A DNA stretch of 64,000 bases, from the NCBI GenBank assembly GCA_025603075.1, contig MU626279.1, forward strand, positions 101,952 through 165,951. The letters are read 5' to 3'. The stretch comes from Neoconidiobolus thromboides FSU 785 (Eukaryota; Entomophthoromycota; Entomophthoromycetes; Entomophthorales; Neoconidiobolaceae). The notes under the pieces were generated by a model, which saw only the letters and a program-made list of their open reading frames with translations, was not told the DNA's origin and ran no database searches. The position numbers and the translations under genes are program-made. Positions 1 to 64,000 of this stretch are shown here, in pieces. Each line of letters starts with the position of its first letter. Position 1 is the stretch's first letter.

Positions 1-1042
1 TTTAGGGCGTGGCTTATTTAGCTATGATTTTTTTGCCTTAAAAAATGGGGATAAAGATTTAAATTTGCTATATTACAAGGATGCCATGAAGGGGATATTT
101 AACCCGATTTACTTTATTTTCCCTTTCTTAGATTTTATAGCACCAAAAGTATTACGTTCACGTAAATTGACTCATGAAAAAAGTCAACATTTTAAAGAGT
201 TCTTGGAAGGCATTATTGATGGTAAAAGAAGAGAAGTTGAATCTGGCGTAGTAAAAGACGATATTGTATCTTTAATGGTTCGTGATTCTATCGAAAATGA
301 AGCAGATGGATTAACAAATGAAGAAATTTTCCACAACTTAACTGTTTTCTTTATTGCTGGTCATGACACTACTGCCAACACCCTTACCTCTACCTTGTAT
401 TTTTTAGCCAAACACCAAGTAAGTAAATCTTATTGTAATGGTTATAAATATTAATTTTTTAATAGGATATCCAAGATAAAGCCCGTCAAGAAGTTTTAGC
501 TACTTTAGGAGATTCAAAAGAAGTCAAAGCCCCAACCAATGACCAACAGAAGGAACTAGACTATCTTACTTGTATTATTAAAGAAAGCATGCGTATATCT
601 CCAACTGTGAATATGCTAAGAAGATTTGCTGCTAAAGATGTGACTTTAAGTGATGGGACTCAAGTAAAAAAGGGCGATATGGCTAGTTTAATGGTATATT
701 TCCATCATCGAAATCCTGAATATTTCCCAGAGCCTGAGAAATTTAACCCAGATAGATTTAAGGATCCTCATGGTACAGCATCAAATGTATGGATGCCTTT
801 TGGTATGGGAACAAGGATATGTAAGCTTTAAATTTTTGTTATGTATTCAAATATTAAAATAGCTTTTAGGTGTTGGATTAAACTTTTCCTTAATTGAACA
901 GAAAGTCATACTTTCAATGTTACTACAGAAATACATCATTCGTCTAGGTCCTAATTGTAAACAATGGAGCAATCCTAAATATAACTCTACCGGGTTTTTA
1001 CATGTGGAGAACGCTGATATATCATTTACTCCAAGAATTTGA
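1..1042 (+). CDS. Cytochrome P450 (3' part, cut by window edge)
   Basis: Haem-thiolate monooxygenase, probably anchored in the ER; the substrate cannot be told. Three exons are visible: up to 418, 466-820 and 870-1042, joined by introns of 47 and 49 bp, with stop TGA at 1040-1042. The oxygen-activating I-helix motif AGHDTT, the K-helix ESMR (ExxR) and the PERF-region motif FNPDRF are all present. The haem loop FGMGTRICVGL is split by the second intron inside the Cys codon and is intact only after splicing. The frame is open to base 2, so the N-terminal half and membrane anchor lie outside the window; the bases TTTAG at 1-5 could themselves be a 3' splice site. It resembles fungal CYP52/CYP63-like enzymes loosely, but the subfamily is not safe to call. 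Confidence 0.9.
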
Positions 1043-1755
1043 TTTTTCTATTTTCGATTAAATAGCTTATAAGTTATCTTATGGTTTTAAAATAAATTGC
1101 TTTTTAAACCTAATGCACACACTAATCATTGGAAATGATATATAGTTGTATTTTTAAATATTAGTCTCCATAGAGAGTAATTTATAGTCGTTTTAAAATG
1201 TTCAATAGCAAGCATAAGCTTGTTTGCGAATATTAGAGTATAAAAGCTATATATGAAATTATTTAGCTATATTGAATACTAACATTTCTTAAAAATGTTT
1301 ATCCTTATTTTAGATTAGATCAGATTAGATTAGTTATTAGCTTGTCTGAATAATGTGTAATTATCGCAATATGCAGACTCACTATCAGCATAAAAGTCAC
1401 TATTTCCAGAATTACTATAGTTTAGTTAAAAGTATTTTAAAATAATGCTACTAATAAATTAAAAAATTTGTCAACTCAAACCTTTATAGTTTTAACAAAA
1501 TAATGGAAATTGTAGAAGCTAACTTCATAATATAAGCTTTAAAAAATATATAATCATATGAATTTATGTCAATTTTTATAATCTTAGTTAAATTAGATAG
1601 TAATATTTATATAACAATTTAAAAATAAATAAACAATGAAAAATATTGTTTTAGAATTGAAACTCGGTTGAATTTACTATAGGTTTTGTCAGGTTTGTTC
1701 CGAAGTTAGTTGCATTAAAATAAATATTTATAACCAAATGGCATGATAACTAAAA
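1043..1755. other. Intergenic, AT-rich
   Basis: No coding exon or RNA gene seen between the P450 stop and the tRNA-Ala. A small ATTAGATTAG-type direct repeat lies near 1310-1335. Confidence 0.5.
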
Positions 1756-1828
1756 GGGGAACTAGCTCAGATGGTAGAGCGCTCGCTTAGCATGCGAGAG
1801 GCACCGGGATCGATGCCCGGGTTCTCCA
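1756..1828 (+). tRNA. tRNA-Ala (anticodon AGC)
   Basis: A full cloverleaf can be drawn. The acceptor stem GGGGAAC pairs with GTTCTCC with one G-U pair, the discriminator is A at 1828, the anticodon loop is CTTAGCATG with anticodon AGC, and the T-arm carries the GGATCGATGCC loop. There is no intron and no encoded CCA. A run of five T at about 1846-1850 can serve as the Pol III terminator. The sequence is identical to the minus-strand copy at 45615-45687. Confidence 0.97.
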
Positions 1829-2040
1829 TAAAACCATATCTTTACCTTTTTATATAAAGGTTATAAAATAAACAATGATATTTAAAAATATTTAAATTGA
1901 CTTCATTTTTTTATAAAATTTTGCTAAGAAATATTTATTATTAACTGCTTTATAACCAACAATTAAAGATTTGCTATCAATTGAATAAATCATTTTAATG
2001 CTATAATTATGTTTATGTTATTAATATATTATCAAGTTAG

Positions 2041-2146
2041 TAAATGGAAATGTATTTTTTGCTTCATCACTTTTTCCATTTTTAAACGCTATTTCAACAG
2101 AAAGAGTGTTAGTAAAATTCTTAAACAAAAAAATGTATTCCCAAAT
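2041..2146 (-). repeat. ~105-bp inverted-repeat element, copy 1
   Basis: Diverged member of the window-wide family whose ends read ATATGGGGATGT...ACATCCCCATAT. This copy shows the reverse-oriented interior (CTTTTTCCATTTTT, AAACGCTATTT, GTTAGTAAAATTCTTAAAC). Confidence 0.75.
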
Positions 2147-2188
2147 AATTGTATAAAAAGGAATAGTTAGCTTTAAAACTATAACTAA

Positions 2189-2650
2189 TGTGAGATCGCT
2201 TTGTCAGTTCCATTATTGATTATAACATAACAATCACTTAACTTGTTATGATCTCGAGTCCAGAGACAACCAATCCCATGCTCTTAGTTTGATTTGCAAT
2301 GAGAATTTCTGTCATATGACTTCGGAGAATATTATCTCCTCGTTTTGATATCCATACTTGCTGGGGTATAAGAGAGACTCTAGAACATAGTAATTCGAGG
2401 CTTTTTAATTGAATTATTCCCTAATATCCCATACATTTAATAAAGCCACTAAGTTTTCTTAATAGTATCTTATGTAGCTTTTACATTAGTATTGTCTATT
2501 CTATTTATCTTATAGTCTGTAATATATTATGTGCTGTTCTTCATAGTTCAAGTCCATCTTAGTCACATAAACTAAGGCCTTTCAACTTGCAGCATAGTCA
2601 ATCAGGCAATAGCTGTTTTTGACTTCAATCACTCAGTACCAGATCTCACA
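2189..2650 (-). mobile_element. 460-bp TG...CA element, copy A (solo-LTR-like)
   Basis: 462 bp bounded by TGTGAGATC and GATCTCACA. A second copy, reverse-complemented, lies at 46042-46504 and matches along its length with scattered substitutions and small indels. TG...CA ends and the length fit a solo LTR of a copia- or gypsy-type retrotransposon; the 9-bp terminal inversion would also fit a non-autonomous DNA element. No clear target-site duplication is seen in the flanks. No coding capacity. It starts 361 bp after the tRNA-Ala at 1756-1828. I assign minus because copy B, read on plus, begins with the shared TGTGARATCTGG end. Confidence 0.7.
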
Positions 2651-3027
2651 AGCTATTAAGTATAACTATTAGAAAAAGACAATACCCTTTATAATTAGAT
2701 GATAAATACTTTTATATCAAATTAAAGTAAAAAAAACTCTGAATTGATTATGTTATATAAACCACAGTTAAATTAACTATAAAACTAGCTATATTCTTAT
2801 AAATAAATTAGATAGTTATTATTATTATTACTATATTAATAATCATAAAGCTGATAAAGTGATATTGTATAATTTATAAAAATCTTAAATTTTAAAATTA
2901 GCTAATTAATATTTTTTATTTTATCTAATGCTTTAAAACTATCTTTCTATTATGAAAGATTTTTAGAATACTTATCAATTTATTATTATTATTATAATGT
3001 TTAGTAAAAAAGCTCAGGTCAATTCTT

Positions 3028-3135
3028 AAATGAGGATTTATTTTTTCATTCAAGAATTTTACTAATAATTTTTTCGCTCAGATAGCACTTAATAAGAGAA
3101 AAAGTGATGAGGCCAAAAAAAAACACCTCCGAATT
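3028..3135 (+). repeat. ~105-bp inverted-repeat element, copy 2
   Basis: Diverged forward copy: GAGGATTTATTTTTT start, AAGAATTTTACTAATAATTTTT core, AACACCTCC end. Confidence 0.7.
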
Positions 3136-3393
3136 ATTTATTTTATAGATTTTTTTAAATATGTAGTATCAAAACTTCTGGAATTTAAAATAATTTTCTG
3201 CATCTGCTTGTATATTGGTTTTTTTTCATTATTAAAAAATTGTTTTCTTTTTAAATAACTTTTTTTAGTTATATATTAAGCATGTATATTATATAAAGTT
3301 GTTTTTCTGCTACATTTTTAAACTTATTTAATAAATATTTGAAAAATATTGATTTAGCTATCATTTTATCTTCCAAATCATTAAAACATGTAC

Positions 3394-3501
3394 TATGTGG
3401 GGATGTATTTTTGTATTTAACAATTTTACTAACAAATTTTCCGCTTAAATAGCACTTAAAAGATAGAAGAAATAATGAAACCAAAAAAATACCCCCATAT
3501 A
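3394..3501 (+). repeat. ~105-bp inverted-repeat element, copy 3
   Basis: Good forward copy with GGGGATGTATTTTTG start and TACCCCCATAT end. A 71-codon minus-strand frame here is only the element read backwards. Confidence 0.85.
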
Positions 3502-3674
3502 CTATTTAATAAATACTTATTATTTTTATTTTTATTATTAAATTTTGATAAAATAGTTAGATTATTAAGTGAATATCATACAATAATTTTAGTTTATTCA
3601 TTTCTAGTTATTTATATTTTAAACAGTAAGTTATAATACTAGTATTTTTTATTATTAATTGTTTTTAAATAATC

Positions 3675-3778
3675 ATATGAGAGTGTTTTTTTAGTTTCAT
3701 CACTTTTTCCATTTTTTAAGCACTATGAACGAAAAGATTGTTAGTAAAATTCTTAAACATAAAAATACATCACATATT
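3675..3778 (-). repeat. ~105-bp inverted-repeat element, copy 4
   Basis: Reverse-oriented copy: starts ATATGAGAGTGTTTTT, contains TTTCATCACTTTTTCCAT, ends AAAAATACATCACATAT. Confidence 0.8.
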
Positions 3779-3834
3779 GATTTTCATTTGTATTAAGTTT
3801 AAAACTTTCATATTTATTAAAAAGATATGAAGAT

Positions 3835-3930
3835 GTTTTTTTTGATTTTATCACTTTTCTGTTTTTTAAGCACTATTTGAACCGAAAAATTGTTAGTAAA
3901 ATTCTTAAACACAAAAATACATCCCCATAT
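3835..3930 (-). repeat. ~105-bp inverted-repeat element, copy 5
   Basis: Reverse-oriented copy ending AAAAATACATCCCCATAT. It lies only about 57 bp from copy 4. Confidence 0.85.
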
Positions 3931-3939
3931 TCTAAAAAA

Positions 3940-4022
3940 ATAAGGATTTTAGTAACAATTTTTCCATCCAAATAGCGCTCTTAAAAGATGGAAAAATAAT
4001 GAAGCCAAAAACATCCCTATAT
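3940..4022 (+). repeat. ~105-bp inverted-repeat element, copy 6 (5'-truncated)
   Basis: Forward copy lacking the left end but keeping the interior (AATTTTTCC, AAATAGCGCT, AAAAGATGGAAAA, AATGAAGCC) and the end ACATCCCTATAT. It begins about 10 bp after copy 5 in the opposite orientation, so two elements inserted nearly back to back. Confidence 0.8.
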
Positions 4023-4908
4023 GCAGTTTGAAAAGAACACCAACAAAATTTAAGATTTTTAAAATTAAGCATAAATAATTAGTTAACACAAAATTTAGCT
4101 AATTTTGAATCTAAGTTGAAAAAAATAGTTTTTAATACTTGAATTTATTTTATTTTTTAGGATTTCTAAAAACTACTCTATAAATGGTATTTGGGGGTTA
4201 AAATATCGAACTCTTTTGTTTGAAATCATGTAGTTGAGGATCGATAGAGTATTAGTCAAAATAAAACCGACCCAAACAGTTCAGTTTGTAATAGTACTTG
4301 TTAAATAATTGGGATATCTTGTTCAAAATGATATACAATTGTTTTAATATATTAAAATAATACATAAAAATAAGCCAAATATGCCGCTTTTATAGTTTTT
4401 ATATTATTAAAATAAACAGTTTTTAAGTTGTCTGGGGGAGCTTTTCTATGTACAAAATTTATTTAGCTTACTATAAAGATGCTTTTTAAGTCGTTTTATT
4501 GATTTAACTCTTAAATATATCATAAGGAAGATTATTTAATACTTCTTTTTGTAATAAAAACAATTTCTGTATTGGAGCTCATGAATATTAAGATAAGATA
4601 AAAATATATATTAAGTCCCATTTTATCTGCATAATAAATATTACTTTTAAACATAGCTTTTTAATTAATAATTTTAACTTTATTACATTTATAATTTTGA
4701 GAATATAGAAATTTAACTATTTACCCTCAAAGCAATGCTATTAAATTTATGCTATATTGTAAGTTTTTCAATCAATATATATTCTTAAAAATAAAAAAGA
4801 GGTTGTATCATATTATTTAAAAATTTATTCAAGCCATGCATTATTTATAATGTTTAAAAAAAGGATAAGGGAAGAGGCGGTTAGTAAAAAGAGAAGCGGG
4901 AGCTTAAG
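4023..4908. other. Intergenic, AT-rich
   Basis: No exon, RNA gene or repeat recognised. Confidence 0.4.
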
Positions 4909-5466
4909 CTAAAAATTAAAGGAGTAGGGTAAAGGGTTATAAACATTCATACTAATTTTAGGTTCAACAGGCCTTGGTGCGGTATAATCTGGATGCATAC
5001 GGTAGTCCCAATAATTGTTTTGGTGAACATGATGACCGTGAATTGTTTTTTTATTACTTGTGCCTTCCAATGGACCTGGTTGAAAATTTTTGGACTTTCT
5101 ATTATTATGTGTGCGATAATGTTGCATCATATTGTCTTGACGTGAAAACTTGGCTTCACAACTAGGTAATAAACATTTGTAATTTTTTTCACCAGTATGG
5201 ATACGATCATGTCTTGCTAAATGACCAGAGGTGGTAAAGGTAGCATTACAATTCGTTCGCTTACAGATGTAGACTTTATTATTCTTTTTTTGAATGCCAG
5301 TTACTTTGGGCTCTATTTTCTTTTTGGCATTCGTTGGTGAGCTAGAACGATTGGTATTGGTGCTACTGGAATAACCAGTATTACTTGTAGTTTCACGGTT
5401 ATTTAGGGTTATGTTATCTTGTAAAAGATTTATTAAAGGGGGTAAATTATTAGAAAAGTCCATCAT
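4909..5466 (-). CDS. Nrg1-like protein with two C2H2 zinc fingers
   Basis: Single-exon 185-residue protein, if the first of two adjacent ATGs (5466-5464) is used; a longer frame only begins at a TTG. Two tandem classical fingers lie in the middle: finger 1 is C-x4-C-x12-H-x3-H with the FTTSGHLARHDRIHTGEK segment, finger 2 is C-x4-C-x12-H-x3-H with FSRQDNMMQHYRTH. This pair, with TSGHLARH in finger 1 and SRxDNxxQHYRTH in finger 2, is typical of the fungal Nrg1/Nrg2 group of sequence-specific transcriptional repressors. The N-terminal third is rich in Ser, Asn and Thr with a basic KKK patch; the C-terminus is His-, Pro- and Tyr-rich. Target genes cannot be inferred. It stands alone in a gene-poor region with several kb on both sides. 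Confidence 0.85.
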   Translation of the reverse strand: MMDFSNNLPPLINLLQDNITLNNRETTSNTGYSSSTNTNRSSSPTNAKKKIEPKVTGIQKKNNKVYICKRTNCNATFTTSGHLARHDRIHTGEKNYKCLLPSCEAKFSRQDNMMQHYRTHNNRKSKNFQPGPLEGTSNKKTIHGHHVHQNNYWDYRMHPDYTAPRPVEPKISMNVYNPLPYSFNF

Positions 5467-7557
5467 AATTATGGTTTGTTTGGTAAGCAAATAATGGTTG
5501 TAATAATAATTTTTATAAATTATTAAAATTCAATTAAATGTTCATGGTTCAAGGGAGTATATATATGTTTTCTAGTTACTAGTTCAATAAATGGTATTAT
5601 TTATTAATGCAATCATTTGATTTTTATACTAAGGTTAAGATAGTTAGAATTATATGTAGTATTACCGAATAAAGAATGCAGGTAGTAAAATAGTTATAAC
5701 TTATCAGCTGAACCTATGACCAAGTCACATTTCAGGGTCTTATGATTTGTAATGGAAGCCAGGAAATAACTTCCAATCAAATGCCTTATTTAGATTGACA
5801 ATGTAATTTTATTGGTATCAATAACTCGGAAACCCTTAAATCTAATCCAAATTTGATATATAGCCTTATGATCTTGAAAGTTAAATTCAAATGATACTTC
5901 ATCTCATATATTTATCTTTTGATTAGGCTTACTATATTTATATTAATGTATTAAAGCAATTAAGGTGCATTCTAGATACATTATCTTTAATAAACTTTGT
6001 AGATAGAACATTTAATTTTTATTGAGATAAAAAGAAGAAGAATAACAAAAATAATGCAAAATAAAGAAGATACTGAACAGTAAAACTACAAGAATGTTTT
6101 AAAGCATTTAGTTATAATAATTTTTGTATTTTAAATAAAACTTATTAATAAATGTCCAAACCCTGAAAAAGAGAAGTTAATCACTTTCGGAGCAATAAGG
6201 AGCATTTGAGAACAGGTAAATATCGCCTTAATGATTGCTGGTAATTTTATTAGCTTAAATAGAAAGTTTAGTAAATTTAGGCATTTTATTTGGTAAAATC
6301 ACCTTCTTTTTTAACATTTTTATTCTTTTATTATCAGCTTTTATTGTCAGCTGAAAATCAAACTTTTAAAGTTGTTAAACCTCCATTTTATGATTTAGCT
6401 ATGGTTTTTAATTGATGCAACCTTTTTCCACTAAAAGCCTGTTTTTTTAACAAAAAACAGATTCTACACACACTTTGAAATGTTATAATACTTAAGTTTA
6501 AAGCTTTTCTACCATAGTATACTAGTATATTACTTTATGAAATATACTAAATTTTAATAATTACATTGAAAATAATTAATTACAACAGCGTTATTATATC
6601 TAATTTAATATAACAATTTAACTAATTTTTTAAAAAGCTGTAACATTTTAGGGATAATATATTAAATTATCATCAATTTTTACTTATATAATCATTGGGT
6701 TGAAAATCTGCTTTATATTTTTGTTGCTATAAATTATAAATGTTTCATTAATTTCATAATAAAGTTTTATACCTCGGTACTAAAAACAAACGCAATAGCA
6801 TTACCAGAACTTAAAAGGATAGCAATTAGCTAATCCCTTCAATTTTTATTTAGAATTAATCTTAGTTACCAGTTTTACATACCTCAATAAACTCGTTTCT
6901 CGTTTTATTACAATTTAAATAAGGAAAGTTGAACTGTAGTTTCTTTATTTACTTTATTACTGTTTATCTAAAAATTAGAAGCCTATATTTCTTATAACTC
7001 GGATTTTGAATGTACTGAGAAAAATAACTGTTCTAGTATATATATTATTTATTATGATCAATTGTAGATTTTTAAACTATTATTACAATTATGGACCTAT
7101 ACTATAAACTATATCACCCTAAACCATATTGATTTTTACATGTCAGTCTTTGAAAAATAGGTAAGGCATAGAGATATAAAATCATATAAACTTCGAAAAT
7201 AAATCATTGAAAATAATACTCCCATGCAATAAAACCGAGGGAATATAACCTATTTTTAAATACAGCTTTTCATTTAAAGGTATTTAAAAGTATTTAAAAA
7301 TAGTGGTATTGACTGCACAAATAAGAATATAGCTATAGAAAGATCAAATATTGCCACTTAAATTCAAAAAGTAGCTTTTATGAAAATCAAATAAGATTAG
7401 GTGTTTTGATATATGAATTTTAATACTCATATCAAATTTTTTAAAGTATGAATGCCTTTCATAGATATTCATGGTTTTTTTAGTTGAAAGAATAGTTAGG
7501 TTATTGGATGCAATAGCAAATTTTTTGTGTACATAAATAAAGTTAAACAAAAACATT
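5467..7557. other. Long intergenic region
   Basis: About 2 kb without a convincing exon, RNA gene or repeat. A 70-codon frame at 7344-7556 on minus is low-complexity and lacks any recognisable motif. Confidence 0.4.
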
Positions 7558-7666
7558 TTAACCCTTTAGGTACAAGATATCTCAAAAAAATTTGATTTGA
7601 ATCATGACTTTTAATCAATTTTGTCAATTGAATCAGTTTTAAAGCTCAATATACCCAAAGGGTTAA
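7558..7666. mobile_element. piggyBac-like miniature element with TTAA target site
   Basis: A 109-bp unit bounded by TTAACCCTTTAGGTA on the left and TACCCAAAGGGTTAA on the right: 15-bp terminal inverted repeats with one mismatch. TTAA at each outer edge and CCC...GGG termini just inside are the signature of piggyBac-superfamily transposition (TTAA target duplication). The 101-bp interior has no coding capacity, so this would be a non-autonomous miniature element. Only one copy was noticed in the window. Confidence 0.6.
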
Positions 7667-7920
7667 TTAGATTTAATCCGTGCGGGTAATGGTTGTCTAC
7701 AGTGCTCAAACAGTTGAACATTGTAATCTAAATGTTCATTATTAATTATATGTATAAAATTATGGTCATTTATGAAAGGCTTATACAATAAATCATTTCA
7801 ATCTACTAAAATACGAAGCTAGTACATAAAACAAGCCAATTAAAAGCATTCAAATTGAGATCAAATCGTATTCAAAAGCTATTAAATCAGCAATAAAATT
7901 ATTTGTTTCCTCAATTATAA

Positions 7921-10900
7921 ATGAGATGGGTAAAAATAAAGTAATATATAAAATGAAGTTACATGTATTAATATATTAAACATTCGCTATATTAGTATAC
8001 TAAAAAGAAGAACCTACCAAATTTAATAAGCCCTTTACAAACCCCATTGGAGAAAAATGATTCTCACGATACTACCGAAAATTGGATCAACCCATTATTA
8101 GATAATAGCAGACATAAACTTAAAAAGAGAGATGTGAATAATATTTCAAATTTAAAAGAAGACAAAACTAATAATGATGTTTCTAAAACAAGCTCAAGAA
8201 GCAACACAACACCTAAAAAAAAAAGAGTGACTACTTCTTTTAATACCAAGAATGTATTAGATGGACTTTATGCAGGGACAGATGATGATAGTGGATTATT
8301 TGGAAATCATAAATTAAATAGTTCAAAAGGTAGTGGGAAAGGTTTTGGCTCAAACAGTGAAACTAGTATCCTGAAAGACATTGGATCTTCATTGGGTATA
8401 GTTAAAGTTAAGGAAGAAGAAAAAGAAGTTTCATTGGGAGAGAATCAAGATAAACCAAATCATATAAATACCCCCAGAACTAATAATATAAGAAGCTCTG
8501 AGACTCCAAGTATTTCTAGAGTCAGTAATACAAGAAGTTATGAAACTCGAGGTATAAACGAACTTCAGGAAAAAATCACTGATAAGAAGTTACAGGCTAT
8601 TAAACATTTTCATTTTAATGTTATGACACCTATAACAAATAACTCAAGCATATCTGAACAAGTTGGAAATATATCAGAAACAAATGATATATCGAGCGAA
8701 AAGTCTTTAACTGGAACTAGTACTCCTACTATAAGCTTAAAAGAGAGACTTAATGGTAAGCCTAAAGATATGAGTTATTTTAGTACTAATAATATATCAC
8801 TCACAGTTAAGAAAATAGGCTCTAAAATAAAAATAGTAAAAAAGAAGGAAGCTATAACTAACATCAATGATGATACAGCACTAGCTGTTACCGAGAAAAA
8901 AGAATATAAAAAAAGAGGGAGACCAAGGAAACGAGATTTAGCTAGTAACAATGTTTCAAATCTAAATTCACCTGCTTTTAGTGGGAATGATTCTTTTCAA
9001 GATGCTTATTATTTACAAAGGTCCATCAATGGTCTTAGCCAAGAAGTCAACTTAAATGAACAGGGTCAGGAATCTAGTTCGGAATCTCAACAGCACCCTA
9101 ATTTTATAAATGTTAGACCAAGGAATGATATTAAAAATAACACAACCAAAGATGATCAAAGTGTAAGGTATACTACTGTAGACTCAAACAGTGGTGAATT
9201 TAGTCTAGAAAGCCATGGTAATTCGAGTCAAAGAACTAATAATGAAATTTTAAACATAAAATCAGTTTCACAGATAGAGATGGTTAAAAATAAGAGAATA
9301 AAAAAGAATAAAAAGGGATTAAATGAGCAAAATATTCATAATAATACTAACAGTAATGACCAAGGTTTAACCGATCAGTATAGTTCCAGTATTACAGAGC
9401 AAGAACAAAATATAGACAATAATAATACAAACAATAGAAAAATGCGTCTAAGTGAAATCAAAGATGGGAAATTAGAATCCGCTAGGTATGCAATTCGTTC
9501 TAAAAATGCCAAGAAAGCAAATTTAAAGTCAAAGCATAAGGGTATAAATAATGGTAACAAAAGTAATGTTATTAAGCAGGAGCCTTATGATGAAGAATTA
9601 AATGACTCAAATAATCAAATACAACCAGCCTTAATCAAAATAGAAAAACAAGGTGTTTTATTACAAAATAGTACTCAAAATAATGAAATTGTAATAGCTG
9701 ATAATTCTATTAATCGAGATCAATCTCAAGCAGTTGAAAGCAATATAATCAATACTGACAATGATCAAGATTTTCATACAAATAATGAAGCTATACTAGA
9801 GCAACATTCATCTAGTAGAGAAACAGAAGAAAAAGAGGATGAAATTTATGATTCAATTGAAAAAGAAATTGTAATTGAAAAGGAGTATACATTAGAAAAT
9901 GAACTCAAAACCATTAAAACTTTCGTAACAGATGATGAAGCGATGAGCAATGAATTATTCATTGAAAATCAAGAATTTATACTCACTCAGAAAATAAATT
10001 ATTTTAGTGGTGATGAAGCACAAAATGAAAAAGACAACTCAGCGGGGCAAGAAGAAGCAGATTCTGAAAAAGAAGAGGATTTGGTAGAGCGAGGGGATTC
10101 CGAAAAAGAAAACAATTTACCAAATCAACAAGTACATAATAGGGTTCAGAATAAAGAAGAGCAAAGTGAAGAAAATCAACGGGTAGAAGAAGAAAAATGT
10201 CAAAAAGTAGAAAATTTAATAAATCAAGAAAAAAGCTCAGAAGATGAGAGAAATTCAGTAAATCAAGAAGGCTCAGAAGATGAAGAAAATTTCATAAATC
10301 AAGAAAAAGATATTAATTTAAAAAAGAAACTTACTTATGTTATCAATTCACTTTCATGTTATCCAACTATTTATTGTATTATGGAAAATAGTGGAAGGAG
10401 CCGAGGTATGATATCTATTGAAAGGGACGTACATAATGGGAAATATAAAAGTGTTAAAGGATTAATTCAAGATATTGATCAATTATTATATGAAACAAAA
10501 AAGAATTGTGATAAAAAAGGTGCTATGAAAAAAGATTTGTTTGATGCTATTGGTACCAATTATGGTGCAATGCAAGTAATTCAAGAAGACATTGAATAGT
10601 ATGTTATTATTATTATTTATTCCAGATAATGAATTGAATATTTTTAATAGTAAAGATGAAATGGAATTTGATAAAATTGAAGCACCTAAAGAAAAGATAA
10701 AAGAATTACAAAAACTAGATTATTCTGCTAAAAGGTAATTAATAGCTAATAGGAATAAACAATAATGTATTCACAGTTATTTTAGTATCAATATTTATTA
10801 CATGAAGATTGGAGATCATAATAAAACATTTCGATTTCAAGAACCAACTCGTACACAGTATCATGGTTTAAATCAACATATATTTGATTTGATTGATCAA

Positions 10901-11305
10901 TCCAATATAAATTCAGACATTCAATTTACTAACGAAAAAGCCCCCATTATCAAATTATACTCTATTAAAAATCGAAGTAAACTAGAGGCATGCGCGAAAT
11001 CAAGTAACTCACTTACAATTGTAGAAATATTTTATGGTGAAAAAGAAAGTATTTATTCAATAGTAATTAAACCCATTGGAAATTCATTCAATGTTAATAA
11101 CACAATTATGTTAACTTTGGATTCCCCAAAGGCCTGGATTTATGGAGCTGTGTTAGCTATTTATAAATTAAAAGATTTCAATGTCAATAAAACTCATACT
11201 CATTTAGCTAACTTTTTTACACCTATTTTGTTAGCAAAGATAAAAAAGAATACAAAAAGAGTAGAAGATATTGTTCATAGATTTTGTGAAGATAGGAAAA
11301 GGTAA
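7921..11305 (+). CDS. Low-complexity nuclear protein with AT-hook and degenerate bromodomain-like segment
   Basis: About 1063 residues in a phase-consistent model: tentative exon 1 at 7921-7940 (M-R-W-V-K-I), then 8031-10598, 10651-10734 and 10786-11305. The large exon has no ATG near its start; an acceptor at 8029-8030 preceded by a TACTAA branch-like site supports an upstream exon, but that exon is the weakest part. Most of the protein is Asn/Ser/Glu/Lys-rich and likely disordered. An AT-hook core KKRGRPRKR lies at about residue 300, indicating minor-groove DNA binding. Near residue 800-840, spacing such as ISIERDVHNGKYKSV...IQDIDQLLYETKK resembles the C-terminal helices of a bromodomain, but the acetyl-lysine Asn is not certain. 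The last ~170 residues form an unrecognised folded-looking region. Role in chromatin is inference only. Confidence 0.65.
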
Positions 11306-11542
11306 TATGAAATTACAGTTGTGAGTGTAAAAGTGGTATTAATTATGATTGGAGTTAATGAATATTGAGTATGTTATTATTTACTTTATTAATTGTTGTT
11401 AGTTGGATTCTATTTTTTAGATTGGGTAGATTATTATTGGTTGAAACTCAAATTCCCCTTAAAATTTAATAAGTATTAAAAATTTAAAAACTGAAAAAAT
11501 TAGTTTTAGTTTTTTATTTTTTATTTTCAAATATTTTATTCA

Positions 11543-12082
11543 ATGGTAAATAAATATAATAAATATACATAATAAATAAATATAATAAATATACATAATA
11601 AATTAATATAATAAATAAATATATATCAATAAAAAATTATTTAGGAAGAACAAATACATAATCAATTGAATATAATTAAAGGAATTGAACAAGAAGCTAG
11701 TTATTTAAGTCAAAGTTTTGAAACAATGAAAAAAGAACTAAGTTTACAATTAAAAGAAGTAAAGTTTATTAATATTAAATATTATTAATATGAAATTAAT
11801 TGATAATGATTTTAGTATACACAATTAAGTTTAAGTACAGTGGAATTATATAATGAAGCTTGTTTTGAATTAAAACAGAAAATGGAAGCTTCTATTATAG
11901 AAATGAAACAATTAATATCAAAAGTTGAAGTCATTGAAAAAGAGATGGGAGTCATTGATAAGTTATTAGATCAAAGGTAAATTACTATTTTATTTTAAAT
12001 ATTAATAATTCTTTTAAAATGTAAAATTAGTAAAAAAATTAATAAAAATTTGGATACTTTAGAAGCTATATTAAAATACTAA
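11543..12082 (+). CDS. Small coiled-coil protein, BLOC-1/BORC-subunit-like
   Basis: A 109-residue model from four exons: the ATG alone (11543-11545), 11645-11758, 11816-11976 and 12031-12082. Phases match at every junction. The protein is nearly all helical heptads (IEKEMGVIDKLLDQ, KINKNLDTLEAILK) without membrane segments. Size, composition and the closing helix resemble small subunits of BLOC-1/BORC complexes, which act in endosome-lysosome positioning, but no diagnostic motif allows a name. The first intron (about 99 bp) contains a tandem ~26-bp AT-rich repeat and follows directly after the start codon, so the 5' end would be missed by most gene finders. Transcript data would settle the start. 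Confidence 0.6.
11548..11630. repeat. AT-rich tandem repeat in intron
   Basis: Two near-identical units built on AATAAATATAATAAATATAC followed by a degenerate third, inside the first intron of the small coiled-coil gene. Confidence 0.7.
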
Positions 12083-12125
12083 TTTATTAATTTATTAAAA
12101 AAAATAAATCAATTATTATTTTCAT

Positions 12126-13143
12126 TTATTTTACTTGATACTTGATTTTTGCAAAATAATGAAACACTTGTGGAACGAGATGATACAGTGGGATGAGATA
12201 ATTATAAATCTTTGGTAAAAATACTAAATCCATACAATTATCCGACATCAATATCATTTTTTCTGCAACCACTGCAGCACTTAATCCTCTATTTTTAGGT
12301 TTATTTTTAGTCAATTTTACATCCACTGCTTTTTCCCTTAACCCAGTATTAATTGAACCAGAACATAATATCCCAACTTGAATATCATTAACTTCTAATT
12401 TCAAGGAATTAAAAAAACCCATCAAAGCAAACTTAGAACCACAATAAAAACTTCTAGTAGGCGCAGGCAACACCCCCCCTAAGGAAGAATTAATTAAAAT
12501 GGTACCCATAATACTATTTTGTACTAAGTTGATGAATAATCCAGTTAATAGAATATAAGATCTATAGTTGATATCTAAAATACTATCTAAAGGTTGAAGA
12601 TTAGACATTGTTTTTTCAGGGGAGAAATCATTGTTATTTTCAATAATTATATCTTGAAAAAAACTACTAGATAATATGCCAGCATTGAAAATTAAAGTAT
12701 CTACAAAATCCCAATCTTCACTCACTTTTTCAACTAAATGAATACATTGTTTAGTATCACTTATATCACATGATATAATTTTTATTAATTGCGAATCTCT
12801 CTTTTTTATTGAAATTAATTCACTTTTTAAATTATTTAAATTAACTTTGTTTCTAGCTACTAAGATTAAATCCGCTCCTCTTGTAGTATATTTAATGGCT
12901 TTTATAAAAAAACATTAATCCAATTTAGTTGTTTATTTTAAAAATAATAAAGTTACCTAACTCTTTTCCTACTCCTTCACTAGCCCCAATGATTACTACT
13001 TTTTCATTAATGAATGTTATCTTCTTTCTTTTTTGAATTTTTTGATGTTGAATATATTTATTGATAATAAAAACAAGAATGATTAGTAATAGTAAACTAT
13101 AAACTAATAATAATAGTAGATTATTGATTATAGTGAGTATCAT
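12126..13143 (-). CDS. Membrane-anchored short-chain dehydrogenase/reductase
   Basis: A 319-residue SDR from two exons, 13143-12957 and 12898-12126, joined by a 58-bp phase-1 intron. Residues about 5-28 form a strongly hydrophobic N-terminal anchor followed by a basic stretch (KIQKRKK), pointing to the ER membrane with the catalytic domain in the cytosol. The cofactor site reads VIIGASEGVGKELA (GxxxGxG), then LILVARN, CDIS, and NAG at about residue 140. Catalytic residues are Ser of INSS and Tyr/Lys of YCGSK. The arrangement resembles DHRS7-type or 3-ketosphinganine-reductase-like SDRs; the substrate is not determinable. It converges with the small coiled-coil gene, with only 43 bp between their stops. 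Confidence 0.88.
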
Positions 13144-13570
13144 ATTTAGCGTAATTTAATCAATTGAAATTTCAAAAGATTGAATTTTATTACAAATTTA
13201 AAAATTTCTAGCAAATTAAACTTGTAACTTAAACTTGCAATTATTTGATTTAAATTGAACTTGAAAATTAAGCATGTAATTATTCAATTTATTTTGATTC
13301 TATAAAATGAAAATTGACTAAAATTAACTAAATTGACTAATTTCAAAATTTTAGATACTAACTTCAACCAATAATAGTTTAGATATATTTCTTTCAAGTC
13401 ATAATCTTTTATAACTTACCAAATTAAATTAACCACAAAAATTTATGACGATCGATTTAGGTCAATCAAAATATTAATTCCAATCTCAAATATTAAAAAT
13501 TAAGTTCAATTAACAATAATAATATTAAGCTTCTGAAATATTGAATTTCTTTTTTCATTAATTTTATTAC

Positions 13571-14017
13571 ATGTCCTTGTTATCTATGACACCTATCAAT
13601 TATTCATTACTACATAGTACTCATGCATTAATGGCTGGTAGTTATTATCTACTACTTAGTACCTTATCTAGTCACACTGGTATGGTCATTAGTATAGACA
13701 AATCCCTACTCCCCTCAATGACCTTACTACTCTTCTCTATTTCCTTGTTGTTAGTGGAAGCTGAGCCTATTTATCCTCGTTTACCCACCTTAATGAAACA
13801 TTTATTAATTAGTCCTATTGATTGGGGTTTATTTAGTTTATTAATGTTCTTTTGTTGGGTGTTAATATTTGATTATTCGTTTGATTATATTGATTTAAAC
13901 AAATTGGAGTTTATACCAAAATTAGCTTATTTTGTATTACCTATCTATTCTTTAATGTCTTGGTTACTACTAGCATTAAAAGCCATTGGTGTTTGGAATA
14001 TTAATTCAGAGAATTAA
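13571..14017 (+). CDS. Hypothetical multi-pass membrane protein
   Basis: A single-exon frame of 148 codons with an ATG start and about four hydrophobic segments (roughly residues 15-32, 46-62, 82-102 and 116-137). Composition is Leu/Ser/Tyr-rich with a conserved-looking EAEPIYPRLP loop between segments 2 and 3. No family was recognised. GC content and codon use look like the neighbouring real genes and unlike the flanking intergenic DNA, which supports it being coding. It is convergent with the Tao3/Furry gene, whose stop lies 205 bp away. Confidence 0.6.
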   Translation: MSLLSMTPINYSLLHSTHALMAGSYYLLLSTLSSHTGMVISIDKSLLPSMTLLLFSISLLLVEAEPIYPRLPTLMKHLLISPIDWGLFSLLMFFCWVLIFDYSFDYIDLNKLEFIPKLAYFVLPIYSLMSWLLLALKAIGVWNINSEN

Positions 14018-14221
14018 CTGAATATATTATAAAAAAGATGTAAGATTTCTTTTGTAATGTTGGCATCGATGCTATTTTTTATATTTAAAAAATAACTATT
14101 ATTTTATTTATTTTGTTCTTTTTATTAAAGTTATTATTTTTTATTTTATTTTTATTAAAAGTTTATTATCGTTTTGAGTTTTATTTTTATTATTTTTATT
14201 TTATTAATTTCCTTTTTCTCT

Positions 14222-17200
14222 CTATTCAAAATACCCTTCTAACCCTTGTAACTTGTTATTTAATTCATTGAGATCTGCTAAGGGTCCATTTTTAAACCCA
14301 TAATAATCTAAAATACTAGTAGTAGATGAATGATTTCTTTGATGATTATGAATAGAAGATTGATCAGTATAAAAATCAGTCATTTTAGGTGGTTGAAATA
14401 ATTCATTTTGTTGAAATTTGAATGAAGGTTGAATCAAATTACTATTATTTTTATGTCCAAAAGTATCAACTATTTCTTCATTAATTGTTAAATTAGATTG
14501 TTTAAATTCTTGAGTTATATTCACTTTAATTGATTCATTTGGATTGAATTCAAATTGATTTTCTAAATATTCTAATGCTGCTTTAGATATACAAGATAAT
14601 AATTGTCTTGTACATTGTTGTTGATTTTCAGTAATTGGAACAGCCCATTTATTTTTAAGGCCATGTTTACCTTCAAATAAATTCATTAAATCTTTATCGT
14701 TAATATTATCCTCATTATTTGTATTGTTTTCATTATTTTCATTATTTTCATCGTTTTCATTATTATTATTCATTTTCTTTTCCTCTATAATTTTCCATAA
14801 TCCAAATTTATTATTATTATTGTTATTTATAAAACTATTAATACTTAATATATCTTCAATAACTTCCAAAACTTCTTCATTATAACCTCGATTAATTAGA
14901 GATAACAATGGTAATAAAAGATCTGGTTCATCTTTTGAAAATTTAACATGATCTGGATGAACAATAGCTAATAATAATTTAATTAACTTTAATCTTCTTT
15001 TAGTAATAAATATTGGATGTTCATAGCATAAACTTTTTAATATTAATTTAATTGCTTCCTTTTCATAATCTGGAAAAAAATGTTTTCTCACTTCTTGTAA
15101 CAATTGTCTTAAACAAATTTCTTCATTACGATAGTTTTTGTTGGGAAGTTCTTGAATAATTTGATAAATTCCAAAACATTCACAACTTTCACATAATTGC
15201 AGTAATTCATCTATTGTTAAATTCAATTCATTTCTATCTGTAATATTTGTCTTTCCATCAATACTTGTAAAACTTATTAAATAAGGTAAACAATATAAGA
15301 TTATAGCCAAATAAACCTTATTAATATCTATAATTAATTCAGATAATGGCATCAATGTAAATTGGTATAATAGCTCTAATGAAATAGAAGAGGCTTTACC
15401 TGAAGAGAAACCAATTAATAATGCATCTTCAATACTTGATAGATATAATTGGTCTGGTAAAAAACCTAAAAAGATACTTAATCCATAAATATCTTTATTG
15501 TCTAATTGATTAATTGTCCATTTTAATAACTTAATATTACGTAAATATTCTAATTCATTATATGAATTTAAACTACCACATAAAAACCAAAATAGAGGTG
15601 GGGTTAATAACCATTCAGATAAAGGTATTGCTTTCAATCGAATTTCTAAAGAATTTAAGATTTCATCTACAAAATTTTGAATATCAGGTGAAAGATCAGA
15701 AATAGTTCCTGATAATCTAGATAAAATATCAATTAATGTTTTAGGTTGTAACGGTAATGAAAAACTTCGATAAATTTTAAATGAAGCTTTAGCTACTGAT
15801 CGAATAGGACAAGAAGTTGCCCAAGTAGAAGCTAAATCACACCAAGGATCCATTAAATCAGGTACATATAAAGAAAAAATTTCTATTACGTTTTGTACTA
15901 AATTAATTAAGGGGCTACTTTCTTGAGTTTCAGTATCTAATTGAAATTGAGAATATAAACTAGATTGAGCGGAATGTTTTAATACTTCTTTCTTTTCTAA
16001 TAATTTACTGTTTAAAAAATTGGAAAAGATTCGTTCAATTTCGTCATATAATTTAGTATCTCTTTGACTACTATTTAATAATCCTAATAATAAATTAGGT
16101 AATATGGGTTGAGCTAAATCTTGATTAGATATTGGTAATAATCCATTATCATACGCTTGGCAAGCACCTAAATGTAACAATAATGGTAAATGATTTGAGA
16201 ATGAATTTACTGCTAAGATCATATCAGATATAAATATTAATAATAATTGTCCTTTAGAATAAGCAGGTCTTTTAGTATGAGTTAAAATCATTTCATCTAA
16301 ATTAGCAATATAAAAAGGTAAACTTAATTCTTTATATCTTTCCCAACCAAAAGAAGAATTCACTTTTTTTTTAGGTATCATAGAATTAGGTGTTAATTGT
16401 TCAATTAAAAAATCTAATAATTCTTGTGCAGTTGATGTATGACTTAAATAAACAAATATATTTTTTGTAAAAAACACTAAACTTGGATTCCTTTTTTCAA
16501 TATTTAATTGAATTAAACATTTTACTATAGCTGGTAATGCTTTTTGATTATTGGACGAATAGAATAATTGCTTCCATAATAATTCAATTTCATTGGGATA
16601 AATAGAGGAATATTTTACTACTAAATATAACAAATTAGTTATAATAGCATGTGAAATAGGTGTTAATTCTAATTGATTATAAGGTTCTAAACTTAATTGT
16701 AGCTCTTTCGTCCAAGAAGTTAATGATTTCAAAAGTGTTCTAACAGAGGCATCTAATACATTAGGTAATCTCATTATAATTTCCGAAAAGATTTCCAATA
16801 CTAGATCTGGATGAGTAACTGCTAATTGATCACAAATTTTAAATCGTGCATTTTCATAAATAGCCGCCAACGGATGAATAATCAATTCACTTAAATAATC
16901 TAGTTTACTATTGATATTACCTTTATCTGAAATATAATGTTGACGTAGCATTTTACAGGCCATAGTTCGAATCCTTAAACAAGAATCTCCAATTTTAAAA
17001 CAAATTAGTGCCAATTTCTTAGCAGTTGTAATTGGACAGATAGATGAACTAGTCAATATTTTTCCTAATGCTAAAAAATAAGCTTTTGTAGATTCTTGTA
17101 GTGGATCCCCTGCATAACAATGATGTAATACCTTTTCAAATAATAATGGATGATCTAAATTATAATTTAATAAATTTCCTAATCCTAATTTAGCAATTGG

Positions 17201-20200
17201 ATGTAATTTTTTATCTGGTGATAATAAAATTGCTTCTAACCAGCCAAATAAATTGGCTAAATTAAACGTATTTTTAGGTAAACTATTTCGAGTTGTACAA
17301 GAATTAATATTATTCTCAGACAATATTAAACTTGGATTACTAATAATACTTCCTTTACATAAAATAGCCATTAGATTTAATGCTGATATTTCTAAACTTT
17401 TTCTTAAATCTTCCATGGCTACTGTTTTAGCACCTCTTTGTATGACATCCGAATATTGTTCTAATACAGATTGCATCATTAATACTTCCCTTTCTCTAGT
17501 AGAATTACGAAATTGACCATGGCCACACCATTTTTCAGCTAATTGAAAAATATTCAATCTAGTTTCAAAGCTCATTGAATAGTTACTATCCTTAATTAAA
17601 CTTAATTTAGTATATAGTTTTCTTCCTAATTCACAGAAATAAATTCTTAATTCTTGATGTTTCCAATCTAATTGAACTTCGGGTTGAGATAAATATTGAA
17701 ATACATCTTTTAAAAATTCTAAAATTTTATTAGCTAATTCATAATCTTGTAAATATTCTTCATCCTGTAATATATCAGCTGTAATAGCCAAACATTGAGT
17801 TAAACCTTCTCGAAACATATCTTGTTTTTTAATACTTTTAAAATCTTTAGCTAACATTCGTGCTTTAGTATCTTCTTGAACTAATCTCATAAATGGCTGT
17901 AAATCTTCAATAAATAATCGATAAATATTGTGATTGATATGACATAATGAGGTGACAATCATAGAACGTATCTTTTTATTTTCACATGATAGTAATACTA
18001 ATACTAATCGAAATAAATCTTTAGCTGAATTGATTCCTTCTGTTGATTTACTTTCTTTTTTACGATAAGATGGCTCAGGTTTTGAATCTAAAGATAAAGT
18101 AATTGTTGAACAAATAAAAGATAAATATTGACCATAATGGGCTAATAATAAATCATCTGAAGTAGTAATAGTAGTAAATAATTCCATATCAATTATATCC
18201 AATGAAGTAGAAGATTCATTACTTGTATTTCTTTCAGATAATTGACTTATAAATGGATGTAAATATTTTAATTTATAAGAGACCATATGACGACATAATA
18301 CAATTGAAACAGGCGAAATATCTAATAATAATTTACTTAATTTAGGTAATACAAAATTCCATAAAATTTGATGTTCTTTTTCTTCTCCTGTTGCTGCTTG
18401 ATATAATGTTTCAATACTTAAACTTTTAACTTTATTTAAAAACTTATTAGTAAATTTTTTTGATGTTAATGCTTCTGTAATCACTTTATCTGCTCTTGAA
18501 GACATTAAAAAATTATAAATTAATTTATGATCTAATTCTAAATGTTCATTTCGTGGTTCTATTGTATTTTGAGTAAATTTTGAAAATTCTTTTTCAATTT
18601 TAGATATTAATTGTAATATTTCAAATGATCCTTTTCGACAAGATACAATTGGACTACATAAAAACAAAATACCTAAAGCTTCAATTTCTTCAATTAAATT
18701 CCAAACAGAAGAATTGTCCATTTCAATCTTATTATTATTTTGATTATTATTTTGATTGTTTAAATATTCTAACCAACAATTTAACAATTCAACGAATATA
18801 TTTAATAAATTAGGTCCATCTTGTTTCTCTTTTTTAGTATTATTATTATTATTAGTATAAATGGGAGCAATTAGTTCCGTAAATTGAACATGAATATTCT
18901 TTAAACTTCTAGAAAAACATCTTAATACTAATAAATAAGAATTTTGTAATTGACATAATCTTTTTAATGCTAGTCCAGCAGAGCTTGAGATTTGTGGATC
19001 AATATGATATAATAATTTAATTATCCAGTCAATTACTTTAGTTATTGTATAATTAGATGGTATTAATAATGGAATAGAATCTAACCAAGCTGTTATTAAA
19101 TCAAAATAACTTTGTTTATCTTTACTATATATAATATACATTGTACTCAATTCATTATAAGGGTGTTTTACCATATCATTTAGTGTTTCTTTTGATGTTG
19201 ATAAAAAACTATTGTTAATATTACTAATATTATTATTAATATTATTACTACTATTATTATTGTTACTATTATTACTATTACTACTATTATTAATATTATT
19301 ATTTATATTTATGTTATTATTGTCTATTAAATTTGGTGAATTTAAGTGTAATTTCAATTTATTTGATAAATATTTTTCTTCAGTTAATAACATACTACCA
19401 TAACTAATTTCCAATGCTGGTAATATTAATTGTAATTTATCTTCAAACAATTGTAATAAATTTAATATTTTAGTGTTAAATTGAAAGTTAATATTGTAGT
19501 TATTACTCAATTTTGGTTTTTCATCTTCAATAATAATTTTAGTTGGATTATTAAAATTGAAGTCAATATTTTGAGGAAATGTTGGTACTTTAATTGAATT
19601 AATATGATCATCTACCAATAATAACAAAGCTCTCAAACAAAGTGTAAATCTATCTGGTAATAATGTATCCATAAAATTGATCATTAAATGTTGATTATGA
19701 TCTAATTGTAATAATAAATTATACCAATTTGTTAAAAAGTAATCCAAATCATATGAAGCTATATAATAAATTATATAATAATAATGTAATGTTGTTGGTC
19801 CTTCATAAATTATTAATTGTCTTTTTGGGTTAACTGAAAATAATTGTCGAAAGATATTGTCTAATCTTTTTTGTGTGATTGTTGAATTTTCTACATATCG
19901 AAACAAATAAACCCACAGTATTCGACTTAAACATGCTAATCCATTTCGTGCATAATTCTTTTCCTAATAGTAATAGTGATAATAATAATAGTTATTATTA
20001 TTATTAATTTAATATTATTATTATATAACTATGATATTTTATTTTTACCTTAACTTTTTGACAACATAAATCAAAAAAAGAAATCCACTTATTTAAAAAT
20101 AATTCTTTTTGAGATAAACCGATAACAGATGTCATCAAAGGTAATGAAATCTAAAAATTACAATTAAATATTATAACTCAACTTTAAAGAAATCTAAAGC

Positions 20201-21626
20201 TCACATCATAATTTCTAGTTTTTAACAACAATTTGGATGCTTTAGTATCTAATACTTCTACTGCTTTAACTAATATAGGAAAATTAACTTCTGCATCTAC
20301 TAACTATTTAAATTAATGAATTAATAAATCAATTTAATCCAACTTTCTCTTTTTCTTAACTTACTTGAACAATGGGTAATAACATTTCTACAAAAGCTTC
20401 AGCATAAGCTGATTTCAATCTAGTGTGAGAAGTTTTTCTAAAAAAAGTAGCAATCGATAATAAAAATTCACTCGTTTCTTCTAAGGCATCATCCGGATAG
20501 ATTTTTAATTTTAAATATTTCATAGTATAAATAGTCAATGTTAAATTATCTTCATCTAATATTGTGTCGCCTTGAGTTTCTGGTATTTGTTCTAATAATG
20601 CAATAAAACGATCACTTAAGGTGGAGAATCTAATTGAGGAAGACTTAATTAAGTAATAAATATGTTTATATATGTTACCTTAAACTGGATAAAACTTTAA
20701 TAAATTGACCTAATAATTTATATAATACTTGATGATTATTGGATTCCGCTATCATTTGACTAGAAACATATTTTATATTTAAAAAAAAGTTAAATAGACT
20801 AAATTAATCAGAACTTACGGCGTAAACGTTTTTAAAATAGAAAAAGCTAATTCTTCCAATGCATTACCCGCTTTATCTAAGCTACGTGTTTGCTTGATTT
20901 GTTTTAACATTTCAAGTAAGACTCGTAGACTTAAATATTTCACTGTAAGCTATAATAAAATAAATTCAATATTAATTCCATTTACAAATTTTTTTTAATT
21001 TACGTTGATCCTATCCATTAGTAAAGCTTGGGATCTAGATTGTCTACGAAGTTCTTTACTTTGAAAGAAATTATTAATAACCGGATAAATATAAAATGGT
21101 GATAATAAACTTACATTGACATTGCGGAACATTTAATATTTTGCCAAGTTAATATAGAATCCGTTAATAAACTTGGATTTTGTCTACTTACAGAACCTAA
21201 AGAATATAAAATACTATCTAAGTTTTCATCTTTCCCTTTTCCGACTAAATCAGAGATACGAAAGCCTAGTTTCTAAATGGATGAAATTAAATTAGTAAAA
21301 ATCAATTATGTATTTAACTTTATCTTATTTTTTAGTATTCAAAATAAACTTACCAAGTCATGTGCCATAGCTAAATCAATTTTCTCTTCCGCTAACTTTG
21401 TAAATGAAGTAAATAAATTAAATGTAACAATTTCAGTAGAGTGAGTTAAATTGGCTTGTAATTCTAACTTTTTATCTTTGAGATGAAGTAATGGATCTTT
21501 ATTTAACTCATTCAAAGAGGATGTACTTGTTAAATGAGTATCTATTTTATTATCATCTATTTGGGTTGGGATCCATATTGAATTGGAATCCGCTTGTATT
21601 GAGTTTTCAATATCGTCAAGGTTCAT
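14222..21626 (-). CDS. TAO3: Tao3/Mor2/Furry-family cell-morphogenesis scaffold
   Basis: About 2301 residues from nine exons: 21626-21354, 21272-21115, 21058-21004, 20949-20819, 20759-20679, 20629-20365, 20303-20205, 20150-20049 and 19963-14222. Coding length divides by three and all phases fit. This family binds and activates the NDR/LATS kinase Cbk1/Orb6 in the RAM/MOR network controlling polarised growth and cell separation. Family signatures include KLGFRISDLVG, KELRRQSRSQALLMDRI, SAYAEAFVEMLLPIVQ, the HEAT-like helical body, LLNYNLDHPLLFEKVLHHCY and the C-terminal DEPDLLLPLLSLINRGY region. Asn-rich runs (about residues 600 and 2120) come from AAT/AAC repeats. The first 1.2 kb of coding sequence carries eight introns whereas the last exon is 5.7 kb and intronless. 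It is transcribed away from POL12, about 130 bp apart. Confidence 0.88.
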
Positions 21627-21756
21627 GCTTTTTTTTAGATTAGTGAAGTAAAAGTTTTGGTTTTTTTTAAAATGAAATGGAATTCAAACTCAAAGAATTT
21701 ATTGATTTTTTATGTATTAAAATATTTTGTTCTTTTCAAAAAATTATTAGAAAATT

Positions 21757-23307
21757 ATGTTGTAATATTAATAAATTAAATAGATTAAATAAAACCCATT
21801 ATTAACCCATATTTATTATCTGTAGTAAACCAAAAACGGAGCCTATAAAGAAAGAGATAATCGAACCGAATATTGATCTAACGCAGATAGATGATAACTC
21901 AATATCTATAAAACAAGAGTTTGCAACCAAAAAAATCATAGCTAAATTACATGATGAGTTTGAATATATTGGTAACAATACAGAAGAAGTCCAATTGGAA
22001 GTTGAAGATATATTTAAAAAAGAAAATGAACATCGGTATATGAAAGCAAATATAACAGATTGGACTTTAAATTTAGAAGATAGAATCTATGACTTAGGAG
22101 AGAAAATTATATTCGAACTAAAAAATGAGAATTCTGAAAAAGAAATCACATTCTCAGATCCAAGCTCGACTAGTCAGCAAGATATCTATTGTATTGGACG
22201 AATCTCTTATGATCAAACAGAAGATAGTCAAATAACTAAATTAGATAAAGATAACATTTATTTTGAAGCTTTGGTTAATAATAATAATTTTACCAAAGTA
22301 TTATTGAATATTCAACAATTAAATCAATTTTCTTTTTTTCCTGGACAAATAATAGCTTTAAAAGGTAAAAATCCCTCGGGTAAAGAATTTATCATTAATC
22401 AAGTAATACAACCACCAAATTTACCTAAAGATGAAATACAAAACAGTAAAGGTTCAACTACAGTGGTTGCTGCAGGTCCATTTACTTTGGACAACAATTT
22501 AAAATTTGATCCTTTAAAAGATTTATTAAATTATATATCAAGTAATATTATCAATTGCCAAATATTAGTCTTAATTGGACCTTTTCTAGCGGATGATCAT
22601 CCTAAAGTGATATCTAACCGATATCCAGGTTCAATACCTACCTTTACTACACAAATTAGCAATTTACTATCCCAATTTGTCCAATCAAAATCTAATCCTA
22701 AAGTCATATTAATACCATCTACAAAAGATGTATTTCATCCATATACTATTTTCCCTCAACCAGGATTTAAAAAAGGAGTCAAATTACAACTATTACATCC
22801 TAATATTTATACTGCTTCTAATCCAGCTTTTTTTAAACTTAATCAAGCTTCATTTTTAGCCCAATCAATTGATGTACTGTTAGCTATATCAATGACCGAA
22901 TGTTCAGTGGGGCAAAAAAAGCCGCGTATGAGTTTGTTATCGGAACATTTATTAAATCAATATCATTCTTTACCCATTTATCCTTATCCAGAAGAATTCG
23001 ATGTGGATTTATCCAATCTTAACTCTATTACTTTAGATAGAAAACCGAATTTTTTATTACTTCCATCTAAGTTACATCCTTTTTGTAAGGTAAGCCTTAT
23101 TATTTATTTTTATATTATTTATTAACTCCAATGTAGATAATTTCAGACAAAGATACAATTGTTGTTAATCCTGGCACTTTATGCTCTGGACAAAGTATGG
23201 GTACATTTGCTGTAATAAAAATTAATCCAGAAGATTTAGAAGGTATTGAAGAAGACCCAAGTCAAGAATTTTCAAATAGAACACAAGTTGAAATTATCAA
23301 ATTATAA
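21757..23307 (+). CDS. POL12: DNA polymerase alpha-primase B subunit
   Basis: A 479-residue model from exons 21757-21761 (a 5-nt coding exon, tentative), 21826-23089 and 23137-23307. The protein is the non-catalytic B subunit (POLA2/Pol12) of polymerase alpha-primase, needed to start Okazaki fragments. The central OB-fold region is followed by the inactivated calcineurin-like phosphoesterase fold: VVAAGPFTL, LVLIGPFLADDHP, VILIPSTKDV...YTIFPQPGF, LHPNIYTASNPAFF, SMGTFAVIKI near the end. The N-terminal helical domain typical of the family is short or missing in this model; a longer upstream exon could exist, but none of the GT sites in 21677-21760 gives the needed phase apart from ATGTT/GTAATA. 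It converges with the DnaJ gene, stops 69 bp apart. Confidence 0.88.
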
Positions 23308-23376
23308 TTAAAAACAGTAATAAAAAAAATTATAAATTACAAACCCTAAGAAAATCTTGAATTTTATTTATTTAAT

Positions 23377-24823
23377 TTATTGCTTTTGTAAATCGGCCGT
23401 TTTATAAATTTCCCCAATAATATTAAGTGCCATAGCTCTTAATCTTATTTCTTCTTTATTTTTTGGATCTTCACTCAATATTTTATCACAAACTCGACGA
23501 ATAACTCCTTGTACTTCAATACGAGAACCCATCCAAATAAGATCCAAGCCTTTTTGAGCAAATTCTTCTTCTAATTGTGATTTTTTAGCCATATCAATAC
23601 CCTCTTTATCCGCATTCATCAATAAATCACCAGTCCTTTGTAATTGTGCAGTGGATTTAATAGCGGATACAGTATCATTAAAAGTATTAAATGCATCACC
23701 AAAATAATGACCAGTTTCTTTAAAATAACTAAATAACTTTGGAGTCTTCAGGGATTCAAGGTATCTTGTCGCTTTTTGTGAATAAATGGTACCAACTGCT
23801 TTTAGTATTTCAGTACCAAAAGAAGCTACTTTTAAATCTTCCACTTCCAACTCGATTTGTTTACGAAATTCCATATCTCTTGTTTTAACATCTCCTTCGA
23901 TATAATTCCTTATCTTAGCCAATAATGTACCTGTTAGATATTCTATCCTTTCAACCATAGCTTCTTCTCTTGCTGAAGATTCTTCTTCATCTTTTTTCTT
24001 CTGTTCTTCTTTTGTTAACTTCTTTTCTTCAACGGTACCCTCCTCTTCTGGATTATTCATCATCTTTTTAAAGTCTTTGGCTAAATAAATTTCTCCAATA
24101 ATATCGTAAAATGCTTCACCCCCAAAACTTTGTTTAAAGAACTCATCAGGATCCACTAAATAAAATATAAATAAAAAACTTTTAAAGATTGCCGTTTCTA
24201 CTTACTAAATCCGCCTTCTGGTGTTACATTCTTATCTGGTCCAAACTCATTATATTTTTGACGTAATTTAGGGTCGGATAATGTTTGGTAAGCATCCGAT
24301 ATTTTTTTAAACTAAAAGAAATAAAAAATAAAATAAAAGCATTAATTTATATTCGATGAACAACAATAAGCCTACCATCTCTTCAGCCCCTTCTTCTTGA
24401 TTTTTGTCCGGATGATATTTCATAGCTAAGACATAATAAGCTTTCTTTATCTCACCTCCACTTGCAGTAGCTGATACTCCTAAGATTTCATAATATTCCA
24501 TAGAAACTGGATTTTTATCTAAAAGTTTATCTATCAATACCAAATTAAAATCCCAACATCATAACCTTACCCGTTCCTCTACCCATCCTGGGTGAAGTTG
24601 TACCACTCTTACTTTTACTACTTTCTTTATTTTCTTTATTTTCTTTATTAAACCCTAATAAACCCGAGGTTGGTACTTCAAATACAGCATGACAAGCATA
24701 ACAGCCAATATTAAGAAATTGAGTCAATTCAGTAGGTGGTGAAAACTCTACTGCTAAATTACATGAGTTACATACCACAGTACAATATAATGGTTTTCGG
24801 GACCAGATAACCGATTTGGCCAT
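23377..24823 (-). CDS. DnaJ-X chaperone with N-terminal zinc ribbon
   Basis: A 430-residue J-domain protein from exons 24823-24571, 24530-24376, 24311-24206 and 24155-23377. Residues about 14-46 contain two CxxC pairs (CNSC and CYAC), a likely zinc ribbon, then a Lys/Asn/Ser linker. The J domain begins MEYYEILGV, with HPDKN as the HSP70-activating loop. The remainder matches the DnaJ-X domain of the Caj1/Djp1 group, with a charged coiled-coil and closing helices. The ribbon exon and the J-domain exon look like separate genes in raw frames, but a 40-bp intron (24570-24531) joins them in frame and the J-domain part has no well-placed start of its own apart from an internal ATG. Caj1/Djp1-type proteins act with HSP70, for example in peroxisomal protein import; the exact role here is not shown. 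Confidence 0.85.
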
Positions 24824-26366
24824 TTTATTTTAATTTTTAAAAAATAAGAAATTAAATTATTGAATTTTGTTGAAGACTTGGTTGGTGATGGTGAATTCAT
24901 GTTTGAAAATTAAAATCAAGGGTTTTATTGGTGGGTCAAATTGATGGTCGGAAAGCTTGGAAACTGAAATTATGTGGTAATCAGTGAATTAAAAAAATTA
25001 GTTGTTAGATTTGAATAGAAAATGTTTAAGGCTGAACAGGTTATTGTATAGGAATGGAGAATGGGCTAAATGTTTAGTTAGAGTATTAATAGCCACATGT
25101 AATTAAGTTTTCAAAGCTTCACCTTGCATTAAGACCATCAAAATGTAAAAGCATTAATACTCGTTTATGCCAATCTATTCTTTGTTAAATAATTAGAATA
25201 AAACTTGAAATTTATTTTAAGTTCTTAAGAAAATATATCATTTATTGAGCTACTATAAGGCTTTTAATATTTGAAATTCATTTCGGAATTGTTTATAAAC
25301 TCAAAAATAATATTAAATTGATAATGTTTTTTTCTAATATTATTACACAATAACATTAGAATAAAACATATTTTTGGTAATGATAAAGTTGTTGATTGAG
25401 TGGAGTTTATATGCTATCAAAATAAAATTAAAAGTAAAGTAAAGAATAGATGATATTAGTTTTAAACTTACAATTTAAAATTGACAGTTCAATTTTTCTA
25501 ATGATCTTTATCCTTGTGTGTTATTTAAATTAGGCGGTACTTTCAATATCAAAAACTTGTTTATTTTATTTATTTTTAAAAAGAGTATAATCTTTTTTAC
25601 TAATATGTAAGTTATTCATTTTAGAATAAAATATAAATTCAAAGGCTTTCTAAATAAAATTTATTATTAAATGAGTAAAAAGAGTGATTAAATATTATAT
25701 AAAGTGTACGAAACAAGCTACAGGATATACAATCTGTTACATTAAATTTAATTTAAACACTTTTAAATAAGGTGAAACTTGTTTATTTAGTTTGTAAATA
25801 ATGGAAGGTGGAGTTTGAATAAAATTTTAAAATTTATTAATAGTAACAAACTATTTATAGAATGTGAATCAATAGATTAGAATATTCAGAACCCAAAGAA
25901 TAATATTAGAAAAAGTAAACTAATTAATTAAATATTTATAATTAGCATTCAAACAATTTGAAATATTTATAATTGTTAAAATTTAATATAAACATAAATC
26001 TTTAATATTTAATATAGTACATGTTGCTGAATTTAATATTCAAAAAGCTGGAGATTTATCTAGATTTCGATCCAGTCTACAGCTCATTATTTCATTGGGG
26101 AAGAAAAGATAGTTAATTTATTACAACAAAGAAATGGACTCTCATTGGTTCCAAAAAACGTTAAAATCACTTATATGGAAATTATTTAAAGTATGTTCCA
26201 ATCAAACAAATATAAACGAAGGCTAATTTTTTCCAAAAAGCTACTAAAAATAGGGGCTACAATAATTTTAAATGTCTTTTATTACTATTTTGAATGAAAA
26301 TTAATAGAAACCCATTTTAATTAATTATCTCACTTATTCTATCTCTACTACCTACTCCAATTTATA
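24824..26366. other. Divergent intergenic region
   Basis: 1.5 kb between the divergent DnaJ and Arf-GEF genes. No repeats or exons recognised; any promoters lie here, but no motif is strong enough to call. Confidence 0.5.
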
Positions 26367-28861
26367 ATGGATAAACTAAATAAACCAAACCAAGATAAAC
26401 ATTTGACTTTTTTATCCATATCAAACTCAGAACCTACCTATTTATTTACAACGGAACAGTATAAAGCTTCTCCATCCACTTTAGATAATCGTAGTTTATC
26501 AAGTGATGATAGTAAAATTATGCCAATAAGAAGTGTACCATCATCATCTAGTTTGGCTTCTACATTATCTGCATCAAGGTATTCAATGAATAATAAAAGT
26601 CTTAATAAACGACATTCTATGTATCATTTTAAAGCTGCACCCGAAGAAAAGTTTCAAGGCATAATTAAAGATATCGAAAAATTAAGGCTGGATTTACCAA
26701 GGTTAAGTTTTGAAACAGATAGTGATAGTGATATTCAATCTTTGCAAGATCAATCATTCACAGTAGATGACCTTACAGATGTAAGTTCAGTAGCAACTAG
26801 TGAAATTAGAAGGTCAACAGACTCTTTGACACCTTCGGAACATGAAATGTTAAAGAATGAAGTTAAAGCAGAGGCTAACTGCCAAAAAGCAATGAACAAT
26901 GAAAAATCATCAAGTTCTAGTAGTCTTAAGGGTAAATCAAGCCCACTTGTTACTTCTCCTCCTATAACAGCGTTACAACTTAATGGTCCACCTAATGTCA
27001 AACCTATTCCACCTAACGAAATGCAGGATCCTAAAGAATACTTACATTATTTGGAAAATACATTTAATAGAAATCAACTTGGTTCTTTATTATCTAAAAA
27101 GTAAGTGGAAATAAGAAAAATTAAGAGATCTATATTAATATTTTAATCAAATTTAGAGATGAATTTCATAGTAAAGTACTGGATACTTTTATGGAAGATT
27201 TAGATTTTAAAGATCAATCAATTGATATGGCCTTAAGGTAACTATAGATTATTTAAACTAACTATAATTTATACTAATATATTGATTAGGAATTTATTAA
27301 GTGTATTACATTTACCTAAAGAAGCACAACAAATCGATCGAATTATTTCTGTATTTTCTAAAAGATATTATGAAGTCAATAAGGAATTATTTGCTTCTCC
27401 AGGTAATTTTGTTTTTGTTACTGGTCTATCTAATTTTACTTATTATTTTATAGATCTTGTATATACCTTATCATTCTCATTGCTATTGTTACATACCGAT
27501 GCACATAATAAATTAGTGAAGCATAAAATGAGTAAAGAGGAGTACATTAAACAAACTAGACAATTAGATAATGGAAGTACTGTTCCTAGAGAAGTGTTGG
27601 AAGTAAAAAAATTTTATAATATTTTTTTTATAAATTTATTTATCAATTAGATTCTTTATGATAATGTAACAAATGTCGAATTTTTTATTGATGATGATGA
27701 TACTAGATCTGTTCGTTCGCTAAATATTTCTGGTAAAAGTGGGAAGCGTTCTTGGTTAAAGAAAATTCATGATTCAAATAAACTAAATTGGTCGAAAGGT
27801 TCTCAAGTAATTGTCAATCAGGTAAGTATATTTTTAATAGCAATAAGAATAATTTAAATTAAATTAAATTAAATTAAAATTAGGTGCATGCAGCTGTAAA
27901 AGTAGCAAGCATATTGGGATCCATAGTGCCAGAAAGGTCACCATACACTTATCGTAGTTCCCAAAACGTATTTAGTGATGCTTTAATAAAAAATCCATTC
28001 AAAATTAAAGTTCGAGGTATTCAACCGCATTTCCAACATAAAGTAAAAGCAAGGCCAGTCTCCGGATTCTCAATACAATATTTGGATGAAAGTGCAGATA
28101 TCTCCGAATTACAATGTCTTAAAGAAGGTTTGTTATTACGTAAATCAGATTTAAATGAAGCTGGTCATAAAACTCATTTAAGATCATGGCGTGAATTTTG
28201 GGTGGTATTAGCTGGATCTCAATTGGTACTATTTAAAGAAGTATCCACTATGCGTACACGTAGTGAACATTTAGATTCTACTTCACCTGCACCTCAACCT
28301 TATTCTATTACTTCTGTGGCTAACTCGATTGTTGTTTTGGATAGGGAATATACCAAACATCCTCATGTGTTCCGATTCGTTACAAGCGATGGAAGACAAT
28401 ACCTTTTTAGATGTGAATCGAAAGGTGATATGACTGAATGGATGACTAAAATTAATTTTACCGCTGCCTTTAAATCAGCCAATGTACTTCCACGTGGAGT
28501 ATCAAGCAAAGCATTCAACATGTGGAAAAAATCCTTACCACAATTAGATTCATTTGACTTTGAAGATAACAATGATGAAGAGTTAAGAAGCAAAGTGATA
28601 AAAGAAAATGTAAGCTTACTTGATAAGCAGATTCAAAATATCCAAGAGCGAATTGATGGGGATCTTTTATTATTGAAACAAATGGGAATTATGGTAGCCT
28701 TTACTAAATCTACTAAAGAAAGAGCTAAGGGAGCAGGCCATAATATTCAATTTCGACTTAAGTCTTATTATTTGGAACTTCAAAAAGCACAATGTTATAA
28801 AGAAATATTGGAAAGAGATTTATCACTTTCACCCTCTAATACCATGATTGATCGTGAATAA
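26367..28861 (+). CDS. Sec7-PH domain Arf guanine-nucleotide exchange factor
   Basis: A 741-residue protein from exons 26367-27100, 27157-27237, 27290-27402, 27454-27602, 27651-27821 and 27884-28861. Residues 1-220 are a Ser-rich disordered leader. The Sec7 domain follows, with [21 protein letters not shown] carrying the catalytic glutamic finger (Glu of KEAQ), then [17 protein letters not shown] domain lies at about residues 500-620 ([36 protein letters not shown]), followed by a C-terminal coiled coil. This layout fits the yeast Syt1/Yel1 and animal EFA6/PSD group, acting on Arf GTPases at Golgi or plasma membrane. The 51-bp intron 27403-27453 has no stop and keeps frame, so an unspliced reading inserts 17 wrong residues into the Sec7 domain. 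Confidence 0.9.
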
Positions 28862-29062
28862 TAATCCGCTAATTTTACTTCTTTTAGTAGCTTTATAGCT
28901 TCATTCTATACTGTAATTTATCTATAATCCACTTTTTTTATTAAATTAATTTTTCAATCAGTTATTTTTCTTTATTACTTTCACTATTATCATATAAAAC
29001 AAAACAAAATAAAATTTAATAAGGTTATAAAAGCTTTTAACAATAACAATAATTTTTTTATT

Positions 29063-29933
29063 TTATTCTGAACGTTCTTCTCCCATTTCACTATGTTCAA
29101 CCTTCTTAAATCTATTTTTGGCCTTTTCTTGAAACTCTTTGTTCATTTCAGTATATTGAAGACGGAATACGGTAGCTGAGGAATGGGTATGGAAACCAAA
29201 AATTTTAGGTTGATATTGCTCAAAAGGCGATTTACGGGGTATAAAAGTAGGGTAAGATAAAAAGAAAAAGGGAGCGAAAGTGGTACCAAAGATAGCTCCA
29301 TCTAGACTAGCATGTCTTGTTGACTTTGGCAAATAGATATCTTCACATTTTGGACAATATAAACGTGCCCTAGATTCTCCAAAAGTATCACTTTGACCCA
29401 TTGGTAAAACAAAAGTACCTCGACAAAGTACTCGTGGGCATCTTCCAAACTCACCACTACGGTATTTATCAGACTGAAGTTTATTAATTTCTTTGAATTT
29501 ATTAGCATTATTATAGCTTACCATTTTCATTAAACCTCTAGCAGTTATTATGTATCTAGCATGAATTAAACCATATAGTTTAGCAGCTGCTTCTCCAACT
29601 GCTTCTCTAATTGATTCCGAAACTGGTTCTATATAGAAATAAATATAAATATAAGCATTATAATTAAAAATAAGCATAAAAATTATACCAAATCTATCTG
29701 TAATAAGGTCTACAGCATGGGAAAAATAAGGAACAAGAGAAGACAAGCCAGTCAAATTAAATCTATCTAAGATAAAGTCTTCGTCTACTTCACATAAATA
29801 GTCGTTTCCTTTATTTTGAAGAAACCATTCTATCCAATACATGTTCATGTCTTCATCCGAGTTGTAGTCATTCACTGAGCAAAAAAATTAGATAAATCAA
29901 TAGGACAATAGATCTAGGTATCAATGAATTACT
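29063..29933 (-). CDS. CKB1: Casein kinase II regulatory (beta) subunit
   Basis: A 250-residue protein from 29933 (first base of the start codon), 29874-29689 and 29628-29063. CK2 beta dimerises through a zinc finger and holds two catalytic alpha subunits. The N-terminal region carries the acidic start, WIEWF, CEVDEDFILDRFNLTGL; LYGLIHARYI is the conserved helix; the four zinc cysteines are in CPRVLC and CPKC, 22 residues apart; PKSTRH and DGAIFGTTF complete the core. The start ATG appears split A|TG by a 58-bp intron (29932-29875) with a strong T-rich acceptor; the fallback start would be an internal ATG eight residues on. The 60-bp second intron is stopless and in frame. It converges with the Arf-GEF gene, 201 bp apart. 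Confidence 0.9.
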
Positions 29934-30111
29934 CTTGAATTATAATTAAATTATAAAAGTTCAATAGAATTTAAAATGAATAAAATTGTACTTCAAATTT
30001 TTTAGTGAATTTATTTTTTTCTGCTTCATTCTGAGGCCAAACTCTACAAATAGTTAAATTAAAATTACAAAATAAAAGTTATTATATATTATTTTAAATT
30101 AATAATAATAA

Positions 30112-30193
30112 GGCACCTTGGCGGAGTGGTTAACGCGGAGCCCTGCTAAGGCTTTTCCCTTTGGGAGCGCAGGTTCGAATCCTGTGGGTGTCG
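30112..30193 (+). tRNA. tRNA-Ser (anticodon GCT)
   Basis: An 82-nt type II tRNA. The acceptor stem GGCACCT pairs with GGGTGTC, the anticodon loop CTGCTAA carries GCT, a long variable arm TCCC-TTT-GGGA is present, and the T-loop is TTCGAAT. The discriminator is G. There is no intron. Eight T shortly downstream (from about 30199) form a Pol III terminator. It sits between the 5' end of CKB1 and the 3' end of the FSH1-like gene. Confidence 0.97.
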
Positions 30194-30305
30194 TATAGTT
30201 TTTTTTAGCTACAAATAATCAGTTGAAATAGGTTTTGTATTTTTATTTATCGAAAGTTATAGAACAGGAATTATTATATGAAGACGTAGTAGTCTAATAG
30301 TTTTA

Positions 30306-31291
30306 TTATAATTTAACTTGAAGTCCATTTTTATCTCCAGGTTCATTGAAATCAACATGTAAGTTTACAAACTTAAGAATCTCTGCTTTATAGATCGCTT
30401 TTGTGGGTATGAAATGACTAATAGAAAATAAAATGTATTCATAATAAAGATGATAAGAATTACCCTCCCTCATGAGTTAATAGAGTGGCGTTATCATATC
30501 TTTCTTTTAATTTTAGTGAGTTTGCTACATAAGATTAGTAACTATTTGTATAAAAAAAGAAACTATTACCTGGTAAAACCAAGTCATCTCTTTCGCCAAT
30601 AATAAACAACGAAGGGATGGTTGAGTTTTTTTTATAATAGTCTAATACCCTTTCATCTCTTGGAAGGAAACCAGAGACAATAATATTAAACTTAAATAAA
30701 TTTATACTATTATATTTTTGTTTAATTTCCTCAATATCTTCTTCAATCATTTTGGATATTATACTAGCCATTATTCCTCCTAATTTGCTGTTTAATTCTA
30801 TTTTTTAACTTTTGTTTTTCTATTTTACCTTGTGAAAAACCCAATATACCGTCAAATGGACCCTGTTTCTATTATTAAAAATGTTAAAAGTAAACTATAT
30901 AAACATTACGTTTTCGTTTATAAACTTTAATAAATAATCCACCGACTCGTCTAGCCCGTCATAAACATTACTATTTCTTATAAACCAAGCTAATTGCTTT
31001 TCATTTTCTTTAAATTTATATTAGTTGATTGTTTTCTAGATCTGTTTTATCTTTTATTTACCATCTCCTATACTGTTACCACTATATTTTTTTATTTCTT
31101 CTTTATCCGTCAACTCGAAAGGAGCATCAATAAACTCTAACTTTATTAATAAGCTATTCTGGACTAAATTTTAACTACTTACGAAACTCACAGTGATTTT
31201 TTAAACTTTTTCTCAAAGCCCCGCATTTTTTTTCAAATACATTCTTGTTTTGTGTATAGCCATGTAACATCAATAATCTTAATTTACTCAT
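30306..31291 (-). CDS. FSH1-family serine hydrolase
   Basis: A 234-residue alpha/beta hydrolase spread over seven exons: 31291-31183, 31136-31062, 31007-30910, 30868-30829, 30779-30570, 30524-30464 and 30417-30306. Every junction keeps phase and introns are 41-54 bp. The N-terminus LLMLHGYTQNKNVF carries the oxyanion region; FIDAPFEL follows; the nucleophile is Ser of GFSQGG, split over an intron; the acid is Asp of GERDDLV and the base is His of EGGHFIP. These match the fungal Fsh1/Fsh2/Fsh3 family, related to human OVCA2. The substrate is unknown. Raw frames show only one 78-codon fragment, so the gene is easily missed. Confidence 0.9.
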
Positions 31292-31819
31292 TGTTTTAAT
31301 GTATTGATTTATATAAAGAACTTTTTAGAAGATTGTGATAAAACCTTTACTTTATTAGAATTTTGGCTTTTATTTGTGCATTATTAATCATAATTATATT
31401 CTATTACTAATTATAATTTATTAATACAATTTCGGCTTTAGTAAGGGTAGTTTTAACATACTACAAAGAAAGTATATTACTTTATTGATATCTGATTCTA
31501 TAACGTATAGCAGTTTAATATATAATACATAGCAACCTAAAATTTATTTAGTATTAGTAATAATTTAATATATTAAATTAATTAATTAGTTAATTTACTA
31601 CAATTTATAAATTGTAAGTTCCAAAAAGAACTCAAAATAACGGCAAAAGCCAATAAAATAGCATGATGAAGTCAATAAAGAATACTAATAAAATTAGTAA
31701 ATAAAACTCCATTATTTCATTTTTACTTGAAGTTTTTTAATTTAAATAATCTTTATCTTAAAATTTTAGAAGTTTAAAGAATTACATTGAAATTAGCGTT
31801 AAAATCTATTTATTAATCT
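31292..31819. other. Divergent intergenic region
   Basis: AT-rich spacer between the FSH1-like and Boi-like genes; nothing else recognised. Confidence 0.5.
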
Positions 31820-34473
31820 ATGGAAGAACAATTGGAAGTGGTTTATGCTATTCACGAGTTTGATGCTAGTGTTGAAGATGAAATCTCTTTAATTGCAGGT
31901 GAAAAGATTTGGGTCATTGAAAAGGACGAGTTATATAACGATGGTTGGTGGCAGGTAACTATTTTTATGTTATTTTCTAACTTAGAAAATTGGTTTTTTT
32001 ATTAATTTCTCGTTATTAACCAATTTTAGGGTAAAAATAGCCGGGGAGAAGTCGGACTATTTCCGATGAACTTTATTTCTTATAAAGACCCAAACCAAAA
32101 TAATCCCGGTGTTGATCGATATGCTAATTTATTGCTCGAAAATGAAGGTAATTTAAAAAACATACTTATTGTTATTCTAAAGTATTAATTTGTACAAAAA
32201 GAACAAGCGAGCAATAATAAAAAAGAATATAGCAAATTAGGTGGCAGATTAAGTGATCCTATTAATGAAGACGCAAAAAGAGATTCATTTCAAAATTTCA
32301 TTCAAGAAGAAGGACTTAGTCATTATGATTCAAGAGAAGGAAGTAATTATTCGCCATTAGCACCAGCCTTGATACTAAATAATGCAACTAATAATAACGA
32401 CACAAATAACAATCATAATAATATAGAATTGAATAACAATAATGATAATTTGATAAGACATAATTCTACTAAAGTGAGATCCAATCAAAACATAACTGAT
32501 AATGAAGGTCATAAACGTACTTTCACTTCAAATAATCCTTTAACCCCAAATCGCTCCTCGTTTCGTAATTCTGTTCGCTTATCTCATATTGATGATGTCC
32601 ACACTGACCCTTCCCAATCTCATCCGAAATTGTGGTCTAATAATGAAGTATGTGATTGGTTGGAAAGGGCTGGATTTCAAAGTGTTATTAGTTTATTTAA
32701 AGGTAACAACAATACAACAGAGTCATGGTATCATAGTATTAATATTAAATATTATTTAGAACATGAGATAACGGGAAAAGAATTGACAGAGTTAGATTTG
32801 AATACATTAAAAGATATTGGGATATTGGCCTTTGGAAAAAGATTCAACCTAAATAACTCAATCAACTCACTCAAAGTGAAGTATAACATTACATCACTTA
32901 ATCATTCAGATTCAACCAAAAATAACATGGACCACGTTTACAATATGTATTCTGGAGATTCTAATCTAACTTCCCCTATTAAATCTGATATTAGTCAAAA
33001 TAATAATGTAACAGAACAAGTAATTTTAATATAATTTAGGTTATTTAAGATAAATATTTATAACGAGCTATTAGATAAACAAAGATAGAGATATCTATCC
33101 AGTTGAAGAAAGAAAACCTACCAATTTGGAATCAAGTTTAAAAAATTTAAATTTAAATAATAATATTGAAAATCCGAACAGTCATAGTCATATTGAAAAA
33201 TGGTTACAGCAAACACCTGATTTTGATTATGATCATGATTTATTAAAGGTAAGATATCTTGTTTAGTAATGATGATATATTTTAACCAATTAACTAATTA
33301 GGAAGCTGGTATTTCTTCACCCTCTGACTTACAAAGTATACTTTCAGGAAAATCAAAAGACAAAGAAAAGGAACAAGAAGAATCAGGCTCAGAGTCAAAT
33401 GAATCTTCAAACGAAGAAGAGCAAGAAGAATCCAATTATAATGAAATATCACCCGCCGTATCATCCAAATCACCAACTTTACCCAATAATGCGTTACATA
33501 ACAACTCATTAGAATATAAATTCCCTGCTTTCATCCCAAAAACTGATAACCAATTAAAGAAACAGGTATCCTTTTCCCAAAATTTACCAGAAGTAAGATT
33601 GAATTCAATGGATAGACATTTATTTATTTATTTATTTTACAGGTTATTGGTACAAGTGAAATAGTAGAATCTGACAATGAATCTGAGGATGAGAATCAAA
33701 TGTCACTTACTAAAGTAATTTATTATTGTTTTATAATTTTTATAATATAATTAACATATAACAGAAAGCTTCATTATCTGCATCAAAATTGTTTAATAAT
33801 GAAAAAAGGTAAAGATATAACAGTAATTTAATAAAAAATAGCTAATACAATTAAATAGGAAAGTACCACCATCAAATAAAGCTAAAAATGGTATTGATAA
33901 TAATAATAATGACCATACCTTTAATATAGAAAATAACAAAAGCTATACAGTGGAACCGGATACCACAAATAACTATATAAGTAATGGTGATGACAGTACG
34001 ATAACGGTACAAGGTAGTTTAAAGAAACAAGAGGGAGCGATCAAGCTATGGAAGAGTCGTTATTGTGTATTAAATGGGACAGATTTAAAGATTTATGATA
34101 CATTTAAGTTAAAGAAATTGAAATTAAGTATAAATTTAAAGGGTTATAAACCAGTTTTAGACCCAAATCTTAATCCTGGAAAATATTGTTTTAAGCTAGT
34201 GCATCAACATAATAAATCACATTATTTTTGCTCGGATGAAGCTGAGGAAATAAGAGCTTGGATGAAAGCTCTCATGAAAATTTCAATTGATAGGGATACA
34301 AATGGTAATAAGTTTTATTACATTATTAAATCTGTATTTAGTGCTTATCATTTACCATAGCTCCAGTAGTCACATCATGTACTGTTAACACAGTACCTCT
34401 ACACGTAGCACGTAAATTAGCTCCAAGGCCACCATCAGCAATGTACTCAAATGGTGAAGAAGAAGAAGATTAA
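31820..34473 (+). CDS. SH3-SAM-PH polarity protein, Boi1/Boi2-like
   Basis: A 717-residue protein from ten exons (31820-31954, 32030-32147, 32202-32702, 32760-33019, 33075-33248, 33302-33592, 33643-33714, 33765-33808, 33859-34304, 34361-34473). An SH3 domain occupies residues 5-65 (VYAIHEFDA, DGWWQGKN, GLFPMNF). A SAM domain follows around residues 235-300 (WSNNEVCDWLERAGF, LKDIGI). A PH domain is near the C-terminus (LKKQEGAIKLWKSRYCVLNG, WMKALMKISI), then a short tail. This order defines the fungal Boi1/Boi2 family, which links Cdc42 and Bem1 to exocytosis and cell polarity at the cortex. Linkers are Asn/Ser-rich. The 57-bp intron 32703-32759 inside the SAM domain is stopless and in frame, so a naive reading inserts 19 residues there. 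Confidence 0.92.
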
Positions 34474-34927
34474 GCTATAAGATTATTATTATATAAAAAA
34501 GGATCGCATTTTAATATTCTTAATAACTAACCTAGTTATATATATTTTTATATTATATATAAAAAAGACATTTAATATTAATTTGTTTTAATGAGTCTCT
34601 TTTTTTCGCTATTTTATTTTATGGTTTTATTTTATGCCTAGAAAATAACCTCCCTCTCTCCTCTACTTGTCTCTCTCTTATTTTTAGCTTAGTAATTTTA
34701 ATCTATTTTCCTATTCTTTTCTATAAAGTAAATAGTTTCTATTTTATAACTTATTCCAACTTTTAATTTAAGATAAAAATTAAATTGAAACATTTGTCTA
34801 AAAACTAGTCAATTAAAAGCAAATTTTAAGCTCCACTAATAAAACTCATTTAAAAGCCACATTTAAAAATAAAGTGAAAGATTTTATCATAGCTATAATA
34901 ATATAATACAATAATAATAATAATAAA
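34474..34927. other. Intergenic spacer
   Basis: AT-rich, with a pyrimidine-rich CTCTCTCCTC patch near 34650; no gene seen. Confidence 0.5.
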
Positions 34928-36714
34928 ATGGGTTTTTGGACTAAAAAGATGTATTCAAGCCCTGGCAAACTAAAATATGAGAATCAAAGCCCTTTGTTTC
35001 TGCTAGGCAGTTCGCAGTCAAACAGCTTGATTTTAAAACAGAGTGAAGAGGCTCAGAAGGTGAAAGAAACAGAATTAGGGTAAGAGATTAATTTTTATTT
35101 TTGATTAAATAAGTGAGAAGGTATTTTTTTTTATAGTAGGAAGGACATAGACACCAGGACAGGAAAACTTGATAGTAAGGGGATGAATAATAAAGAAAAA
35201 GTAGGATTAGAAACAATAGAAGATAAAAAAGAGAAAAATGAAGACGAAAAACCTAAAGTAAATACTAACGAAGAAAAGAGAGGAAATGAGATAAATAGAA
35301 GTGAAGAGAATGAAGGTAAATTATATTTCACTTTTAATCTATCAATTTAAAAAATGAAATAGATATACCAACCAAAGAAAGGATGAAATTAAAGAAAATA
35401 AAATCATTATTAAAAGATAGTCAACTAGATTTAGGTATTCGTTTTATTAGTGAATATATTTATGAATAACAATTTACAAAAGCGGAATTGAAAAAATTAA
35501 CATGGGGTGGGATACCTTCAGAACATCGAAGTTTGATATGGAAGATACTAATGGGATATGCACCAACGTTAATTGAGCGTCGACAAGAAACAATTAATAG
35601 GAAGAGAAAAGAATATTTTGATTATAGAAAGAGAATATTTATCAAACATAATGAGATCAATGAGATCAATGAGATGCACCTGGATGTTGAATTATGGCAT
35701 CAAATTCAAATTGATGTCCCTAGAACCTGTCCTGAATCCGAGCTTATTCAAGATAAAGTAATACAAAAAGTAAGAATTAATGCTTAGGTGTTTTTATTTG
35801 TTTTAATCACTGTTATTAGTTATTAGAAAGATTACTTTATATATGGTCCACTCGACATCCAGCATCAGGTTATGTTCAAGGGATCAATGATTTAGCCACC
35901 CCATTTATTATGGTTTTTATAGCAGATTATTTTAAAAATGGTATTGTTAGTAGTAGGCAACATGATATATATTAACAATTTTAGGTAAAAAAATCCAACC
36001 TGAAAGTTTAACTCAAGTACAGCTGGATGAAGTTGAAAGTGACGTATTTTGGTGTTTAAGTAAACTTTTGGATGGCATTCAAGTAAGTTCAATAGTGACT
36101 TCAAGATAAACTGGCTTTATTTATTTTGTTTTTAGGATAATTTTACATCAGCTCAACGTGGTATTCAACGCCAGTTAGCCTTGTTGAAATATTTATTAAT
36201 AAAAATTGATGGTAAAATAAATAACTGCCTATATTTTTTAACACTTGAAGTAATAAAGTATTGTATTTTAGTAAAACTAGCAAATCATCTTCAGAATGAA
36301 CAGCTACATTACGTTCAGTTTGCGTTTCGATGGATGAACTGTTTACTGATGAGGGAGTTTCAATTAAATCAGATTATCCGTATCTGGGACACTTATTTAG
36401 TAAGTAGATAGGTATATTTTAATAGTTCATTATTAATTGACATAGTCCGAAACACCTATTGGGTTTTCCCAGTTTCATGTATATGTTTGTGCAGCATTAT
36501 TATCTCATTTTTCGAGTCAATTATTAAAGTTGGACTTTCAAGTAAATTTAAGTTACTATTAAATAGATAAAATTAACTTAGTTATTAGGAATTAATTATG
36601 TTTTTACAAAATTTACCTACAAAGCAATGGGATACTAAAGAAATTGAAGTGCTCCTCTCCCAAGCTTACCTATGGTGTACTATCTTCAACGATGCCCCTA
36701 ATCATTTAATTTAA
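34928..36714 (+). CDS. GYP1: TBC-domain Rab GTPase-activating protein, Gyp1/TBC1D22-like
   Basis: A 444-residue protein from ten exons (34928-35079, 35137-35315, 35363-35434, 35483-35769, 35820-35940, 35985-36082, 36136-36211, 36272-36399, 36446-36541, 36589-36714); phases all fit. After a charged, Lys/Glu-rich leader the TBC domain begins LTWGGIPSEHRSLIWKILMG. The dual fingers are both present: the Arg finger in IQIDVPRTCPE and the Gln finger in SGYVQGINDL. ESDVFWCLSKLLDGIQDNFTSAQRGIQ, FRWMNCLLMREF and RIWDTYL complete the fold. These match Gyp1/TBC1D22, the cis-Golgi GAP for Ypt1/Rab1. Only 145 bp separate its stop from the next start. Confidence 0.92.
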
Positions 36715-36859
36715 TTTAATTTTTACTAAAGTTTAATATCGTTATCTATTATGTTTTTAGCTTTTGATTTTATTTAAGAATAAATTGTTATTTTGATAAA
36801 CAACTATAGCTTTAAATTCCTTTAATTTTATTTATTTTTTACTTTTCATCTATAAAAAA

Positions 36860-38307
36860 ATGAAATCGAGAGCTCAGTTTTTAATAAAAAGTCAATCCTT
36901 TCAATATAGTGTAAAAAGCAGCAAACTGCTGGAAAATGGTAACAAACTTTACAATACATAGTACAAATTTAGTTCTAACAATTCTCAGAAAGCATTCAAC
37001 GTAGCACACAAAGGATCAAAGGGATGTATGATCTATATGGTCAAGATTATAAATTATATGACTCAATCATATCTCATTGCAAAAAAATAGTTCAACTATA
37101 CGGTTATCAGGGTATGAAAACACCAATATTAGAGCATAGCGAGCTTTTCAATCGAGGTTTGGGCCCCACATCTTCCGTGGTCATAGGGAAAGAACTATAC
37201 ACATTTAAAGATGAAAAAAACTCGATAGATTATACACTACGCCCAGAAGGTACAGCAAGTATTTTGAGGAGTATCAGCCAGAATAACCTATTACTGGAGA
37301 GTAGTCACAATAATCTAAGGTTTTATTATCATGGTCCTTTCTTTCGTCATGAACGACCTCAGCGTGGTAGGAATAGACAATTTCATCAGTTTGGAGTAGA
37401 GCTTGTTGGACAAGGAGGATACAACTCAGATTTTGAAGTTATTTTGATGGCAGAACAACTATTGAAAGAATTGGATATCAAAAGTGAGCTTCATATTAAT
37501 AATTTGGGTGATGAGGTAGATAGAAAGAAGTATATTATTGAGTTGAAAAGATATTTAAGTGATAAAAGAGAAAAGTTGAGCGAATTATCCCAGCAAAAAT
37601 TAGATAGAAATCCTATTCGAATTTTTGATTCTAAAGATGAACGGGACCAAAGTATCTTATCAAATGGGCCCCAGTTAAATGAATATTTAAGTGGCGATAG
37701 TAAAGATAGATTCGAATTAATTAAAGAGAAATTGATAAAGTTTAATGTACCTTTTGTATTAAACCCTCATTTAGTTCGTGGTTTAGATTATTATCAAAAT
37801 ACAGTGTTTGAGTTTATTTCTAACGCAAGTGTATTAGGTAAATCTCAAGCTACTATTTTAGCAGGTGGGAGATATGATGGATTATTAAACAAAATCATGA
37901 ATAATAATAGTCCCACTATTATTCCTAGTATTGGATTTGCATTGGGAGTTGAAAGGATCAGTTTATTATTAAAAGGAAAAAAACTAAAAGAGAAAGAAAG
38001 TGTACTATTAGTTGCTATTCACAAAGAAGCTATAACATTAACGAATCAGATGGCTATAGAGTTAAGGAAAATTGGAATACCTACCGTTGTAGAAACGAAT
38101 TTCAATACTAATTTATCAAAACTAACTAAGAAGTATACTAGTCTAAATAATGAGTTCAACAATATTAAGTATTTGTCTTATTTTGGAGAGGATGAAGTAA
38201 AGAATCAACAGTTTAAATTAAAAAATATTCTTAGTAAAGAACAAAGTTTATTAGACTTTCAAAGTTTTATTGAGTTTATTAAAAAAGATTTTACTAATAA
38301 AGACTGA
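36860..38307 (+). CDS. Histidyl-tRNA synthetase, bacterial type, probably mitochondrial
   Basis: A 465-residue class II synthetase from exon 36860-36938 and exon 36989-38307, joined by a 50-bp phase-1 intron. An unspliced reading would start at 37024, inside the conserved KGMYDLYG N-terminal motif, which shows the upstream exon is real. The added leader (about residues 1-27) has Lys/Arg, Ser and Gln and no acidic residue until Glu 26, as in a mitochondrial presequence. Motif 1 region, TLRPEGTAS, motif 2 GPFFRHERPQRGRNRQFHQFGVE, the HisA signature LVRGLDYYQNTVFE, AGGRYDGL and motif 3 ALGVERI are all of the bacterial type; cytosolic HTS1-type enzymes have LRYDLTVP in place of LRPEGTA. It charges tRNA-His. 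The C-terminal anticodon-binding domain is intact. Confidence 0.9.
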
Positions 38308-38565
38308 GTTAAAACCAATTTTTGTTTAAGCTTGTGCTATGTTATTTACTCTTTTAATATTAATATTTTATCTTTACTACCATTATGCTATTTATTTTAA
38401 TATCATCATCATTACTTTTTATTGTAAAACAATTCTTCCATTGATTCTGATTTTTTTATAAAATGTTGAAACTTAATTGGCTTACGAAAGAAAATCAAAA
38501 ACCGAATTTTAAAAATATCAAAAAATCGAAAGATAAACATAACAGTGTTTATTAAATACATTACA

Positions 38566-39834
38566 ATGGAGGTTCAAAAATTAAAAGAGGAGGGTTATGT
38601 ATGGGAACAAACTGAAAGGGAGATCATAATAAAATTTATAGTAAGCAAAGAAATACTAAAGAGGAATTTGAAGGTTCAGATCGAAGCGAATACTATTCAA
38701 GCTAAGGTTAACGATACTGAGTTGATAATAGAGGTAAATTAAAGAAAGGGTTATAATATGATAAAATTAATCCATTATTATTAGGGTAAACTTTATGCCA
38801 ATATAAAGAAAGAAAAATCAGATTATAAGCTTGAGTGGATAGTAAATAAACACTTAAATGAAGAATATCAACAATGTAAAATAACGTTAGTGAAGGATGT
38901 GGAAGGGAGCAAATGGCCATTGGTAATAACTTCAGGTATAAAATTGGGCCAAGAAGCGGATCCAAAAAGTATATTTTTGTTTGCGCAGTTAACAGAGGGA
39001 GTATTACCAGATAAAACAATGGAGCTTTATAAAAAATCAGCTGAGAAGGGGTACCTTTTAGCTCAGTTAAGGTTGGGAGATATCTTTGAGCTAGGAAATA
39101 AAGAAATGAAAAAAGAAAGTGATAAAGAGGAAGCTCTTAAATGGTTTCAGTTAGCAGCAGAAAAGAACTCATTAAGAGCTTTGTTTTATTGCACTAGTTA
39201 TTATTTTAAATCGGATTCAAAGCTTAGTTTACATTATGCTTTGATTACCTTTAATTTATTGAAAGAGAAAATTATTGAACCAAAACATATTGAAAAATTT
39301 GATGCTTATGGGGAGCCAGTAGTGATATCAGAAGAATTTAAAGCTAAAAATGAAGGGAAACTTATGGAGTTGAAAATTTATATCAACACTTGCTTTATAA
39401 TAGCTACTTTATTTTTAGAAGGTAAAAACGGACTTCATTCTGACCCTATTAAAGCTTTATTTTATTGGAAAAAAGCAAGTTTATATAACCATGCTCCTTC
39501 CTGTTATGAATTAGCCCTTCTTTACAAGCAAGGTTTAGGCACTACGCAAAATTTATATCTCGCTGCCACTTATTTTTATAAAGCTTTTGATATCGATCCT
39601 AATTTTCTCGTACCTAACGATACTATTCCTAGAGAGCAATTAAATTTCGTAAAGAAAACTCAACTTGATGATGAAATCATAAAAGAGAATGTGATTGCTA
39701 CTGATTCTCCTATTGCTAAAGATATTCCTAATAATCAATCTACTTCAAATAATTCCATGCGTTGGGTAATAGGGTTATCTGCTGTAGCAGTACTTTCAAT
39801 TGCGTTTATTACATTAAGAAATAAACAACGATAA
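38566..39834 (+). CDS. CS-domain / Sel1-repeat tail-anchored protein
   Basis: A 405-residue protein from exons 38566-38733 and 38785-39834. Residues 1-90 form a CS (p23/NudC-like) beta-sandwich: YVWEQTEREIIIKF, IQAKVNDTELIIEGKLYANI, YKLEWIV. Then come Sel1-type helical repeats (AQLRLGDIFELG, EALKWFQLAAEKNSLRALFY, KALFYWKKASLYNHAPSCYELALLYKQG split over positions 205-235). One hydrophobic segment near the end (WVIGLSAVAVLSIAFITL) followed by RNKQR is a C-terminal tail anchor; the basic tail would suit the mitochondrial outer membrane or ER. CS domains bind HSP90 or client proteins and Sel1 repeats are scaffolds, so a membrane co-chaperone is plausible but unproven. The ATG at 38566 is chosen over an earlier GTG. 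Confidence 0.82.
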
Positions 39835-39972
39835 ATAAATCTCAGTAATATATAATAAAAAAATAAAATGAACAGTTATTGTTTTAATCATTTATTATTT
39901 ATAAACTTATAAAATAAATGTTAATAAAAACGAAAGTCATTGTAATTAAGATTATTAACAACATTTCGTTTA

Positions 39973-40926
39973 TCATCCATCCAAAGGACGATTGAACCCA
40001 CCTTTCCTATTCATATATTGACGATATTGCCTTTGTTTTTTTACATGAGCCCCAGAAACATCTGCATCATCAACTTTTTTGCCCTAGTTTAGTAAGTAAA
40101 AAAATCAACATTAAATAGTATATTTTTTACCTTTGTAGTTTCAAAAGAACCTATTCCCATTAGTTTCATCATCAATTGTTCAGGTGTTAATTCAGCTAAA
40201 AGTATTATTAATCAAAGTTAAAAATTTGAGAAGCTAATCAATACCATCTGGGATTTTACTAAGATCCAACCTAAATAAAATTGATAAATAAATATCTTGC
40301 TAAGTAATATAGTCTACTCTTACTTTTCTTCTTCCTTTTTATCCTCTTTTTCCTCTTCTTCTAAAAGATCAATTTAATTTTTTCAAAAGTAAAAATAAAA
40401 TAAATTACCATTCACCTCCAGTTCTTTTTTTTTTCCTTTCTTTTTATTCTTTTTGCGTGTAGCTTGCTCTTCTGGACTATTACTTCTAGAAGGCGATCGT
40501 CTTCTTCTACCTGGAGATCTTGACCTTCTATTTTCAATGCTCTTTGAACGTGATCTTCCTCTTCTATAAGGTGATCTTGCTCTTCTCCTATAATTAGGAC
40601 TTCTTGAACGGGATCGACCCCCTCTATAAGGGGAACGGGAGCTCCTCCTTCTCCTTGGAGACCCACCTCTTTTTTCTCCTCTTGAATAAGCTAAGTAATC
40701 TTCCATTTCAAGGGCATAGTCTTCAAATGATAAATTAATTGCTGAATTCCAATGCTTTATTTAAATGTTTACCATCTCTTGCTCCACTTCGCCTACCATA
40801 CCTACTCCTAGATCCTGATCTCTCCCTTGACCCCCATCTTCTTCGATCCCTTGATTCTCCTCTCTCTCTTGATCCATCTCTTCTTCGATCCCTTGAATCG
40901 CTTCTTTCTCTTGATTTTTCTCTCAT
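39973..40926 (-). CDS. SNRNP27: U4/U6.U5 tri-snRNP 27K protein
   Basis: A 234-residue protein from six exons: 40926-40773, 40720-40409, 40360-40324, 40270-40245, 40195-40131 and 40083-39973. The first half is an RS domain dense in Arg-Ser, Arg-Asp and Arg-Glu pairs. The C-terminal 55 residues carry the family signature: [18 protein letters not shown], followed by [22 protein letters not shown]. This is SNRNP27/SNU27, a component of the spliceosomal tri-snRNP that helps hold the 5' splice site during activation. The last three exons are small (26-111 nt), so raw frames show only the RS region. Confidence 0.93.
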
Positions 40927-41255
40927 ATTGAAATAAAATGAAAAAAATAAACTTTTAAAATTCAAATTCAAAGTCAAATATCTAAAAAAGTTCAAAGGTT
41001 TATAATACAGTACAAAATTATACATGAATGAAGTAATGAAGTAAAAATATTATAAAAGAATACCAACATAATACTTAACGTAGTATAATAATATTATTAA
41101 AAATGTATAGTAAAAACATAAAACTACAGGTTCTATAAATGCTAAGATAAAATTTTATTAATCATCCAATTTTTAGAGTAAACATAAAATTAAATTTCCA
41201 AAGGCTCGTTGAACTTTTCTAATTCTGCTCAATATCCCTCTCATTACTCTCTATT

Positions 41256-43398
41256 TTATTTATCCTCTTCGTCTTTACCTTGGTCCTCTTCTTTCTTTGC
41301 TGCATTGCTTTCTTCTTTTTCTTCACCATTAGTTTCATTTTCAGCTGGATAGCCATAACTATATGAGCCATCATAGTGTCCTGAATAATCATATTGTTGA
41401 CCAGAAGGAGCAGATTTGGCATTAGGATCAGTGCCATAATACTCGCTCCCATAGGCATAGGCATTAGATGCAGACTCCTCAATATTAGATTGACCATAAG
41501 CAGCTGAAGTTGCTTCACCCTCAGCAGTAGGATAAGCATAAGCAGAACCTTCACCTCCTTGGGGATATGAATAACCCATTGAGGCATAATAAGCAGCATA
41601 ATAATCATTGTACTGCTTCACGTAGGCCTCATAAGCAGCAACTGCTTCAGGGTCATTGGGATCTGGAGCCTGATAAGCTGGGTTACTGGCTGCTGCATTT
41701 GGATCTTCTTCCCCTTCGTTGTTACCTCCTTGCGCTCCATAGTTACCTCCTTCTGCTCCAGTACCTGGATACTTGTATTCACTGTTCTCATATCCTGGAT
41801 ATTGATATCCTGCTTCTCCTTGATATGCCGATTCAGCTCCTTGATAACTATATCCTGGATATTGTCCATAACTTCCACCACCATAGCCTGAGTTATATCC
41901 TGAATTTGCATACATTGGGTTTACATAGCGGCTACTAAAAAAGATTAATACTGTAACATCAAATAATATAATACACTTACTTATTATATGGCTAATTATT
42001 ATAAGAAAATAAAAGATTAATATTAATAAATAATTCAAAAGGACTACATAGATGATATCCCTTTTTAAAAAATGGAAAACTTACTGCTGCTCCAACGTTA
42101 ATTTTTTCGTTAATAAGGTTCTTAGCGTATTCGATGTTACTTTGAGTCCCTAACCATAAAAGTTAATATTAAAATAGACAAAAGAATAGTATTACCTGAG
42201 ATATTAATAGTACGGGTAGGAGGGGTTGGGGTAACGTCTGGCATTTCAATGAAAATTTTGGTCCTAGTCTGTTGCATTAAACCTTTGATAGTTTCACCAC
42301 CTATTCCAAGAAATTAATACTTTTCAAAATGATTTAGCCAATCCAATACCTCTCCCAATGACTAGTCCTACTTTGTCTGTAGGAACTTGAATTGAAGATT
42401 TTTCGAATCCATTTAAATTTTGATTATTACCACCTCTTGGAGAAGTATACTCTCCATTAAGAATCTGAGTAATAAACTCTCTTGCTTTTCTAATGCATTC
42501 TTCAGTTCCTTGAATATTTATGAATTTTTCGTTTTTTAATATCTGTTCACTGGTTTGTTCCATAACTACGTTCATACGTGCTCCAGAAAATTCCATCAAT
42601 TCACGGATAGTTTCTCCACCTCGCCCAATAACTAAACCCACCTTGTTATTTGGGACTGAGACTTGTTCTCGGCGTATATTAGATGGAACTCCTAACGTTT
42701 GTAAAATAGAACTTGTTGGGGTATTCAAATCGATAAATTTTTTCATATCAAAATCTGGACTTTGACTTGATACCACTAACTTATCGATCATCTCTTTACC
42801 CTTTCTAACTTGCTCTTTACTTCCGCTTAAATCACCTTTACCATACCTTTCACCATCCGTATTTTCTTCCCTTAAATTTAATGTTGCCCCACTGATATCC
42901 TGGATGTGTTTCAAGTACTCTAACTTATATTTAATAATGATTTTTAAGGTATTAATAGGTATTTCAAAATCTTGTGTAATTTTGTCCTCTGAGATCCCGG
43001 GTCCATAAGCTGATTTCATATAAGATGACCTACTTTGTTGGTCAGAACTACCTAAACCATATTTATTGTTATAACCTGTTTTGTTAATATATAAATTTAA
43101 AAATAAATTTAATTTATATAGTAAGCTTACCTTCGTTATTAGAATATTGCCTTTTACTATCTCTTTCATACCCATAATCGTAATTTCTTGAGCTGCCTTC
43201 TGCTTTTTTGCCCTCGTCATTACTTAAGGTTCTCTTCCTACTATCAACATCTTCGTTAGGCATACCATGAGCCTCTTTAGCTTTAGCAGCGATGGCTCTA
43301 GCCTTAGCTATTGCGTCCAAAAAGCTGGCATCCGTGTTCTTTGACTCACCCTTCGATAAAGAATCTGGTGGAGGAACTGCATGATATCCTTCACTCAT
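41256..43398 (-). CDS. KH-domain RNA/ssDNA-binding protein, FUBP/KHSRP-like
   Basis: A 617-residue protein from exons 43398-43131, 43075-42350, 42300-42196, 42149-42085, 42001-41991 and 41934-41256. Three KH domains are seen. The first is degenerate, lacking the GXXG loop; the second has the loop in VGLVIGRGGETIRELME and the third in VGLVIGRGGETIKGLMQ, the latter interrupted by an intron. The C-terminal 230 residues are Tyr/Gly/Gln/Ala-rich with YPGY and YAYP repeats and an acidic tail. The layout fits far-upstream-element-binding proteins, which bind AU-rich RNA or ssDNA. Exon 5 is only 11 nt (codes P-Y-N plus two bases). The frames opposite and beside the repeat region are shadows. The 5' end faces the arrestin gene across 640 bp. 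Confidence 0.88.
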
Positions 43399-44038
43399 CG
43401 TTTATTTTTTAAAGTTAATTGATTAACAATAATATGTCTCAACTTAGGCTTCCTTAGTTTTTGAAATTTTATGTTCTGCCTCCTTTTATTGGCTCCTTAC
43501 TTATTTTTCTTTCCTACTGTTCCCCATTTTTAAATCTCTTTTTAATATTTTATTGGTTCTTTTTTGCCTGTAATAGACTGAATCAATAAAAATTTTAAAA
43601 AACCTTAGTGCGAATATTAACATAACGATATAGTATTGTCTATATTAGTTTAATATTAAAATTATTCATCTCTAAATAGAATATATTGTCGATATTACTA
43701 TTAAATTATAAAATAGAGTTTTTACAGTATTTAAGAAAGGTATTTAAAGCAAATTCGTAGTTTCAAGGCAATCCGACATTTAAAATTTTTAAGAATAAGG
43801 CCAAATGATTATAAAATTTCACTACCAATCACACCTGAGTTTCTAATTTTTAAACTTAAGTTTAAAGTGAAAACCCGAAATTCAAGACGATCTAAAATAG
43901 ACAAGTAAAAAGTAACAAAAGTCTTAAAATAGAAATAAAAAATTGGTTAAAAACTCAAAATTAAATAATGATTGCTTTTATCTTAATATTCTTTCGCTTA
44001 ATAAACAATAACTATTTATCTTATTTAATAAAAAAACT
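43399..44038. other. Divergent intergenic region
   Basis: 640 bp between the KH-protein and arrestin starts; likely promoter region of both, with no single motif that I can call. Confidence 0.5.
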
Positions 44039-45379
44039 ATGAAATATTTGAACTTGCAATCAGTGCTACGTACAAATGCAACGAACGTCTTACACAACAA
44101 TTATAATCAACTAGAAAAAAAGAGTATGGAGTTAAAAGGAGTAACTGGTAATCAAGAATTAAAAGGGTTTGGGATTGGGCAAAATAAATGGAGTAAAGAT
44201 AGTCATATAAAAATAAATATACAATTAGATATGAACGATGTAATCAAAGCAGGAGATTTATTGAAGGGGACTATTCTATTAGAGTGTTTTACATGTGAAT
44301 TCGTGCTTTTGGATCTTAAAGTAGCTATTTTAGGTGTTGAAGGTATTATATTGTTATATATTCTGAATAAGTATTAATGTTGAACTTAATATAGAGATGA
44401 TAGGAAAAATATATCCGACGACAAATAGCTTTTTACTAAGTTTAGCTAGTGTGATGGATCATGATAAATTAATATTAGAAAACTTTGACCGATATGGTTG
44501 TAAAAAGCCAATTATTGAGTTTCCATTCGAATTACAAGTTGCCCAAGACATCCCTTCTTCTTTCAAGCATCCTTATGCTGCTATTCGATATTTTATATTT
44601 TGGTAAGAACTATTCAATATATTAATTCATAATATAACAAAACACCTACTAATTACTTCATTAAGTCAGGCTAATATACGATATTTAAACACAGGAGTTG
44701 AAAAGTCGTTATTTAATCAAATTGAAGTGAAAATAATTGAGAAATGCAATATTGAAAACAACCCAACAATTATTGGGGAATATTACAAAAAATACAAACC
44801 CTTTCATTTAAATTTAAATGGATTTTCCTTTTCAGCAGTAATCCCTAATAAATACAACATAGCCGGATTTCCAATAAAATTAAGAATCAATGGTAGTAAT
44901 ACTAATAAGCTAAAAGTAAACTTACATATCATAATAACATACGATAAATATCTTATTGTTTGTAGATCAAAGAAATTAAAATACAATTAAACCGAAGTAT
45001 TATATTACTAAAAAAAGACCTTATAAATGTTAATAAAATCATTTTTAAGAGGATTGAAGAAATCGACTATAAATCTAAACTATATTTAGATCAACTTAAT
45101 AGTCCAGAATTCGACTTCAACTTATCTTTTGATATCCCAGTAATTTTGTTTTTATTTTATCTATACATTATTCATTCCATTAACTATAGCCACATGTCAA
45201 ATCAATTTCTAATAGCATATATTTTCAAGTTAACTATACTATCAGTATAAAAATAGGATTTAGCTATAAGTAAGTTCATTTATTTTTAGCTTCTAATTTA
45301 AAGTATTTAATGATTCTTTAGCTTTAAAGCCGTTTTAGAATTACCTTTAGTCATATTAAATCCGGCTTCTGTAGTTTAA
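44039..45379 (+). CDS. Arrestin-fold protein
   Basis: A 357-residue protein from exons 44039-44342, 44395-44602, 44666-44915, 44966-45139, 45190-45269 and 45322-45379, all in phase. It has beta-rich N- and C-terminal lobes: INIQLDMNDVIKAGDLLKGTILLEC, PIIEFPFELQVAQDIPSSF, FSFSAVIPNKYNIAGFPIKLRI, IKEIKIQLNRSI and the closing FKAVLELPLVILNPASVV, as in alpha-arrestins (ART/ARRDC family), which recruit Rsp5-type ubiquitin ligases to plasma-membrane transporters. No PPxY motif was seen, so ligase recruitment through PY motifs is not supported here; it could instead be a Vps26-like or retromer-type arrestin. It is shorter than many yeast ARTs. Confidence 0.8.
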
Positions 45380-45614
45380 ATTTTATTTTAATATAGACTT
45401 AAACAAAAGTTATTTAATCAGTTTATTTTTATTGTTTTAAGATTTACTAGAATAGGCCTTTAATTTATAAAAAAAATAAAAAAGGTCATTTTATTGCTAT
45501 TTATAATAAATGAATTCTCTATAATATAATATTAACTTACATTTCATTATTATTTTTAGTAATACAATATAAAAATATTAAGCAACAAAAATATATCTTT
45601 AATAAGAGAATCTA
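45380..45614. other. Intergenic spacer
   Basis: AT-rich; T-run near 45590 on the reverse strand can terminate the tRNA-Ala at 45615-45687. Confidence 0.5.
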
Positions 45615-45687
45615 TGGAGAACCCGGGCATCGATCCCGGTGCCTCTCGCATGCTAAGCGAGCGCTCTACCATCTGAGCTAGTTCCCC
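45615..45687 (-). tRNA. tRNA-Ala (anticodon AGC), second copy
   Basis: All 73 nt are identical to the plus-strand copy at 1756-1828, including acceptor stem, anticodon AGC and discriminator A. Flanks are unrelated apart from the repeats that lie beyond 100 bp. The identity reflects either recent duplication or strong selection on a tRNA gene. Confidence 0.97.
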
Positions 45688-45785
45688 TTATCCGCTCAAT
45701 AAAAAAAAAATATATTAATTGCAGATATTACAAAAACTACTGTGCTATAAGCACAGTATAAACATAGATAACAAACTATATTTAA

Positions 45786-45908
45786 ATATGGGGATGTATT
45801 TTTGTATTTGAGAATTTTACTAACAATTTTCCCACTCAAAAACGCTTAAAAGATGAAAAAAACAATGAAGCCGAAAAAAACAATGAAGCCAAAAAAAACA
45901 TCCCTATA
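45786..45908 (+). repeat. ~105-bp inverted-repeat element, copy 7 (with internal duplication)
   Basis: Forward copy with intact ATATGGGGATGTATTTTTG and ACATCCCTATAT ends. An 18-20 bp stretch (AAACAATGAAGCC...) is duplicated in tandem near the right end, making it longer than the others. Confidence 0.85.
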
Positions 45909-46041
45909 TTTTTATCATCAAAGTGTAATCAAGACTATTTATATCTTCACTTGTATATATAGGTTAGTTTAAAAGCTTTATTTAATTTTTATTTAACTTA
46001 AATCTTTAGTAAAAATTATAAAAATTATGTTTTTTATATAT

Positions 46042-46504
46042 TGTGAAATCTGGTACTCAGGGTTTGGAGTCAAGAACAGCTATTGTTGGGTTGACTACAC
46101 TATAAGTCGAAAGGTCTTAGTTTATGTGACTAAGATAGACTTGGATTATGAGGAATAGCACGTAATAGGTTACAAGCTATACAAGACAAATAGAATGGAC
46201 AATACTAATGCAAAATCTATGTAAAACACTATTAAAAAAACTTAGTGACTTTATTAAATGTCCGAGATGTCAGGAATAATTCAGCTAAAAAGCCTCAAGC
46301 TACTATACTCTGTAAACTCTTTTATACTCTGAAAAGTATAAATATCAAAATGAGAAGATAATATTCTTTGGAATGGAGCTAGAAATTCTCATAGTAAATC
46401 AAAATAAGAACGTGGGATTGATTTTCTCTAAACTCGAGAACACAACAGCTTAGGCGATTGTTATGCTATAATTAACCATGGGACTGACAAAGCGATATTT
46501 CATA
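46042..46504 (+). mobile_element. 460-bp TG...CA element, copy B (solo-LTR-like)
   Basis: 463 bp from TGTGAAATCTGG to GCGATATTTCATA, the reverse complement of copy A at 2189-2650 with similarity along the whole length. The right terminus has decayed (CATA for CACA). Lies 355 bp from the second tRNA-Ala. No target duplication or coding capacity seen. Confidence 0.7.
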
Positions 46505-46676
46505 ATATCATTTTAATGTAAAATGCAAAAACAATTTTTATGTGATAAATTTCTTTTAAGATTAAAATTAAAATTACTTTTTTCAACAAAATCATTAAGT
46601 TTTTTATATAAATATTTTATATAGGTCATATAATTATATTCTTTATTTTACTTGTTTTGGATAGTTTATAGCTTAC

Positions 46677-46745
46677 TATATGGGGATGTATTTTTGCGTT
46701 TAAGAATTTTACTAATAATCTTTCCGCTCAAATAGCACTTAAAAA
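46677..46745 (+). repeat. ~105-bp inverted-repeat element, copy 8 (3'-truncated)
   Basis: Intact left half from TATATGGGGATGTATTTTTG to AAATAGCACTTAAAA; the right half is missing. Confidence 0.8.
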
Positions 46746-47089
46746 TCCAGTAAGAAAAATAGATTTATATAATATATATGCCTGATACATAATTAGAAAA
46801 AAGTTATTTAGTAAAATAAATATAATGATAAAAAATAAAACGAAGCTAGAAAAATTTCCTAACAAACAAAAAAAGTTATATAAATTATATAGATTTATAT
46901 TAATATCTGAAAAAATATATTTAAAAAAATTATTAAAAAATTGAATGATAATTTTAAAATATAAAAATAAGAATAAGACCAGGAGATTCAATAAATCTAA
47001 ATCATTATAATAAACAAGCTATATCAGCATTAGGGTTTAGTATTTTATATTTAAAAAATTCATAAAGTAAATAATAGCTTAAATATTAA

Positions 47090-47182
47090 CTTTGATTTCA
47101 TTACTTTTCTATTTTTCAAACGCTATTTGAATGGAAAAATTGTTAGTAAAATTCTCAAATACAAAAATATACCCCCATATAT
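47090..47182 (-). repeat. ~105-bp inverted-repeat element, copy 9
   Basis: Reverse-oriented copy lacking its left TIR, ending ACAAAAATATACCCCCATAT. Confidence 0.75.
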
Positions 47183-47593
47183 ATACTATATTGGTAAAAG
47201 CCTTGGTAATCCTGAAATTTCCATTAAATTTAGTAGAAGTTCTGCTAACTTACGATATAAATTATAATAATATAATCTAAAACTGTATTGTGGGTACTTT
47301 TGCTTTTTAATAAATCCTTTATTTTTATAGAATTTAAGCAAAGTTTTTGAAATATAAAATATTTAAAAATCGGATAAAAAATGAAATCAATTCAGACATA
47401 CCCATATAATAAACTTTATATTATTTAATTGATTTATTGTATCCACTATAAGTATTTACACTCAATACTTATTATTGTTTAAGATAAACGAAATAAATTA
47501 ACATATAAGTAACACAGCAGGAGAGAGTATATCCAACATTGAAATAACAGTAAAGAAAATTTATCTTAAATCAAAGCAAACAGCTTAATAATC

Positions 47594-47699
47594 ATACGGG
47601 GATGTATTTTTATGCTTAAGAATTTTATCAACAATTTTTCCACTCAAATAGTGCTTGAAAGATAGAAAAAGTAATGAAGCCAAAAAAACATCCCCATAT
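47594..47699 (+). repeat. ~105-bp inverted-repeat element, copy 10
   Basis: Near-full forward copy: ATACGGGGATGTATTTTT start, ACATCCCCATAT end. Confidence 0.88.
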
Positions 47700-48189
47700 G
47701 TAATTTGAAACTAATGAGTGAGTAATTGCTTTAAGAAAATATTTTTTAATTGTTTGAAATAACTATTAATCCTTTTCGTTAGTACATATAGGTTTATCCT
47801 TACATATCAAACCGTTAGCTATTAATTTTAACATATTAATTGATTTAAAGTATCTTTTTTGTTTGGTCTATATCAATATACGATACTAAAAATTTACTTA
47901 ATATATTTAAAGTAACTATAACCTTTAACGTCCTCATTTAACCAAATAAGGGAGTTGGTAGCATATGTAAAATCTTTCAATACTTTGAATTTTAATATTG
48001 TTTTACATTTCTATTTCCCTGAAATATAAAAGCCAACAGGTAGAGTGACAAACAATGGTGGTATAATTTAGTTAGACGATATTTTAAAATAGAAAACACT
48101 TGTAAAGTCAAAAGATTTATTTCTAGTGATACAATTCAATTAGCACATGTAAATGTCGTTTTTTGTTTTAATAAACCAGTATAAAGCAC

Positions 48190-48436
48190 ACCTTTTTTTA
48201 AAATTGCAAGTCGCTTAAAAAGTGAACAAGACATCAAGGCAAGGAAAAGATTACTTACTCTCTTTTATAATCAATTAAAAAAAGATGAATCATTGCTACT
48301 ACCCAGTTTAACATTATATTTGTATAAAGTTATCAATCGTCACTTTATCGATTGTATTCTTTCATCATATCATCTGTTCAGGCTTAATTTTAAAAAACAT
48401 AAATATTATTTAAATCTAACATACGAGGGTTTTTTT
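48190..48436 (+). pseudogene. Coding-like patch without start (possible gene relic)
   Basis: An open frame of about 80 codons with no ATG, including KIASRLKSEQDIKARK and LLTLFYNQLKKDESLLLP. Codon composition is less AT-biased than the surroundings and looks like protein. It runs into repeat copy 11 at 48421. It may be an exon of a decayed gene; no family recognised. Confidence 0.3.
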
Positions 48437-48518
48437 TAAAGAATTTACTAACAATCTTTCCACTCAAGTAGCGCTTAAAATAGAAAAGCAATGAAATCGA
48501 AAAAAAGATCCCCATACT
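48421..48518 (+). repeat. ~105-bp inverted-repeat element, copy 11
   Basis: Forward copy: ATACGAGGGTTTTTTTT start, core AATTTACTAACAATCTTTCC, end GATCCCCATAC. Confidence 0.78.
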
Positions 48519-48840
48519 TTATTTCAACAAGCCTACTGCCGATTTCTCATTAAAAACGGGATTAATTACAGTGATTGTTAGAATGCACCTAAAGTTAATA
48601 GTTAATCAGCTGTAAATATTAAACTTAAATAGAATTGCGTATTAGTTACTACATTTAATGGGATAATATATGATAGAGAAATCATAACCAGAAATAATAG
48701 ATAGAAGTAATAAACTTGTCAATATTTTTAGTGACAACACCTTGTCACACCAACATTGACTAAACTAAACTTCTTTTTAAAAAAATCCTAATAAACAGGT
48801 GTTATTTTAGCTATTGAAAAACAGGGATTGAATAAAAAAG

Positions 48841-48950
48841 TATATGGGGATGTATTTTTGTGTTTAAGAATTTTACTAACAATCTTTCTACTCAAATAGT
48901 GCTTAAAAGACGGAAAAAGTAATCAAGCCAAAAAAAAACACTCCCATATA
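48841..48950 (+). repeat. ~105-bp inverted-repeat element, copy 12
   Basis: Near-full forward copy. Flanks read ...TA before TATGGGGATG and TA after CTCCCATA, as expected for a TA target duplication. Confidence 0.88.
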
Positions 48951-49024
48951 TAAAATGACCCAGAGTGCCATCTCATATATCTTCTTTACTCTGGGAAATA
49001 AATTGCTCAAGGCTTAGATACCCC

Positions 49025-49050
49025 AAGAAGAAAGAAGAAAGAAGAAAGAC
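49025..49050. repeat. GAAGAAA tandem repeat
   Basis: Seven-base unit repeated about three times; simple repeat. Confidence 0.8.
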
Positions 49051-49374
49051 ATAAACCTTTATACTTTACAACAAAAAATAATTTTATCTGATATTTTTTA
49101 AGGCTCAACCCTATATTTGTAATAGCATTTATTATATAATAAGGATTAATACAAATAAATCATTCTTTCCTTTAAAAATGCAAAATTAATCTATTAGTAA
49201 TATCCTTATTCTTTAAAGCTTAATATTCGTTACTTAGCATCACAAGAACAATAAATACATATATATGAATTCACTTGTAAAAGCAATGATTAATTTAGAC
49301 ATAACAAGCGAATAAAGAGCTAACAAAGAAGCTCAATCAAAGGGCAATGAAAAAGAAAGAAGCAGTATAACTAA

Positions 49375-49484
49375 TATATGGGAGTGTTTTTTTTGACTTC
49401 ATTATTTTTTCCATTTTTTAAGCGCTATGTAAGCGGAAAATTTGTTAGTAAAATTCTTAAACACAAAAATACATCCCCATATAT
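49375..49484 (-). repeat. ~105-bp inverted-repeat element, copy 13
   Basis: Full reverse-oriented copy: ATATATGGGAGTGTTTTTT start and AAAATACATCCCCATATAT end. The short open frame across it is not a gene. Confidence 0.88.
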
Positions 49485-49773
49485 TAATAGCAGTAATCGT
49501 AAACAATCGACTATTATATATTGGACAAAAACAAATGTTAATATTTACATATTTTATGTGTTAGGTTAGTATGACTTTGTAACTATATCAGAGTATTGAA
49601 CGCTCTTATCTTTTGTTTACCATTTGGTTGACTAATGAAGTCGTTTATGCTCCAACATTTACACCACTGTGAACTAAATCACATTCCGAATAAAAGGGTC
49701 TAAGCTAAATAAGTAAATAGAAAATCATAATATAAATTAAGTCTTTAATGTAATGATTTTTGATCAAAATAAA

Positions 49774-50088
49774 TAGCCTGTGGTAATAGGGGGAGAAGAT
49801 TTTAGGATATGGTTAGATAATAAGCTTCAGTTTATGAGATACAATCGCAAAGCACCCAGTGCCAACTTCAATAAAAAGAGATGCAATAGCTATAGACATT
49901 ATAATGTTGATCCAAAATGCGGTTGCGAACCTAACCCATGTCCAGAATTAAAACAAGGTAGAGATAAGATGACAATGGTCCCTTTTGGTCATATAGCGGC
50001 GTACGGGTTTCCAGACTATTTGAATTTAGTTAGCAAATTTCATTCAACTAGCCATATATTGTTGACAAGTCTGAATACTCTCTTTTAA
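49774..50088 (+). pseudogene. Coding-like exon of unknown protein (possible relic)
   Basis: An open stretch of about 100 codons without a proper ATG at its start, less AT-rich than its surroundings. It includes VVIGGEDFRIWLDNKLQFM, then a cysteine patch C-G-C-x4-C (CGCEPNPCPEL) and MVPFGHIAAYGFPDYL. It starts right after an AG acceptor-like site. No partner exons could be joined convincingly on either side and no family is recognised, so it may be a fragment of a decayed or captured gene. Confidence 0.4.
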
Positions 50089-51457
50089 AAAATGAATATC
50101 TGCACCTGACTAAATATTCAATCGGTCAAAACAAAAACAAGTTAACAGAGCTCTTAGTAGTCCAGGACAAGAGGGTACACGGTAAGTGTCTAGTAAAGCT
50201 TAAGTAAAAGGGTTTGACCATCTTGAATTTAGTAACTCTTGGATCGATGATTATTTATAGTATATTTCATTGGGAGGTAATCGACTAGATAGTAGAAGAT
50301 TTTAAAGTGATCAATCCGTTTACTAAGAAAATGTCAAAGTGATCATTTATATGCGAATGCTATTTTTTCATTCTTTATACAACACAAAATAAAAGAACAA
50401 CTATTAAATATTTGGACAGAAAAGCAACCCCATTTAATTTGCTTAAATGTCACTGATATGTTAAATAGATTGAATATTTGTAATTCTATAGCAGTATATT
50501 CAAACTATTTTGCTTTTTAGAATTGATAGAAAAAATAAATTTAAATATAACTAAGCATGTGAAATTCAAACTAAGCTACAAAGTTTAAAATTTTAATTAA
50601 AATTACAAATTGTTTGTAAAGTTAGCTTAAATAAAGATTACAAAATATGGATTGAAAATCAAAACTCTCAATATACTTACTTTAAATATTCGCTCCTAAA
50701 AAAAGGAGTGAAAACCGAGGATTTCACCATTGCATATATAAAATTATACTTAATATAATAACAAGGATACTTACAAAGAATATAAAAACAAAGTATAAAG
50801 TGATAACAACAATATATAGATATCAAGAGCTGATTTAATATAAGATCGTATTCACATATCATTAAATATATCGATATTTAATAACTTTGGAAGGATAATG
50901 TATGCTAAATAAAAAAATGGCGATACAAATCTCAATAAAAGGATATTCTCAATTATGGTTAAATGGTAATAAGTACAAGTATGATTGAATATCCAGGATA
51001 TCTTTTCAAAGCATTTATAATTCATGTGTGCATAATAATAATAATATAACCCATTTGATACAATTAGTTCTATCAAAATATACCCTAAAATAATTTTGCA
51101 ATTGAATACTTTTATGCCCCTAATTATTTTTTTGATTATAATTGTAGGTACAGTTAATATTCTATTCATGCACAAATGGCCTTTCATTTCTAAAATAAAT
51201 GCCATTGTATAAATATTTATCATTTGTATTACATAAATTAATAACTTGGGAATATATACGACTTACTATGTATGAATTTTATACCTAACTCTTCTTGAAT
51301 TTTATTTTCAATCCTTATAAGATTTTTGGCTATAATGTATGATTGTTTTATAAATCTAAAGCTTTGAAAATGTTATATATTACTCTTTTTCTCTTTGAAT
51401 TCTTCTTGTTGTCTCTTGGGGCTCAAAACAACTAAACATTGTAGTCAAATAGAAGCA
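50089..51457. other. Intergenic region
   Basis: AT-rich. A 123-codon minus frame at 50852-51223 starts with ATG but is Ile/Tyr/Asn-rich and shows no motif or partner exons; I do not call it a gene. Confidence 0.4.
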
Positions 51458-52189
51458 TTACATCAAAATATTACCATCTTTTAGTAGCATTTGGTCTAAA
51501 TTTAATCCTGGGCTTTTATAAAGGGTTTTGTTTAACTTACTGAGTTTATTATTCATGTCTTTTATTTTAATAATAAGAAGCTTTTTCAGGAGCTCTTTAT
51601 CTTTGGCCGTTTGATTTAACTTCGCTAATTGTAGTTCTAGCATATTTATTAGACATCTTTTATTAATCAAAGAATTTATCTGTTTTTTTAATCCATTAGT
51701 TTCTGCTTTTAACTTAAAATTTAATAATATATTGCTAAATCTCTATAATAGCTTTATCATTTACCTTATTTCGTATATTATATTTATTGTCAATTTCTTT
51801 CTCAAGGATTGATCTTTTGACTCTTCCTTCTTTTAGACGACTAGAAATACTTTCAAACACCCCTAACTATAAACAATATAAATATAGTACCCTTTTACTT
51901 ACTTTTATACTTTTGATGCTCTTTTTTCAATTTCACTAATATACTTTCTTCTTCTCTTATTTTATCATTGAAATAATCGTTATTCATACGAATCTATTAA
52001 AAATCAGTATGTATTTTAAAATATACAATATACTACATATTTCAAATGTGAATGTAAGCCATTCAAATAAAATGTTTCCTTTTTGATATGCTCTATGATG
52101 TCAATGTACGAGTTCCTAACTTCATCCTTGTTACTCCATAAAGTCACTTGTTTATCTAATAAATATTTTTTATTTAAATGGATGTTCAT
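51458..52189 (-). CDS. Hypothetical coiled-coil protein
   Basis: A 208-residue model from exons 52189-52037, 51993-51903, 51862-51765 and 51742-51458. The phases fit, which supports a real gene. The sequence is helical and heptad-rich almost throughout (DIIEHIKKETFYLNGL, EEESILVKLKKEHQKY, LEKEIDNKYN, LELQLAKLNQTAKDKELLKKLL). No membrane segment and no recognised family; a kinetochore, spindle-pole or vesicle-tether subunit would fit such a composition, but this is a guess. The third intron would be only 22 bp (51764-51743), well below all others here, so either this is a remarkable intron, or there is a frameshift or a different exon structure. ATG at 52189 follows an in-frame TGA by a short distance. 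Confidence 0.6.
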
Positions 52190-54348
52190 GCTTTTAATTA
52201 AAAAAGTTTTGTTAACAAATTCATGTTTTGTTCAACATAATGTAATCACTATTTCATTTGATTGGTAATTAAATGATCTTATTATCCAACTTAATTAAAT
52301 GCATTTTAATATGTTGATTTATAAAATATTTGAACAAGGCATTTAGTATATAAAATTCAGTCTTAATTTATTGTATATTATTCAATAAATTTATATTTCA
52401 AATGCATCAATCAGCAAGCAAATTTATGACAAATTTATAGTAGCTCAATTAGATTTAAGTTTAATTAAATTAATAAAATTAAAGACTAATTTCATTAGCA
52501 TTTAATTCATTTTTAATTCATTACACATTAAGTTTGTTTCATTGTAATAGATTTTGATAATTGTATTTAATTTAAGTTAATTTTAATAAACTTAATTTGT
52601 ATTATAAATACTCAAACATCAATTGATTCTGTTTAAAATATATTAACAGCACTTAACTACTAAACAAAAAAGATTAATGGTTTAAAGAAAATTAAAGAAA
52701 CAAAAGAGTAAACATCGGAGATTTTTAGATAAAATAATAGCTATTCATTGAGTAAATCAAATCTTATAATGACAATAACTAATCGCTGTACTATATACAA
52801 ATAGTAATAAAATAAAGCAATGTAATATTATAATATAAACATGATTAACATGCAATATTATAATCTACTATAAACCAATAATCAACAAGCGATTATTTAT
52901 TTTACGTGAAAGCCTGATTATAACATTTACTGAATATAAAGGGAGTAACTTGGGATTAATATTTCTATATTTGGTATAAGAAGCTTCCTTTTTTCTTTAT
53001 GGACAACCCTTTTTTTTACATTAAAAATATTCCATTATCTACTCATTACTTTAAGTTGATAAAAAATCAACTTAATATTGCCTTTAAAGAATACTCATTT
53101 ATAAGTTAATTTCACCTATATAATTTAATATATTCTTTATCTCTTTAAGATTATATATAACATTTTACGAATCCCTATATTAAATTCTTGGAGTTGATTT
53201 TCTTAAATTATCTTTATTCATTATTATTCTCTTAATTAAATTCAAAGTATCCCCTATTCCCATTTATCTTTACAGTGGTTGGTTAATTGCCCCTCTAAGA
53301 TGTCCCCATGTTTTTCAATAATTCTAAAGCAGCTAATTACTAAGTAAAAGTGCTCTTTAATTGGACAATTTAATTATTGCTATTCTTTGATTGGCTTTAG
53401 TTGATCTTCAAGTTATGATTTAAGTTGCGGATGTACTTAGTATTGAAACTTCACCAAGCAATGATTTGAAATTTTGATAATAACTTAGAATCAAATTATA
53501 AAAAGTACAAATAAAATCATGTTTTTTTTTCAAATGTACCCTAATTAGGGAATTCAAGAAGGGCAACTACATCATGTTAACTCAAGTTAAGAAGAAAATA
53601 TTTAGTTGATGTACAAATAAAATAATCAAAATGATTTGTTAAAATTTCAACTTAACTTGAAAAAGAAAATACCAATAAAATGTTTTTAAGTTTAATTGTT
53701 TTACATATAGATTTTGAATTTATAAGTGGTTAGACCCCAACACGTTTATTTTTGCCAATCTTATAGGCGTTATAGATTTTGGTAAGTATGTTCAACATTT
53801 CAAAATATTCCGTAGTTAAGGTAAAAAGGGGTTATAAATTAATGCAACAAACTTTTTCAGTTGAGATACTTTCCCACCCTTTTTAAAGTTTTTTCAACTT
53901 TTACTTTGTTTTATTACCCCGGCGGACCTATACTTTGAATTTAGTTTTTGAATTTAACTCTAGTTACTAAACTTGACCCTTTACTTATACTTCACTTAAT
54001 ATTGTTTACATCAAAGACATAGCTTCCTTTAGTTGACTATCAGAGGCTAGTCCTTAATTGTATATATTGTATATAACCCCAAAACTAACTTGGAAAGTTA
54101 ATTTAAATTTCACCTATATCTTAATAACCCCTTAATACCTATTACTACACCTTTTATCCCTTTTGTTATTTACTTAATTAACCTAATAATTACAATAGTT
54201 AAGCCGGAAACAACTTGTAAATTTGTTGGATCATAATCTAAAGTATAAATCAATACTAATCACTCAATTAAAGGAATACTTTATCCTTGAAGGAGATTAA
54301 TTTTTGAATATATAAATTATAAAGATACTGTCTATATTTGAGCAGTTA
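52190..54348. other. Long divergent intergenic region
   Basis: About 2.1 kb between the coiled-coil gene and the RRM-protein gene. No exons, RNA genes or repeat copies recognised; scattered T-rich tracts only. Confidence 0.4.
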
Positions 54349-55936
54349 ATGTACAACGACAACTCACCCCCATTCACTTCGGGGCAAGTTTCTAGTAGCA
54401 CTCAAGCTACCAGCGATCAACCTCAAACAATCAACTTTCAAATGCCTTCGACCTATTATTCTAATGTTATGCCAGCGATTTCTAAATCAACCTTGTGGTA
54501 AGTTATTTAAGCTTTTTGAAATTTATTCAATAATTTACTTTTTGCTCAATTTTTGCAGAAAATTTTGATGTATTAATTTGTTTTTTTTTGATTTTTTTTT
54601 TGATCTTTTTCAATTATGATTAGGATGGGAGAATTAGAGCCATGGATGGATGAAGGAGTAATACGACAAATATGGGCTAGTCTCGGTTATCAGGTTACTG
54701 TCAAAGTAATCAATAATAGATCCACTGGCCAAAATGCCGGTTACTGTTTTGTAGACTTTTCATCTCCTTCTGAAGCGAAAATTGTTTTGAATGCACTCCA
54801 AGGTGCTACTATTCCTGGTACTAGAAAGCTGTTTAGGCTTAATTGGGCACTCGGTGGCAATCAAGTCGGAGAGAAGTAAGTTTTTATTACTGACTTCAAT
54901 CAAATTATTTAACTTGTGTATTAGAGTTGAGCCTATACCAGAATATTCTATTTTTGTTGGCGACTTGGCAGATTCTGTAGATGATGCTTCATTATTAGCC
55001 TTATTTCGGTCACGATATACTTCAGCTCGCGCAGCTAAGGTAGTTTTGGACCCAGGTACTAATAGGCCTCGTGGTTATGGTTTTGTTCGATTTGGCACTG
55101 AAGCCGATCGTGTACGTGCACTTAATGAAATGCCGGGTGCAATATTCCAAGGTCGTCCTATTCGAGTATCGTTGGCTACACCAAGGTCCAAAGGTGGGGC
55201 GCCACAAGAACCTGCACCCCAGACACCTGAAGCACAGTTAGGAATTGGCTACGTTGATACTTCTATAACAACCGTATTTGTTGGTAATCTCGCATCAGAT
55301 GCTACTGAAGAAGATTTAAGAAAGTAAGTTACTTTATTTTATAACCTAACCTATTCTAATTCTATTAGCTATTTTCAAGCATTTGGTGAAATCGACCATA
55401 TTAAAATACCCCCAGGCAAGGGGTGTGGATTTGTTCAATTTGCATCCCGCCATCAAGCAGAAAGGGCATTAGCACAACTCAATGGGGTACAAATTGGATC
55501 AAATAGAGTCCGACTTTCTTGGGGTAGACTTCCACCTGATCGCCATAACCAACAACAACAACAAAGAGCACGCTTATTATTAGCACAGCAAATGGAACAA
55601 GAAGCCATTTACCAAAGTCTAGGATTCAACACTAACCCAGGCTTAAATCAATTTGGCATGATGGGAAATAGAGGATATAATTTAATTAATTTAGACAATA
55701 GAAGTGGATGGATAAATAGACCAGATTCTATCCCACCTCAATTTAATATGGGAAGAAGTCCAATAATACCAAGCAGTCCCTATAATCCTAATATTACAAC
55801 CTCCTCTATGACTCCCAATACTAATGCTGCTGCTACTACTGCTCAAAACAGCGGCTATCATTCTGATAGTCCTTACAACACTGGTACAACTCAAAGTGGT
55901 GGGTATCACTCAGATAGCCCATTTGGCCAACCTTAG
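54349..55936 (+). CDS. Triple-RRM RNA-binding protein, Nam8/TIA-1-like
   Basis: A 455-residue protein from exons 54349-54497, 54624-54875, 54925-55323 and 55369-55936. RRM1 begins LWMGELEPWMDE and has GYCFVDF; RRM2 has SIFVGDLADSVDD and RGYGFVRF; RRM3 has TVFVGNLASDATEEDLR and GCGFVQF. The LWMGDLEPWMDE-like RRM1 and three-domain layout fit Nam8/Ngr1/Csx1 and animal TRNAU1AP. Members act in U1 snRNP 5' splice-site choice or in mRNA stability; which one applies is not shown. The C-terminal 110 residues are Asn/Gly/Ser/Pro-rich with a repeated GYHSDSP motif. The first intron (126 bp) is the longest clear one in the window and is T-rich. Confidence 0.92.
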
Positions 55937-56614
55937 AATACTTTTTAATATATGTATGAGCTGTAAATACGTTGATTAATGAATAATTAGTTTCCTATTA
56001 TATTAAGTTTTTAATCCGCTCGAGTTTGAATTTAAAAGTTACTTGAAGAAATGCTATAATAATGCAATTCATTTTATTTATTTCTTACTTGGCCTTTTTT
56101 ATTTTCTGATTTTTAAAGTTTAATAATTTTACTAATAGGCTATAATAACCTTGATGGTATTTTGGCTATTTTTCAGTTCGTTTACTTTTAAATCAGTTTT
56201 AATAAATATTAATTTCTTCACATTTTTTATTTAGTTATAAAATATTAATCTAAGTTAATTTTAAATTTTGAAATTAAAATTGAAGTAGTTTCAAATTAAT
56301 TTATTTTTTCAAAATTTCACATATTTGATTTTAAAAAGGAACTCAAAATTAGCTTAAAAAGTCATAAATTTTAATGTATTATAAAATAGTTTGAACCGAA
56401 ATCATAATCCCAATTCTTAGTATAAGTACTATAAAATTAAAATCCTTGTTATGCTTTATTTTCACTAATAATTTCCTTAATATCTAAATAATTTTCCGCT
56501 ATATTTAAATTTACACTCTTTTATCTATGTAAATTTAATAATAATTAATGGATAGCCTTTTCCGTTATAAGATATCAATAAGTTGCTGAATTTCCTTTTG
56601 GCAATAAAACAGGG
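55937..56614. other. Intergenic spacer
   Basis: AT-rich; nothing recognised. Confidence 0.4.
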
Positions 56615-56690
56615 ATATGAGGATGTTTTTTGCTTCATTACTCTTTCCATTTTTTAAGCGTTATTTGAGTTAATAATTTATCATTTTATC
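56615..56690 (-). repeat. ~105-bp inverted-repeat element, copy 14 (truncated)
   Basis: Left half of a reverse copy: ATATGAGGATGTTTTTT, CTTCATTACTCTTTCCAT, AAGCGTTATTTGAG, then similarity ends. Confidence 0.72.
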
Positions 56691-56746
56691 ATCAGAATTA
56701 ATGTTTGGGAATTTATTTTTTAATTTGATAACACTAATTTAAAATT

Positions 56747-56797
56747 TTATGAGGGTGTTTTTTTCAAGAATTTTACTAACATTTTTCCACTCAAGTA
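56747..56797 (+). repeat. ~105-bp inverted-repeat element, copy 15 (truncated)
   Basis: Left half of a forward copy: ATGAGGGTGTTTTTTT, AAGAATTTTACTAACATTTTTCC, ACTCAAGTA; it stops about 70 bp from the polyubiquitin stop codon. Confidence 0.7.
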
Positions 56798-56864
56798 CAG
56801 AAGTTTAAGTTATTTAATTGATACTATCTAAAGTTAGCTAGGAAAATTAGTTTTTATTAAGCAA

Positions 56865-58414
<1,550 letters not shown>

Positions 58415-58519
58415 TATATGAGGATGTATTTTTATGTTTAAGAATTTTACTAACAATTTTTCCACTCAAATAGCGCTTAAAAGATGGAAAAAGTGAAGCT
58501 AAAAAAACATCCCCATATA
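58415..58519 (+). repeat. ~105-bp inverted-repeat element, copy 16
   Basis: Near-full forward copy: ATATATGAGGATGTATTTTT start, ACATCCCCATATA end, 190 bp from the ERG7 stop. Confidence 0.87.
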
Positions 58520-58712
58520 CTAATTGATTAAAACTTTCAAAAAGCTTATAAGTTATAATTCTTTGAAATAAAATAAGATTTAATACTAATATTAATTTAA
58601 AAATCATTAAATACTAGAACCAAAAGGTGCTCCCATGTATATTTTATAATAAAATAATTGAAATTAAACAAGTTATTTAGTTAAAGCCACTAACGATATT
58701 TTTGTAAAAAGA

Positions 58713-61583
58713 TCAAAAAGGCTTATCGTCGTACAATTTAGCATATCTACCAAGAGCCCAAATAGTAAAGGTAAGTTTATAATTGGGGTATGAAATCATA
58801 CAGTTTTTGTTAAATACACCTTCAATCAATTCTTGTTCCCATTCACCAGATGGAAGCTGACGGTCCATGATTAACTAATAATTTGTTTAAAGATAACTTG
58901 TAATAATACCAATTAACTTACCTTAATACCTTTACGAATTATTTCTTCATCAGGATATTTAGCTGCCATTAAAGAGAGTATAGCCCACGATGTATTAACC
59001 ACTTGTGATTTCTCCGCTTGAGTATATTTTTTATTCTCACATGACTAAAATAACAATTAATCTATATTGCTGATAATGAAGTAAATAAGTACTTTATAAG
59101 TTTCACCCCAACCACCATCATTCATTTGTTTAGAAACCAAGTAATCACATGCATTTTTGACTGATTTACTAATATTATGTTATATTGTATTAAAAGCAAT
59201 ATTATTGAACATTGATATTATTACCTATTATTATAAAATTCACCAAAGGTAGAAAGAGATTCAATAGCAAAAAAGGTAGCATAAGTAAAACAAACCCCCC
59301 AAGAACCATACCAAGAACCGTCTTTCCATTGAATTGATTTTATATAGTCTACTGCTTTCTTTTGAGCAACTCTAAATTGATATTGTAAATTGGATCAACC
59401 AAAATATTTAATTCACTTACTTAATCTCATTACTGCGATGATCTGGATAAAATTTTTGGAAGGCTGTCAATCCCAATAATACCGCAGTAGTGCATTCGGG
59501 ATAAGAATACTCAATCATTATATCACCTATAATAACAAAACGCGTAAGTAATATTCAATTGTCAAAAAAGAATTGCAAAAACATACTGAATACTTCAGCT
59601 ACATTTAAAAGTTCAAAATAGGCACCTCCACGGACTAGTTCATAAGAAGCACAACCACCATTGGGGTTTTGGATAGACAACAATACATTGACTGCATCAA
59701 AAAGTCTTTCGTCGCTTATTAATTTTTCATGAATGCTATATTATTTTTAAAACTTAGTTGTTAAAATTGAATTGAATTAAAAATTACTTCAAATTTTGTA
59801 AATATAATACTGCTTTCAGTCCTTCTGCAGTACAATCTGAAACAGTATAAGATTGGTCACGGGTACTAAATGGCCAAGCACCTTTGGATATATGACGATA
59901 ATCTTTACCGTAATGTATACTATTAGATTTTATCTAAACAACATAAAAATAAAAATAAAAATTAATTAAAATGAAGCTACTTGGCATTGATCTATAAATT
60001 CATATGCTTTTATAAGACTATCTTTAAATTCTTCCTTTTCTTGTAACTTTGCTTCAACCATAGCCTGCACTATAAAAGCTGTATCCCATAGTTGTACTCC
60101 ATTAGTCCCATTCATCATCATACCATCTCTCCCTAAATGTAAAAAATCCCCTATTCTTTCAACATGTTTCAAGAAGCGCTCATTGTCTACTCCATATTTA
60201 TGATAAATGCATAACATATTTAAAACTTGGTTGACCTAAAAATTTAATTTAATATACCACTACTATATGACGAATGCTATATTATATTATAACAATAAAG
60301 TATTACCGGTCCAACATCCAAATACTTAGTATTCTCATCTTCCATTTCAATTTGATTCAAAGCTTCTTTTATCCCCAATTCCCTTAATTGTCCAATATAA
60401 TTTGAAGCTTGTTCATACCAAGTCAAACAATCTAATAATGTTATAAATATATAAAAAACTCCATTAAACTTATAATTGATTACAATTGATCGCCTTCATC
60501 ACAGTCGAGTGAGGTTGATATAAATCTAAAGAATGTATATTATTTCTATGTATGGACCAATCGATATTATCATATTGTATATTATAGATTTCCTATTTTA
60601 TTAGATTATTCAAACGATTTAAGTTATTATCAAGTTACTCTTCTTAATTCCTCAATGAATGAGTTCTCTTCACATTGGAACTTTACTCCGTACAGATAAG
60701 ACATAGGAGTATACACATTTCTACTATGGACCCACATTTTTCCTGGATGAAAAGGAGACCAATCTGGTAAGATCCTAAACATCATATTAATTGGCTATTT
60801 TTTAAAAACATACAATATAAAATGTCATCGTATTATTATAATTCAAAGGCGAAAATTACCATAATTCCGGGGGGATAGGATTCATGCCCTGGTAATCATA
60901 AAGATTCATACAAGCTAGTAGCAATTTACCCCAAGAAGGAACAGAAACAGCCCCACCTTTAATTATCATTATAAATAAAATAATTTATAAATCTAATATT
61001 ACCATTTTCAATAATGAATTTTCTGGCATTCTTTAATTTAACATGTTCTTTATCTAGCCCAAAGATCCTTAAAGACACATAATTCATTACAGTTCCATAC
61101 ATCGTTGAATGGTGTTCAATATGCAATCCCCAACCGCCATCTTTATTTTGAAAATTTAGCAAATATCGGATAAGTTCTTTTCTATATTCCAGTCCTAATT
61201 CAAATTGAGTAATGTAATATGTCACTGCCAATCCTGGAATTAAAAACAATGGACCTCCATATTCACAGGCAAAATGACCATCCTCTGTTTGTAAATCTTT
61301 TAAAAAATTATAACCAAAATAAGCAGCTTCAGATGCTTTATCCGCTTTAGGGTTACTTGCTTTTTCCTATTAAAAATCCAATTATCATCATTACAATTGT
61401 CGTTATAGTTTTATTTACATATTCCAAGCCTATTGAATATTTATCGAATTTGGTCTGTGGCCAATTTTGTCTTTCTTCTTTGGTATTTAGATAATGCCAA
61501 GTTTGTCTTCCATCATCTACTTTCATACGCCAACCGTTTAAGTCAGTTGCTGGTATTTCATCTAGTCCAATAGATAAAGTCAT
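58713..61583 (-). CDS. ERG7: Lanosterol synthase (oxidosqualene cyclase)
   Basis: Multi-exon gene, ATG at 61583-61581 and TGA at 58715-58713, with roughly a dozen short introns. It cyclises 2,3-oxidosqualene to lanosterol in sterol synthesis, as a monotopic protein of ER or lipid droplets. The N-terminus [20 protein letters not shown] is typical of the family. Ordered landmarks: [18 protein letters not shown], the QW repeats [30 protein letters not shown] and [39 protein letters not shown], and SDCTAEGLK, whose Asp (DCTAE) protonates the epoxide. The C-terminus reads [27 protein letters not shown]. No frameshift was found in the exons I joined. Exon borders in the middle (about 60420-60600) were not all resolved. 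Confidence 0.93.
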
Positions 61584-61758
61584 CTTAAATATTTATTTTA
61601 TTAGAAAAAGTAGCAAAGAATATCTATTTTATAGCATTTAATCCAAAATCGTATGATGTGCTTTTTTTAATCTATTTAATCTTACTTATTTTATTGGATA
61701 ATCTTGTCCCCTATTTAAATTTTAAGTATATTTTGCCCTATCGTACCATCATATCATA
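61584..61758. other. ERG7 upstream region
   Basis: Short AT-rich stretch between the ERG7 start and a repeat copy; no motif called. Confidence 0.4.
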
Positions 61759-61861
61759 ATATGGAAATGTTTTTTTTGATTTCATACTCTTTCCATTTTT
61801 AAGTGCTATTTGAGCCGAAAAATTAGTAAAATTCTTAAACACAAAAATACACTCCCATATT
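61759..61861 (-). repeat. ~105-bp inverted-repeat element, copy 17
   Basis: Reverse-oriented copy with ATATGGAAATGTTTTTT start and ATACACTCCCATAT end, about 175 bp upstream of the ERG7 start. Confidence 0.85.
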
Positions 61862-62451
61862 ATAGTTCTATAAATTCAGCATCGTCCTCGGATAAACTAA
61901 TTCCCAAAAGATACTTTTACAAAAATAACATTTAACCTATTTTATTATTAATAGTTATATTTATTTCTACATAATACACATGTACATAAGTGAAAATGAT
62001 AAAAATATACATGTTTTTTGCTCCTAAAGCTGACTAAGGCTTTTCTAAACTACAAGCTTAAGTAACGAACAAAGTAGTGAAAGGAAAGAATATTACGTAT
62101 AAAAGTAACATCAAACTAAAGGTATTTAGCAAGTGATTGATCAAGTATATTTTGTATAATTTATTTATAGCTTATTGCACTTATACGCTTTTAATAGAAT
62201 AAATGCTTTATTAAAGATGAAGTTATCCTTTTTTTCTGTAATCACTAATTTTAAAATTTTATATTAGATAAAAATGAACAATACAGCAAATAGAGAACAT
62301 TCTTATGATTCTTGAATTTCTTAAATATCAAAATATGTATTAATAATTAGTATAAATATGATTTTATCAAAGGCTTAGATTAAATTAATATCTCTATATC
62401 ATTTATAATATTTCTAAAGAATGAAAAGGAGTAATAAGATATATAAATAAC

Positions 62452-62551
62452 TGGGAATGTTTTTTGTTTAAGAATTTTGCTGATAAAATCTCCGCTCAAA
62501 TAACGCTCAAAAAATGGATAAAGTAATGAAACCAAAAAAAAATTCTCAAAT
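62452..62551 (+). repeat. ~105-bp inverted-repeat element, copy 18
   Basis: Diverged forward copy: GGGAATGTTTTTTG start, CTCCGCTCAAATAACGCT core, AATTCTC end. Confidence 0.75.
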
Positions 62552-62579
62552 CATGTTTACTTAAAATTAATTTATTTAA

Positions 62580-62680
62580 GATGGGGTGTATTTTTTGTCT
62601 AAGAATCTCACTAATAGACTTTTCCACTCAAATAGCACAAAAAAATGGAAAAAGTGATGAAACCAGAAAACACCCCATAC
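62580..62680 (+). repeat. ~105-bp inverted-repeat element, copy 19
   Basis: Forward copy 28 bp after copy 18: ATGGGGTGTATTTTTTG start, ACACCCCAT end, core CTTTTCCACTCAAATAGCAC. Confidence 0.82.
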
Positions 62681-62784
62681 TTAATATCTAAGTATTGGTT
62701 AAGGTTATATTAATAAAAATAAGCAATAGTATGCTTTTTATTGTCAGTGAGTTATAATAAATGATAAAACACAATATCAGGTCG

Positions 62785-62950
62785 TTCGAAATGTCTCAGT
62801 ATAAATTCATGCCTATTAAAAATAGTTAGTTATTGCTTGCAACACCACTATAGAGTTTGGTTAAATATTCATTTTATAGTTAAAATTTACTATTGCAAGT
62901 AATAACTGACTATCCTTAATAGACATGAATTTATACTAAGATAATTTGAA
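62785..62950. repeat. Long hairpin inverted repeat (58-bp arms, 50-bp loop)
   Basis: Left arm 62785-62842 and right arm 62893-62950 are inverted copies that agree at most positions (shared blocks AGTATAAATTCATG and AGTTATT). The loop 62843-62892 is unrelated. Unlike the ~105-bp family and the 460-bp element. It could be a miniature element with long inverted repeats or a fold-back element; no target duplication was established. Confidence 0.8.
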
Positions 62951-64000
62951 CAATCTAATGTAAGCTTTAAAATGTGGAATATTTTTTATCAATTGCTCAC
63001 TTGCTATTTTAAATTTTAAAATTAAACTGTCAATCAGCATGATGGTGTAAATAGTTATAAATTATATCAATAGTTATCACACACTTGAGCTTAAACAAGC
63101 TGCATTAGTTAATTTTTAAATTTCAAAAAGTAATAAAGGTGGACAACATTTGGTAGAAAACATTCCTATGTATATACACTAATACTAGAATTTAAATTCT
63201 TAACGGTATTTTTAGAAACTGCTAATAATGAATTTATGTTTTTGACATATTTGAAAGTTTACTTAATTTAAACATAGTGGATACTACTAAATTTATATAG
63301 GTAAAATAAAAATCATTTCTAATTATTGTTTTAAAATAAATTATAAGGATAAAAGCAAGTTAAAAATAGCTTTTAAAATAGGTAATTCTATTATTTAAAT
63401 ATTAAGTTTGAGTTTCTAGTATGAATGCTTATACAAAACTTTATCCTATTACAAAACAGTGTGAGCAAGTCTATACCCTCTTAATTTATCATTTATGCTA
63501 TTTATAGAATTTACATAAATCCGTTTATTTGAATGTTTGTTCAATATAATAATATATTACTATGCCATAAAATATAAAAATATAAAAGCATATATAATTA
63601 TAGAATGATAAATATACTCAGTAAATAATAAATCGTTATTTATAACTAAACATTGTTATTTTTAAATTAATGAATAATAAAAATAAACAATGTGATTAAG
63701 GTTAATTTGATTGACACTTTAGTATTGACTTTTCTAGTTGATTTAATTATTATTATATTTTCATTATTCATCTTATGATACGAAATGATTTAAACTATAA
63801 TCTCATAATAGCATTTAAAAATAGATTCGAAATAGAAACCTGTTTCCAAATATCTCTGCTATGCCAGCTTAGTATATACAATATCAAACTAATAAAAATA
63901 AGTGGAATCAAAGCAATATATAAAGGATCAAACACCCAATTAGTTAATAAACAATTCAACTATTCGGTTTAATCAAATACTATGAAATCTTCCTTTTTAA
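62951..64000. other. Right-end intergenic region
   Basis: About 1 kb of AT-rich sequence. A 65-codon frame at 63775-63972 has an ATG but no motif or neighbouring exons and is not called. Confidence 0.4.

Follow-up and report, generated by a model that had tools for sequence, protein, structure and literature searches.

A second, bacterial-type histidyl-tRNA synthetase gene beside HTS1 in the entomophthoralean fungus Neoconidiobolus thromboides, with a predicted mitochondrial role

The HTS1 gene of baker's yeast has an AUG-started leader form. In many animals and fungi, a single histidyl-tRNA synthetase (HisRS) charges both the nuclear and the mitochondrial tRNA-His, as described in the accessible part of PMC10375062; the same text states that eukaryotic cytosolic HisRS lacks a particular glutamine in the loop of motif 2, and that Met-Thr occupies this site in the main eukaryotic family. 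The accessible part of PMC3937112 ties this motif-2-loop Gln to the G-1:C73 pair of tRNA-His. In the jakobid Andalucia godoyi, 19 mitochondrial synthetases have been predicted, covering all amino acids except glutamine (PMC7050145, accessible part). A literature search found, among the titles and abstract openings listed, none describing the gene reported here, a second HisRS gene, of bacterial type, in Neoconidiobolus thromboides FSU 785, an insect-associated fungus and member of the Entomophthorales.

The gene lies within the window, by which we mean the whole 64,000-nucleotide stretch of DNA that was analyzed, itself part of contig C22 (176.5 kb) of an assembly comprising 23.1 Mb in 392 contigs. 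Judged from its sequence, this second HisRS gene is real, apparently intact, predicted to be spliced, and of bacterial type, and it stands beside HTS1 in a fungal genome. Its predicted product after splicing is 465 amino acids (aa) long. The features of the locus are as follows.

36860-38307, + strand: whole gene for the bacterial-type histidyl-tRNA synthetase, with its ATG at 36860
36860..36938, + strand: exon 1 (79 nt, splice predicted), starting at the ATG, with 26 codons for a basic, acid-poor leader, MKSRAQFLIKSQSFQYSVKSSKLLEN, plus one base
36939..36988, + strand: predicted spliceosomal intron of 50 nt, GTAACA...TTCTAACAATTCTCAG, with the donor GTAACA, a branch-like TTCTAAC, and the acceptor CAG
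36989..38307, + strand: exon 2 (1319 nt), the core of the bacterial-type HisRS, with the stop at 38305-38307
37240..37257, + strand: RPEGTA motif (from the motif and a 12-row alignment), which we take to bind histidine
37345..37389, + strand: motif 2 with its loop, RHERPQRGRNRQFHQ, including the Gln codon (37360-37362) for the residue linked to G-1:C73 recognition
37771..37812, + strand: HisA signature, LVRGLDYYQNTVFE (from the motif and alignment)
37945..37956, + strand: motif 3, GVER (from the motif and alignment)
38002..38286, + strand: divergent, marginally scoring anticodon-binding domain, HGTP_anticodon (20.3 bits on the protein, just under the cut-off of 21, and 23.6 bits, above it, in a six-frame genome search)

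The exon 2 frame is shut on its upstream side by a stop at 36976-36978, and its first ATG is at 37024. Joining 36938 to 36989 supplies an ATG and brings back the residues IKG ahead of the internal Met. In the 12-row alignment of relatives, the Gly before this Met, with Arg or Lys ahead of it, is nearly invariant, indicating that the internal Met at 37024 sits within the conserved start of the enzyme. Enumeration of the ATG-GT-AG joins, with intron length limited to 40-150 nt, gave 11 that enter the exon 2 frame, and only 36939/36988 combined a GTAA donor with the RIKG segment, which is lost in the other GTAA-donor join (36939/37021). By comparison with the 50-nt intron, the nine modelled introns of the host HTS1 are 51-79 nt long and have GTA donors. 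The first-pass annotation had proposed a 50-bp intron at 36939-36988, in phase, and a true spliced nuclear gene; the reading frame and the enumeration of joins both agree with this predicted structure. The public protein for the locus (P0002) begins at the internal Met (window 37024-38307) and is missing the leader exon, and any targeting predictor applied to this record would therefore fail.

The 427-aa part of exon 2 that begins at the first Met matches the hisS model TIGR00442 over residues 1-410 with 367.5 bits, well above the cut-off of 286.75, bearing out the earlier assignment to the bacterial HisRS class; RPEGTA, FRHERPQRGRNRQFHQFGVE, and RGLDYYQNTVFE, which had been cited for that assignment, all occur in the protein as quoted. 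The other 17 models listed for this part, most of which are HisZ models, fall under their cut-offs. The HisRS core of Pfam scores 119.4 bits, and no Pfam match to the WHEP domain was reported in the 427-aa part. Two other identities were considered and rejected: HisZ, the ATP-PRT regulatory subunit (TIGR00443, 137.4 bits against a cut-off of 271.65), and eukaryotic HTS1 (25% identity to the fungus's own HTS1, and a Gln loop). The 427-aa part, modelled with AlphaFold from a 12-row alignment (pLDDT 80.6, pTM 0.69), matches bacterial HisRS structures over its whole length, with 1adj as the best (E 9.1e-41, TM 0.68); its best human structure match has an E value of 1.4e-26. Among the 62 columns that are near-invariant (>=97% uniform) in 101 bacterial rows, 59 are retained in the window protein, 58 in its relative from Massospora cicadina, and 37 in the host's own HTS1, and with 59 of 62 retained, the second enzyme is predicted to aminoacylate tRNA-His.

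The genome also contains a gene of the HTS1 type, a search for which had been suggested earlier as a check. This intron-rich gene is on contig C8, where it was recovered piecewise by TIGR00442. Its splice model encodes 537 aa, as opposed to the 535 aa annotated, and shows 100% identity across the aligned region with the annotated histidyl-tRNA synthetase of N. thromboides FSU 785; two extra residues (GP) of the model near the exon 9/10 junction (L047 3806-3863) point to another splice choice. The possibility that HTS1 is missing was entertained and rejected: its absence was first suggested because a PF13393 search gave two matches only, to the window gene and to a kinase-HisRS fusion, after which TIGR00442 recovered HTS1 on C8. 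The fusion joins a protein kinase to a HisRS-like domain at C27:9835-10719 (G000; L002, L005); it has the GCN2 architecture by eye and, as the sole second PF13393 match, is easily confused with HTS1. Upstream of the HTS1 ATG, a stop occurs at a distance of 20 codons with no in-frame ATG between, such that an AUG-started leader form is not seen, and an upstream exon or a non-AUG start could still exist. Among 17 fungal HTS1 N termini read by eye, 13 begin at the WHEP-like region, so that annotated starts do not discriminate and do not tell whether a second enzyme is needed.

A Thg1 gene is present on contig C40. A pattern search for tRNA-His, of a kind that would miss an unusual T loop, returned 18 places, 9 of which were called tRNA-His by ARAGORN. 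In all nine, there is an A at position -1 and an A73, indicating that these nuclear genes follow the ordinary eukaryotic pattern, with its dependence on Thg1. Within the window, ARAGORN located tRNA genes at 1756-1828 (Ala), 30112-30193 (Ser), and 45615-45687 (Ala).

At the motif-2-loop column, every bacterial row (101 of 101) reads Gln, as do the window protein and its Massospora relative; the host's own HTS1 has T in this column and reads Met-Thr. Because the Gln is kept, the second enzyme should prefer a C73 tRNA-His, and C73 is absent from all nine of the nuclear tRNA-His genes recovered. Different tRNA rules suggest different compartments, making a mitochondrial role the best reading; the mitochondrion would be the natural place for a C73 tRNA-His. 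Of the earlier proposal of a separate organellar enzyme, the separate gene beside HTS1 is supported, and the organellar role is likely by the logic of tRNA identity. The mitochondrial DNA was not found in the assembly, in which COX1 and cytochrome b had no match; the N. thromboides mitogenome MW795364, with 24 tRNAs, is from strain ATCC 12587 and not FSU 785 (PMC8183557). The leader, previously described as mitochondrial-like, is indeed basic and acid-poor (five K+R and zero D+E in its first 24 aa), but the likeness does not extend to amphipathicity, its maximum hydrophobic moment of 0.26 being reached by 91% of 2000 shuffles. Mitochondrial targeting of the second enzyme is thus a prediction.

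Relatives were sought among 5.8 billion proteins, with 8000 candidates scored and the best 120 matches taken in each search. Massospora cicadina is the only other eukaryote among the organism-labelled matches in the best 120, most of the listed matches carrying no label, and a diverged fungal copy ranking under the best 120 would escape view. The same database includes the HTS1 of Entomophthora muscae, Basidiobolus, Piptocephalis, Coemansia, and many Mucoromycota. The Massospora protein (L0F63_005976, P0003) is 43% identical to the window protein over 96% of its length and has the same motif 2 loop. The two form a clade with 100/100 support and have in common two one-residue insertions, which are absent in 101 of 101 and 100 of 101 bacterial rows. 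Between these fungi, HTS1 is 72% identical, as opposed to the 43% of the second enzyme. Organellar synthetases often diverge faster, and the difference was therefore counted for an organellar role. The Massospora protein is unlike its counterpart in having 41 annotated aa before the aligned Met, acidic in character (7 D/E versus 3 K/R in 24 aa).

For phylogenetic analysis, all 139 fetched loci gave an open reading frame; in a Defluviitalea genome there was also a second, weaker hisS match (G199 C12:61864-63027, 244 bits, below the cut-off), perhaps a paralogue. In a quick tree of 91 rows, the two fungal proteins were joined by 29 order relatives, 15 of the 30 class relatives, 34 of the 80 named loci (>380 aa, with limits per class), and 11 other proteins, and a careful tree of 75 rows was obtained by removing 16 that were long, odd, or redundant. 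The contig loci were chosen by likeness to the window protein, which biases that set. In both trees, the fungi fall on the branch that separates the alphaproteobacteria from the rest, lying in the 75-row tree between a set of 54, almost all of them from alphaproteobacteria (97/85), and the remaining 19 bacterial rows (98/96); neither tree has a root on other phyla, and hence neither decides the donor. A rooted set of 56 rows comprised both fungi, 49 chosen bacterial rows, and, as root, 5 Bacillota (5 of 12 fetched loci). Within its 33 "alpha" rows, L049, P0004, P0005, P0016, P0054, P0100, and P0122 are alphaproteobacterial by tree position only. L049 derives from a metagenome-assembled genome labelled Bdellovibrionales, and the branching of its HisRS inside the alphaproteobacterial set points to a wrong label or a moved gene.

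Under the Bacillota root, with support counted among 1000 bootstrap trees, the split uniting alphaproteobacteria and fungi was recovered 963 times with both fungi, 812 times with the window protein only, and 990 times with Massospora only. When both fungi were in, 963 trees placed the pair as sister to the 33 alpha rows as a whole, and 37 nested it among them; Massospora alone was nested within the alphaproteobacteria in 697 of 1000. Approximately unbiased (AU) tests on the 75-row set, whose alternatives left out cyanobacteria and Myxococcota/Aquificota/Clostridia, rejected none of five alternatives in or out of Alphaproteobacteria (P = 0.125 to 0.212). On the 56-row set, for which the groups were named post hoc, after the trees had been seen, and cyanobacteria were again left out, placement with beta- plus gammaproteobacteria is still allowed (P = 0.102); placements with Bacteroidota/Ignavibacteria/Desulfobulbia (P = 0.015) and with Rickettsiales (P = 0.039) are rejected at uncorrected P values. 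Scored against group profiles, the window protein favors a mixed non-alpha set (414) over alphaproteobacteria (390-405), and Massospora favors alphaproteobacteria (396-406) over the mixed non-alpha set (375). The window row has a long branch and an odd composition. The fungal stem is also long (0.85-1.19 changes per column), and a basal position is therefore the expected artifact. The alphaproteobacterial affinity that had been raised for this gene is upheld by the rooted bootstraps but not by every AU test, and on sequence grounds the second HisRS is probably of alphaproteobacterial type.

Because the sequence type is bacterial, one might attribute the gene to contamination of the assembly with bacterial DNA, an explanation to which we give practically no credence: there is an intron in phase inside the gene, the contig that carries it extends for 176.5 kb, and the relative in Massospora has the same insertions. 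Moreover, of six neighboring open reading frames scanned with Pfam, four have SAM, PH, Sel1, or KH domains and two are without match, and the gene matches its AT-rich surroundings in composition (25-33% G+C across 34000-41000). It is also improbable that the second enzyme is cytosolic or moonlighting and that both compartments are still served by HTS1. The tRNA-His genes found, nine of nine without an encoded G-1 and with A73, are a poor match for a Gln-type HisRS, the near-invariant columns are retained, and the host's own HTS1 shows no AUG-started leader. Two observations speak for such a role, namely, a leader without amphipathicity and the acidic annotated N terminus in Massospora.

The origin of the gene is less clear-cut. 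We put at about an even chance a later horizontal transfer, by which an ancestor of the Entomophthorales would have acquired an alphaproteobacterial gene, added the leader exon, and displaced HTS1 from its mitochondrial role. The patchy distribution, with Massospora as the sole other organism-labelled eukaryote among the best 120 matches despite the presence of early-fungal HTS1 in the same database, argues for such a transfer, as does the nesting of Massospora alone within the alphaproteobacteria (697/1000); however, the patchiness rests on the best 120 matches, below which a diverged fungal copy may rank, and a specific donor group was recovered in no tree. With both fungi included, the pair adjoins the sampled alphaproteobacteria rather than nesting in them (963 versus 37 of 1000), which runs counter to later transfer and is consistent with descent from the mitochondrial ancestor, whereby a proto-mitochondrial HisRS was retained here and lost in most other eukaryotes in favor of a dual-targeted HTS1. 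Retention of the canonical G-1:C73-linked residue is likewise in keeping with this descent, which we nevertheless regard as unlikely: the long fungal stem would by itself be expected to yield a basal position, many losses are needed, the best 120 matches include no further organism-labelled eukaryote, and Massospora alone is nested. That the gene of the endosymbiont itself survived is a possibility we do not favor, and it is rather doubtful that the Entomophthorales retained a proto-mitochondrial HisRS together with the bacterial G-1:C73 code in their mitochondria, orthogonal to the cytosolic system of Thg1, A73, and HTS1.

We favor, with a probability of roughly 0.74, the reading that the locus encodes a second nuclear HisRS of bacterial type and alphaproteobacterial affinity, present in at least two Entomophthorales, that is mitochondrial and charges a G-1:C73 tRNA-His. 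Under this reading, the spliced leader would carry the second enzyme into mitochondria, where it would charge a mitochondrial tRNA-His whose encoded G-1 is paired to C73, assisted by the Gln of the motif 2 loop; in the cytosol, HTS1 would act on a tRNA-His (A73) whose G-1 is made by Thg1. The gene would have an alphaproteobacterial source, namely, the ancestor of mitochondria itself or a donor that passed it on at a later time to an ancestor of the Entomophthorales. An alphaproteobacterial-type HisRS beside HTS1 would constitute a natural pair, with two discriminator-base rules in one cell. Such a pair lets one ask whether a mitochondrial tRNA-His has stayed bacterial in identity on account of its synthetase having done so, and also raises the question of the descent of the enzyme from the endosymbiont. 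If the two rules hold, compartments of one cell may recognize tRNA-His differently.

Compared with known systems, the second enzyme resembles the HisRS of alphaproteobacteria (Rickettsiales, Rhodospirillales, and kin) in its whole-length architecture, the motif-2-loop Gln, and an NLSK-like C-terminal segment, and differs in an identity of only ~36-46%, the two one-residue insertions of the fungal pair, and the leader exon. With fungal HTS1 it shares the same reaction, but HTS1 is 25% identical, has a WHEP domain (PF00458) and Met-Thr rather than Gln, and is encoded here by a separate gene. In plants, according to the accessible part of PMC10375062, a distinct organellar HisRS likewise exists next to the cytosolic one; unlike the enzyme described here, it is apparently of archaeal origin and has the Met-Thr motif. 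A predicted mitochondrial HisRS is also part of the Andalucia godoyi set (PMC7050145).
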